Source of the DNA: Lachnospiraceae bacterium
GTDB taxonomy: Bacteria > Bacillota > Clostridia > Lachnospirales > Lachnospiraceae
Assembly: GCA_017448245.1 (NCBI GenBank)
Contig: JAFSLV010000039.1
Location: 1-44,669, forward strand
Reading direction: 5' to 3'
Length of the DNA stretch: 44,669 bases
The notes under the pieces: generated by a model
What the model saw: the letters and a program-made list of their open reading frames with translations, nothing else
What the model was told of the DNA's origin: nothing
The model's database searches: none
Made by a program: the position numbers and the translations under genes
Part shown: one piece after another, positions 1-44,669 of the stretch
How the letters are laid out: every line of letters begins with the position of its first letter
How positions within the stretch are numbered: position 1 is the first letter of the stretch

Positions 1-39
1 AAAACACTGGCCATCCGGGAGCAGATCGGCAATATTTGA
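1..39 (+). CDS. C-terminal tail of a gene cut by the window edge
   Basis: Frame 1 reads twelve codons ending in TGA at 37-39 (residues KTLAIREQIGNI). It may be the end of an upstream gene, but twelve codons are too few to recognise a family and the open frame could be chance. Nothing else is readable in 40-157 apart from the weak hairpin listed next. Confidence 0.25.
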   Translation, partial: KTLAIREQIGNI

Positions 40-87
40 CGGGAACAGAAAAACTGGATAAGATGAATGCGGCAACAGTTCAAAGCC

Positions 88-114
88 ATTCTCAAGGGAG
101 AATTCTCGTTTTAT
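88..114 (+). terminator. weak terminator-like hairpin before glgC
   Basis: ATTCTC (88-93) pairs with GAGAAT (98-103) around an AAGG loop. A short T-rich stretch lies at 109-112. The stem is only 6 bp and the T run is not directly adjacent, so this is a tentative call. Confidence 0.2.
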
Positions 115-157
115 CCAACTGACAGTGAGCTTACACCATCGAGCGCATCCGATAAGA

Positions 158-187
158 TTGCACAAAACGCGCTTCTTATTGTATACT
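158..187 (+). promoter_or_regulatory. sigma-A type promoter for glgC-glgD-metF
   Basis: TTGCAC at 158-163 and TATACT at 182-187 are separated by 18 bp. The expected start of transcription is near 194, about 34 nt before the glgC ATG. No riboswitch-sized leader is present. Confidence 0.5.
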
Positions 188-227
188 GGATTTAAATCAT
201 TATGTACACAAAAGGAGCGTGGCGGTC

Positions 228-1508
228 ATGGTCAAAAAAGAGATCATAGCGATGCTGCTTGCGGGCGGACAGGGAAGTCGTCTGGGGATTCTGACCTCCA
301 AGATGGCAAAACCCGCAGTGTCTTTTGGCGGAAAATACCGGATCATCGATTTTCCGCTGTCTTCGTGTATCAACTCCGGCATCGATACGGTCGGGGTGTT
401 GACACAGTACAGACCCTTAAAGCTCAATACGCATATCGGAATCGGGATTCCCTGGGATCTGGACCGCAACATCGGCGGCGTTTCGATTCTGCCCCCGTAT
501 GAAAAAATGGAGCACAGCGAGTGGTACACCGGTACCGCCAATGCAATCTATCAGAATCTGGAATACATGGAGAGTTATCATCCCTCCTACGTGCTGATTC
601 TTTCGGGCGACCATATCTACAAGATGGACTACGAGGCGATGCTGCAGTTCCACAAGAAAAAGCAGGCAGGCATCACCATCGCCGTCATGCCGGTCGCGAT
701 CGAGGAGGCCAAACGCTTTGGCATCATGATCGCCGACGAGAATAAAAAGATCACGGACTTTGAGGAAAAGCCGGAGAGGCCGCGCTCCAATCTCGCCTCG
801 ATGGGTATCTATATCTTTGACTGGAAGGTGCTGCGCGATGCGCTCAAAGCCGGCAAGGATGTGCCGGGGCTCGATTTTGGCAAGCACGTCATCCCGTATT
901 GCAAAAAGCATGGCATCGGAATGTATGCCTATGAATTTGACGGATACTGGAAGGATGTCGGGACGCTGTCCTCTTACTGGGAGGCCAATATGGAGCTGAT
1001 CGACATCGTGCCGGAGTTCAACCTCTATGAGGAGTACTGGAAGATCTATACCAATAATGACATCCAGCCGCCGCAGTATTTCGGCGCGGAATCGGAGGTC
1101 GAGCGCTCGATCATCGGCGAGGGCACGGAGATCTACGGCAGGGTCTTCAACAGCGTGATAGGCCGGGGCGTCCGCATCGACAAGGGAGCGGTCGTCGACC
1201 ATTCGATCATCATGAACGGCACCGTGATCGGCGAAAACTGCCATATCCTCAAAGCGATCATCGACGAGAACGTGACGATCGGAGACAATGTAAGGCTTGG
1301 CGAGGGCGAAGAGGTGCCCAATGAGACCAGACCCGACATCTATACGGACGGTCTGGTGACGATCGGCGAAAATACGGTCATCCCCGGCAACGTCACGATC
1401 GGCAAAAACGTCATGATCAACGGATGGACGATGCGGGAGGATTACCCGGACGGGACACTCGCCTCCGGCCGTACCCTGGACAAGGAAGAAGAGGAGGTGG
1501 GCGCATGA
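228..1508 (+). CDS. glgC: glucose-1-phosphate adenylyltransferase
   Basis: GlgC joins ATP and glucose-1-phosphate to make ADP-glucose for glycogen synthesis. The 426-residue product begins with the nucleotidyltransferase motif [10 protein letters not shown] (residues 10-19), has SGDHIYKMD in the catalytic core and the DGYWKDVGT segment, and ends in a left-handed beta-helix from about residue 290. A GTG lies nine bases upstream at 219, but AAAGGAG (211-217) would sit only one base from it and ten bases from the ATG at 228, so the ATG is preferred. The stop overlaps the start of glgD by 4 bp (ATGA), implying translational coupling. Confidence 0.95.
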
Positions 1509-2650
1509 GAGCAGTGGGATTGATTCTTGCCGGCGGCTCCTCCAGCCGGATGAAGGAGCTGTCCAAAAAGCGTGCGGTCTGCGCGATGCCCGTGGCCGGC
1601 CTCTACCGGTCGATCGATTTTGCCCTGAGCGCGATGACCAATTCCAATATCCAGACGGTAGCGATCTTTATGCAGTATAACGCAAGGAGCCTGCAGGAGC
1701 ACTTAAGCAGCTCCAAATGGTGGAATTTCGGCCGTAAGCAGGGAGGTCTCTACCAGTTTTCCCCGACAATCACCGCGTCGAGCGGCATGTGGTACAGGGG
1801 CACGGCCGATGCGATCGGACAGAATCTCGATTTTTTGAAAAAGTGTCATGAGCCCTATGTCGTCATCGCCTCCGGCGACTGCGTCTACAAGATGGATTTT
1901 CACGACGTGCTCAATTATCACATCGAAAAGCAGGCGGACATCACCGTCGTCTGTAAGGATCTCGAGCTCGATGCGCCGGCGGAGCGCTTTGGCACGATCC
2001 GGATGAATGAGAACGGCAGGATCGAGGAGTTTGAAGAAAAGCCGGTCGTTGCCATGTCACATACCGTCTCCTGCGGCATCTACGTGTTGCGCAGGAGACT
2101 GCTGATCGATCTGATCGAAACCGCACAGGAAGAGGAGCGTCACGATTTTACGCGGGATATCCTGGTGCGCTACCGTCATGTCAAAAAGATCTACGGCTTC
2201 AAGATGAAGGAGTACTGGCGCAATATCGCGTCGGTCGAAGACTATTACCGCACCAACATGGACTTTCTCAAACACGAGGTGCAGCAGTATTTCTTCCGTG
2301 ATTATCCTTCGATTTACACCAAGGTGTCGGATCAGCCGCCCGCCAAGTACAATGTGGGCGTGCGCGTGAAAAACGCATTGATTGCCTCCGGCTGCATTCT
2401 GAACGGCACGGTGGAGGATTCGCTGATCTTCAAGGAATCCTTCATCGGGGAAGGGAGCTATATCAAAAATTCCATCATCCTGAACGACGTGCATATCGGC
2501 GATCACTGCAGGATCGAAAACTGCATTGTGGAGAGCCACTGTACAATTGCGTCCGGTACGGAGTATACCGGTACGGACGGTATACGGATCGTTGCGGAGG
2601 AAGGAGACCGTTACGACATCCTGGGAGACACCGGCAATGAAGATACGTGA
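1505..2650 (+). CDS. glgD: GlgD, GlgC-like regulatory subunit of ADP-glucose pyrophosphorylase
   Basis: This 381-residue protein is a GlgC paralogue in the same operon. Its N-terminal loop is altered ([20 protein letters not shown] instead of the canonical GGQGSRL type), as is usual for GlgD. In several Firmicutes GlgD is poorly active alone but forms a more active hetero-oligomer with GlgC. That is family knowledge, not visible here. [10 protein letters not shown] and the C-terminal beta-helix are retained. A longer open frame extends upstream inside glgC, but the ATG at 1505 overlapping the glgC stop gives the expected N-terminus. It is followed by metF, whose start overlaps its last codons. 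Confidence 0.92.
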
Positions 2651-3497
2651 GATTCTCACCGCAAAGCGTCCGACCCTTTCCTTTGAAGTGTTCCCGCCCA
2701 AAAAGGAAGACGCGTTTTCTTCCGTCGAAGACACGGCACTTGCGATTGCCTCTCTGAAGCCCGACTTTATGAGTGTCACCTACGGCGCGGGCGGGGGCAC
2801 GAGCCGCTATACCGCAGAGATCGCTTCGCGCATCCAGGAGAAAAAGAAAATCCCCGCCATTGCGCATCTCACCTGCGTCTCGAGCACCCGGCAGCAGGTG
2901 CATGCGGTATTAAAGGAGCTGCAGGAAAAGGGCATCGAGAACGTGCTGGCACTGCGCGGGGACATCCCGGAGGACGGCATCGTGTCCACGGATTACAGAT
3001 ACGCATCGGAGCTCGTTGCGGAGATCAGGGAAGTCGCACCGTCTCTTTGTATCGGAGCGGCCTGTTATCCGGAGGGGCATCCGGAGGCTTCTTCCGTCCG
3101 GGAGGATATCGCGCGTCTCAAAGAAAAGGTGGATGCGGGCGTGGATTTTATCACGACACAGCTCTTTTTTGACAACGAGCATTTCTATCATTTCCTGTAT
3201 CACCTCAGGGAGGCCGGCGTCACCGTGCCGGTGCTTGCGGGCGTCATGCCGGTCACGAAGACCGTGCAGCTCAGGCGTGCCGCCCGGATGGCAGGCGCCA
3301 CACCGCCCAAGAGGTTTCTGACGCTGCTCGACCGCTACGGGGACAATCCCGCGGCCATGGAGCAGGCGGGCATCATCTATGCGTCGGAGCAGCTTGTCGA
3401 TCTGATCGCCAATCATGTGAACGGGGTGCATATCTACACGATGAACCGGCCGGATGTGGCGGAGAAGATCCTCTCTCATATCCGTGTGCTTTTGTAG
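2637..3497 (+). CDS. metF: methylenetetrahydrofolate reductase
   Basis: MetF reduces 5,10-methylene-THF to 5-methyl-THF, the methyl donor used by the MetH encoded at 8755. The 286-residue product shows FEVFPPK near the N-terminus and YGAGGGTS, both typical of the FAD-binding TIM barrel. The start at 2637 is inside the end of glgD (14-bp overlap) and has GGGAG (2623-2627) about nine bases upstream; the longer frame begins with sequence unlike MetF. No metV follows. Its place behind two glycogen genes looks like shared transcription rather than shared function. It is convergent with folC after only 37 bp with no obvious terminator. Confidence 0.93.
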   Translation: MKIREILTAKRPTLSFEVFPPKKEDAFSSVEDTALAIASLKPDFMSVTYGAGGGTSRYTAEIASRIQEKKKIPAIAHLTCVSSTRQQVHAVLKELQEKGIENVLALRGDIPEDGIVSTDYRYASELVAEIREVAPSLCIGAACYPEGHPEASSVREDIARLKEKVDAGVDFITTQLFFDNEHFYHFLYHLREAGVTVPVLAGVMPVTKTVQLRRAARMAGATPPKRFLTLLDRYGDNPAAMEQAGIIYASEQLVDLIANHVNGVHIYTMNRPDVAEKILSHIRVLL

Positions 3498-3534
3498 ATG
3501 ATATAAGGGAGCGGGTGCGAAAGATAAGTGTCTG

Positions 3535-4854
3535 TCAGTCGCGCGTTGCGTTTCTGACGGCGGCACGGATTCTGCCCGCCATGTAGAGAGAGCCGAAGGC
3601 GACAACGGGGAGAGAACCTGCGAGGGCGTTCTGTACGGCGTCCTCGATCCGTGTATAAGGTGCCGCCTCCAGGCCCTTTTTTTGCAGGATGTCCGCAAGC
3701 TGAGCGGCAGAAAGCGCACGCGAAGAGTCGGGGGTCACACACAGAAATCGTGCGGCGTACGGGCGGAGCGCATCGATCATCCGGTCATATTTTTTGTCCG
3801 ACAGCACCCCCATCAGAAAGAGAACCCTTTGTCCGGGAAGAAACCGTGCGACGGATTCCGCAAGGGCCTGTGCGCATTGCGGATTATGTCCGCCGTCGAG
3901 GATGAAGGGGGGATCGAGTTTCAGCACTTCAAAGCGGGCAGGCCAGGACACATCCTTCAGTGCCTGCTGTACGTGGGAGGGCGTGATCGCAAAGCCCCGT
4001 CTGCGCAACACCTCTGCGGTCGTCAGTACCGTGGAGACATTTTGCAGCTGATAGGCGCCGGCGAGCGACAGAGTGACCGGAAGCCGGTCCGGCAGCAGGT
4101 AAGAAGTGTCTTCCCTCTCTTGTCCCTGGTCCTGCGGCTGCATCCAGAAAAAGGACTGACCGGCAAGCGTCGAGGTCAAAAGATCAACGCGGCCGGGCTC
4201 CGCCTGCGTAAACGTACAGCCTTCTTCCTGCGCTTTGGCGAGGACCTCCCGTCGCGCCTCCTCTTCCGCCTCGAGACATACCACGTCGCAGCCCTTCTTG
4301 ATGATGCCGGATTTGGTTCTTGCGATTTTTGCGAGGGTATCGCCGAGATATTCGGTATGCTCGAGACCGATGCGTGCGATGACGGCGACCTCGGGCGCCC
4401 GAATGACATTGGTCGCGTCGTATTCGCCGCCGAGCCCCACCTCGAGGACGACGATATCACACTGCATCCTTGCGAAATAGACCATGCCGATCGCACAGAT
4501 CAGCTCGAACTGGGTCGGATGATCCTCCATGCGGTCCGCGGCGTCACGGACCGTTTCCGTGATTGCGGCCAGATCTTCCTCGGAGATGTAGGTACCGCAG
4601 ATCTGGAAGCGTTCCCGGAAGTCTTCGATGTAGGGGGAGGGAAAGAAGCCCGTTGTATAACCTGCTTCGCGCAGGATGCGCTCGAGCATCGCACAGGTCG
4701 AGCCCTTGCCGTTTGAGCCGGCGACATGGACAAACCGCAGCTTGTTTTGCGGATTGCCGAGCATCTCCAGCAGAATGCGCGCACGGGTGAGCCCCAGCTT
4801 CCATTTGCTGAAGGAATGGTTTTCGATATAGGCTTTGGCTTCTTCAAAGGTCAT
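3535..4854 (-). CDS. folC: bifunctional folylpolyglutamate synthase / dihydrofolate synthase
   Basis: FolC adds glutamates to folates, which traps them in the cell, and in many bacteria also makes dihydrofolate from dihydropteroate. The 439-residue product is a Mur-ligase-type ATPase with the P-loop AGSNGKGST (residues 45-53), VVLEVGLGGEYDATNV in the central domain and a C-terminal DGGHNPQ motif. Its ATG overlaps the stop of folT by 4 bp. It is the last gene of the fhs-folD-folT-folC operon, so imported folate is polyglutamylated by the gene made next to the transporter. Confidence 0.95.
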   Translation of the reverse strand: MTFEEAKAYIENHSFSKWKLGLTRARILLEMLGNPQNKLRFVHVAGSNGKGSTCAMLERILREAGYTTGFFPSPYIEDFRERFQICGTYISEEDLAAITETVRDAADRMEDHPTQFELICAIGMVYFARMQCDIVVLEVGLGGEYDATNVIRAPEVAVIARIGLEHTEYLGDTLAKIARTKSGIIKKGCDVVCLEAEEEARREVLAKAQEEGCTFTQAEPGRVDLLTSTLAGQSFFWMQPQDQGQEREDTSYLLPDRLPVTLSLAGAYQLQNVSTVLTTAEVLRRRGFAITPSHVQQALKDVSWPARFEVLKLDPPFILDGGHNPQCAQALAESVARFLPGQRVLFLMGVLSDKKYDRMIDALRPYAARFLCVTPDSSRALSAAQLADILQKKGLEAAPYTRIEDAVQNALAGSLPVVAFGSLYMAGRIRAAVRNATRD

Positions 4855-5369
4855 GACTCAATCATGCGGCGTGCCGCGGGAAGCAGTTGTCTCACAAACA
4901 AAAAGACAACGATGAATTGCAGGGGGATCATCACGAGTACCTGCGTGATGCGCACCGGGATCAGCGCCCGGTAAGGGGAACCGTACGTGATCGAGATCCA
5001 GAGGGTCTGCAAAAAAAGGCTGAGCGCGATCTGATTGACCAGGATCGCAAGCACCGTCCGGAGTACGGACTGCTTCCCGTGCAGAAAGAGTCCGTAGACG
5101 AGGCCCGTGAGCGCCGCGGTCAGCGTGAATCCGGGAAAATAGGGACCGGTCGGGACGAGCAGCATCCCGATGATGTCACCGAGTGCGCCGACAAGGGCTC
5201 CCGCAACGGGACCAAAGAGGATCCCCGCGCAGGCAAGCGCGCAAAACGCAAAGCCGATGCGCATGTTCCACGCGTTGATCGACAAAAAGCGCTCAAGTAC
5301 AATATAAAGCGCCGTGAGCAGGGAAAGAATCACGAGCGTTTTGACGGACGGTTTTTTCTGTGTGGACAT
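4851..5369 (-). CDS. folT: folate-specific ECF transporter S component
   Basis: A 172-residue membrane protein with about six hydrophobic segments. It matches the FolT type of energy-coupling-factor substrate-binding subunits (SINAWNMRIGFAFCALACAG; GDIIGMLLVPTGPYFPGFTL). Such S components bind folate and pair with a shared EcfA-EcfA'-EcfT module, not present in this window. The start MSTQKKP at 5369 is chosen because the upstream extension is charged and unrelated, although no good ribosome site precedes it. It overlaps folC by 4 bp and lies 44 bp after folD, which supports a folate substrate. Confidence 0.85.
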   Translation of the reverse strand: MSTQKKPSVKTLVILSLLTALYIVLERFLSINAWNMRIGFAFCALACAGILFGPVAGALVGALGDIIGMLLVPTGPYFPGFTLTAALTGLVYGLFLHGKQSVLRTVLAILVNQIALSLFLQTLWISITYGSPYRALIPVRITQVLVMIPLQFIVVFLFVRQLLPAARRMIES

Positions 5370-5413
5370 ATCAGTAACTATAGCAGAAGGGGGGCAAAAA
5401 AGATATACCAAAA

Positions 5414-6307
5414 CTATGTTTGCATCTGCATGGCGGCCGTGACGACGTGTGCGCACAAAACGGCACTGGTGATCGCGCCGATCCCGCCGGGAACGGGTGT
5501 GAGAGCACTGACGACGGGGGCAACGGATGAGGCATCCACGTCGCCAGCGATCTTTCCCGCCTGCTCGTCCCAGTTGATCCCGACGTCGATCACGGTCTGC
5601 CCCGGACGCACGTACTCCTCCGTGATCATCCGGAGTCTCCCGCAGGCGCTGACGAGGATGTCCGCACTTTTGGCGATGGCCCGAAGGTCGTCTGTCTTGC
5701 TGTGGCAGACGGTGACGGTCGCATCCTGACGCAAGAAGAGCATGGCGAGCGGTCTCCCGATCACGCCGGAGCGGCCGATGATGACGACATGGCGGGAAGA
5801 GACGGGGATATCGTAGTGCGCGAGAAGGCGCATCACCGCCTCCGCCGTACAGGGGACAAAGCGGTGCGTGCGGCCGGCAAAGAGCGCGGCAAGAGAGGTA
5901 TCCGTGACGGCATCGACGTCCTTTTCCGGAACGATCAGATGGCGGACGGGGTCTTCGTTGATCTGTGCGGGGAAGGGACGCATGGGAAGGACGGCGTGGA
6001 CCTGAGGGTCATCACTGATCCTGCGCACGGTATCCTCAAAGGAGGCCTGTGTCTCCTCCTGCGAAAGCGTACGGGTCACCACGCGGATGCCGAGCGCTTC
6101 GGCCCTTTTTCTTGCACCCTTTTCATACGCCAGATCATCGGGACGCTCTCCCGCGCGCACGATCGCAAGCGTGGGAGTGATGCCCTTTGCAAGCAGTGTG
6201 TCGATATCCTTTTTGGCGGATGCGCCGATCGCTTCCGCAACCGGCGCGCCCATGAGTAACGATGCCACCTCAGAAGAGTCCCGAAATGACACCGTTTGCG
6301 TCGACAT
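5414..6307 (-). CDS. folD: methylenetetrahydrofolate dehydrogenase / methenyltetrahydrofolate cyclohydrolase
   Basis: FolD interconverts 10-formyl-, 5,10-methenyl- and 5,10-methylene-THF with NADP(H) or NADH. The 297-residue protein shows [17 protein letters not shown] in the Rossmann domain and the C-terminal [15 protein letters not shown]. The usual catalytic Tyr-x3-Lys segment appears as [16 protein letters not shown]. It starts inside the 3' end of fhs (38-bp overlap) if the ATG at 6307 is used, with GCGGAAA just upstream. An alternative ATG at 6253 would trim 18 residues but removes the beta-strand that normally leads the fold. The coupling with fhs gives the formate-to-methylene-THF branch. 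Confidence 0.92.
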
Positions 6308-7949
6308 CGATTTTTTCCGCGGCGGGTACTTTGGGCAGACCGGGCATCGTCATGATGTCACCGGTCAGGGCCACGATAAAGCCCGCGCCCGCGGAGATCT
6401 TGAGATTGCGGACCGTGACGGTAAAGCCCTTTGGCGCACCGAGTTTTTCCGGATCGTCGGAAAAGGAATACTGGGTTTTTGCCATGCAGATCGGTACCTT
6501 GCCGAAACCGATCTCCTCGAGCTGTGCGGCCTGTTTGATCGCATTGCCGACGAGCTGTACGCCGTCCGCGTGATAGATCTTTTTGCAGATCGCGTCGAGC
6601 TTTTCTTCGATCGTGCCGTCGAGTTCGTAGGAAAAACGGAAGTCCGCCGTTTCCTCGTCACAGAGCCGTACGACCTCTTCGGCGAGCGCGCGTCCGCCTT
6701 CGCCGCCTTTGGCCCAGACCTCGGAGAGGCGGGCGTTGACGCCGAGCTCTTTGCATTTTTTCTCGACAAGATCAAGCTCCGCCTTTGTGTCGGTCGGGAA
6801 GGCATTGATCGCGACGACGCAGGGCAGGCCGTAGACGTCCCTGATATTGGAGACGTGCTGCAGGAGGTTGGGCAGACCCTTTTCGAGGGCGTCCAGATTT
6901 TCCTGATTGAGATCGGCTTTTGCGACACCGCCGTGGTATTTGAGGGCACGGACGGTTGCGACGATCACGACGGCGGCAGGTGTCAGACCCGCCATGCGGC
7001 ACTTGATGTCGAGAAATTTTTCTGCGCCCAGATCCGCGGCAAATCCGGCCTCCGTGACGACGTAGTCACCGAGCTTTAAGGCCATGCGGGTCGCCGTGAC
7101 GGAGTTGCAGCCGTGCGCGATATTGGCAAAGGGGCCGCCGTGAACGAGCGCAGGCGTGTGCTCTAAGGTCTGTACGAGATTGGGCTTTAAGGCGTCTTTT
7201 AACAGTGCGGCCATCGCACCCTGCGCCTTTAAGTCCCTGGCGGTGACGGGCTTGCCGTCGTAGGTATAGCCGACGATGATGCGGGCAAGACGCTCCTTTA
7301 AGTCCGTGATATCGGAAGCGAGGCACAGAACCGCCATGATCTCCGAGGCCACCGTGATGTCAAAGCCATCCTCTCTGGGGACGCCCTGCATACGGCCGCC
7401 GAGACCGTCGACGATCTGGCGCAGCTGCCGGTCATTCATGTCGACCGCGCGCTTCCAGGTGATCTGCTTGGGGTCGATCCCCAGGGCATTGCCCTGCTGG
7501 ATATGATTGTCGAGCATCGCCGCCAGGAGGTTGTTGGCGGCACCGATCGCATGAAAATCGCCGGTAAAGTGGAGGTTGATGTCTTCCATCGGAACGACCT
7601 GCGCATAGCCTCCGCCTGCCGCACCGCCCTTGACACCGAAGACAGGACCGAGGGACGGTTCACGGAGCGCCACGATGACGTTTTTCCCGATTTTCCTGAG
7701 GCCGTCCGCAAGTCCGACCGAGGTCGTCGTCTTGCCCTCGCCCGCGGGCGTTGGAGTGATCGCCGTGACGAGGATGAGCTTGCCGTCCGGCGTATCCTTC
7801 TTTTCGTTCAGGAAGTTGTAGTCGATTTTGGCCTTGTAGTGACCGTATGGCTCGACATACCGCTCGTCGATCGCAAGCTCCCCTGCAATCTCCGTGATCT
7901 TTCTCGGCGTATTTTCCTGTGCGATTTCGATGTCTGATTTGTAGTCCAT
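6270..7949 (-). CDS. fhs: formate--tetrahydrofolate ligase
   Basis: Fhs makes 10-formyl-THF from formate, THF and ATP. The 559-residue product has the usual family length, the P-loop [16 protein letters not shown] near residue 66, [22 protein letters not shown] (described in parts: REPSLGP and GGAAGGGY), and the C-terminal [16 protein letters not shown] lies eight bases before the ATG. It is the first gene of the operon read from the promoter at 8017-8045. No acetyl-CoA synthase genes are in view, so it is safest to read this as folate one-carbon supply rather than a Wood-Ljungdahl pathway. Confidence 0.96.
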
Positions 7950-8016
7950 GGGCGCAACCTCCGTGTGAATGATGTTATTGGTCGTGTCAGACGGTGCCGG
8001 TCCGACACCACAAAAT

Positions 8017-8045
8017 ATTGTAGCATATCATGTCAAGACTTACAA
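8017..8045 (-). promoter_or_regulatory. extended -10 promoter for the fhs-folD-folT-folC operon
   Basis: On the reverse strand TTGTAA (8040-8045) and TACAAT (8017-8022) are 17 bp apart, and a TG lies one base before the -10 (extended -10). The leader of about 60 nt holds an inverted repeat GTGTC (7984-7988) / GACAC (8004-8008) with further pairing inside. It is too short for a tetrahydrofolate riboswitch and I see none. Confidence 0.55.
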
Positions 8046-8059
8046 GATATGGTAAATAT

Positions 8060-8096
8060 GCCAAAGGGGACGGTTCTCAGTGGCCTGTTTCCGGTC
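8060..8096 (+). repeat. left arm of the inverted repeat flanking the metH cassette
   Basis: This 37-bp arm begins GCCAAAGGGGACGGTTCTCA and ends GGCCTGTTTCCGGTC. Its reverse complement recurs at 11274-11310 with two mismatches. A second GGGGACGGTTC follows directly at 8100-8110, so similarity to the other arm continues weakly for about 17 bp more. The repeat lies inside the open reading frame upstream of the activation gene, one argument that the gene starts at 8141. Confidence 0.85.
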
Positions 8097-8128
8097 AAAG
8101 GGGACGGTTCACGGCGGTTGCTTCGTGT

Positions 8129-8134
8129 TATAAT
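8129..8134 (+). promoter_or_regulatory. consensus -10 box directly before the MetH activation gene
   Basis: A perfect TATAAT lies six bases before the ATG at 8141. Only weak -35 candidates exist (GGTTCA at 8106-8111 with a 17-bp spacer, within the repeat). Transcription would begin at or next to the ATG, giving a leaderless or almost leaderless message. No Shine-Dalgarno sequence precedes this ATG. Confidence 0.45.
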
Positions 8135-8140
8135 GCAGAT

Positions 8141-8758
8141 ATGGATATCACAGGCGTCAACCGCAACGAAATCTACCGTTACCTCGGAGCAAAGGGGGGG
8201 GTCTCCCCCGATGAGACGATGCGCGCGTTCACGGAGGATGTGTTACGGGAGCTGTCGGGGAAGGTGCGGCCCGGGCATGTGTCGTTGGTAGTTCCGTTGA
8301 CGGTTACGCCTGAGGACAGGATCGACATGACCTGCATGCAGATACGCTCGAAGAGCCTTTTTCGCAATCTGCGGGGTTGCGACGAGGCGCTTCTCTTTGC
8401 GGCGACGCTCGGAGACGGGGCGGATTTTCTGATCCGCCGCTATGAAAAGACCGATATGGCAAGGGCTGCGGTCTGTCAGGCGGCCTCGGCCGCAATGATC
8501 GAGGCATACTGCGATGAGATCAATGACGCATGGAAAAAGGAGTATAAAGAAAAAGGGTGCTTTCTGCGACCGCGCTTTTCGTGCGGATACGGGGATTTTC
8601 CGCTCACATGCCAGAAACGGTTCCTGGAGGTGCTGCAGGCGGACAAACGCCTCGGAATCCGCCTGACCGAAGGGCTCCTTATGGTGCCGACCAAGTCGGT
8701 GACAGCAGTGATCGGAATCGGCAGCCTGCAACAGCATGAAAAGGATACAGGCAGATGA
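8141..8758 (+). CDS. stand-alone methionine synthase activation-domain-like protein
   Basis: A 205-residue protein resembling the C-terminal activation domain of cobalamin-dependent MetH, which binds S-adenosylmethionine and helps reductive remethylation of oxidised cobalamin. Visible support is the segment RPRFSCGYGDFPLTCQ (compare the RxxxGYxxxPD region of MetH) and TEGLLMVPTKSVTAVIGIG (the MxPxxSVSG-like region). It overlaps metH by 4 bp (ATGA), and MetH here ends after the B12 domain, so the two probably work as a split enzyme. The frame extends upstream to 8030 only by reading through the repeat, and homologues start near DITGVNRNEIYRYLG, hence 8141. Confidence 0.8.
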   Translation: MDITGVNRNEIYRYLGAKGGVSPDETMRAFTEDVLRELSGKVRPGHVSLVVPLTVTPEDRIDMTCMQIRSKSLFRNLRGCDEALLFAATLGDGADFLIRRYEKTDMARAAVCQAASAAMIEAYCDEINDAWKKEYKEKGCFLRPRFSCGYGDFPLTCQKRFLEVLQADKRLGIRLTEGLLMVPTKSVTAVIGIGSLQQHEKDTGR

Positions 8759-11259
8759 GTATTTTGCGGCAACTTCAGGATAAAGGACTTATTTTTGACG
8801 GCGGGATGGGATCGCTCCTGCAGGCAAAGGGGCTGCGGGCGGGAGAACTGCCGGAGGTATGGAATATCACGCGTCCGGAGGTGCTTCGGGAGATCCACGC
8901 GGAATATCTCGCGGCGGGATGCGACGTGGTGACGGCCAATACCTTCGGGGCCAATCCTTTTAAATACGCATCGCCTTCCTTTGACGGCGGGCCCGCGGGA
9001 AAAGAAGAGGACAGATATACACTGCAAGAGGTGGTCGGTGCCGCGCTTTCCCATGCGCGCTTTGCGGTATCACAGGCGGGGCACGGTTATGTCGCACTGG
9101 ACCTCGGACCTACGGGCAGGCTCCTGCAGCCGATGGGGGATCTTGCGTTTGAGGATTGCGTCGATGCGTATGCGCGGGTCGTGAGGGAAGGCGCCGGGGC
9201 CGGTGCGGATCTCATCCTGATCGAAACGATGAGTGATCTGTATGAACTCAAGGCAGCCCTCCTTGCAGCAAAAGAAAACTGCGACCTGCCGGTGATGGCA
9301 ACGGTGGCTTTTGACGCGTCGGGAAAACTGCTGACCGGCGGTACGGTACGCAGTGTGGTGGCCCTTCTGGAGGGGCTGCGCGCGGATGCGCTGGGACTCA
9401 ACTGCGGTCTCGGCCCCGCGGATATGCTGCCGATCGCAAAGGAACTGATCGCATATGCCTCCGTGCCGGTCATCATCCAGCCCAATGCCGGACTGCCGCG
9501 CGTGGAGAACGGGCGCACGGTCTATGATCTGCCGCCTTCCGACTTTGCGCGGGAGATGAAGGACGTGATTGCTGCCGGTGCGCGCGGCATCGGAGGATGC
9601 TGCGGGACGACGCCCGCGCATATTGCCGCGATGTGTGAGGTGTTGTGTCAGATGCCGCAGCAACCGGGCCTGACGGATGTCTCCGATACCGCGGCAGGCG
9701 GCGGAACCGGCATCCTGCAAGGCAACAGACACAAAACGCATACGCTCGTCACGGGATTTGCGGACGCAACGGAGATCTCGGAGGATCCCGTCATCATCGG
9801 CGAGCGCATCAATCCGACCGGCAAAAAACGCTTCCAGCAGGCGTTGAAGGAGCGGGACATGTCCTTTATCCTGCAGGAGGGGCTTGCCCAGCAGGAAGCC
9901 GGTGCCCATATTCTCGATGTCAATGTCGGGATCCCCGGCGTCGATGAGGCGTCGCTTCTGGCCGGTGTCGTACAGGAACTGCAGAGCGTGACGGAGCTTC
10001 CGCTGCAGCTCGATACGTCCGACCCCGCGGCGCTGGCCGCGGCCATGCGCATCTATAACGGAAAACCCCTGATCAATTCCGTGAACGGGAAACAGGCCTC
10101 GATGGATGCCGTCTTTCCGCTGGTACAAAAATACGGCGGTGTCGTGGTATGTCTGACACTCGATGAGCGGGGAATCCCGGAAACTGCGGAAGGACGCGTG
10201 CGGATCGCACGGCATATCGTGGAAGAGGCCGCCAAGTACGGAATAGAAAAAAAAGATCTGCTGATCGACACACTGTGTATGACGATTTCTTCCGGGGAAA
10301 AGGGTGCGATCGTGACGCTCGAAGCGCTCAGGCGCATCCGGGAGGAGCTCGGCGTCAAAACGGTGCTCGGCGTTTCCAACATCTCCTTCGGCCTGCCGGC
10401 GCGCGAAATCGTGAACGGCGTCTTTTTTGCGATGGCGCTTGAAGACGGACTGAATGCCGCAATCATGAATCCGTCGTCCGCCGAGATGAAGAAGGCGTAT
10501 CATGCGTTCCGTGCGCTGAAAGGATATGACGCACACTGTGCGGACTATATCGAAAAGTATCAATCGCCGCCGCGTAAGGCGGACGAAGGAAATCAGGCGC
10601 AACCGGGTAAAGCGGATTCTTCCGACACCGCAGCAGGAGGCGCAACCGGTCTCTTCACCGCTATCCGCAAAGGCGTAAAAGACAAGGCCGTGGAGGAGGC
10701 TGCGCACGCACTTGCGACACGTGATGCGCTCACTGTCATCCATGAAGAGATGATGCCGGCACTCGACGAGGTCGGAAGGGCGTTTGAGAAGGGCACGCTG
10801 TTTTTGCCTCAGCTCATCATGAGCGCGGAGGCGGCGAAGGCAGCCTTTGACGTCATCCGGAACGCGATGGGAGAGGGAGACGGCGGGAGCAAAAAGAAGG
10901 GTAAGATTGTCCTTGCAACGGTGAAGGGCGATATCCACGACATCGGAAAAAACATCGTAAAGGTTCTGCTCGAAAATTACAATTATGATGTCATCGATCT
11001 GGGCAAGGACGTGTCTCCGGAACAGGTGTTGGAAGCGGTACAAAAGGAAAAGGCGCCGCTCGTGGGGCTCAGTGCACTCATGACGACGACGGTACCGGCC
11101 ATGGAGGAGACGATCCGGTTGTTACACGAAAAAGCGCCGGGGGTGAAGGTGATGGTCGGCGGTGCCGTGATGACCGCGGAGTACGCAGCGCAGATCGGCG
11201 CGGATCATTACGCAAAAGACGCGATGGGAGCCGTGGCTTGTGCGCAGGAGTGCACATGA
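8755..11259 (+). CDS. metH: cobalamin-dependent methionine synthase lacking the activation domain
   Basis: MetH transfers the methyl group of 5-methyl-THF to homocysteine through cobalamin. The 834-residue product has the homocysteine domain (about 1-300) with zinc ligands C217, C282 and C283 (GGCCGTTP), a pterin domain from about 343 (IIGERINPTGKK), then B12 cap and cobalamin domains from about 650 with DIHDIGKN (D726, H728 as axial ligand, G731). It ends there, so the activation domain is supplied by the overlapping upstream gene. AAGGA precedes the ATG by about nine bases. Both interdomain linkers contain a related 17-residue insert (listed separately). The stop codon is 14 bp from the right arm of the inverted repeat. 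Confidence 0.95.
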   Translation: MSILRQLQDKGLIFDGGMGSLLQAKGLRAGELPEVWNITRPEVLREIHAEYLAAGCDVVTANTFGANPFKYASPSFDGGPAGKEEDRYTLQEVVGAALSHARFAVSQAGHGYVALDLGPTGRLLQPMGDLAFEDCVDAYARVVREGAGAGADLILIETMSDLYELKAALLAAKENCDLPVMATVAFDASGKLLTGGTVRSVVALLEGLRADALGLNCGLGPADMLPIAKELIAYASVPVIIQPNAGLPRVENGRTVYDLPPSDFAREMKDVIAAGARGIGGCCGTTPAHIAAMCEVLCQMPQQPGLTDVSDTAAGGGTGILQGNRHKTHTLVTGFADATEISEDPVIIGERINPTGKKRFQQALKERDMSFILQEGLAQQEAGAHILDVNVGIPGVDEASLLAGVVQELQSVTELPLQLDTSDPAALAAAMRIYNGKPLINSVNGKQASMDAVFPLVQKYGGVVVCLTLDERGIPETAEGRVRIARHIVEEAAKYGIEKKDLLIDTLCMTISSGEKGAIVTLEALRRIREELGVKTVLGVSNISFGLPAREIVNGVFFAMALEDGLNAAIMNPSSAEMKKAYHAFRALKGYDAHCADYIEKYQSPPRKADEGNQAQPGKADSSDTAAGGATGLFTAIRKGVKDKAVEEAAHALATRDALTVIHEEMMPALDEVGRAFEKGTLFLPQLIMSAEAAKAAFDVIRNAMGEGDGGSKKKGKIVLATVKGDIHDIGKNIVKVLLENYNYDVIDLGKDVSPEQVLEAVQKEKAPLVGLSALMTTTVPAMEETIRLLHEKAPGVKVMVGGAVMTAEYAAQIGADHYAKDAMGAVACAQECT
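9661..9710 (+). repeat. linker repeat copy 1 in metH
   Basis: A 50-bp segment beginning CAACCGGG and ending AACCGG encodes QPGLTDVSDTAAGGGTG at the junction of the homocysteine and pterin domains (residues 303-319). It aligns without gaps to 10600-10649 at 38 of 50 bases and 13 of 17 residues, in the same frame. Confidence 0.75.
10600..10649 (+). repeat. linker repeat copy 2 in metH
   Basis: This 50-bp segment encodes QPGKADSSDTAAGGATG (residues 616-632) at the junction of the pterin and B12 cap domains. The flank at 10570-10600 carries a further partial repeat (CCGCGTAAGGCGGA against CCGGGTAAAGCGGA), so the linker looks built from a short unit. Confidence 0.75.
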
Positions 11260-11273
11260 GATCTGTCCCTGCT

Positions 11274-11310
11274 GACCGGAAACAGGCCGGTGAGAACCGT
11301 CCCCTTTGGC
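11274..11310 (-). repeat. right arm of the inverted repeat flanking the metH cassette
   Basis: Read on the reverse strand this begins GCCAAAGGGGACGGTTCTCA and matches 8060-8096 at 35 of 37 positions. It fills the space between metH and the convergent hydrolase gene, ending on the base before that gene's stop codon. Inside it ACCGG (11275-11279) pairs with CCGGT (11287-11291). An AGGGACAGATCTC-like continuation (reverse strand, 11260-11272) parallels the second GGGGACGGTTC of the left side. It has no T run, so a terminator role is unproven. Confidence 0.85.
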
Positions 11311-11937
11311 TTATGTGTCGCTTGAGAGGAAGGCGGCGGTGAGTTTCATGACCCGGGAGAGGATGGAGATGTCTTTGAGCGCGTCGCCGGTTTCGAGGGA
11401 GTGATTGGCGCCTTCAAAGACATGGAAGCGAAGGCCGTGCTCCTTCATGGCGAGGGAGAGTGGTCCGGTACGGACATAGTTGTCGCGGGTGCCGTGAAAA
11501 GCGATCGCATCGGATACGCCGGCAAGGGGGGTCTCCTCGAGCGGCGTATAGAGTACGTGACGGACCCTGCGGTCAAGCGAGGAAGCAAAATCACACGCGA
11601 CCGCGGTGCCGACGGATTTGGAGATAAAAAGGAGCTCCCCGTTCTCCCTGACCGGTATCGCGCGAAGCAGCTCTTTTGTCTGCGCAAGCGCCAGATCCAT
11701 CAGTTCTTTTCTGCCTCTTGTATTGGTCTTGCGGATCTCCTCGGGGAATCCCCGGTAATGGACTTCTCTGATCACATAGCCGTGCGCACGCGCAAGCGAG
11801 GCCGCATAATAGAGCAGCGGCTTGTCCGTGCGATAGCCGATGCCGGGAAAAATCACGGCGAGCTTTTTTGCGCGCTCCGCCCCGGGTTCGTTGTCATAAG
11901 AAGCGAGCAGCTGTTCCTTGGTTTTTTCCGGTGTCAT
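11311..11937 (-). CDS. alpha/beta hydrolase family protein
   Basis: A 208-residue cytosolic protein with the alpha/beta hydrolase pattern: early strand LAVIFPGIGY, nucleophile elbow LLFISKSVGTAVA, a late AIAFHGTRDNYV strand with the probable acid and FEGANHSLE with the probable catalytic histidine. The elbow is SKSVG rather than GxSxG, meaning the first glycine is replaced by serine, which is seen in some short serine hydrolases. Substrate unknown. It reads away from metH on the opposite strand and lies 44 bp after the diguanylate cyclase gene, so the two may be co-transcribed. Confidence 0.75.
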   Translation of the reverse strand: MTPEKTKEQLLASYDNEPGAERAKKLAVIFPGIGYRTDKPLLYYAASLARAHGYVIREVHYRGFPEEIRKTNTRGRKELMDLALAQTKELLRAIPVRENGELLFISKSVGTAVACDFASSLDRRVRHVLYTPLEETPLAGVSDAIAFHGTRDNYVRTGPLSLAMKEHGLRFHVFEGANHSLETGDALKDISILSRVMKLTAAFLSSDT

Positions 11938-11981
11938 GCATCCATCTTATCACAAAAAGGACACAAATACTGTTGCAAATG

Positions 11982-13733
11982 TTACTTTCTTCCGGCAATG
12001 ACCACACAGTTCTTGCCGCCCTCCTTGGCGGCATAGAGCGCCTTGTCCACATCCTGGTAGACCGCATGGCGGTCGGCGTAGAGGGTGCTGTCCGCGATCC
12101 CGATGGAAATCGTGAGCTTTGTGACCTTTTCAAAGGTAAAGGCCTCGATCGAGGCGCGCAGTTTTTCCGCGATCTGCTCCGCGCGCTCCATGCCTTCGTC
12201 CGGCAGGATGATCATGAATTCCTCACCGCCCCACCGTCCGGTAGCCACATCCCTGATTCCGCGCACGCTGCGGCGGATAAGACCGCTGACCTCCTGCAGT
12301 ACGACGTCGCCGGTCGTATGTCCGTAGGTGTCGTTGATCACCTTGAAATCATCGAGATCCGCCATGATCATCGAAAACGAAATCCCTTCTTCCTGCCATT
12401 CCGTAAGAATCCGGTTCGTTTCGCGGCGGTTTAAGAGCCCCGTCAGCTCGTCCGTCGTCGCAAGCAGATGCAGCTGGCGGTTGGTATCGAGGAGCTCCTG
12501 CATGGCGACATTGATGAAATGCGCCATTCTGCGCACCATGCTGGTCTGCTGGTTGTTGATGACGGACTCCACATCCGAGAAAGGAAGCTTTAACATCTCC
12601 TGCGGATCCGGCGCACCCTCGCGCATGCCGATCGTCAGGAGCGTCGCGTTAAAGTGCACGAGCTCCCCGTTCACGCGCAGGATCTCGCCGCCCGTAAAAC
12701 AGCCGGCGGTCGGCGCAAGGCGTTCAAACGGCTCGAGTTCCCGGTTGATACTCGTCTTCCAGAAGACCTTGCGCGTCGCGCAGTTATAGAGTCTGACGTA
12801 TTCCGGATGGAAGCGCTCGAGATGGCTGCGCACCTCATAGATCTCGCCCAGGATCGTCGGAATATCCCCGTAGGAAAGATAGAGCGTATCCCCCTCTTTG
12901 ACGCTCGCGACAAGGGAAAGCGACCCGTCCGGCAGGGAATAGTACGGCATCCGCAGCATGTACGTATCGTTGACATAGCGCAGGAACGGAAATTCAAAGG
13001 CGTTTTCGAAAAACTTTTCGTCGTTGGGAATCTGCAGATATTTGTCATAGACCGCAAGGGCGGGTTTCCCGTCGATCTCGTTTAACACCTTGCCGTTGGC
13101 GCGGGTGACACGCATCGGCACACCCATCGGCTTCCAGCCGATCGCATAGTCCGTCGAGATATGAAAATCACTGCCGGCATACGTGATGACGATGACGGTG
13201 AGGTTGTCGAGGTTATCTCCCGTAAACAAAAACTTTGGCTTTTCCGCTTCATACGAATACGGCACCGCACCGAAGATCTTGACGCGCGGCGAACACAGAT
13301 TGATATGCGCAAACATGGAGGTCGAGGAGATGTGCCAGCTGTCGACCAGAAGCTCCACCCCTTTGACCGCTTCCTTGTGATCGATCAGCTGCCGTATCGC
13401 ATCGCCGTAGGTCTCCTCTTCGCCGGCGCGCACGTGATAGCTCTTGACGCAGACTTCCGTCGAATGAAAGACGCTGATCACGATCAGGATCGAGCGCCGG
13501 CACGTCTGGCCTCTGTCGATCTCTCCGCCGGAGGTAATGCCGACGATCATGGCATCCGGCAGGTCCTTTTTGATACCGCCGATGATGCGGCCGATCCGGT
13601 CGCGTTCGGGGTAGCCGGAATACACGTGCACAAGCACGCTCTTTGCCGGATGCTCTTTCAGATATTCGACCGCGTCCTTTAAACCTTCCGCAATCTCGAC
13701 GCTGTCTTGTATTTCAAAGGAAAATTCCTTCAT
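11982..13733 (-). CDS. FIST-domain diguanylate cyclase
   Basis: A 583-residue soluble protein joining a FIST sensory module (FIST_N about residues 35-225, FIST_C about 240-390) to a GGDEF domain (about 420-583). FIST domains are proposed to bind small ligands such as amino acids. The cyclase signature is GGEEF (502-506), a form compatible with activity, in GRWGGEEFMIILPDEG. The inhibitory RxxD site is not at its usual place: the residues before GGEEF read IRDVATGRW, so product inhibition may be absent. No transmembrane segment is evident. GGAGGG sits seven bases before the ATG. The substrate sensed is unknown. Confidence 0.85.
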   Translation of the reverse strand: MKEFSFEIQDSVEIAEGLKDAVEYLKEHPAKSVLVHVYSGYPERDRIGRIIGGIKKDLPDAMIVGITSGGEIDRGQTCRRSILIVISVFHSTEVCVKSYHVRAGEEETYGDAIRQLIDHKEAVKGVELLVDSWHISSTSMFAHINLCSPRVKIFGAVPYSYEAEKPKFLFTGDNLDNLTVIVITYAGSDFHISTDYAIGWKPMGVPMRVTRANGKVLNEIDGKPALAVYDKYLQIPNDEKFFENAFEFPFLRYVNDTYMLRMPYYSLPDGSLSLVASVKEGDTLYLSYGDIPTILGEIYEVRSHLERFHPEYVRLYNCATRKVFWKTSINRELEPFERLAPTAGCFTGGEILRVNGELVHFNATLLTIGMREGAPDPQEMLKLPFSDVESVINNQQTSMVRRMAHFINVAMQELLDTNRQLHLLATTDELTGLLNRRETNRILTEWQEEGISFSMIMADLDDFKVINDTYGHTTGDVVLQEVSGLIRRSVRGIRDVATGRWGGEEFMIILPDEGMERAEQIAEKLRASIEAFTFEKVTKLTISIGIADSTLYADRHAVYQDVDKALYAAKEGGKNCVVIAGRK

Positions 13734-13850
13734 AAGGAAACCCTCCGTCCGCTATCTGCCTGCATTTCGGGTATACGTCTATACTATATCGGCAAAACGG
13801 GCGCGCTTCTTTAGTGCCGCCCGGGAGTGTCCCAAAACCTCAAAATATGG

Positions 13851-13890
13851 TATGATAGGGGTACTTGTACCACAAGAGAAGGGAGTCATC
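13851..13890 (+). promoter_or_regulatory. promoter -10 and ribosome site for the DUF2130 gene
   Basis: TATGAT (13851-13856) is a good -10 box; no convincing -35 box lies 17 bp upstream. A small perfect dyad GGTAC-TT-GTACC covers 13859-13870, about where transcription would begin. GAAGGGAG precedes the ATG at 13891. The rest of the divergent gap 13734-13850 shows TATA-rich sequence facing the diguanylate cyclase gene but no clear box pair. Confidence 0.35.
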
Positions 13891-15138
13891 ATGCAGGAAA
13901 TCAAGTGTCCCAAATGCGGCGAGGTCTTTGCGGTCGACGAGAGCGGTTATGCCGCGATCCTGAAGCAGGTGCGTGACAGGGAATTTGACCGGGAGGTCAG
14001 GGAGCGTCATGCGCAGTACGAGGAGGAAAAAGAGGCGGCGCTGCGGACGCAGGAAGCAAAGGCCGGTGCGGACCTCGCACAGGCGCTTGCGAAAAAGGAC
14101 GCGGAGATCGCACGGCTGCAGATGCAGATCGGAACGGCAGACAGGGACCGGGAGCTTGCCGTGACCAGGGCCGTTGCCGCACAGGAAAAAGAACTCTCTT
14201 CCCTGAAGGAACAGATCGCGATTCTCAAAGGATCCGCGGAAAGCGCCGAAAAAGAGCAGAAACTCAGGGAACAGAGCGCAAAGGAGCGCTTTGAGGAACG
14301 CTTAAAGGAAAAGGACGAACAGATCGCCTATTACCGCGACCTCAAGACAAAGATGAGCACCAAAATGGTCGGCGAGACACTCGAGGTGCATTGCGAAAAC
14401 GAATTTAACAGGATCCGCGCCGCGGCGTTTCCGGGTGCCTATTTCGAAAAGGACAACGATGCACGCACGGGTTCCAAGGGGGATTATATCTTCCGCGAGG
14501 AGGCCGCGGACGGCACGGAAATCATCTCGATTATGTTTGAGATGAAAAACGAGACGGACTCGGGCTCCGTCAAGCATAAAAACGAGGAATTCTTTAAGGA
14601 ACTCGACAGGGACCGGCGCGAGAAAAACTGCGAGTACGCGGTACTCGTGACGCTTTTGGAACCCGACAGCGATCTCTATAACGCGGGCATTGTCGATGTC
14701 TCCCACCGCTATCCCAAAATGTATGTGGTAAGACCGCAGTTTTTCATTCCGATCATCACGCTCTTAAGAAATGCCGCGCAGCAGGCACTTACCGCAAAGC
14801 AGGAGCTTGCGCTGGTGCGCAAACAGCATCTGGATATCGCGCGCTTTGAAGAAAATATGGAAGACTTTAAAAAGGGCTTTGCACGTAACTATGAGCTCGC
14901 AAGCCGCAGGTTTCAGACGGCGATCGACGAGATCGACAAGACGATCGATCATCTGAGAAAGACCAAAGAAGCGCTTTTGTCCTCCGAAAACAATCTCCGC
15001 CTTGCCAACAACAAGGCGGAGGAGCTGACCATCAAGAAACTCACAAAGGGTGCGCCCGGGATGCTCGAGCGCTTTGAGGCGCTAAAGGAAGAAAAGTCGG
15101 CCACGGAAGATAACAAAGAAGAAAACGACGCGGATTAA
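13891..15138 (+). CDS. DUF2130 family protein, probable PD-(D/E)XK nuclease fold with coiled coil
   Basis: A 415-residue protein. It opens with a single CPKCG knuckle (C6, C9), continues as a long charged coiled coil (about residues 25-155) and then enters a conserved domain with STKMVGETLEVHCENEFN, D198 (KGDYIF) and E217-M-K219 (MFEMKNE). The spacing D-E-x-K fits the PD-(D/E)XK nuclease superfamily, which I infer; catalysis is unproven. A second helical part closes the protein. The start 13 codons into the open frame is chosen for AAGGGAG just upstream. Its stop codon overlaps that of the convergent DUF4867 gene. Confidence 0.75.
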   Translation: MQEIKCPKCGEVFAVDESGYAAILKQVRDREFDREVRERHAQYEEEKEAALRTQEAKAGADLAQALAKKDAEIARLQMQIGTADRDRELAVTRAVAAQEKELSSLKEQIAILKGSAESAEKEQKLREQSAKERFEERLKEKDEQIAYYRDLKTKMSTKMVGETLEVHCENEFNRIRAAAFPGAYFEKDNDARTGSKGDYIFREEAADGTEIISIMFEMKNETDSGSVKHKNEEFFKELDRDRREKNCEYAVLVTLLEPDSDLYNAGIVDVSHRYPKMYVVRPQFFIPIITLLRNAAQQALTAKQELALVRKQHLDIARFEENMEDFKKGFARNYELASRRFQTAIDEIDKTIDHLRKTKEALLSSENNLRLANNKAEELTIKKLTKGAPGMLERFEALKEEKSATEDNKEENDAD

Positions 15139-15800
15139 ATCAGCACGCGCAGATTATCTCCCGTAATACCGGTAAAGGCACCGTTTCCGGCCTGCGGCGA
15201 ATCCGGATGGCAAACGAGCCATTTGCCGCGCATCCATAACATCTTTTCTTCGCCTTCCGCGCCCGTGTCCACATGATCGAGCGGTGTGTTGACGTCACGC
15301 GCAAGAACCACCAGACAACGGAATCCTTCGTCCGAGATGCGGCACGGCGCAAAGTGCAGCGTCAAAGGATGCACCTCGATGAGGAGTGCGGGCGGCAGAT
15401 AAAAGGCCCGTACGCTTGCGGAGTCGATCCGTCCGTCCCGAAAGTCAGAGGGCAGTGCGAGCAGAAGAACCAGTCCCGTCGTCGTGCAGTTGATTTCCGG
15501 GCATTTGTGGTATTCGAGCGCGTTGAGCCGGTCGCCCCGCCCGTTGCAAAAGCCTGCCTGATACGGCATGCCGCCAAAGACGCGGTGCGCAACATCCCCA
15601 ATGGAGGGAAGCGAAAAAAGCGTATCGTCCGATGCAACATACCGGTTGCCTTCTTCCGGAATCTCCGTGCCGCCGAGCGCCGAAAGGATCGCATCGTCCG
15701 CACGGGAGAGCACGCGACCGTAGGGCAAAAACGCTTCCTCCTCCACGCTGTGTATCGTCAGATGCGGATTCTTAGCCTTAAGTCTGTCAAGCGTCATCAT
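15135..15800 (-). CDS. DUF4867 family protein, last gene of the sulfoquinovose operon
   Basis: A 221-residue soluble protein of the DUF4867 type, marked by the cluster ALEYHKCPEINCT. The histidine, cysteines and glutamate suggest metal binding, and the region rich in beta-strands (GLVLLLALP, LLIEVHPLTLHFAP) suggests a cupin-like fold. Its start overlaps the ROK regulator stop by 4 bp (ATGATGA) with GAGGAGG nine bases upstream, so it belongs to the catabolic operon. I recall DUF4867 genes from other Firmicute sulfoquinovose clusters. A role as sugar mutarotase, isomerase helper or lyase is possible, but the sequence does not decide. Confidence 0.75.
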   Translation of the reverse strand: MMTLDRLKAKNPHLTIHSVEEEAFLPYGRVLSRADDAILSALGGTEIPEEGNRYVASDDTLFSLPSIGDVAHRVFGGMPYQAGFCNGRGDRLNALEYHKCPEINCTTTGLVLLLALPSDFRDGRIDSASVRAFYLPPALLIEVHPLTLHFAPCRISDEGFRCLVVLARDVNTPLDHVDTGAEGEEKMLWMRGKWLVCHPDSPQAGNGAFTGITGDNLRVLI

Positions 15801-17020
15801 GCAGGCATGCCTCCTCTGTTAAAAAATGCCCTGACCGCAAGGAGCGGCGCCGCGCACTCGTCGAGCGCGAGATTGTAGCGGCTCTTTTCGATCATCACCA
15901 TATGTCCCGCGTCCACGCCCTCCTGCATCTCGCTGAAGAGCTTGGCCAGATAATAATTATTTTCAAAGAGCCTGCCGTAGAGCACGATCTTTTTGGGATC
16001 GACCAGGTAGATCACGCTCTTTAAGGCCTGCCCGAGCGCCGTGACGGCATGCTCGACGATCGAAGCGATTGCGGCGTCTCCCTGGGCGGCGGCTTCGAGC
16101 ACGTCCTCGAGGGTGAGTTCCTCCACATCCCGTCCTTCGAGCCGCTGGTACAGGAGCGGTGTCTTTTCGGGAGAGCAGATCGCAAGCGCCTCCTCCCGGA
16201 TCGCACCGGGCGCGGCGATCGTTTCGAGGCATCCGCTCTTTCCGCAGGAGCAGGGCTTGCCGCCCCGTTTGATGACGGGGATGTGTCCGATCTCCGCGCA
16301 CTGTGCCGAGCACCCTCTCCATACCTCGTTATTGATCGTCATCGACGCGCCGATGCCGTATTCGCAGCGCAGGAAAAACTGCGACGGCAGATCGGTGTCG
16401 CGCGACAGAAAGAGCTGTGCCGCAAAGAGCGCACGTACGTTGTTGGCCATGACCGTGGGCAGATGCGTATAGTGTTCGACGCGCTCGCGTAAAGGATAGT
16501 ATTCCGTATCGAGTGCGCCGTGCGAGTTGCGCACGCTCTGCGCATCGAGCGTGGTGGTACCGCGGACGGCAACGCCGACACCGAGGATCTCTTCGTTTTT
16601 CAGACCCTGCTTGTGAACGAGGGTCATCAGACGCGTACACAGATGCTTGACGGTCTTTTCCGCGGGCGCTCTTTCTTCGAGTGCGAGCGTTTCGGAAAAG
16701 AGTACGCTGCCGTCGAGACGCACGGCACTGAGAATGGCCTGCCGCAGATGGATAAAGATCCCGAGGGTGCAGCCGGCCTGTTCGTTGATCTCGACGAGGA
16801 TTTCCCGGCGTCCTGCGCCTCCGTGCGAAAGCACCGTCCCCTCCCGCACGATGCCGTCCTCGATCATCTCGCTGACGATCTTGGTGATCGCGGCAGGGGT
16901 GAGCTTCATGTGCTCCGCAAGACGCTTTCTGGACATCGCACCCATCTCATGGAGAGTGCGCAGGGCGGCCGAACGGTTCTTTCTTTTGACATCCATCATG
17001 TTGTCGCCTTCAAAATTCAT
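15797..17020 (-). CDS. ROK family transcriptional repressor
   Basis: A 407-residue regulator with an N-terminal winged helix-turn-helix (SRKRLAEHMKLTPAAITKIV, residues 30-49) and a ROK sugar-sensing domain. The zinc site CSCGKSGCLE (257-266) and EIGH (243-246) are intact. ROK repressors leave DNA when a sugar or sugar derivative binds. It is embedded in the operon with 4-bp overlaps on both sides, and the paired AT-rich palindromes at 21281-21305 and 24870-24894 are the natural candidates for its operator. The inducer is probably sulfoquinovose or sulfofructose (inference). Confidence 0.88.
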   Translation of the reverse strand: MNFEGDNMMDVKRKNRSAALRTLHEMGAMSRKRLAEHMKLTPAAITKIVSEMIEDGIVREGTVLSHGGAGRREILVEINEQAGCTLGIFIHLRQAILSAVRLDGSVLFSETLALEERAPAEKTVKHLCTRLMTLVHKQGLKNEEILGVGVAVRGTTTLDAQSVRNSHGALDTEYYPLRERVEHYTHLPTVMANNVRALFAAQLFLSRDTDLPSQFFLRCEYGIGASMTINNEVWRGCSAQCAEIGHIPVIKRGGKPCSCGKSGCLETIAAPGAIREEALAICSPEKTPLLYQRLEGRDVEELTLEDVLEAAAQGDAAIASIVEHAVTALGQALKSVIYLVDPKKIVLYGRLFENNYYLAKLFSEMQEGVDAGHMVMIEKSRYNLALDECAAPLLAVRAFFNRGGMPA

Positions 17021-17931
17021 ACCTCAGCCTCCTTGTGGATTTTGGACCGCAGGACGATCAGGGCGGCACCCGCCAGCACGATGGCGATGCCTGCCGTCTT
17101 TTGCGGGGTCAGCGTCTCATGCAGGAAGAAGACACCGATCAGAAGAGACAGCACCGGCATCAGAAGCAGATAGAGCTTGACGATCCATACTTCAAAATGC
17201 CGGAGGTTGCGGTAATAAAAGAAATAGATGCCCGTCTGTGCAAGACCGCCCAGAAGAATGAGCGGCAAAAGAAGACGGGGCGCAATCGAAAAGGAAGAAG
17301 CGGTGAAAGGAAGCCCGGCCGTAAACAGGCAGGAGCAAAAAAACAACACGAGAACCACCGCGTTGTTGTAATACGAAATCGTATCGGAGTCCGCGCCGTG
17401 TGCGCTCTGTACCGATTTGATGATAAAGGCGTTGGCGGTTACGCTTGCGGCACTCAGCAGGAAGAAAAGATCCGTCACGTGAAACGTCATGCCCGTAAAA
17501 TCCACGCCCAGCACCAGCAGCACGCCAAAAAGCATCACCGCCGTCCCGACCCAGTCGGTAAGGAAGAGCTTTTGCCTGTATAGAATCACCGTAATCAGAT
17601 TGACCATGAGCACGTCGGTCTTGAGCAGCGCCGTTCCCGTGCTCAGGGAACCGTGCGCATAGCCGAGGTTGGCAAAAAGATCCAAAAGAAAACCGAAGAG
17701 ACCGATCAGCAAAAGGAACGGCAACGCCTTCCCCGGAGTGAGAATCCTTTTGATCGTACCGTCGAAAAAGACCTGTGCGGTCAGAAAGAGAAGCGCCGCA
17801 CACCTCAGGAAAAACCCCGCAAGGAGCGGGGATCCCGTGGCGTCCACCACGACCTTGCTGACCGCATAGTAGACCGACCAGGAGATCACCATGCCGGCGA
17901 TCATCATCGGATATTTCAGCGAGCCTTTCAT
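17017..17931 (-). CDS. EamA/DMT-family transporter, candidate isethionate exporter
   Basis: A 304-residue membrane protein with ten hydrophobic segments in two EamA-like halves and a basic C-terminus (RSKIHKEAEV). Drug/metabolite transporters of this type usually export small metabolites. Placed between the iron alcohol dehydrogenase and the ROK regulator with 4-bp overlaps on both sides, it is a reasonable candidate for export of the C2 sulfonate end product. It could instead import a substrate; family membership does not settle direction. Confidence 0.75.
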   Translation of the reverse strand: MKGSLKYPMMIAGMVISWSVYYAVSKVVVDATGSPLLAGFFLRCAALLFLTAQVFFDGTIKRILTPGKALPFLLLIGLFGFLLDLFANLGYAHGSLSTGTALLKTDVLMVNLITVILYRQKLFLTDWVGTAVMLFGVLLVLGVDFTGMTFHVTDLFFLLSAASVTANAFIIKSVQSAHGADSDTISYYNNAVVLVLFFCSCLFTAGLPFTASSFSIAPRLLLPLILLGGLAQTGIYFFYYRNLRHFEVWIVKLYLLLMPVLSLLIGVFFLHETLTPQKTAGIAIVLAGAALIVLRSKIHKEAEV

Positions 17932-19025
17932 TGCAGTGCTTCAAACATCTCACGCAGTTTTTCTTCCGTCATTTGTACCGGATTGTTCTGCATGAGGGGA
18001 TGCGCGGCGCAGTCTCTGACGAGCTTGTCCATGTCGACGTCGCCAAGGTCCGACAGTGTACGGCGCAGTCCGGCCGTCTCCTTGAGCGCGCGGATTCTTT
18101 CCGCAAGTTCTGCCGTATCCTTTAAGCCCGCCGCGCGGGAGAGATATTCGAGTCTCTCATCCGCATTGATCCGCACAAAGCTGTCGAGCGTAAAGGCGCA
18201 GGCTTCCCCGTGCGGCAGATGATAATCCTCGGACAGCGGATAGGAGCAGGCGTGTGAGCCCGCGGTCTTGGGCAGCGCAAAGGACAGTCCGCCGAGAAGC
18301 GAGGCATAGGCCATTTTGGTACGCGCTTCGAGATCGTTCCCGTCCCGGTATGCCCGTTCCAGGTTTTCGAGAATCAGACGTACCGCCTCGATCGCGCACA
18401 GATCGGAGATCGGCTGGTGGTTTTTGCTCCAGTAGCCCTCGAGTGCGTGCGCCATGGCATCGATTCCGGTATTCATCGTCGTGCGCGGCGGTACCGTGCT
18501 GCTTAAGTACGGATCGACGATAGCCAGCAGCGGCATGAAGACGGGATTGTTGATCGTCTTTTTGTCCCTGCCGTGGCTGACGACCGAGACCTGCGTCACT
18601 TCGCTCCCGGTGCCGGCGGTCGTGGGGACGGCAACAATGTGCAGTGTTTCTTTCGGGAAGGGAACTTCCCCCTTCCAGCAACGCTCCGCGATCTCCGGAT
18701 CGGCGGCAACGGCTGCCGCAAACTTGGCGGTGTCGATCGTGCTGCCTCCGCCGATCCCGATCACGCAATCGGCCCCGTGCTCCTTCGCAAGGCGCGCGGT
18801 TTCGATGACGCCGGAAAGCTGCGGATTCTCTTCGACATCGTCAAAGACCGCAACGATCTCCTTTGTATCCTGCATCATCCCGCGGATGCGCTCCGAAAAG
18901 AAGCGGTCGCAGGCAACGACGGCACGCTGAATCCCGTGCTCCTTAAGGATCTCCGACAGATGATCAAAACGGTGTGCGCCGAAGAGGATTTTGACGGGCT
19001 GCGCATAGACAAATTCAGTGACCAT
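17928..19025 (-). CDS. iron-containing alcohol dehydrogenase, candidate sulfoacetaldehyde reductase
   Basis: A 365-residue group III alcohol dehydrogenase. GGGSTID (92-98) binds the nucleotide, and the metal ligands are D189, H193 (GIDAMAHALE), H258 (AGSHAC) and H272 (LPHGEA). In the sulfo-TK pathway an enzyme of this family (SqwF) reduces sulfoacetaldehyde to isethionate with NADH, and this is the only dehydrogenase in the locus. The start at 19025 is chosen because GGAGG lies seven bases upstream; the longer frame reads into the upstream gene. It overlaps that gene by 11 bp and the EamA gene by 4 bp. Confidence 0.88.
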   Translation of the reverse strand: MVTEFVYAQPVKILFGAHRFDHLSEILKEHGIQRAVVACDRFFSERIRGMMQDTKEIVAVFDDVEENPQLSGVIETARLAKEHGADCVIGIGGGSTIDTAKFAAAVAADPEIAERCWKGEVPFPKETLHIVAVPTTAGTGSEVTQVSVVSHGRDKKTINNPVFMPLLAIVDPYLSSTVPPRTTMNTGIDAMAHALEGYWSKNHQPISDLCAIEAVRLILENLERAYRDGNDLEARTKMAYASLLGGLSFALPKTAGSHACSYPLSEDYHLPHGEACAFTLDSFVRINADERLEYLSRAAGLKDTAELAERIRALKETAGLRRTLSDLGDVDMDKLVRDCAAHPLMQNNPVQMTEEKLREMFEALQ

Positions 19026-19491
19026 AGTTTGCCTCCTCAATGGCTGCCACTTCGCCCGCAAATTTGTGCATGTTTTTGGCGCGCCAGTCCTCGAGATCCT
19101 GACACCAGTCGGTGTGCAGGAAGGTTTTGGTCATCTCGACGGCCATTTCGGGGCCGACGATCCAGCCGCCCATGCACATGATTTTGGCGTTGTTGATGGC
19201 GCGTGCCATCTTGGCGGAGTAGACGCCCTCGCAGGCGACGGCATGCACGCCCTTGTATTTGTTGGCAACGATATTCATCCCGGCGCCGGTGCCGCAGATG
19301 AGGATCGCATAGTCATAGTCGCCGTTTTGCACGAGCGGCGCGACGGTCTTTGCCACCTGATAGTACGGCTGCGGATTCTCCGGATCGAGCGTGCCCAGAT
19401 CATCAAAGGACATCCCTTCCTCCTCGAGCCAGGCACGGATCGCTTCTTTGGCACTAAAGCCGGATTTGTCGGAACCGATGGCGATTTTCAT
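19015..19491 (-). CDS. RpiB/LacAB-family sugar isomerase, candidate 4-deoxy-4-sulfoerythrose isomerase
   Basis: A 158-residue RpiB-fold protein. The catalytic cysteine is kept (CGTGAGMN, C66). The histidine of the usual SDHxGF motif is lysine (SDKSGF, K9), and the HN pair after the helix is replaced (MARAINNAK, I99-N100). A role on a non-standard substrate is therefore likely. Next to a split transketolase this fits SqwI, which interconverts sulfoerythrose and sulfoerythrulose in the sulfo-TK pathway. GGAGGG is eight bases before the ATG. The alternative is an erythrulose-phosphate or pentose-phosphate isomerase. Confidence 0.85.
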   Translation of the reverse strand: MKIAIGSDKSGFSAKEAIRAWLEEEGMSFDDLGTLDPENPQPYYQVAKTVAPLVQNGDYDYAILICGTGAGMNIVANKYKGVHAVACEGVYSAKMARAINNAKIMCMGGWIVGPEMAVEMTKTFLHTDWCQDLEDWRAKNMHKFAGEVAAIEEANYGH

Positions 19492-19506
19492 AAATGTATC
19501 CCTCCG

Positions 19507-20430
19507 TTATTTCAGTGAAACGGCTTCTTTGGACGTTTTGACGATATTGTCCACGGTCAGCCCCATCGTCTCGCGCAGATACGGGAGCTTGCCGACCTCG
19601 CCGAAGCGGTCCGTGATACCGACCGCACAGGCGGGGATCTTTTCCTTTGCGAGTGCTTCGAGAACGGCGGAGTGGAGTCCGCCGATGATGTTGTGATTTT
19701 CCACCGTCACGACGGCGCCCGTTTTTCTGGCGCTGCGGATGACGGTTTCCCGGTCGATCGGCTTGATCGTATGGACATTGATGACTTCCGCCTGAATTCC
19801 TTCTTTTGCCAGGATCTCCCGCGCATCGAGCGCGTCCTTTGTGAGGAAGCCCGTCACAAAGATCGTGAGGTCTTTTCCCTCGCACAAAATATCCGCCCTG
19901 AAGAGATCAAAGGTATAATCCGCGGGGAAGATCTTCGGAAGCTCTTTGCGGAAGAGGCGCATGTAGACGCAGCCCCGGTAGCTGTCGAGAACGGGCATTG
20001 CCGCACGCAGCTGCACGGGATCCGCCGGATCAAAGATCACGACGCCCGGCACCGAGCGCAGCACGCCCACATCCTCCATGCTCATGTGCGTGCCGCCGTT
20101 CAACTCCGCGCTGATGCCGGGGTCCGTGCCGACGATGCGCACGTTCTGCTGCGCATAAGAGATGGAGATCGTGACCTGGTCGCAGATGCGTCTCGTCGCA
20201 AAGGGCGTGAAGGTCTCGATCCAGGGCTTGAAGCCGTAGCTCGAAAGACCCGCGGCGATCGAAGCCATATTCTGCTCCGCCACACCGCAGTCAAACATCT
20301 GCTCCGGAAATTCGTCATACATATTGCGCGTGCCGCTGGCCTTGGAGAGGTCGGCATCGAGCACGCATACCTTTTTGTCTTTTCTCATCAGTTCCGCCAG
20401 ACTTTCGGCGTATACAGCTCTCATTTCCAT
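19507..20430 (-). CDS. transketolase C-terminal subunit, candidate SqwH
   Basis: A 307-residue protein covering the pyrimidine-binding and C-terminal domains of transketolase. The glutamate that activates thiamine diphosphate is in GVAEQNM, followed by SSYGFKPWIETFTPF, and the C-terminal domain has TVENHNIIGGLHSAV. The start at 20430 has AGGGGGTG six bases upstream; the longer frame overlaps the partner gene out of frame. Together with the N-terminal subunit it forms a two-chain transketolase. In sulfo-TK metabolism the same enzyme acts twice, on sulfofructose and on sulfoerythrulose. Confidence 0.92.
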   Translation of the reverse strand: MEMRAVYAESLAELMRKDKKVCVLDADLSKASGTRNMYDEFPEQMFDCGVAEQNMASIAAGLSSYGFKPWIETFTPFATRRICDQVTISISYAQQNVRIVGTDPGISAELNGGTHMSMEDVGVLRSVPGVVIFDPADPVQLRAAMPVLDSYRGCVYMRLFRKELPKIFPADYTFDLFRADILCEGKDLTIFVTGFLTKDALDAREILAKEGIQAEVINVHTIKPIDRETVIRSARKTGAVVTVENHNIIGGLHSAVLEALAKEKIPACAVGITDRFGEVGKLPYLRETMGLTVDNIVKTSKEAVSLK

Positions 20431-20435
20431 GTCGC

Positions 20436-21257
20436 TCACCCCCTGATCTGCGCAATCGCTTCGTTGGCCTGTTCTTCTGTAATGTTGGTGTTGTGATTGC
20501 CGGGACCCAGTTCCTCGATCCACTTTACGCCGCAGCCCTTGACGGTATTGAGAATCACCATGGTGGGCTTTCCTGAGCCGCGCATTTCTTTGGCCTTGCG
20601 GATGGCCGAAAGGACCTCTTCGACATCATTGCCGTTTGCGACATCGATGACATTCCAGCCAAACGCCCGCCATTTGTCGCTTAAGGGGGCGATGTCGTTG
20701 ACCTCGGAAACGGGGCCGTCGATCTGGAGCTTGTTGTAATCCGTAAAGGCAATGAGCCGGTCGAGGTGCTTGGCTGCCGCAAACATCGCGGCCTCCCAGA
20801 TCTGTCCCTCCTGACTCTCTCCGTCGCCGATGAGCGTATAGATCGTCGCGTTATCCCCCGCCAGCTGCGAGCCGAGCGCGACGCCCACCGCACAGGAAAA
20901 TCCCTGTCCGAGCGAGCCGGTCGTCATGTCGATGCCCTTTGTGCGGTTCATGTCGCAGTGACTGGGCAGATCGGTACCGCCCTGATTGAGGGTGAGCAGC
21001 TCCTTTTTGTCAAAGTAGCCGCGTCCGGCCAGCGCCGCGTAGACGGCAGGACCAGCGTGTCCCTTGGAGCAGACAAAGCGGTCGCGGCCTTCCTTTTTCG
21101 GATCCGCGGGATCGATTTGCATCTCTTCAAAGTAGAGAGCGGCCAGTAGTTCCACGACCGACAGACATCCGCCAATATGGCCGACGCCCAGGTGCCCGAT
21201 CGAGGTGAGGATATCGCAGCGGATATCCCTGCAGATTGCTTTCAGATCTTGTTTCAA
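20436..21257 (-). CDS. transketolase N-terminal subunit, candidate SqwG
   Basis: A 273-residue protein carrying the thiamine-diphosphate-binding half of transketolase: GHIGGCLSVVELLAALYF, SKGHAGPAVYAALA, TGSLGQGFSCAVG and the GDGESQEGQIWEAA...N motif. The start is taken as TTG at 21257 because GGGAGG lies eight bases upstream. An ATG at 21296 is also in frame but lies inside the palindromic operator and without a ribosome site. It is the first gene of a seven-gene reverse-strand operon, five bases before its partner subunit. Confidence 0.92.
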   Translation of the reverse strand: MKQDLKAICRDIRCDILTSIGHLGVGHIGGCLSVVELLAALYFEEMQIDPADPKKEGRDRFVCSKGHAGPAVYAALAGRGYFDKKELLTLNQGGTDLPSHCDMNRTKGIDMTTGSLGQGFSCAVGVALGSQLAGDNATIYTLIGDGESQEGQIWEAAMFAAAKHLDRLIAFTDYNKLQIDGPVSEVNDIAPLSDKWRAFGWNVIDVANGNDVEEVLSAIRKAKEMRGSGKPTMVILNTVKGCGVKWIEELGPGNHNTNITEEQANEAIAQIRG

Positions 21258-21280
21258 GGCGATTACCTCCCGGTGAGTGA

Positions 21281-21305
21281 ATTTGATTAAAAGCATTAAT
21301 TAAAC
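21281..21305. promoter_or_regulatory. palindromic operator copy 1 (probable ROK binding site)
   Basis: A 25-bp site ATTTGATTAA-N5-TTAATTAAAC. It matches the perfect palindrome at 24870-24894 at 19 of 25 positions, with the left half-site intact. It starts three bases downstream of the -10 box of the transketolase operon, where a bound repressor would block initiation. Confidence 0.7.
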
Positions 21306-21308
21306 TAC

Positions 21309-21337
21309 AGTTTATCCCCTGGGAAATGCTTTGTCAA
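21309..21337 (-). promoter_or_regulatory. promoter of the reverse-strand sulfoquinovose operon
   Basis: On the reverse strand TTGACA (21332-21337) is followed after 17 bp by TAAACT (21309-21314). Transcription would begin near 21302, inside the operator, about 45 nt before the TTG start of the transketolase gene. Confidence 0.65.
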
Positions 21338-21384
21338 TAGCGGATGGGGGAAAAAATTATTTTCTTAAAAATCACAAGTATTTC

Positions 21385-21413
21385 TTGACAGCTGACGGAC
21401 GGTGGCATATGAT
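21385..21413 (+). promoter_or_regulatory. promoter of the isomerase-sulfoquinovosidase operon
   Basis: TTGACA (21385-21390) and TATGAT (21408-21413) are separated by exactly 17 bp. GGAGGTGAG follows just before the ATG at 21451. A partial half-site-like GTTAAATAATTTG lies at 21424-21436, too weak to call an operator. Confidence 0.7.
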
Positions 21414-21450
21414 AGTTCACAGCGTTAAATAATTTGTCCGGAGGTGAGCC

Positions 21451-22788
21451 ATGGCTTTTACGACGGTGTACGTGCCCGTGGGTGTTCCGACCTTTCATCT
21501 TGAAAGCGCAAAGGAACAGTTTGTATCTTCCTGCGAGATGCTTCGTGCCATCGACAACGAAACGGTATGTCCGGACGACATGCTGCTTTCCCTCGACGCG
21601 CTCGATGCGTATCTCGAAAAAAACGATCCCGATCTGCTCATTTTTCAGAATCTGACCTTTGCGAACGCGGCCTATATCTCGCACGCCGCGGCGGGGAGCA
21701 ACTGCCCCATTCTGCTGTGGACCTTAAGAGAGCCCGTGATCGACGGCACGAGACTGAGGCTCAACTCTCTGACCGGCGCCTACAGTGCGGCCAATGCTCT
21801 GCTTTCCTTTAAGGAAAAAAAGATGCTCTATGTCTTCGGCGCACCGGACGAGGAGCGCGTAAAGGAGACGGTGCGTGCGGTGATGAGCGCCGCGCGGATC
21901 AAAAAGGAAATGACGACCCTGAAGGTCGCCGCGATCGGGCATACGCCGCAGGGCTTCGGCTTCGGACGGGCGCTCGACGCGGAGATGATGAGCGTCTTCG
22001 GCGCGGAGCTCACCTCGATCGAAGCGAGGGAGCTGATCGAACAGGCAAAGGGCTATACGGAAGAAGAGATCAAAAAAGACCTCGAAGATACCGGGGCGGC
22101 CACCGTCGGATTTGACAAGGTGCCCAAGGAAAACCGCACGGGCCACGCAAGGATCTTAAAGGCCTACCGCGCTTTTGTGAAGGACAATCACATCGGCGCG
22201 CTGGCAAGCCGCTGCTGGCCGGACTTTTTTACCGCCTACGGCACGCCGGTCTGCACCGTGCTCTCCATGCTGAACGACGAGGGCGTGGCGAGCGCCTGCG
22301 AGGCGGATATCTACGGTGCGCTCTCGATGTGGGTCGGTATGCGTCTGAGCGGATCGTGCGTCTTTTTCGGCGATCCGGTCTCCCTTGACGAAAAAGAAAA
22401 TACCGTCACCTTCTGGCACTGCGGCGCGGGGGCCTGCTCGCTGGCGAGAAAGGATACGGGGGCCGTGCTCGGCGTGCATCCGAACCGCCGCATCGGACCG
22501 GTGATGGATTTCGGATGCGCATCCGCGAACGAAGCGACGATCTTCCGGATCGGGAGACTTCCGGAAGGGGAGTTCCGTTTCTTTATCGCGGAGGGAAGCG
22601 TTCCCGACAAACCAAAACAGTTTGAAGGCACCTCGATCGTCGTGCAAACGGAAATGAACAGCCGCCTGCTCGTCGAGCAGAGCGTCAGAGACGGATTTGA
22701 GCCGCACTTTGTCGTGATCCTCGGACGATACGGCGACGCGCTCGAAGCGCTTGCCGACATGTACGGCTTTCCGGTATACAGGTATTGA
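21451..22788 (+). CDS. L-fucose/arabinose isomerase-fold protein, candidate sulfoquinovose isomerase
   Basis: A 445-residue protein of the fucose-isomerase superfamily, with an N-terminal open alpha/beta part (PDLLIFQNLTFANAAYI, PILLWTLREP) and a C-terminal metal-binding barrel (NDEGVASACEADIYGALSM, TFWHCGAGACSLA, HPNRRIGPV). In known Firmicute sulfoquinovose pathways the step to sulfofructose is made by an isomerase of this superfamily, so by context this gene fills that role. The metal ligands are probably E and D in CEADIYG and the H of FWHCG (inference). GGAGG precedes the start. GH31 follows after 3 bp. Confidence 0.85.
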   Translation: MAFTTVYVPVGVPTFHLESAKEQFVSSCEMLRAIDNETVCPDDMLLSLDALDAYLEKNDPDLLIFQNLTFANAAYISHAAAGSNCPILLWTLREPVIDGTRLRLNSLTGAYSAANALLSFKEKKMLYVFGAPDEERVKETVRAVMSAARIKKEMTTLKVAAIGHTPQGFGFGRALDAEMMSVFGAELTSIEARELIEQAKGYTEEEIKKDLEDTGAATVGFDKVPKENRTGHARILKAYRAFVKDNHIGALASRCWPDFFTAYGTPVCTVLSMLNDEGVASACEADIYGALSMWVGMRLSGSCVFFGDPVSLDEKENTVTFWHCGAGACSLARKDTGAVLGVHPNRRIGPVMDFGCASANEATIFRIGRLPEGEFRFFIAEGSVPDKPKQFEGTSIVVQTEMNSRLLVEQSVRDGFEPHFVVILGRYGDALEALADMYGFPVYRY

Positions 22789-22791
22789 GCG

Positions 22792-24798
22792 ATGTGGCGG
22801 ATTGAAGAAAGAGAAAAAGAAAAGGCGGTGACGCTGAAAGCGGGGGATACGACACTACTTTGCCATACGGAGGAGGACACCGCGTTTTTTATCGGAACCG
22901 GCAGGGAAGACATCCGCATGTACCGCGGCAATTTTACGATCGAAGACCGCGCCTACGTACGGTATGCGCTGCATTATGACGGCAGGCGCGCGGAGGGGGA
23001 CAGGCAGATCCTTTTGTTTTCGCATCCGGAGATGCGGGGGGCGTTTCTCGTTACGCTGAGCGAAGAAAACGGCATCCTCCGGATGCGTACGTCGTGTGAG
23101 GATGACAGATACAACCGCCTCTTTGTGCGCTTTACGGCGGAGAAAAAAGAGCGTGTCTTCGGCGGCGGCGAACAGTTCTCGTGCCTTAACCTGCGCGGAA
23201 AGGTCTTTCCAGTCTGGACGAGGGAGCAGGGAGTCGGGCGCAATCCGCTCACGGAGGTCACGCGCCTGGCCAACGCGTCGGACGGCGGAGGCGGCGATTA
23301 TCATACGACCTTTTTCCCGCAGCCGACCTTTCTTTCTTCGCGCCTGTATTTTGCGCATCTGGAAAATTACGATTACGCGGAGCTCGATTTTTGCGAAGAG
23401 GCATATCACGAGCTGCGTGTCTGGAATACGCGGATATCGATGCGCTTCGGTAACGGACCGGATTACCGCACGCTGGTATCTGACCTGACAACGATCACCG
23501 GCAGGCAGCCCGCGCTTCCCGCGCATCTGATGAAGGGACTGTGGCTCGGCGTACAGGGCGGTACGAAACGGGTGCTGGAGATCCTTGAAAGCTGCCGCGA
23601 GAGCGGCATGGACATCTCCGCTGTCTGGATCCAGGACTGGGAAGGAAGGCGCGTGACGAGCTTCGGCAAGCGCCTGCAGTGGGACTGGAGATGGAACGAA
23701 GAGCTCTATCCGGGACTGGATGAGGTGATCAAAAAAGACCCGGATGTCAAATGGATGGGCTACATCAATCCCTATCTCGTCGAGGGCGGCGTGCTGTTTG
23801 GCGAGGCATCGGAAAAAGGATACTTTGTCAAAAACAAAAACGGAGAGGACTATCTCTTTGATTTCGGGGAATACGACTGCGGTGTCGTGGATCTCACATC
23901 CCCGGAAGCCTTTGCGTGGTACAAGGAAGTCATCAAAAAGAATCTGATCGGCCTTGGCTTCCGCGGATGGATGGCGGACTTCGGGGAGTATCTGCCGGCG
24001 GACTGCGTATGCGCCAACGGAAAAGAAGGTCTCGTCATGCACAACGAATGGCCGGTGCTGTGGGCCAGATGCAACCGTGAGGCGGTGGAGGAGGCGGGAC
24101 TCCTTTCGGAGTGCGTCTTCTTTATGCGCGCGGGAGGCGCCCTTGCGCAGCGCTACAGCACGCTGCTGTGGGCGGGTGACCAGTGCGTCGACTATTCGGA
24201 GGACGACGGACTGCCCTCGGTCATCACCGCGGCACTCTCCGCGGGACTGTCCGGCATGGGACTGCATACGAGTGATATCGGCGGCTATACGACGCTCTTT
24301 CATCTGATGCGTGACGAGGAGCTGCTTTTGCGCTGGACGGAGATGGCGGTCTTTACGCCCGTCATGCGCACGCACGAGGGCAACCGCCCGGAGAGCAACG
24401 TGCAGATCTATGATACGGAGGAGCTGCGCAAAAAGGCCGCGCGCCTGATCGGGCTGCATAACCGCCTTTTGCCGTATCTGGAGGATCTTGTAAAGGAAAA
24501 TGAGGAAACGGGCATCCCCGTCATGCGCCCGCTCTTCTTTGCGGCACCGGACGACGAAGAGGCCTACGACAAAACGCTCTATTCGTATCTGCTCGGGGAC
24601 GAGTTGCTCGTTGCGCCCGTGGTTGCGGCCGGCGAAAGCACGCGTGACGTATGGCTTCCGGAAGGCACATGGCGGCATCTGTTCAGCGGTCTCGTCTACG
24701 GCAAGGGACATCATACGGTCGGGGCACCGCTCGGAGAACCTCCCGTGTTTTACCGTACGGACGGCGCACACGCGGCGCTTTTTGAGGAAATTATTTAA
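22792..24798 (+). CDS. yihQ: GH31 sulfoquinovosidase (YihQ type)
   Basis: A 668-residue cytosolic glycosidase that cleaves sulfoquinovosyl glycerol and related alpha-sulfoquinovosides. The alignment to E. coli YihQ from memory is long and strong: QDWEGRRVTSFGKRLQW, ADFGEYLP, MRAGG...QRYSTLLWAGDQ and HTSDIGGYTTLF. The residues that YihQ uses for the sulfonate are present as R294, W297 and Y499 (YihQ R301, W304, Y508). The nucleophile is D396 and the acid/base D463. There is no signal peptide, so substrates must be imported first, fitting the ABC genes downstream. This gene is the main evidence for the substrate of the whole locus. Confidence 0.93.
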   Translation: MWRIEEREKEKAVTLKAGDTTLLCHTEEDTAFFIGTGREDIRMYRGNFTIEDRAYVRYALHYDGRRAEGDRQILLFSHPEMRGAFLVTLSEENGILRMRTSCEDDRYNRLFVRFTAEKKERVFGGGEQFSCLNLRGKVFPVWTREQGVGRNPLTEVTRLANASDGGGGDYHTTFFPQPTFLSSRLYFAHLENYDYAELDFCEEAYHELRVWNTRISMRFGNGPDYRTLVSDLTTITGRQPALPAHLMKGLWLGVQGGTKRVLEILESCRESGMDISAVWIQDWEGRRVTSFGKRLQWDWRWNEELYPGLDEVIKKDPDVKWMGYINPYLVEGGVLFGEASEKGYFVKNKNGEDYLFDFGEYDCGVVDLTSPEAFAWYKEVIKKNLIGLGFRGWMADFGEYLPADCVCANGKEGLVMHNEWPVLWARCNREAVEEAGLLSECVFFMRAGGALAQRYSTLLWAGDQCVDYSEDDGLPSVITAALSAGLSGMGLHTSDIGGYTTLFHLMRDEELLLRWTEMAVFTPVMRTHEGNRPESNVQIYDTEELRKKAARLIGLHNRLLPYLEDLVKENEETGIPVMRPLFFAAPDDEEAYDKTLYSYLLGDELLVAPVVAAGESTRDVWLPEGTWRHLFSGLVYGKGHHTVGAPLGEPPVFYRTDGAHAALFEEII

Positions 24799-24802
24799 AG
24801 GC

Positions 24803-24855
24803 TTTACAAATGGCGAAATATCCGTTATAATATGGCAGATAGCTCCAACAGGAGC
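24803..24855 (+). promoter_or_regulatory. internal promoter and leader hairpin before the ABC importer genes
   Basis: TTTACA (24803-24808) and TATAAT (24826-24831) are 17 bp apart, just after the GH31 stop. The predicted transcript begins near 24838. Its leader has a hairpin GCTCC-AACA-GGAGC (24842-24855) without an adjacent T run, then the operator at 24870-24894. Confidence 0.65.
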
Positions 24856-24869
24856 GTTTATTTAAACCC

Positions 24870-24894
24870 ATTTGATTAACATAGTTAATCAAAT
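24870..24894. promoter_or_regulatory. palindromic operator copy 2 (probable ROK binding site)
   Basis: A perfect 25-bp palindrome, ATTTGATTAAC-ATA-GTTAATCAAAT, 38 bp downstream of the -10 box and 30 bp before the binding-protein gene. The shared site with 21281-21305 ties the importer and the catabolic operon to one regulator. Confidence 0.8.
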
Positions 24895-24924
24895 AAGGGA
24901 CCATTCATGTAAAGGAGAGCGAAC

Positions 24925-26280
24925 ATGAAAAAGTTGCAAAGACTCATGGCAGTTGTTTTGTCCGCCGGTCTCTTGCTGACCGCCTGCGGCGGCGGCGCAC
25001 AGACACCCGCACAGGGGGGAGGAAGCCAGGCGGCGGAAGCGGCATCCGGCAGCGCGGGCGGCGAAGCCGCACCCGCACAGGAGGGAGAGATCGTCATCAA
25101 CTTCCCCTGCATCTGGGTAGGCACCGACTCGAAGGCGGCCTATATGGCCAAACTCGTGGAGGAGTTCAATGCGGAAAACGCGGGCTCGATCCGCGTCGAG
25201 ATCGAGGAACAGACCGACTATCAGGCGTACCGCGACAAGATCCGCACGACGATCACCACGGGTGACGCACCGGATCTGTGCATCCTGGACACGACCTTTG
25301 ACATCCGCGCCTATGCGGAGTCCGGCAAATTCATGGACCTGACGCCGTATCTCAATGACGGATGGGGCGCCGATTTTACGGACGGCGCGCTCGACGCATG
25401 GAGCGTCGACGGCAATACCTTTATCCTTCCCTTTGAGAGCGCGATCTTCCCGCTCGTCTACAACAAGGAGATCCTTGCGGAGGCCGGATGGGATCACTTC
25501 CCGGCGACCTACGACGAGTTCTTTGAGATGGCCGAAGACGTAAAGGCCGCGGGCTACAACGTTATGGGCCAGATGGCCGGTGACAATGCCTGGAGCTCGA
25601 TGCTGTGGTACTCCCTGATCGTCGAAGCGATCGGCGGCAAGGATGTCTATGCCAACGGTCTTGAGGATCCCGCCTTCGTGGAAGCGGCGGAAGTGTTAAA
25701 GCGCATGTATGACTATACCTTTGACGGTGCGGTATCCGCCACCGCCTCCGATGTCAACGGACACTTCATCGGCAGGGACACGGCCGTCTATCTCAACGGC
25801 CCCTGGTGGATCGCCAACCTCTACAAGGAAGACAACGCGGTTGACGGCGAGCTGCTTGCGGACGTGTGTGATGTCGCGTCCAATCCGACCTATGCGGGAG
25901 GCAAGGGCACGTCGGACGGTCTCGTGACCACCGTGCAGGGCTTCCTTGCTGCAGCAAAGCAGGATGATCCGGCCAAGGAAGCGGCCGTCGTCAAGTTCCT
26001 GCAGTATATCTCCGATCCCGAAAGAGTCTCCGAGTGGGCGCTGGATTCCGGTGCGATGTTCTTTATCAAGTACACGCCTTCGCCGGACACCAATGACATC
26101 TCCAAAAAGTTCACGGAGCTGGCCAATAACGCGGGCTATACCGTGCTGCATGTCAACGGCGCGTTCCCGACGGCTTTCTCCACCGAGTTCCCGGCCGCCG
26201 TTTCGGCTCTGGTGCTCGACCAGGTGGATGCGCAGGGCTTTGTGGACCAGCTGCAGACAGCGATCGATAACGCACAATAA
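24925..26280 (+). CDS. sugar ABC transporter substrate-binding lipoprotein
   Basis: A 451-residue lipoprotein. The signal peptide ends in the lipobox LLTAC (cysteine near residue 21), then a Gly/Ala/Gln-rich flexible linker, then a family 1 solute-binding fold with GDAPDLCILDTTFDIRAYAE, IFPLVYNKEILAEAG and AVYLNGPWW. It is anchored to the outer face of the membrane and delivers its sugar to the two permeases. The substrate is probably sulfoquinovose or sulfoquinovosyl glycerol from context; the protein sequence alone only shows a carbohydrate binder. AAAGGAG precedes the ATG. Confidence 0.92.
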   Translation: MKKLQRLMAVVLSAGLLLTACGGGAQTPAQGGGSQAAEAASGSAGGEAAPAQEGEIVINFPCIWVGTDSKAAYMAKLVEEFNAENAGSIRVEIEEQTDYQAYRDKIRTTITTGDAPDLCILDTTFDIRAYAESGKFMDLTPYLNDGWGADFTDGALDAWSVDGNTFILPFESAIFPLVYNKEILAEAGWDHFPATYDEFFEMAEDVKAAGYNVMGQMAGDNAWSSMLWYSLIVEAIGGKDVYANGLEDPAFVEAAEVLKRMYDYTFDGAVSATASDVNGHFIGRDTAVYLNGPWWIANLYKEDNAVDGELLADVCDVASNPTYAGGKGTSDGLVTTVQGFLAAAKQDDPAKEAAVVKFLQYISDPERVSEWALDSGAMFFIKYTPSPDTNDISKKFTELANNAGYTVLHVNGAFPTAFSTEFPAAVSALVLDQVDAQGFVDQLQTAIDNAQ

Positions 26281-26304
26281 TCGTAAAACCTCCATATATG
26301 GACA

Positions 26305-26337
26305 TGTGCGGGCCGCAGGGTGGCTGCGGTCCGCACA
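26305..26337 (+). other. intercistronic hairpin between binding protein and permease genes
   Basis: TGTGCGGGCCGCAG (26305-26318) pairs with CTGCGGTCCGCACA (26324-26337) through 14 bp with one G-U pair and a 5-base loop. There is no T run, so it is more likely an mRNA-stabilising or partial attenuating structure that keeps the binding protein in excess. Confidence 0.75.
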
Positions 26338-26371
26338 CATCAACCGTTACCGGGGAGTAAGGGGGATCCGG

Positions 26372-27247
26372 ATGAAACTGTCCCGTTCCGATAAAGGCGC
26401 ACTCGTTGCATTTATGTTACCGGCCATTCTGATGATGCTGATGTTTTTTGTCATCCCCGTCATCTATGTCGTTGCGGTCAGCTTTATGAAATGGAACGGG
26501 ATCTCCGCGCCCGCCTTCAATGATATCCGCAATTTTGCACTGCTCTTCAAGGACAAGGCCTTTACCCGCTCCGTCATCAACAACGTGATCTGGGCGCTGG
26601 TCGCGGGCTTTATCCAGGTGCCTCTCGCGATGGTCATGGCGATCCTCCTCTCCAACAAGCCGAAGGGATGGAAGTTTTTCCGCACGGTCTATTTCTTTCC
26701 TCAGGTGATCTCCGGTATCGCACTGGCGACGCTGTGGCGTGCGATCTACAGTGCGGACAACGGTCTTCTGAACGGCCTTTTGCGCGTCATCGGTCTCGGC
26801 GACCTTGCGAGGGACTGGCTCGGCGACATCCATACGGCCTTCCCGAGCGTGCTGATCTACTGGGTCTTCTACGTGGGCTATTACATGGTCATCATGATGG
26901 CGGACATCTCGACGATCGACTCATCGTATTACGAGGCGGCGACGATCGACGGCGCCTCCCGTTTCCAGCAGGCGATCTATATCACGATCCCCCTGATCAA
27001 AAAGACCTCGCTCCTCACGTGCGTGACACTCGCTTCCGTGATGGGCTTAAGGCAGTTCGAGCAGGTCTATATGCTGACGAACGGACAGCCCGCCAACACG
27101 ACCTCCACGATCGTGCTCTACATGTACAAAAAGATGCAGGATGCCAACTACGGTATGGCGAGTGCCTCCGCGGTGATACTGATCATCGTGGGCGTGGCCT
27201 TTATCGTCACGATCCGTAAGATTTTTGAGGGAAGAGAACATGACTAA
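26372..27247 (+). CDS. sugar ABC transporter permease (MalF-like)
   Basis: A 291-residue inner-membrane protein with six transmembrane segments. The coupling loop that contacts the ATPase is YEAATIDGASRFQQAIYITIP, close to the EAA motif. The start is taken at 26372 because AAGGGGG lies seven bases upstream; the much longer frame is a shadow of the binding-protein gene. Its stop overlaps the next permease. It forms the transmembrane channel with that protein. Confidence 0.92.
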   Translation: MKLSRSDKGALVAFMLPAILMMLMFFVIPVIYVVAVSFMKWNGISAPAFNDIRNFALLFKDKAFTRSVINNVIWALVAGFIQVPLAMVMAILLSNKPKGWKFFRTVYFFPQVISGIALATLWRAIYSADNGLLNGLLRVIGLGDLARDWLGDIHTAFPSVLIYWVFYVGYYMVIMMADISTIDSSYYEAATIDGASRFQQAIYITIPLIKKTSLLTCVTLASVMGLRQFEQVYMLTNGQPANTTSTIVLYMYKKMQDANYGMASASAVILIIVGVAFIVTIRKIFEGREHD

Positions 27248-28097
27248 AGAAGCAAACATGACCCATCCGGCCGTCAAAGTCCTGCTGGGAGTGCTGAAAT
27301 GGATACTGATCGTATTTTTTGCGGTCTATACGCTGTTTCCGCTGATCTGGCTTGTGATCTCTTCGCTCAAGACCAACTTTGAGTTCCTGGCGGGTTCGCC
27401 CTTTGCGCTGCCGGCGGTGCCGCAGTGGCAAAACTATGTCAACGCGCTGGCGGTCGCGGGACTCGGGAGGATGCTCTTAAACTCCGTCTTTGTCGGTGTC
27501 GTCGCGACCCTCTTCAACGTCATCGTCGCCTCGATGAGCGCCTACTGCATCTCGCGCTTCAGGTTTGCAGGCAGGGAAAAGATCTTTGTGCTCTTTACGG
27601 CGGGGATCCTCGTTCCGCTGAACGCGCTGATGGTACCCTACTTTGTCATCATCAACCGGCTCGGCCTCTACAACACCTACGGCGGCATGATCTTACTGTA
27701 CTGCGCGATCGGCATTCCGATCTCGACCTTCCTCATCCGCGGGCTCATGGACTCCATTCCGATGGAGGTCGAGGAAGCGGCCTATATCGACGGCTGCGGG
27801 TTCTTCGGCAGGTTTTTCCACGTGATTCTGCCGCTTTCGAGGACCGGCATCGTGACGGCGGCGACCTTTGAATTCCTGACCTGCTGGAACGAATTTGTCT
27901 TTGCCAACCTCATCATTTCTTCCGAAAAGCTGCGCACCATCCAGGTCGGGATCCGTTACTTTACCAACCAGTTTTCGACCGACTATGTCTCGATGTATGC
28001 CGCGATCGTGATCTCCATCATCCCTTCGATCCTCGGCTACATCTTCTTCCAGGAGCAGATCATCTCCGGCATGACGAGCGGCGCCGTCAAGGGCTGA
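27240..28097 (+). CDS. sugar ABC transporter permease (MalG-like)
   Basis: A 285-residue inner-membrane protein with six transmembrane segments and the coupling motif EEAAYIDGCGFFGRFFHVILP. The ATG at 27240 overlaps the end of the first permease by 8 bp and has GAGGG upstream. No ATP-binding subunit follows or occurs elsewhere in the window, so the importer must share an ATPase such as an MsmX-like protein encoded elsewhere. This is the last GC-rich gene before the island. Confidence 0.92.
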   Translation: MTKEANMTHPAVKVLLGVLKWILIVFFAVYTLFPLIWLVISSLKTNFEFLAGSPFALPAVPQWQNYVNALAVAGLGRMLLNSVFVGVVATLFNVIVASMSAYCISRFRFAGREKIFVLFTAGILVPLNALMVPYFVIINRLGLYNTYGGMILLYCAIGIPISTFLIRGLMDSIPMEVEEAAYIDGCGFFGRFFHVILPLSRTGIVTAATFEFLTCWNEFVFANLIISSEKLRTIQVGIRYFTNQFSTDYVSMYAAIVISIIPSILGYIFFQEQIISGMTSGAVKG

Positions 28098-28120
28098 GCG
28101 CGCTTGATCGGCGCGGAGAT

Positions 28121-28149
28121 ACGAGTTTCCGAACACAAACACTCGTTTT
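28121..28149 (+). terminator. terminator-like hairpin at the island edge
   Basis: ACGAGT (28121-28126) pairs with ACTCGT (28141-28146), followed by TTTT. The stem is 6 bp with a 14-base loop, so it is weak. Its 3' arm is part of the first copy of the 22-bp tandem repeat. Confidence 0.3.
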
Positions 28150-28178
28150 GAATGTCAACACAAACACTCGTTTTGAAT
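28132..28178 (+). repeat. two tandem 22-bp direct repeats upstream of the precursor promoter
   Basis: Identical copies beginning AACACAAACACTCGTTTT lie at 28132-28153 and 28157-28178, with a period of 25 bp. The second runs into the -35 box. Placement and helical spacing suggest binding of a dimeric activator, but a duplication at the island junction is also possible. Confidence 0.8.
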
Positions 28179-28206
28179 TGACATATTATGCCTTTTGTGA
28201 TATAAG
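28178..28206 (+). promoter_or_regulatory. promoter of the precursor peptide and RiPP operon
   Basis: TTGACA (28178-28183) and TATAAG (28201-28206) are 17 bp apart. The transcript would begin near 28213, and GGGGGTG lies 7 bases before the precursor ATG. Confidence 0.7.
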
Positions 28207-28229
28207 TTTCATATCATGGGGGTGACAAA

Positions 28230-28388
28230 ATGACTAATAAAAAAATGAAAAAAGACGTTAAAAAAGATATCATTAAAGTCAAGGATTTGATTATTCGTGA
28301 GATTAAGATTAAAAATGAAGCAGGACAGAGAGATAAGCTTATGTATGCTATCACATGTGATTGCGTCCACAAAATGTCGTTCAATTAA
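28230..28388 (+). CDS. candidate RiPP precursor peptide
   Basis: A 52-residue peptide not resembling any family I know. The first 30 residues are rich in lysine and isoleucine (MTNKKMKKDVKKDII, then KVKDLIIREIKIKNE) and would form an amphipathic leader helix. The end reads ITCDCVHKMSFN with two cysteines at 43 and 45. There is no double-glycine site and no protease domain in the nearby exporters. It is the first gene after a strong promoter, has a good ribosome site, and lies 113 bp before the SPASM radical SAM gene, the usual position for a precursor. The role is inferred from context. Confidence 0.6.
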   Translation: MTNKKMKKDVKKDIIKVKDLIIREIKIKNEAGQRDKLMYAITCDCVHKMSFN

Positions 28389-28427
28389 TCTTCTTTTTCG
28401 TTCTTTTGTCAGGTCGGATTCTCTCAC

Positions 28428-28445
28428 GCCATTTTCTGGCTTTTT
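28428..28445 (+). terminator. weak terminator or attenuator after the precursor gene
   Basis: GCCA (28428-28431) pairs with TGGC (28437-28440) around TTTTC, followed by TTTTT. The stem is short, which would allow partial read-through so that the precursor is made in excess over the enzymes. The rest of the gap 28389-28501 shows nothing else. Confidence 0.3.
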
Positions 28446-28501
28446 CTTCCGTGTATGATTCCGTATATCTTTTGATAATGTCAGTTTGTTGAGGTATTAG
28501 T

Positions 28502-29812
28502 ATGACTAATTATATGAGTTGCATAGAAGAGAGAGACCATGTTTTTCTGTTTAACAGTATGGTTGGTGGAGGAATTGTTTTTGACAGAGCTATTATGCAA
28601 TATTTGGATCATTCAGCGCAGGACTATCGTTGCGTTTATTTGAAGAATTCGTGCCCTGAAGGTGTTAAGAAGTTGCTTTTTGAAAAGGGCCTGTTGAATA
28701 CTTATCCGTCCAGAAGAATCAATGAAACTGTTTCTGAAACAAACACAGATAAAGAAAAAGCGAAAATGATAGGAAGTTTAAGGCTCACGTTGACAAATAA
28801 TTGTAACTGTGTGTGTGAGTATTGTTATGTTGATCGGGAATACCATGATAAAAACTTTCTGAGCGAGAAAGATAGTTGCTATTTCATTGAAAGAATTATA
28901 AAAATGGGCGGCAATTCTAAATACGTAATACGTTTTTTTGGAGGAGAGCCCATGCTATATATGGACACCATTAGCAACGTCATTAAGTATTGTAATGAGA
29001 AGTTAAACGATATGTCCTTCGAGTATATTATTAACACAAATTTGCAAACAGTGACAAATAGTTTCTTCGAAATAGTTACAAAACCAAACGTGAAAGTTGT
29101 TGTTAGCTTAGATAGCGTAAAAGAAATAAATGATGTCTACAGACGATCTCTTGTGGCGGATAGTTATTATGATACAACGGTTGCAAATCTGAGAAAGATA
29201 ACAAAGGAGAATGCAAATTACGTTGTTGCCGCTGTTGTCACAAATATGAACAGGAAAAGCATACAACAGTTTTTGGAACTATTAGTTAAAAACGGTGTAA
29301 AAAATGTGGGTCTCAATTGCGCGAGAATGTCAGGAGAGGATATCCTGTCTTTCGACGAAGAGCTAGTGAATGATTTATATAGTGCCTATATTTGGGGAGT
29401 CAACAACGGAATTAATGTATCGGGATATTGGATGTTACCCTTTGAACGCATTTTTACCGGATCAGATGGTTTTTACTGTGGCGGACTAGGATTTGAATTG
29501 GATTTGAGGCCGGATAGAAAGATCTATTCGTGCGTTGGTGCAAAAAAACCAATAGGATCGCTTGATAAGATTGAGGAAATCTTTTCAGGAGATGATTACA
29601 GGCGGATTGGGCAGAGAAAAGCGGGGAATATAAAAGAATGTAGTGATTGCTATATCAATGGATTATGCGCTGGAGAATGCGCATGTAACGCTGAGTATAA
29701 AACCGGAAACTACTGGGGTATTGATAAAAATCAGTGCTTCTTTCATCAGTCTTTGACGGAGAAACTAATCAAATATCATATTTTGTCCGCAGATAGAATC
29801 GAGCATGGATAA
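28502..29812 (+). CDS. radical SAM/SPASM peptide maturase
   Basis: A 436-residue enzyme. The N-terminal part (1-90, HVFLFNSMVGGGIVFDRAI) looks like a precursor-recognition winged helix region. The radical SAM cluster is C101-x3-C105-x2-C108 with an extra C103, followed by FFGGEP (145-150). The SPASM domain has C326, C344 and the signature C380-x2-C383-x5-C389-x3-C393, then C395 and C412, enough for two auxiliary iron-sulfur clusters. Such enzymes form thioether or carbon-carbon crosslinks in ribosomal peptides. GAGG is eight bases before the ATG. The stop overlaps the next gene. Confidence 0.9.
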   Translation: MTNYMSCIEERDHVFLFNSMVGGGIVFDRAIMQYLDHSAQDYRCVYLKNSCPEGVKKLLFEKGLLNTYPSRRINETVSETNTDKEKAKMIGSLRLTLTNNCNCVCEYCYVDREYHDKNFLSEKDSCYFIERIIKMGGNSKYVIRFFGGEPMLYMDTISNVIKYCNEKLNDMSFEYIINTNLQTVTNSFFEIVTKPNVKVVVSLDSVKEINDVYRRSLVADSYYDTTVANLRKITKENANYVVAAVVTNMNRKSIQQFLELLVKNGVKNVGLNCARMSGEDILSFDEELVNDLYSAYIWGVNNGINVSGYWMLPFERIFTGSDGFYCGGLGFELDLRPDRKIYSCVGAKKPIGSLDKIEEIFSGDDYRRIGQRKAGNIKECSDCYINGLCAGECACNAEYKTGNYWGIDKNQCFFHQSLTEKLIKYHILSADRIEHG

Positions 29813-31628
29813 CCGTCAGATGAAAAGAAAAGAATCAATTAGTCTCATTCTCTATTATACAAAATTGTGGAAAAAGGTTTTCCCACACTTTTTGCCTTTT
29901 TTGTTTTTATCAAGTCTGCTGTTTATGTTGTCATCAGTTGCTGAAATGATTTTTTCTGTCCGCATTATCACATTAGTAATAGATCGATCGGTTGAAGACG
30001 TGCATTTTATAATTGCATTGTCAATTATTCTTTTAGCTGGAAAAGTGTGGAGTGAGTTTGCAGATGCAAAATTTCAATCAGTCGGCGCAAGTGTATTGTC
30101 GTACGTGCAGAATTGTTTTGTGGTAAGAAGAATCACAAACATGCCATACGAACAATTGGTTAGTGGATCCATGCAAAACAGAATCGCACGCGTTAGTCAA
30201 ATTGTGCGCGGGGGTGATTCTAGTGAGATTAATCAATTCGGTCGGATCATTTGGAGGGAATTAACATGTATCCTTGGTATCTTTACGTTGGTATCTTATG
30301 TATTTAAGATTAACAGCGTGATTCTTATTGTTGTGAGCGCCGTAGCTGTCTTTGAATACTATATACAAAGAAGAAGTGTAAAGAAGGCAGATGACGTTCA
30401 AAATAGCAGAGATTATATTGAAAAGAAGATTCGCTATATTAACAAAGTTTTGACAGACAAGGCCTATTCACATTCGATGCGAACAGGTAAAAACTGTAGA
30501 TTCGTATCTGGAAAATTCGAGTCAGCGTTATTCGAAAAAATGAGTAGTATAAAATTAGAACATAAATATGTATTTAGAGGGAAGATAATTGTGTCATTTC
30601 TTAAACTATGCAGAGACATAAGCGTTATATCCTTTGTTTTGTACTATAGTTTGTTGATGAAAAGACAGTCATTTTCTGAAATCGTAATGATGCTTTCGTC
30701 AATAAAATTGTGTGCAAATTGGACAACAGAAATTATTGTGTATTCCACAAAACTATATGCAGCATGCTTGCAGATTAAAGTGATCAAAAGATTTATTCTC
30801 GAGTTGTCAACCGATAACTCAGTCAATATGTCTGTGGAAAAAAGCGAAAATAGTCAGTTTCAAATAGAATTTAAAAATGTTGGATATAAATATCCGAACG
30901 ATGAAAAGTGGATTATACGTAACATAAATCTTACAATTCGGAAAAACCAAAAAATTGGTATAGTGGGTTTTAATGGTGCCGGAAAAACCACACTTGCACT
31001 GGTGCTTCTTGGCCTCTTGAAACCAACAGAAGGGAGAATTTTGATCAATGGTGTCAGTACTGATATCGTTCCATTTTCTTATTTCACGAGCTTGTTTTCG
31101 CCTGTTTTTCAAGCATTTAGAATGTATCCTACAACCATCCTTTCCACGGTTTCCTGCGGCGAGCCCGAAACTATATCTCAACGAGAAAGTATTGTAAATC
31201 TGCTTATGCAAACTCCGCTATACAGAAGAATCGAAGACCTAAAGAGAGGTGTTGACACGAGCCTTGTTGCACAATCTCAAAACTATGCGATAGATTTATC
31301 AGGCGGGGAGGCACAGTGGCTAATGTTAATCCGGGCGCTGTATAAAGAACGAGATTTTCTGCTTCTTGATGAAACGAACGCACCCATGGATGCGTTTGCA
31401 GAAGCGAATATGTACGAGACGTACAAAAGGTTTACCAAGGGGAAAACTGGGATTTTTGTCTCACACCGACTTGCGTTTAGCAGGGTTTGTGACCGTGTAA
31501 TCTTTGTTGAAAATGGAAGAATAATTGAGGATGGTTCTCCTGATGAATTGTTAGAAAAAGGTGGACCGTATTCAGAATTATTAAATACACAGATTGGCGC
31601 ATATAACAAGGGAAACAAGAATGAATAA
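29805..31628 (+). CDS. ABC half-transporter 1 (membrane and ATPase domains)
   Basis: A 607-residue exporter-type protein with about six transmembrane segments (residues 25-320) and an ATPase domain. Walker A is GFNGAGKTT (388-396), signature LSGGEAQ, Walker B FLLLDE with the catalytic glutamate, and the switch histidine in SHRL. The D-loop is unusual: DETNAPMDA replaces the common DEPTSALDP type. There is no peptidase C39 domain. With the next gene it probably forms a heterodimer that exports the modified peptide. The ATG at 29805 overlaps the maturase end by 8 bp; a second ATG at 29820 is possible. Confidence 0.88.
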   Translation: MDNRQMKRKESISLILYYTKLWKKVFPHFLPFLFLSSLLFMLSSVAEMIFSVRIITLVIDRSVEDVHFIIALSIILLAGKVWSEFADAKFQSVGASVLSYVQNCFVVRRITNMPYEQLVSGSMQNRIARVSQIVRGGDSSEINQFGRIIWRELTCILGIFTLVSYVFKINSVILIVVSAVAVFEYYIQRRSVKKADDVQNSRDYIEKKIRYINKVLTDKAYSHSMRTGKNCRFVSGKFESALFEKMSSIKLEHKYVFRGKIIVSFLKLCRDISVISFVLYYSLLMKRQSFSEIVMMLSSIKLCANWTTEIIVYSTKLYAACLQIKVIKRFILELSTDNSVNMSVEKSENSQFQIEFKNVGYKYPNDEKWIIRNINLTIRKNQKIGIVGFNGAGKTTLALVLLGLLKPTEGRILINGVSTDIVPFSYFTSLFSPVFQAFRMYPTTILSTVSCGEPETISQRESIVNLLMQTPLYRRIEDLKRGVDTSLVAQSQNYAIDLSGGEAQWLMLIRALYKERDFLLLDETNAPMDAFAEANMYETYKRFTKGKTGIFVSHRLAFSRVCDRVIFVENGRIIEDGSPDELLEKGGPYSELLNTQIGAYNKGNKNE

Positions 31629-33453
31629 AACAACTCATGGAACCCATGGGCGATTAATAAGCTTCTTTGGAGAAATATATTCAGACCAAAAAAGCCACTT
31701 TATAATTGCGGTTGTCAGAGAATTTATAATATCCATAAAACCGTTTATTTCGTTAATTGTAGTCAAACTGGTTATTGACATGATGGTCAACCACGATGAA
31801 ACAATTCTTTGTTTGTTATATGCAGTATTTACATACATAGGGGCTTTTTTCATTGATTTGATTGAGGCAAAGACCAACTCCGTATGCGGCGAGTTTGAAC
31901 AAAAGATAATGGATCAAATTGTTTTCGAGAAGAATAAGTCTTTTTTGAATCTGGATCTTGGCACTTTTGAGAGTGAAGAAATTCAATCTCTGATGTCTGA
32001 AATGACATATCTTGAAAGTCATGGAACAAGCGCAGTCCATAAATTAATAGTTCTGCCAAGCCGTATTGTAGCTAATATAATATCAACTGCAGTTATTCTC
32101 TGCGTAGTTGTTCGGCTTTTTTTTCATAGCGCACAAGGTGGAGAGCATTATATCAACATAACGTTTGTATTTGTGACGGTAGTAATAAGTATAGCTTCGC
32201 ATGTGTTATTTGTGAAATTTCTAAAGAAGTCAACGGAGTTTATCGAAAATGACGGACAAGCTAAAATGAAAAGAATAGCTGCGGTGTCAGACTATATTTA
32301 TGACATACATTCCGGTGCGGACATACGTTACTATAATGAATGTCTAGTTACACAAGGATCTGATGAAATTAGAAAATTAAGTAAAGAAGTTTACAATTGC
32401 TTTTGGAATAATATTGCAAAAGCATCATCTTTTAGTACAATTGGAAACGCAATTGTCTTTATGTTCGTGTATGGATTTGTGGCAGAAAAGGCTTTGCGCA
32501 GCAGAGTGTCTATGGGAAATGTTTTTCTTTATGCCGGGTTATTAAACAGTGTATATGGCAAGGTATCATCCATTGTTAAAGATCACGCTACTTTGATTGG
32601 CGGAGATGAGTATCTAAAAAGACGACAAAAGATAGATGGTTTGTTAATGGAAAGTGCGTCCCGGAGGCGCACATCTGGATTAACGGAGTCTCTTTCTGAA
32701 CAAAAGGATGGTGTGATTGAGTTTAGAAATGTTTATTTTAGATACAATGATGATACGGAATACATTCTGGAAAACATCACGTTTTTTCTTGACATACATA
32801 AGATGACAGTGATTGTGGGATTAAATGGGGCAGGAAAAAGCACTATAATTAAGCTGCTAATGCGACTTTACAAACCAACTAAAGGGCATATTTATTATTG
32901 TGGACAAGACATTTTTTCTCTAACCAAAGAGCAGTATTTCAATGTTGTTAGTGTGGTTTTTCAGCAGGAAAAGCCGCTCTCCTTTTCGGTAAGAGAAATC
33001 ATAGATCCAAATGAATACTACGAAGACAGAGTAATATTAGATACTCTCTCAGCTGTTAATGGAAATAATAAGAAGACGAATGAATTGACGCTGGACACAT
33101 ATGTTTTCAGCGAGTATGAGACGCATGGGCGAGAGATTTCAGGCGGGGAAATACAAAAAATACTGCTAGCAAGAGCGATGATAAACAAGAGTTGCTTTAT
33201 GATACTGGATGAGCCGTCGGCTGCGATGGACGCAAAAGCAGAAAAAGAGTTTAACGACCTTATGTACAATGAAAAGAATAGTCGGGGTATGCTGATTGTA
33301 TCACACCGTTTGTCAATCTGTGTATCATGCGATAAAGTTATCGTTTTAGATAAAGGAAGAATGGTGCAGGAGGGCAAACATGATAGCCTGCTCTTGGATA
33401 AGAATGGACTGTATTATGAACTCTGGACAACACAGCTTGAATTATACAAGTAA
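31621..33453 (+). CDS. ABC half-transporter 2 (membrane and ATPase domains)
   Basis: A 610-residue exporter-type protein, clearly different in sequence from its neighbour. It has about six transmembrane segments and an ATPase domain with Walker A GLNGAGKST, signature ISGGEIQ, Walker B MILDEPSAAMDA and SHRL. The start at 31621 follows AAGGGA and overlaps the preceding stop by 8 bp; nine upstream codons in the same frame have no ribosome site. Exporters of peptides or immunity pumps fit the context; the substrate is not shown by the sequence. Confidence 0.88.
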   Translation: MNKTTHGTHGRLISFFGEIYSDQKSHFIIAVVREFIISIKPFISLIVVKLVIDMMVNHDETILCLLYAVFTYIGAFFIDLIEAKTNSVCGEFEQKIMDQIVFEKNKSFLNLDLGTFESEEIQSLMSEMTYLESHGTSAVHKLIVLPSRIVANIISTAVILCVVVRLFFHSAQGGEHYINITFVFVTVVISIASHVLFVKFLKKSTEFIENDGQAKMKRIAAVSDYIYDIHSGADIRYYNECLVTQGSDEIRKLSKEVYNCFWNNIAKASSFSTIGNAIVFMFVYGFVAEKALRSRVSMGNVFLYAGLLNSVYGKVSSIVKDHATLIGGDEYLKRRQKIDGLLMESASRRRTSGLTESLSEQKDGVIEFRNVYFRYNDDTEYILENITFFLDIHKMTVIVGLNGAGKSTIIKLLMRLYKPTKGHIYYCGQDIFSLTKEQYFNVVSVVFQQEKPLSFSVREIIDPNEYYEDRVILDTLSAVNGNNKKTNELTLDTYVFSEYETHGREISGGEIQKILLARAMINKSCFMILDEPSAAMDAKAEKEFNDLMYNEKNSRGMLIVSHRLSICVSCDKVIVLDKGRMVQEGKHDSLLLDKNGLYYELWTTQLELYK

Positions 33454-34189
33454 GACATGCAACTTGGTGGAAGAATTCCACATAGACTTTCTTAACGATG
33501 ACATCCATCGTGCGATGGAGAGATTTGAACGGAGAGTGGAGGATGTTCTTCTGCTTGATAGCATTGAAGCATATTCCGTTTTTGAACTGCTTTTAATTCT
33601 GCTCCTTCGTGACAATATTTGTTCGTCAGCAGAGCTGATCAATGTGATGAAAAGGCTCGCGATGTCAATCAACACCACATGTTGTTTAAATGCGCAGAGG
33701 TGGGAGGCAGAATACTATTATATGATCGGAGACATCCGGAGGGTGAAAGAAATACTATTAAGACTAAGAGATAGCGACATAGATAAAATGGATGAAGCGA
33801 CATATGAGGGTATTGTAAACCTGGCTCACAGAGCTATGATTGCGAACGAGAGTATAACGATACCATGGAAACGCTATCCTTCAATTAAGAAGCATGATGA
33901 TTTAGCTGTTAAGATAAAATTCAATGATGCTGTTAATAAATATCAGATGCAACAATATGAGTTGGCAAAAACACAATTCTCCTGGGTGTGCAACAACACA
34001 AAGAATTCGTTAATCAGGGGATATTGCCATGTTTATCTATCAAGGATGGAAAAGGACATAAATAAAAAACTGATTGTTTTAGACGAAGCAGCAGCCTGTT
34101 TTTCTGCCGCAGGCAGTGAGCGAATGAAAAACTATATTGGTGAACAAATATGCACATTAAAGGAAATGACAAATGCTAAAAATGGTTGA
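33416..34189 (+). CDS. unrecognised helical protein in the RiPP operon
   Basis: I do not recognise a family. The 257-residue product is almost wholly alpha-helical by composition, with repeating aromatic and alanine positions (NDAVNKYQMQQYELAKTQFSW, KLIVLDEAAACFSAAGS) that look like degenerate TPR-type repeats in the second half. No signal peptide, membrane segment or helix-turn-helix is seen. It could be a precursor-binding helper, an immunity protein or a peptide-sensing domain. The start is uncertain: ATGs at 33380, 33404 and 33416 all lie inside the preceding gene, and GGA before 33416 gives the best ribosome site. Its end overlaps the next gene by 17 bp. Confidence 0.6.
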   Translation: MNSGQHSLNYTSKTCNLVEEFHIDFLNDDIHRAMERFERRVEDVLLLDSIEAYSVFELLLILLLRDNICSSAELINVMKRLAMSINTTCCLNAQRWEAEYYYMIGDIRRVKEILLRLRDSDIDKMDEATYEGIVNLAHRAMIANESITIPWKRYPSIKKHDDLAVKIKFNDAVNKYQMQQYELAKTQFSWVCNNTKNSLIRGYCHVYLSRMEKDINKKLIVLDEAAACFSAAGSERMKNYIGEQICTLKEMTNAKNG

Positions 34190-34940
34190 TAAGCTGATGT
34201 CGGCAAATAATATAGTTTTTTATGTTACACAAATGTGTAACATTTATTGTTGGCATTGTTACAATGATGCCGGGGGGTCAACTGAAACCCATTCCAAAAC
34301 CGTGCTCGGCATTGCCGAAAAGATAAAAAACGGCAGGTTCAATTATGTTTCCATATCTGGAGGAGAACCATTATGTGAGCCTAATCTTAGCATAAGTGTG
34401 GCGAATATACTTAAACGCGAAGGAAGGCGAGTAGCCCTCTTGTCCAATGGGCTTTTAATACATGATAAGAACATAATAAAGTTGAAAGATGCTTTTACAG
34501 ATTTTCAAATATCAATAGACATGCCGGAGGAAGCCTATGCTTCATGCTTCAAGGGGTGTAAAGGCTATCGAGAGAGGATGGGAAAAGTTATAAAACTACT
34601 TGATGAGTCAAATATAAGCGTGGTATATACGCATGTTCCGAACATACATAATCATAAGATAGATGAATATTTCGAATCATTTTTCTATCCGGGAGTCAAA
34701 GCTTTGAGATGTCAATTTCCATATGAACGAGGCAGAGCATCGGGAAAAAACGATGTGATGCTAGATGAAATCGGTATTTGTGAATACATTGATGCGTTAA
34801 ATCGGATAAAGGATAAGTACAAAATAGAAATAACAGTATTCTTTCCGAGCAATGCGACTAAAGGGGACTACTATATCAATTATTTAGGAGATGTTTATAA
34901 TGGCATTTTCGGATCATCTTACTGTGGCAGGATAGAGTAG
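34173..34940 (+). CDS. short radical SAM protein without SPASM domain
   Basis: A 255-residue protein with the radical SAM cluster C22-x3-C26-x2-C29 (QMCNIYCWHC) and SISGGEPL. It ends abruptly at SSYCGRIE, where related peptide maturases continue into a cysteine-rich SPASM or twitch domain. Only one late cysteine remains. It is either a naturally short partner of the first maturase or truncated by the island junction, since the next base is the rarA start. AAGGA precedes the ATG. AT-rich like the rest of the island. Confidence 0.8.
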   Translation: MLKMVDKLMSANNIVFYVTQMCNIYCWHCYNDAGGSTETHSKTVLGIAEKIKNGRFNYVSISGGEPLCEPNLSISVANILKREGRRVALLSNGLLIHDKNIIKLKDAFTDFQISIDMPEEAYASCFKGCKGYRERMGKVIKLLDESNISVVYTHVPNIHNHKIDEYFESFFYPGVKALRCQFPYERGRASGKNDVMLDEIGICEYIDALNRIKDKYKIEITVFFPSNATKGDYYINYLGDVYNGIFGSSYCGRIE

Positions 34941-36293
34941 ATGGGACAGATGTCTCTTTTTCATTCGCAAATCGAAGAGAGCAAGCCTCTCGCGGAGCGG
35001 CTGCGCCCGAAAACACTCGATGAGTTTGCGGGACAAAAGCACCTGACCGGAGAGGGGAAGGTCTTACGCCGCCTCATCGAAAAGGACATGGTCTCCTCGA
35101 TGATCTTCTGGGGCCCCCCGGGCGTCGGCAAGACGACGCTTGCGCGGATCATCGCGGAAAAAACGAAGGCCGAGTTCATCAATTTTTCCGCGGTCACGAG
35201 CGGCATCAAGGAGATCCGCGAGGTCATGAAGCAGGCGGACGAAAACCGTTTTTCCGGGATCCGCACGATCGTCTTTGTCGACGAGATCCACCGCTTCAAC
35301 AAGGCGCAGCAGGACGCGTTTTTGCCCTTTGTCGAAAAGGGCGCGATCATCCTGATCGGCGCAACGACGGAAAATCCCTCGTTTGAGATCAATTCGGCGC
35401 TTCTTTCGCGCTGCAAGGTCTTTGTCTTACAGGGTCTTACGGAGGAAGACCTGTATGCGCTTCTTGTCAGGGCGCTTCGGGACGATCGGGGCTTTGGCAC
35501 GCAGGAGGTGGTCATCGAAGACGATGACCTGCATCTGATTGCGGCCTTTGCCAACGGCGACGCGAGGACGGCGCTCTCGACGCTCGAGATGGTCATCTTA
35601 AACGGCGACATCCGTGTATCGGGAAAAGGAAAAAACGCAAGAGAGACGATCACCGTCACCGGAGAGATCATCGAACAGTGTATCTCCAAAAAATCCCTGC
35701 TCTATGACAAAAACGGCGAAGAGCATTACAACCTGATCAGCGCCTTACACAAATCGATGCGCAATTCCGATCCCGACGCCGCGGTCTACTGGCTGGCGCG
35801 CATGCTCGAGGCGGGCGAGGATCCTCTGTATATCGCGCGCAGGATCGTGCGCTTTGCGTCGGAGGATGTGGGACTTGCCGATCCGAGAGCGGTGGAACTC
35901 GCCGTTGCCTGCTATCAGGCCTGTCATTTCATCGGAATGCCGGAGTGCAGCGTGCATCTGACCGAGGCCTGCGTATATCTGTCGCTTGCGCCCAAGTCCA
36001 ACGCCTGCGACAGGGCCTGGATCGAGGCGAGCAGTGACGCGAGGCAGATGCTCGCGGAGCCGGTGCCCCTGCAGATCAGAAACGCGCCGACGAAGCTCAT
36101 GAAGGAGCTCGGATACAACGCGGGCTATCAGTATGCGCATGATTACGAGGAAAAGATGACGGCGATGGAGTGTCTGCCCGAAAGCCTGGCCGGAAGGGAA
36201 TACTATCACCCGACGGAGGAAGGGGTCGAGGGACGCTTCAAAACGAGAAACGAACAGATCAAAGCCTGGAAGGAAAAGCAGCGAAGGAACTGA
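34941..36293 (+). CDS. rarA: replication-associated recombination protein A
   Basis: RarA (MgsA) is an AAA+ ATPase that acts at stalled replication forks and contacts single-strand binding protein. The 450-residue product has LAERLRPKTLDEFAGQ, Walker A GPPGVGKTT (58-66), Walker B IVFVDEIHRF, sensor GATTENPSFEINSALLSRC and the C-terminal YQYAHDY tetramer region. It begins one base after the radical SAM stop codon. AGGA eight bases upstream lies in the preceding gene, so its expression may depend on transcription from the island. A second ATG at 34950 gives MSLF. It abuts the convergent gene with no spacer. Confidence 0.95.
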   Translation: MGQMSLFHSQIEESKPLAERLRPKTLDEFAGQKHLTGEGKVLRRLIEKDMVSSMIFWGPPGVGKTTLARIIAEKTKAEFINFSAVTSGIKEIREVMKQADENRFSGIRTIVFVDEIHRFNKAQQDAFLPFVEKGAIILIGATTENPSFEINSALLSRCKVFVLQGLTEEDLYALLVRALRDDRGFGTQEVVIEDDDLHLIAAFANGDARTALSTLEMVILNGDIRVSGKGKNARETITVTGEIIEQCISKKSLLYDKNGEEHYNLISALHKSMRNSDPDAAVYWLARMLEAGEDPLYIARRIVRFASEDVGLADPRAVELAVACYQACHFIGMPECSVHLTEACVYLSLAPKSNACDRAWIEASSDARQMLAEPVPLQIRNAPTKLMKELGYNAGYQYAHDYEEKMTAMECLPESLAGREYYHPTEEGVEGRFKTRNEQIKAWKEKQRRN

Positions 36294-37649
36294 TCACATC
36301 CTGCTGTTTCTCTTTCTTCTGCGGATATTGCGCCGCCTTCTGCGGCTCTCCTTCCCGAAGAAATAAATCACGGTACGGTGCGCGGCTGTGACCGCGGTAC
36401 TTGCGATGAGTGCGCCAAAGAGAAGGACCAGCACGCCGATCCGGAGGTCGATATAGCGCGTGTGCAGCGCTCTTCCCGTAAAGAACGGCTCGCTTACGTC
36501 GCGAAAGACATGCGCGTCTCCCACCTCTATTCCGTTCCAGTCATAGGAAAAGACGGCAAGCGCCTCCCCCGCATCCTCTGCGGGCGGCGCGACCGACAGC
36601 GTAAGATCTGCGACCGCCGCGCCCGCGGGCAGAATCAGCGCATCGCCCTGCGCAAAGGAAAGCGTCGTGACGGGACGCTCAAAGAGATTGCGCTCCGGAA
36701 GGAAAAATGCGGGCATCGAAGGAAACACCGTCTCCTCTTTTCCCGCAAGGGTGATCTTGGAAAAATTGTGAAAGCCGTATTCCAGAAGCGATTGCGAGTC
36801 GATGAACTGCGAGGGCGAATCCTCAAAGAGCACGACACTGACGAGCTTCATCCCCTCGCGCTGGGCGCAGGTGACGAGACACTCGCCCGCTTCGTCCGTA
36901 AATCCGGTCTTGCCGCCGATGACGCCCTCGACAAAGACCTCGCCCGTGATCAGGCGGTGTTTGTTGCGCAGCCAGAAGTCGTCGGGCTGGGTGGCGGTCG
37001 GTGTAAAGTGATAGGAGGGCGTGCCGCCGATCCGTGAGAGCGCGACCGAATCGAAAAAGGCGGAAGCGATGACAGCCAGATCATAGGCGGACGTATAGTG
37101 GTCCGGGTCGTGGAGACCGTTGGCATTGGTAAAGTGCGTATCCTGCAGCCCCAGAGACTGTGCGCGTTGGTTCATGAGGTCCACAAAGGCGTCCATGGAG
37201 CCCGCGACATGCTCGGCGACGGCATTGGCGACCTCGTTGCCCGATCCCACCATGATGCCGTAGAGCGCCTGTTCCATCGTGAGGGCTTCGCCCGCTTCGA
37301 TGCCGATGCGGCTGCCGTCCGCAGGAACGGCGTCCACCGCCGTGTAGGAAAAGTTGACGATGTCGTTGAGGCGCGCGTTTTCGAGCGCCACGAGGCAGGT
37401 CATCAGCTTGGTTGTCGAGGCGGGATAGAGCCGCGCGTGGATGTCCTTGGCATAGAGAATCACACCGGTTTCGACCTCGAGGACGATCGCCGCCCTGGCG
37501 CCGGTAACGGGACCCTGCGGCCAGTCCTCGATCGCGTTGGATTCGACGGGGATCGAGCGGCGCTCGTCCTCCGTGGCATACGCAACCGCGGGACACAGCA
37601 AAAGACAGGCACACAGTATGCATACAAAAGAGAAACATATGTTTTTCAT
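36294..37649 (-). CDS. D-alanyl-D-alanine carboxypeptidase (penicillin-binding protein 5/6 type)
   Basis: A 451-residue exported enzyme that trims the terminal D-alanine of peptidoglycan stem peptides. It has a signal peptide (residues 1-25), the active-site triad motifs STTK (78-81), SGN (136-138) and KTG (247-249), and the peptidase S11 fold. The C-terminus has a transmembrane helix (about 405-430) then a very basic tail (ESRRRRRNIRRRKRNSRM), unlike the amphipathic anchor of E. coli PBP5. Only weak ribosome-site sequence (GCGGA) precedes the ATG. It is convergent with rarA and divergent from trmB. Confidence 0.93.
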   Translation of the reverse strand: MKNICFSFVCILCACLLLCPAVAYATEDERRSIPVESNAIEDWPQGPVTGARAAIVLEVETGVILYAKDIHARLYPASTTKLMTCLVALENARLNDIVNFSYTAVDAVPADGSRIGIEAGEALTMEQALYGIMVGSGNEVANAVAEHVAGSMDAFVDLMNQRAQSLGLQDTHFTNANGLHDPDHYTSAYDLAVIASAFFDSVALSRIGGTPSYHFTPTATQPDDFWLRNKHRLITGEVFVEGVIGGKTGFTDEAGECLVTCAQREGMKLVSVVLFEDSPSQFIDSQSLLEYGFHNFSKITLAGKEETVFPSMPAFFLPERNLFERPVTTLSFAQGDALILPAGAAVADLTLSVAPPAEDAGEALAVFSYDWNGIEVGDAHVFRDVSEPFFTGRALHTRYIDLRIGVLVLLFGALIASTAVTAAHRTVIYFFGKESRRRRRNIRRRKRNSRM

Positions 37650-37663
37650 ATCCGCTCAGACCA

Positions 37664-37693
37664 TTGTACAATATCCCGGAAATGTTGTAAAAT
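37664..37693 (+). promoter_or_regulatory. promoter before trmB
   Basis: TTGTAC (37664-37669) and TAAAAT (37688-37693) are 18 bp apart. Transcription would begin one or two bases before the trmB ATG at 37702, giving a nearly leaderless message; only TAGG serves as a possible ribosome site. Confidence 0.4.
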
Positions 37694-37701
37694 AGGTTCA
37701 T

Positions 37702-38346
37702 ATGAGATTAAGGAACATTCCCGGCGCGCGCGAGGCAGTGGCCGCGTCTCCTTTTTGCGTGTCAGCAGACCCTTCGATGCGCGGAAAGTGGCGCTCGCTG
37801 TTTGGGGAGGTGTGCGCCCTGCATCTGGAAATCGGCTCGGGCAAGGGACGGTTTCTGATCGAACAGGCAAAGAGGAGGAAGGAGTGCGCGTTCCTCGGCA
37901 TGGAGCGGACGAGCACGGTCATGTACAAGGCGCTGAAAAAACTCGGACGCGAGGAGGAGGCGCCCGGCAATCTCCGCTTTGTGCTTGCGGACGCAATGCT
38001 TCTGGAAAGCCTGTTTGCAGCGGGGGAGGTGGACAGAATCTACCTCAATTTTTCGGACCCCTGGCCAAAGGAAAGACACGCGATGCGCCGTCTGACCGGC
38101 GCGGCATTTCTTGCGCGTTACGCACGGGTCCTTGCGCGGGACGGCGTCATTGAGGTGAAAACGGACAACCGTGCGCTGTTTGACTGGTCCGAAGAACAGG
38201 TACTGGCCGCGGGATGGCGGATCGAAGCGATGACGCACGATCTCCATGCCGACGAACACATGCGACAGAACAACGTGATGACCGAATACGAGGAGAGATT
38301 TTCGGCACTCGGTCATCCGATCTGTAAAATGATCATCAGAAGGTAG
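37702..38346 (+). CDS. trmB: tRNA (guanine-46-N7)-methyltransferase
   Basis: TrmB methylates G46 in the variable loop of tRNAs using SAM. The 214-residue protein starts with the usual MRLRNIPGA, has the SAM-binding LEIGSGKGRFL, LGMERTSTVMYKAL, the signature NFSDPWPK and VIEVKTDNRALFDW. The length is normal for the family. It opens the block trmB-trxA-SH3b-murI-proS-cca, in which genes are separated by at most 12 bp or overlap. Confidence 0.95.
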   Translation: MRLRNIPGAREAVAASPFCVSADPSMRGKWRSLFGEVCALHLEIGSGKGRFLIEQAKRRKECAFLGMERTSTVMYKALKKLGREEEAPGNLRFVLADAMLLESLFAAGEVDRIYLNFSDPWPKERHAMRRLTGAAFLARYARVLARDGVIEVKTDNRALFDWSEEQVLAAGWRIEAMTHDLHADEHMRQNNVMTEYEERFSALGHPICKMIIRR

Positions 38347-38358
38347 GAGGTATGTAAA

Positions 38359-38679
38359 ATGGCTCTGCAACTAACAAGCGACAACTTTCAGAAAGAGGTG
38401 CTCGAGAGTAAGATCCCGGTACTCGTGGATTTCTACGCGGACTGGTGCGGTCCCTGCAAGATGATGAGCCCCGTGGTGGAGGCGGTGGCCGGTACCTATA
38501 CGGGCAGGCTCAAGGTCGGCAAGCTCAATGTCGACGACGCGCAGGACATCGCCGCCGGATACGGCGTCATGTCGATCCCGACCTTTATCTTTTTCAAGGA
38601 CGGCGAAGTGGCGCATAAGACGGTCGGCGCGGTGACCAAAGAAGCGTTTGAAGCGGAAATCGAGCATGTCATCGGATAA
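38359..38679 (+). CDS. trxA: thioredoxin
   Basis: A 106-residue thioredoxin that reduces protein disulfides in the cytoplasm. The active site is WCGPCK (C30, C33), with the cis-proline in MSIPTF. GGAGG lies eight bases before the ATG. Its end overlaps the start of the SH3b protein gene by 14 bp. Confidence 0.96.
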   Translation: MALQLTSDNFQKEVLESKIPVLVDFYADWCGPCKMMSPVVEAVAGTYTGRLKVGKLNVDDAQDIAAGYGVMSIPTFIFFKDGEVAHKTVGAVTKEAFEAEIEHVIG

Positions 38680-39514
38680 CAGATCCCGCTACCGCGCGGA
38701 CGAAATACAGATCTCCGATCCGATGGAATTTCTGACGGCCGCCGACAGGAAGGCTCTGCTTTCGGATACGCACAAAGCGTCTTCTCTTGAGATCGAGGAT
38801 CTCTACGAAGAGGAGGAAACGTATGCGGATGACGCGTATGACGAAGAGGATGCCTACGAAGAAGACGACGCGTACGACGAAGACGACGCGTACGACGAAG
38901 AGGACGAAGAGGACGGGGAAGAAGAAGTCTATGAGCGTCCCGTAAAGAGGCGCGCGGCCGAAAGGAAAGCGCATCCCGCTCCGAAAAAACACGAAAAGGA
39001 GCCCGCGAAAGCGCAAAGAGCAAGGAAAGAGCATCATGCGGAAGCGCAGGAGGAGGATACGGTGGGGGACCGTGTATTGTCCGCGGCGACCAAGATTCTG
39101 GGCGTGGTCATCGGCCTGATGGCTGCCGCGATTATCTGGCTGATCGTTTTGCGGCCGATCGTCTACAGCGCGCTCGGCTGGAACCGGTGGAGCAACACCA
39201 CGGCATCGTTCAATCTCGGCGAGGAGGATGAGACCCTTGCGCCGGGCGGTACGGAACAGACGCAGACGCTGCCCGCGGACACACAGACACCGGAACAGAC
39301 CCCCGCGCAGGAGACACCCGCACAACAGGGCGTGCGCGTCGTGACGACGGAGGATCTCAACCTGCGCAACCGTCCTTCGACCGACGGCGAGCGGATCACG
39401 ACGGTACCGCAGGGAACGGTGCTCTTAAAGACCGGCGAAGAAAACGGCTGGGCGATCATCCTGTATGAGGGGCAGACGCTCTATTGCTCGGGCCAGTATC
39501 TGAGAGAGGAATAG
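38666..39514 (+). CDS. membrane-anchored SH3b-domain protein with acidic repeats
   Basis: A 282-residue protein with three parts. The N-terminal cytoplasmic region carries a run of acidic repeats (AYDEEDAYEEDDAYDEDD type, about residues 47-85) then a basic stretch. A single transmembrane helix lies about residues 142-165 (GVVIGLMAAAIIWLIVL). The external part has a Thr/Gln/Pro linker and a bacterial SH3 domain (from VVTTEDLNLRNRPSTDGERI) that may bind cell-wall peptide. The start at 38666 is inside trxA. Function is unknown; position suggests a cell-envelope role. Its stop shares one base with the murI start. Confidence 0.75.
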   Translation: MSSDNRSRYRADEIQISDPMEFLTAADRKALLSDTHKASSLEIEDLYEEEETYADDAYDEEDAYEEDDAYDEDDAYDEEDEEDGEEEVYERPVKRRAAERKAHPAPKKHEKEPAKAQRARKEHHAEAQEEDTVGDRVLSAATKILGVVIGLMAAAIIWLIVLRPIVYSALGWNRWSNTTASFNLGEEDETLAPGGTEQTQTLPADTQTPEQTPAQETPAQQGVRVVTTEDLNLRNRPSTDGERITTVPQGTVLLKTGEENGWAIILYEGQTLYCSGQYLREE

Positions 39515-40320
39515 TGAAGACAGGGATGTTTGATTCCGGCGTCGGAGGCATATCCGTCCTGCACAGTGCGTGTCGGATGCTTGATGCGCCGGAATATCTT
39601 TATTATGCGGACGAGGCGCACGCGCCCTACGGAAAGAGGGATGCCAAAGAGGTACGCGCCTATGCGACGGACATCACGCGCTTTCTGATCGAACAGGGCG
39701 CGGATGCGATCGTCATCGCCTGCAATACGGCGACCAGCGCGGCGGTCAGACAGCTGCGCGAGATGTTTGATCTGCCGATCATCGGGATGGAACCCGCGGT
39801 CAAGCCGGCGCTTTTGCTGGCGCATCCAAAAGGCAGGGAGCGCGTGCTGGTGCTGGCCACGCCCTTAACGATCGCGGAAGAAAAACTGGAGCGGCTTTTG
39901 CTTCGTTTTGACAAGGATCACCGCACGGACCTGCTGGCGCTGCCGGGACTTGTCGACTTTGCGGAGAAGGGTATCTTCGAAGGAGACGGGGTGGATGCCT
40001 ATCTGGAGGAAGCGCTTTCGGGGATCGACAGGGATTGCTATGCGGCGGTGGTACCGGGCTGTACGCATTTTCTTTTTTTTCTGCCGCAGCTGCAAAGGCA
40101 CTTTCCGGAAGATTGCGTCTTTGTCGACGGCAACGCGGGCACGGTCCGGCATCTGGCGGAGGTGATGCACCTGCGTGTCCGGGAAGAAAAAGAAGCGCAG
40201 GCGGCAAAACCAAAGATCACGTATTATGTCTCCGGCAGGGAAGTGACAAAGGAAGAGGAAAGACAACGGTTCGATGCGCTGCACGCGCGTCTTGACACCA
40301 TCGCGGCACTGAGGGAGTAA
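39514..40320 (+). CDS. murI: glutamate racemase
   Basis: MurI makes D-glutamate for peptidoglycan. The 268-residue protein has FDSGVGG at the N-terminus, both catalytic cysteines (C70 in ACNTAT, C183 in GCTHF) and the YADEAHAPYG substrate motif. The start is a GTG at 39514 that shares one base with the preceding stop; AGAGG lies just before it. An ATG at 39526 would remove residues before the FDSG strand. The C-terminal part has a longer charged tail than many homologues. Confidence 0.95.
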   Translation: MKTGMFDSGVGGISVLHSACRMLDAPEYLYYADEAHAPYGKRDAKEVRAYATDITRFLIEQGADAIVIACNTATSAAVRQLREMFDLPIIGMEPAVKPALLLAHPKGRERVLVLATPLTIAEEKLERLLLRFDKDHRTDLLALPGLVDFAEKGIFEGDGVDAYLEEALSGIDRDCYAAVVPGCTHFLFFLPQLQRHFPEDCVFVDGNAGTVRHLAEVMHLRVREEKEAQAAKPKITYYVSGREVTKEEERQRFDALHARLDTIAALRE

Positions 40321-40325
40321 GAACT

Positions 40326-41786
40326 ATGGCAAAAGAACAGACGGAAAAAAGAATGGTCGAAGCGATTACGCCGCGCGACGAGAATTTTACGCAGTGGTAT
40401 ACGGACGTCGTCCTCCGCGCGGAGCTGATCGCTTATTCCAATGTCAAGGGCTTTATGGTCTACAAGCCCGCGGGTTATGCGATCTGGGAGCGCATCAGGG
40501 AGCATCTTGATAGGCGCTTTAAGGAAACGGGCGTACAGAATGTATATCTGCCGCTCATCATTCCGGAGTCGCTGCTCCAGAAGGAAAAGGATCACGTCGA
40601 GGGCTTTGCGCCGGAGGTCGCGTGGGTCACCGAGGGCGGAAGCGAGCCGCTGACGGAGCGCATGTGCATCCGTCCGACGTCGGAGACGCTCTTTTGCGAT
40701 TATTACAAGGACGCGATCGGATCCTACAAGGATCTGCCGCAGCTGCTCAACCAGTGGTGTTCGGTCGTCAGATGGGAAAAGGAGACGCGGCCCTTTTTGC
40801 GCAGCAGGGAGTTTTTGTGGCAGGAGGGACATACCGCGCACGCGACGGCCGAAGAAGCCGCGGAACGCACGCAGATGATGCTCGACCTCTATGCCGACTG
40901 TCTGGCGGAGGATCTTGCGATCCCCACGATCAAGGGGAGAAAGACCGAAAAGGAAAAATTTGCGGGCGCCAAAGAAACGCTTGCGCTTGAAGCGCTCATG
41001 CACGACGGGCGTGCCCTGCAGGCCGGAACCAGCCACAATTTCGGCGACGGTTTTGCAAAGGCTTACGGCGTGCAGTATGCGGGAAAGGATAACCGCCTGC
41101 ACTATGTGCACCAGACCTCCTGGGGCATGACGACGCGCATGATCGGTGCGCTCATCATGGTGCACGGCGACGATTCGGGGCTGGTGCTGCCGCCGAGGGT
41201 CGCGCCGGTACAGATCAGGATCATCCCGATCCGGCAGAAAGAGGAAGGCGTGCTCGACGCGGCTGAATCCGTCAGGCAGGCGATCGTTACGGCATATCCG
41301 GAAAGAAAACTGCGCGTGCAGGTCGACGCGTCCGACCGCTCGCCGGGATTCAAATATGCGGAGCAGGAGATGCGCGGGATTCCCCTGCGGATCGAGATCG
41401 GGCCAAAGGACCTCGAACGCGGCGTCTGCGTGCTGGTACGCAGGGACACGCGCGAAAAGGAAGAGTGCGCGATCGCGGATGTGGCATCCCGCACCGATGC
41501 GCTCCTTGCAACGATCCAGAAGGACATGTATGCGCGTGCGAAAGCGCATCTGGATGCGCATATCTATGACGCGGTGACACGGGAAGCGTTTGCGGACGCC
41601 TTTACGGAAACCAAAGGCTTTGTCCGCGCGATGTGGTGCGGGGAGCGTGCCTGCGAGGAAAAGATCAAGGAAGAGCTGAACGTCACGAGCCGCTGCATCC
41701 CGGCCGCACAGGAAAAGATCGCGGACAGCTGCATCTGCTGCGGCAGGGAAGCCAGACAACTCGTGTTGTGGGGAAGAGCCTATTAA
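40326..41786 (+). CDS. proS: prolyl-tRNA synthetase (short archaeal/eukaryotic-type)
   Basis: ProRS charges tRNA-Pro. The 486-residue form without the bacterial editing insertion belongs to the class found in archaea, eukaryotes and some Firmicutes. Motif 2 region (RWEKETRPFLRSREFLWQEGHT), the GTSHNFGDGFAKAYG segment and class II motif 3 (MIMVHGDDSGLVLPPRVAP region) are present. The C-terminal cysteines (CG...C in MWCGERAC, CICCG) fit the zinc domain of this type. It is likely translated from GGGAG ten bases upstream, following murI by 5 bp. Confidence 0.95.
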   Translation: MAKEQTEKRMVEAITPRDENFTQWYTDVVLRAELIAYSNVKGFMVYKPAGYAIWERIREHLDRRFKETGVQNVYLPLIIPESLLQKEKDHVEGFAPEVAWVTEGGSEPLTERMCIRPTSETLFCDYYKDAIGSYKDLPQLLNQWCSVVRWEKETRPFLRSREFLWQEGHTAHATAEEAAERTQMMLDLYADCLAEDLAIPTIKGRKTEKEKFAGAKETLALEALMHDGRALQAGTSHNFGDGFAKAYGVQYAGKDNRLHYVHQTSWGMTTRMIGALIMVHGDDSGLVLPPRVAPVQIRIIPIRQKEEGVLDAAESVRQAIVTAYPERKLRVQVDASDRSPGFKYAEQEMRGIPLRIEIGPKDLERGVCVLVRRDTREKEECAIADVASRTDALLATIQKDMYARAKAHLDAHIYDAVTREAFADAFTETKGFVRAMWCGERACEEKIKEELNVTSRCIPAAQEKIADSCICCGREARQLVLWGRAY

Positions 41787-41787
41787 G

Positions 41788-43134
41788 ATGCGGATCGACA
41801 TGCCAAAGGCCGTATCCGGAATCCTGAAGACCTTGCAGCGCGCGGGATACGAAGCGTATATCGTCGGCGGCTGCGTAAGGGACGCACTCCTACGCAGGGA
41901 GCCCTCCGACTGGGACATCACGACCGATGCCACACCCGGACAGGTACAGGCGCTTTTTCCGAAAACGATTCCGACCGGCATACAGCACGGTACGGTCACG
42001 GTGCGCAGGCAGGGTGTAAGTTATGAGGTGACGACCTACCGTGTGGACGGCGTCTATGAGGACGCGAGGCATCCGAAGGACGTGACCTTTACCGCGGATC
42101 TTTCGGAGGATTTAAGGCGCAGGGATTTTACGATCAATGCGCTGGCCTATAACGAGAAACAGGGCCTCATCGATCTCTTTGAAGGAGAAAAGGACCTGAA
42201 GGAAGGGATCGTGCGCTGCGTCGGGGACGCAAGGGAGCGCTTCACGGAGGACGCGCTCAGGATCCTGCGCGCGTACCGCTTTGCCGCACAGCTCTCCTTC
42301 CGGGTGGAAGATGAGACACATGCCGCAGCATGCGAGATGAGCGGGCGCCTTGTGATGATCAGTGCGGAGCGCATCCGCGGGGAGCTGATGAAGATGATCT
42401 GCTCCGCGCATCCGGAGAGGATCATCGATCTGTACGAAGCGGGAGCGACCGCGCACTTTTTTCCGGAATGGGATCTGTGCATGAACACGCCGCAGACGAA
42501 TCCGTACCACTGCTACGATGTCGGGAAGCATATCGCGGAATCGATGCGTGCGATCCGTCCCGATCCGGTATTGCGGCTGACGATGCTGCTGCACGATATC
42601 GCAAAGCCTCAGACCCGTTCGGTGGATGCGGACGGCACGGATCATTTTTATAACCATCCGGAAAAGAGCGCCGATATGGCCCGTGAGATCATGAAGCGCC
42701 TGAAATATGACAACGCAACGATCCGGCGTGTCACCAATCTCGTCCGCCATCACGACATGCATCTCGGAAGGACGCCCACGAAGCGGATGATCCGGAGGAT
42801 GATGCATGAGGTAGGAAGGGAGGATTTTCCTCTGCTTCTTGAGGTGATCGAAGCGGACAACGCCGCCAAGGCGCCCTCCTGCCGGGCGGAAAAGGAAGAG
42901 GAGCTTGCACGGATCAGGCTTCTCCACGCAGAGATCGAAGAGGCTAAGGACGCCGTGGAGACCAGGGATCTTGCGATCACCGGCAATGATCTCATCGCCT
43001 CGGGGATCGCCCCCGGAGCTGTCATCGGACGGATTCTGGAAACACTCCTGGAGGAAGTGATCGAGGACCCGTCAAGGAACAAAAAAGAGTATTTGTCGGA
43101 GGAAGGAAAGAGACTCTATGAAGTGTATGTCTGA
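41788..43134 (+). CDS. cca: CCA tRNA nucleotidyltransferase with HD domain
   Basis: This enzyme adds or repairs the CCA end of tRNAs. The 448-residue class II protein starts with IVGGCVRDALLRREPSDWDI (catalytic aspartates in the DxD of SDWDI), then RRRDFTINALA and RFTEDALRILRAYRFAAQL. An HD domain (LLHDIAKP, about residue 266) in the second half may add phosphohydrolase activity. It follows proS after one base and its final codons overlap the start of the secreted PEGA protein. Confidence 0.94.
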   Translation: MRIDMPKAVSGILKTLQRAGYEAYIVGGCVRDALLRREPSDWDITTDATPGQVQALFPKTIPTGIQHGTVTVRRQGVSYEVTTYRVDGVYEDARHPKDVTFTADLSEDLRRRDFTINALAYNEKQGLIDLFEGEKDLKEGIVRCVGDARERFTEDALRILRAYRFAAQLSFRVEDETHAAACEMSGRLVMISAERIRGELMKMICSAHPERIIDLYEAGATAHFFPEWDLCMNTPQTNPYHCYDVGKHIAESMRAIRPDPVLRLTMLLHDIAKPQTRSVDADGTDHFYNHPEKSADMAREIMKRLKYDNATIRRVTNLVRHHDMHLGRTPTKRMIRRMMHEVGREDFPLLLEVIEADNAAKAPSCRAEKEEELARIRLLHAEIEEAKDAVETRDLAITGNDLIASGIAPGAVIGRILETLLEEVIEDPSRNKKEYLSEEGKRLYEVYV

Positions 43135-44669
43135 ACGAAGACTCCTGAGAAGCGCGTGTCTGGTTTTTGCGTTGCTCTTTTTGTTCAGGGGAGCGCTCTT
43201 TCCGATGCGCGCTTATGCGCAGGATCCCGCGCAGGATACAACGCAGGAAACGCTTCAGGAAGAGGAGGAGGCACCGGAGGAAGTAACGCCCGCGGACGAT
43301 GCGGCGTCGCAGGGCTCTTCACAGACCGTGATCTCGATGGTCGGCCGCTATGACTCGCTCGATATCGCACCGATCGTGAGGATCAACGAATCCGCCTCTT
43401 CCATTACGCTGCGCAATCATGACACGGGGCGCAATTATACGCTCGAATATGACAACGCGTCGCACTTTACGGATATCTACGGCAAGGAGATGTCCGTTTC
43501 CCAGCTCACGCAGGGTGATCTGGTCGAGGTGACTTTTTTAAAGAGCTCAAAGCATCTGAACTCCCTGAAGATCGCGTCGGGAGGAGAGGTTTTTGTGATC
43601 GAGGATCTCAGGGATTATATCCTGCCCGTGCGGCTGTCGGCCTACGGACCGACCGTCGAGTCGATGGCGACGATCGGCGGCAGCAGATATCTGATGGATC
43701 TGCGCACGCTCGTGCTGACGACGGAGGGAGAGGCGTCCGCGGCCTCCATTGTCGACGGGGACATGATCACGGTGTCCGGTGTCGGCAGGGAGATCTACTG
43801 TGTCGAGGTCACGAGGGGACACGGCTATATCCGGTTGAGCTCCGATGTGGTGAACGGAACGAGTCTCGTCGGCGCCTGGATCGAACTCGACAACGTCGCC
43901 ATCCGAAAGATCTCCGAGCGGATGCTGATGAGTGCGCCCGAGGGGACCTATACGATGTACATCCTCGGCAACGGCGCCAATTACAGCGAGGAGGTCACGA
44001 TTACGCGCGGCAGGGAAACGGTGATCGACACGTCACAGATCCCGATCGAGCCGCCCCGGGAAGGAATCATCCGTTTCGACATCACGCCCTCCGGCGCGGA
44101 GATCCGCGTGGACGGCAATGTGATCGACGCGGACGAAGAGATCTCTCTGCAGTACGGGATCCATACGCTCGAGATCACGGCACAGGGATATGAGACCCTG
44201 TTCCGCTATCTGAGAGTCGGCTCCGCATCGGCGACCGTGAGGCTGTCCATGGAGAGGGGCGGTGCCGACGACACGGAGGATACATCCTCGCAGCAAAGCA
44301 GCGCTTCGTCCGGCACGACCGGTACGGGAAGCTCTTCCGGCACGGGCAGTTCTTCGACCGGCACGGGAACGAACTCCTCACAGGGAACATCGCAGTCTTC
44401 TTCGGGAACGACCGGCACGGGCACGCAGCAGGGAACCGGACAGACCGACAATCAGAACAATAATAACAACAACGAGAACCAGAACCAGTACAACAACAAT
44501 CAGAACGATAACAACAACGGGAACCAGAACCAGAACAACAACAACCAGAATAATAACAACAACAACGGGAACCAGAATCAGAACAACAACAACCAGAATA
44601 ATAACAACAACGGGAACCAGAACCAGAACAACAATAACCAGAATAACAATAACAACAACAATAACAACA
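43118..44669 (+). CDS. secreted PEGA-domain protein with Asn/Gln-rich tail, cut by window end
   Basis: The frame is open from 43118 to the last base, at least 517 codons. It starts with a signal-peptide-like segment (SACLVFALLFLFRGALF), then an acidic region, a beta-rich body and a PEGA domain (about residues 310-375, TPSGAEIRVDGNVI, GIHTLEITAQGYET). A Ser/Thr/Gly linker follows, then Asn/Gln repeats. PEGA domains occur in surface proteins. AAGGA ten bases before the ATG at 43118 supports the start, which lies within cca (17-bp overlap). The C-terminus is outside the window. Confidence 0.8.
   Translation, partial: MKCMSERRLLRSACLVFALLFLFRGALFPMRAYAQDPAQDTTQETLQEEEEAPEEVTPADDAASQGSSQTVISMVGRYDSLDIAPIVRINESASSITLRNHDTGRNYTLEYDNASHFTDIYGKEMSVSQLTQGDLVEVTFLKSSKHLNSLKIASGGEVFVIEDLRDYILPVRLSAYGPTVESMATIGGSRYLMDLRTLVLTTEGEASAASIVDGDMITVSGVGREIYCVEVTRGHGYIRLSSDVVNGTSLVGAWIELDNVAIRKISERMLMSAPEGTYTMYILGNGANYSEEVTITRGRETVIDTSQIPIEPPREGIIRFDITPSGAEIRVDGNVIDADEEISLQYGIHTLEITAQGYETLFRYLRVGSASATVRLSMERGGADDTEDTSSQQSSASSGTTGTGSSSGTGSSSTGTGTNSSQGTSQSSSGTTGTGTQQGTGQTDNQNNNNNNENQNQYNNNQNDNNNGNQNQNNNNQNNNNNNGNQNQNNNNQNNNNNGNQNQNNNNQNNNNNNNNN
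44445..44669 (+). repeat. Asn/Gln codon repeats, units of about 45-48 bp
   Basis: The unit GGGAACCAGAA(C/T)CAGAACAAC... recurs near 44519, 44570 and 44615, coding GNQNQNNNNQNNNN-type repeats, with unit lengths of 48 and 45 bp. The sequence uses mixed AAC and AAT codons, so it is not a simple trinucleotide run. It continues past the window edge. Confidence 0.85.

Follow-up and report, generated by a model that had tools for sequence, protein, structure and literature searches.

The question raised by this locus is whether an AT-rich block inside a bacterial contig holds an unfamiliar RiPP system with two working radical SAM enzymes, as an earlier note had claimed, or a partly broken cluster of a kind that is already known. 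The window, by which we mean the entire stretch of DNA analysed, is the whole of contig 35 (44,669 nucleotides) and belongs to a genome of 2.54 Mb that is 99.47% complete with 0.92% contamination. The GC content per kilobase ranged from 0.344 to 0.397 in 28001-35000, against 0.505 to 0.619 in the other 1-kb segments listed, and the third-position GC was between 0.35 and 0.45 in the six island genes against 0.75 to 0.81 in three flanking genes. Segmentation with a third-order Markov model, trained on the same window, placed a block at 28146-34972 with a log-likelihood ratio of 942. The three measures agree that the composition is sharply unlike both flanks, as had been noted earlier, and the best reading of this composition is that the island is foreign and was acquired horizontally.

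The island contains six genes, all on the plus strand (Table 1), and from the maturase onward the genes overlap, by 8 nt between the maturase and ABC1, 8 nt between ABC1 and ABC2, 74 nt between ABC2 and the helical protein gene, and 17 nt between the latter and the second radical SAM gene, whose stop abuts the start of rarA. All the gene parts listed in the earlier note were found in place, with the single orientation and the overlaps it described: a precursor-like small gene, a SPASM maturase with all expected cysteines, two half-ABC exporters lacking a peptidase domain, and a helical protein of no recognised family. The description as a RiPP-like cluster is supported. No transposase or integrase was found among the six island genes (ORF translations and Pfam), no Rfam family in 28000-35000, and no match to phage DNA.

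Table 1. Features of the AT-rich island and its right flank in the window.
Feature	Position	Strand	Length	Remark
AT-rich island	28125..34940	.		Defined by composition; edges approximate (segmentation 28146-34972)
Two identical direct repeats	28132-28153, 28157-28178	+	22 nt each	Start-to-start 25; candidate regulator sites
Promoter-like TTGACA, 17 nt, TATAAG	28178..28206	+		Read from sequence
Candidate precursor peptide	28230..28388	+	52 aa	Cys 43 and Cys 45 flank Asp44 near the C-terminus
Radical SAM/SPASM peptide maturase	28502..29812	+	436 aa	N-terminal domain possibly RRE
Half-ABC exporter 1 (ABC1)	29805..31628	+	607 aa	No peptidase domain
Half-ABC exporter 2 (ABC2)	31621..33453	+	610 aa	From ATG 31621; no peptidase domain
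Helical protein	33380..34189	+	269 aa	Family-less; helical-repeat-like at best
Second radical SAM protein (rSAM2)	34173..34940	+	255 aa	SPASM/twitch domain probably lost by 3' truncation
Host rarA (MgsA_C domain), right flank	34941..36293	+		Downstream order kept in G920, G916

A search of the genome itself with 21/22 repeat bases and at most three mismatches returned only the two repeats at the left edge. They were also considered as mobile-element ends and rejected as such, with no reverse copy in the genome. The promoter-like TTGACA hexamer has one base in common with the second repeat. The combination TTGACA-17-TATAAG was not listed by a promoter scan whose rule needs a final T, and the scan gave no excess of promoter-like sites (27 observed against 23.9 expected). 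The candidate precursor ORF lies directly 5' of the maturase and has the top Shine-Dalgarno score (8) among the ORFs of 18-120 aa on both strands of 28050-35000; the only two other small ORFs scoring 6 or more both lie inside ABC1. With His at residue 47 and Met at 49, it lacks Cys-X3-Asp/Glu; the translation of 28230-28388 carries no TIG, TVG or TVGG repeat, and it has two Cys against the six-Cys peptide of SCIFF. Having no known relative, the 52-aa ORF could be a chance ORF.

The maturase carries the CxxxCxxC motif at C101, C105 and C108, and its Radical_SAM domain (PF04055) scored 44.8 bits against a cut-off of 29.5. The SPASM pattern comprises seven cysteines, which here are C326, C344, C380, C383, C389, C393 and C412, and these seven together with the three radical SAM cysteines are invariant in an alignment of seven sequences. 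The N-terminal domain is possibly an RRE: the model gives a strand-strand-strand-helix order there at pLDDT <50 for residues 12-80, the sequence alignment to TigE begins at residue 2, and the structural alignments begin at 53 for TigE, 2-11 for SuiB and 5 for SkfB. No NCBIfam cut-off was reached among the best 25 of 65 rows, the best match being PapB (NF047865; 116.7 bits over residues 90-403, cut-off 340), while the SCIFF model TIGR03974 scored 81.4 bits against its 425-bit cut-off. The defence library returned only viperin profiles for the maturase and rSAM2, at 44-56 bits.

In a tree of 19 rows, the maturase fell into a five-row TigE clade (support 100/99) with TigE, the Planctomycete maturases and the maturase of G181, the last being flagged as a long branch and TigE (8VPO) as of unlike composition. 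At E 1e-18 or better, the maturase has matches in 110 of 392 order genomes (counting its own), among which G181 alone is conspicuous (3e-44; next 1.6e-26), and at E 1e-24 only its own genome was found among 398 phylum genomes; both scans scored no more than four candidates in each genome and may have missed distant relatives. Five of six further close relatives gave generic matches of 26-29% identity. Single-protein scans of genome and viral contigs found no maturase relatives; alignment-guided scans gave 274 in the genome contigs, of which the best 80 are 22-28% identical, and 12 weak loci in the viral contigs.

Both exporters keep Walker A, the signature, Walker B and the H-loop, and no peptidase family was found in either by Pfam at E up to 1. 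A tandem ABC pair on plasmid CP026601, found with ABC1, is 26-34% identical to ABC1/ABC2, and a single-protein scan of viral contigs gave no relative of ABC1. For the helical protein, Pfam gave nothing at E up to 10 (subject to the filters of HMMER), the defence library and the plasmid collection held no match either, and among the 392 order and 398 phylum genomes it was found in its own genome only. Across all 79 genus genomes, the only hits outside its own were two fragments in G927 (E 3.6e-4, with internal stops, and 0.008), which were taken as chance. A single-sequence model of the protein is mostly helix with pLDDT 53; its best fold matches, helical-repeat proteins at a non-significant E of 0.12, were rejected as an identification, the confidence of the model being too low. 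Tetratricopeptide-like genes are present in two Bacteroidales RiPP clusters, according to excerpts of PMC10352776.

On the right flank, rarA is 88% identical in G920 and G916, which are the nearest relatives, and the order of rarA, a D-Ala-D-Ala carboxypeptidase gene, trmB and a thioredoxin gene is common to both. The gene order upstream of rarA differs in both, and none of the ten other genomes searched, several of which are incomplete, has the permease left of the island at E 1e-60; the spot upstream of rarA is therefore variable, and the left edge is not comparable. Neither a relative with the island nor a readable empty site was seen in the genomes compared. In G916, the gene immediately next to rarA, in divergent orientation, is the counterpart of the window's DUF2130 gene (13852-15138), while in the window this DUF2130 gene is about 20 kb upstream of rarA on the same strand; the region between has thus been rearranged.

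The claim of a two-radical-SAM system depends on rSAM2. A second radical SAM protein is indeed present, yet it is more likely truncated than short, as the earlier note had it, since 234 residues follow its first cluster Cys against 298-442 in all 12 relatives examined (the proteins behind eight plasmid matches, three neighbours of these and G895). A profile of the relatives aligns to rSAM2 only up to residue 230, and 116 of its 420 positions stay unmatched. The distance from C22 to C251 is 229 residues, and the frame ends four residues past C251. In the relatives, with the first auxiliary Cys assigned visually using a pattern, the Cys opening the auxiliary-domain-like stretch lies 228-230 residues after the first cluster Cys in four proteins and 219-220 in two, with 198-209 in CdA, PsA and PsC and 238 in G895; NirJ and PpolA gave only a later match (312), and Agr and Ppol additional earlier ones (203, 207). 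A wider set of 130 proteins, mostly generic maturases, yielded a SPASM in 109 of them, the median spacing being 240. The position of the break is deduced from spacing, because MAFFT aligned C251 elsewhere than with the first auxiliary Cys and one pairwise alignment (PsA) laid residues 228-242 on the auxiliary domain instead. We conclude that rSAM2 is probably a 3'-truncated SPASM/twitch enzyme, cut where the auxiliary-cluster domain begins and lying flush against host rarA, and the notion of a system with two radical SAM enzymes is not upheld.

The junction DNA is weak evidence for such a break. Compared with the rarA leaders of ten relatives, the end of rSAM2 resembles three (G034, G928 and G920) and not the other seven, with local scores of 18 for G034 (reached in 3 of 1000 shuffles) and 15 for G928 (42 of 1000) and with 9 of the last 13 bases for G920; 13 control starts of the window reach a score of 17 and 8/13, and G034 is matched equally well by 20 of 799 ATG-upstream stretches. 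This weakness is one reason to weigh rSAM2 as a natural short enzyme without auxiliary clusters, in a complete cluster with two working radical SAM enzymes, and the open frame, a fair Shine-Dalgarno sequence (score 5), the overlap with the preceding gene, the intact CxxxCxxC and the existence of shorter radical SAM families such as viperin (281 positions, 49.4 bits) all speak for it. We nevertheless regard it as unlikely, for the viperin cut-off of 180 bits was not reached, every one of the 12 relatives is longer by 64 residues or more beyond the first cluster Cys, and GeoRSP, NirJ2 and NirJ (profiles of 325-354 positions), the best NCBIfam matches, are matched only up to positions 142-205. 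No NCBIfam cut-off was reached by rSAM2 among the best 25 of 61 rows; GeoRSP (TIGR04303) scored 66.4 bits over positions 7-162 of 325, below its 400-bit cut-off.

Other readings concern the island as a whole. A RiPP class of its own, in which an enzyme of the TigE clade crosslinks a compact Thr-Cys-Asp-Cys core, the product leaves through an ABC heterodimer that lacks a peptidase and is partnered by a helical-repeat protein, and the second enzyme works without an auxiliary-cluster domain, seems quite unlikely. That the island is not a RiPP cluster, the 52-aa ORF having arisen by chance and the maturase acting on another peptide or protein, would fit the lack of any relative supporting the candidate precursor and the fact that SPASM enzymes act on proteins too (the sulfatase maturase model scored 67.5 bits); however, that model's cut-off of 349.45 bits was not reached, the strong Shine-Dalgarno and promoter-like sequences accompany a precursor ORF directly 5' of the maturase, and full-length maturase relatives at G181 and L067 adjoin peptide genes, so we hold this to be very unlikely. 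An assembly chimera foreign to this genome would account for the sharp change in composition and for the absence of the island or an empty site in relatives, but GC-rich sequence on both sides within one contig means that two false joins would be needed, and with the completeness and low contamination of the genome this is very improbable.

Gene content and order, the foreign composition, the maturase Cys motifs and the nucleotide-binding motifs of the exporters can be read directly from the DNA. The best reading of them is an orphan RiPP cluster, partly broken, with one complete maturase; we favour, with moderate confidence, a horizontally acquired radical-SAM RiPP cluster, truncated at its 3' end, that came to lie between an ABC operon for solute uptake and rarA. 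In such a cluster, the promoter beside the two repeats would drive one transcript, and a Lys-rich leader would let the precursor dock on the maturase's N-terminal domain. The maturase would cleave SAM and, with its SPASM clusters, introduce one or two crosslinks into the C-terminal core; Cys thioethers at the T-C-D-C stretch are the likeliest. Export of the product would fall to the ABC heterodimer, with the helical protein as an accessory for immunity, scaffolding or regulation. rSAM2 would once have carried a SPASM/twitch domain and is probably no longer functional, and further genes past it, for example a leader peptidase, may be gone. Since such losses at the broken right end are possible, leader removal need not occur elsewhere, as the earlier note required. 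The locus also carries a caution: where a foreign island ends, a radical SAM gene that looks short may be a truncated one.

Among known systems, the nearest maturases are of the TigE/PapB-like kind, judging by sequence. TigE of Paramaledivibacter caminithermalis (PDB 8VPO) is the best solved-structure match of the maturase by sequence and by model, with 22-30% identity depending on the method and membership of the same clade. A literature search for TigE by name found no paper. The Planctomycete maturases of this clade adjoin a TIGG-repeat peptide, whereas the candidate precursor of the window carries no TIG/TVG repeat. TigE itself we take to be a cyclopropyl synthase. The Planctomycete locus (L067, GWA2_39_15, 150-4007) has the TIGG-repeat peptide, then a tandem pair of TigE-like maturases, and also a fragment of another radical SAM gene. 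The G181 locus (L026, 3978-8562; genes named by eye) comprises four tandem Cys-very-rich peptides, a SPASM maturase, an acetyltransferase-like gene and ABC genes, and its maturase is roughly 25-30% identical to that of the window. Because this maturase beside Cys-rich peptides is also in the TigE clade, the chemistry of the clade is not fixed; since the window maturase groups with both, its product would help show how the clade moved between chemistries. Excerpts of PMC9062424 describe related chemistry for TvgB on TVGG peptides, and those of PMC12710340 include 8VPO among structures used for checking RRE models.

PapB was likewise the best model, below cut-off, for TigE and the G181 maturase. 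The PapB ranthipeptide maturases resemble the present case in the best NCBIfam match and in the Cys and Asp of the candidate core, and differ in the cut-off not being reached and in the missing Cys-X3-Asp/Glu; PapB accepts Cys-Xn-Asp with n of 0-6 (PMC9413430, in excerpt). Plasmids p_TW11 of C. difficile (L181) and of P. sordellii C171 (L182) carry two to three radical SAM genes, a small Cys peptide and an ABC transporter, and their first radical SAM proteins are among the eight plasmid matches of rSAM2. They differ in having one ABC gene beside an S8 peptidase and full-length radical SAM enzymes, whose matches to the maturase of the window reach only E 4e-9 to 3e-5. The L182 cluster adjoins agr-like signalling genes. 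On the 6.7-kb plasmid p12B2_p3 of Vagococcus fluvialis (L190), a regulator, a radical SAM gene and a 59-aa peptide in which a 22-residue stretch occurs twice occupy 3083-5171, the remaining genes being for mobilization, replication and one hypothetical protein, and on pAT1 of Aureibacter tunicatorum (L191, 647-3417) three DUF1843 peptides precede radical SAM and methyltransferase genes.

The earlier description as an unfamiliar class stands in that no NCBIfam class was reached, and the statement that no named class matches rests on searches of Pfam, NCBIfam, the defence library and the literature. Novelty at the level of a class is not borne out, because the nearest maturases are TigE/PapB-like and large unclassified radical SAM clusters are already in print (PMC9062424, in excerpt). 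In the same excerpts of Kostenko et al. 2022, clusters 59 and 115 have an Asp-Cys motif, as does the candidate core, and cluster 115 has several radical SAM enzymes; a recombinase, or a peptidase and a hydrolase, in their descriptions set them apart from the window. As far as the excerpts of both sources extend, these large unclassified radical SAM clusters (PMC9062424) and the tetratricopeptide-like RiPP clusters of Bacteroidales (PMC10352776) show that the kind is already known.
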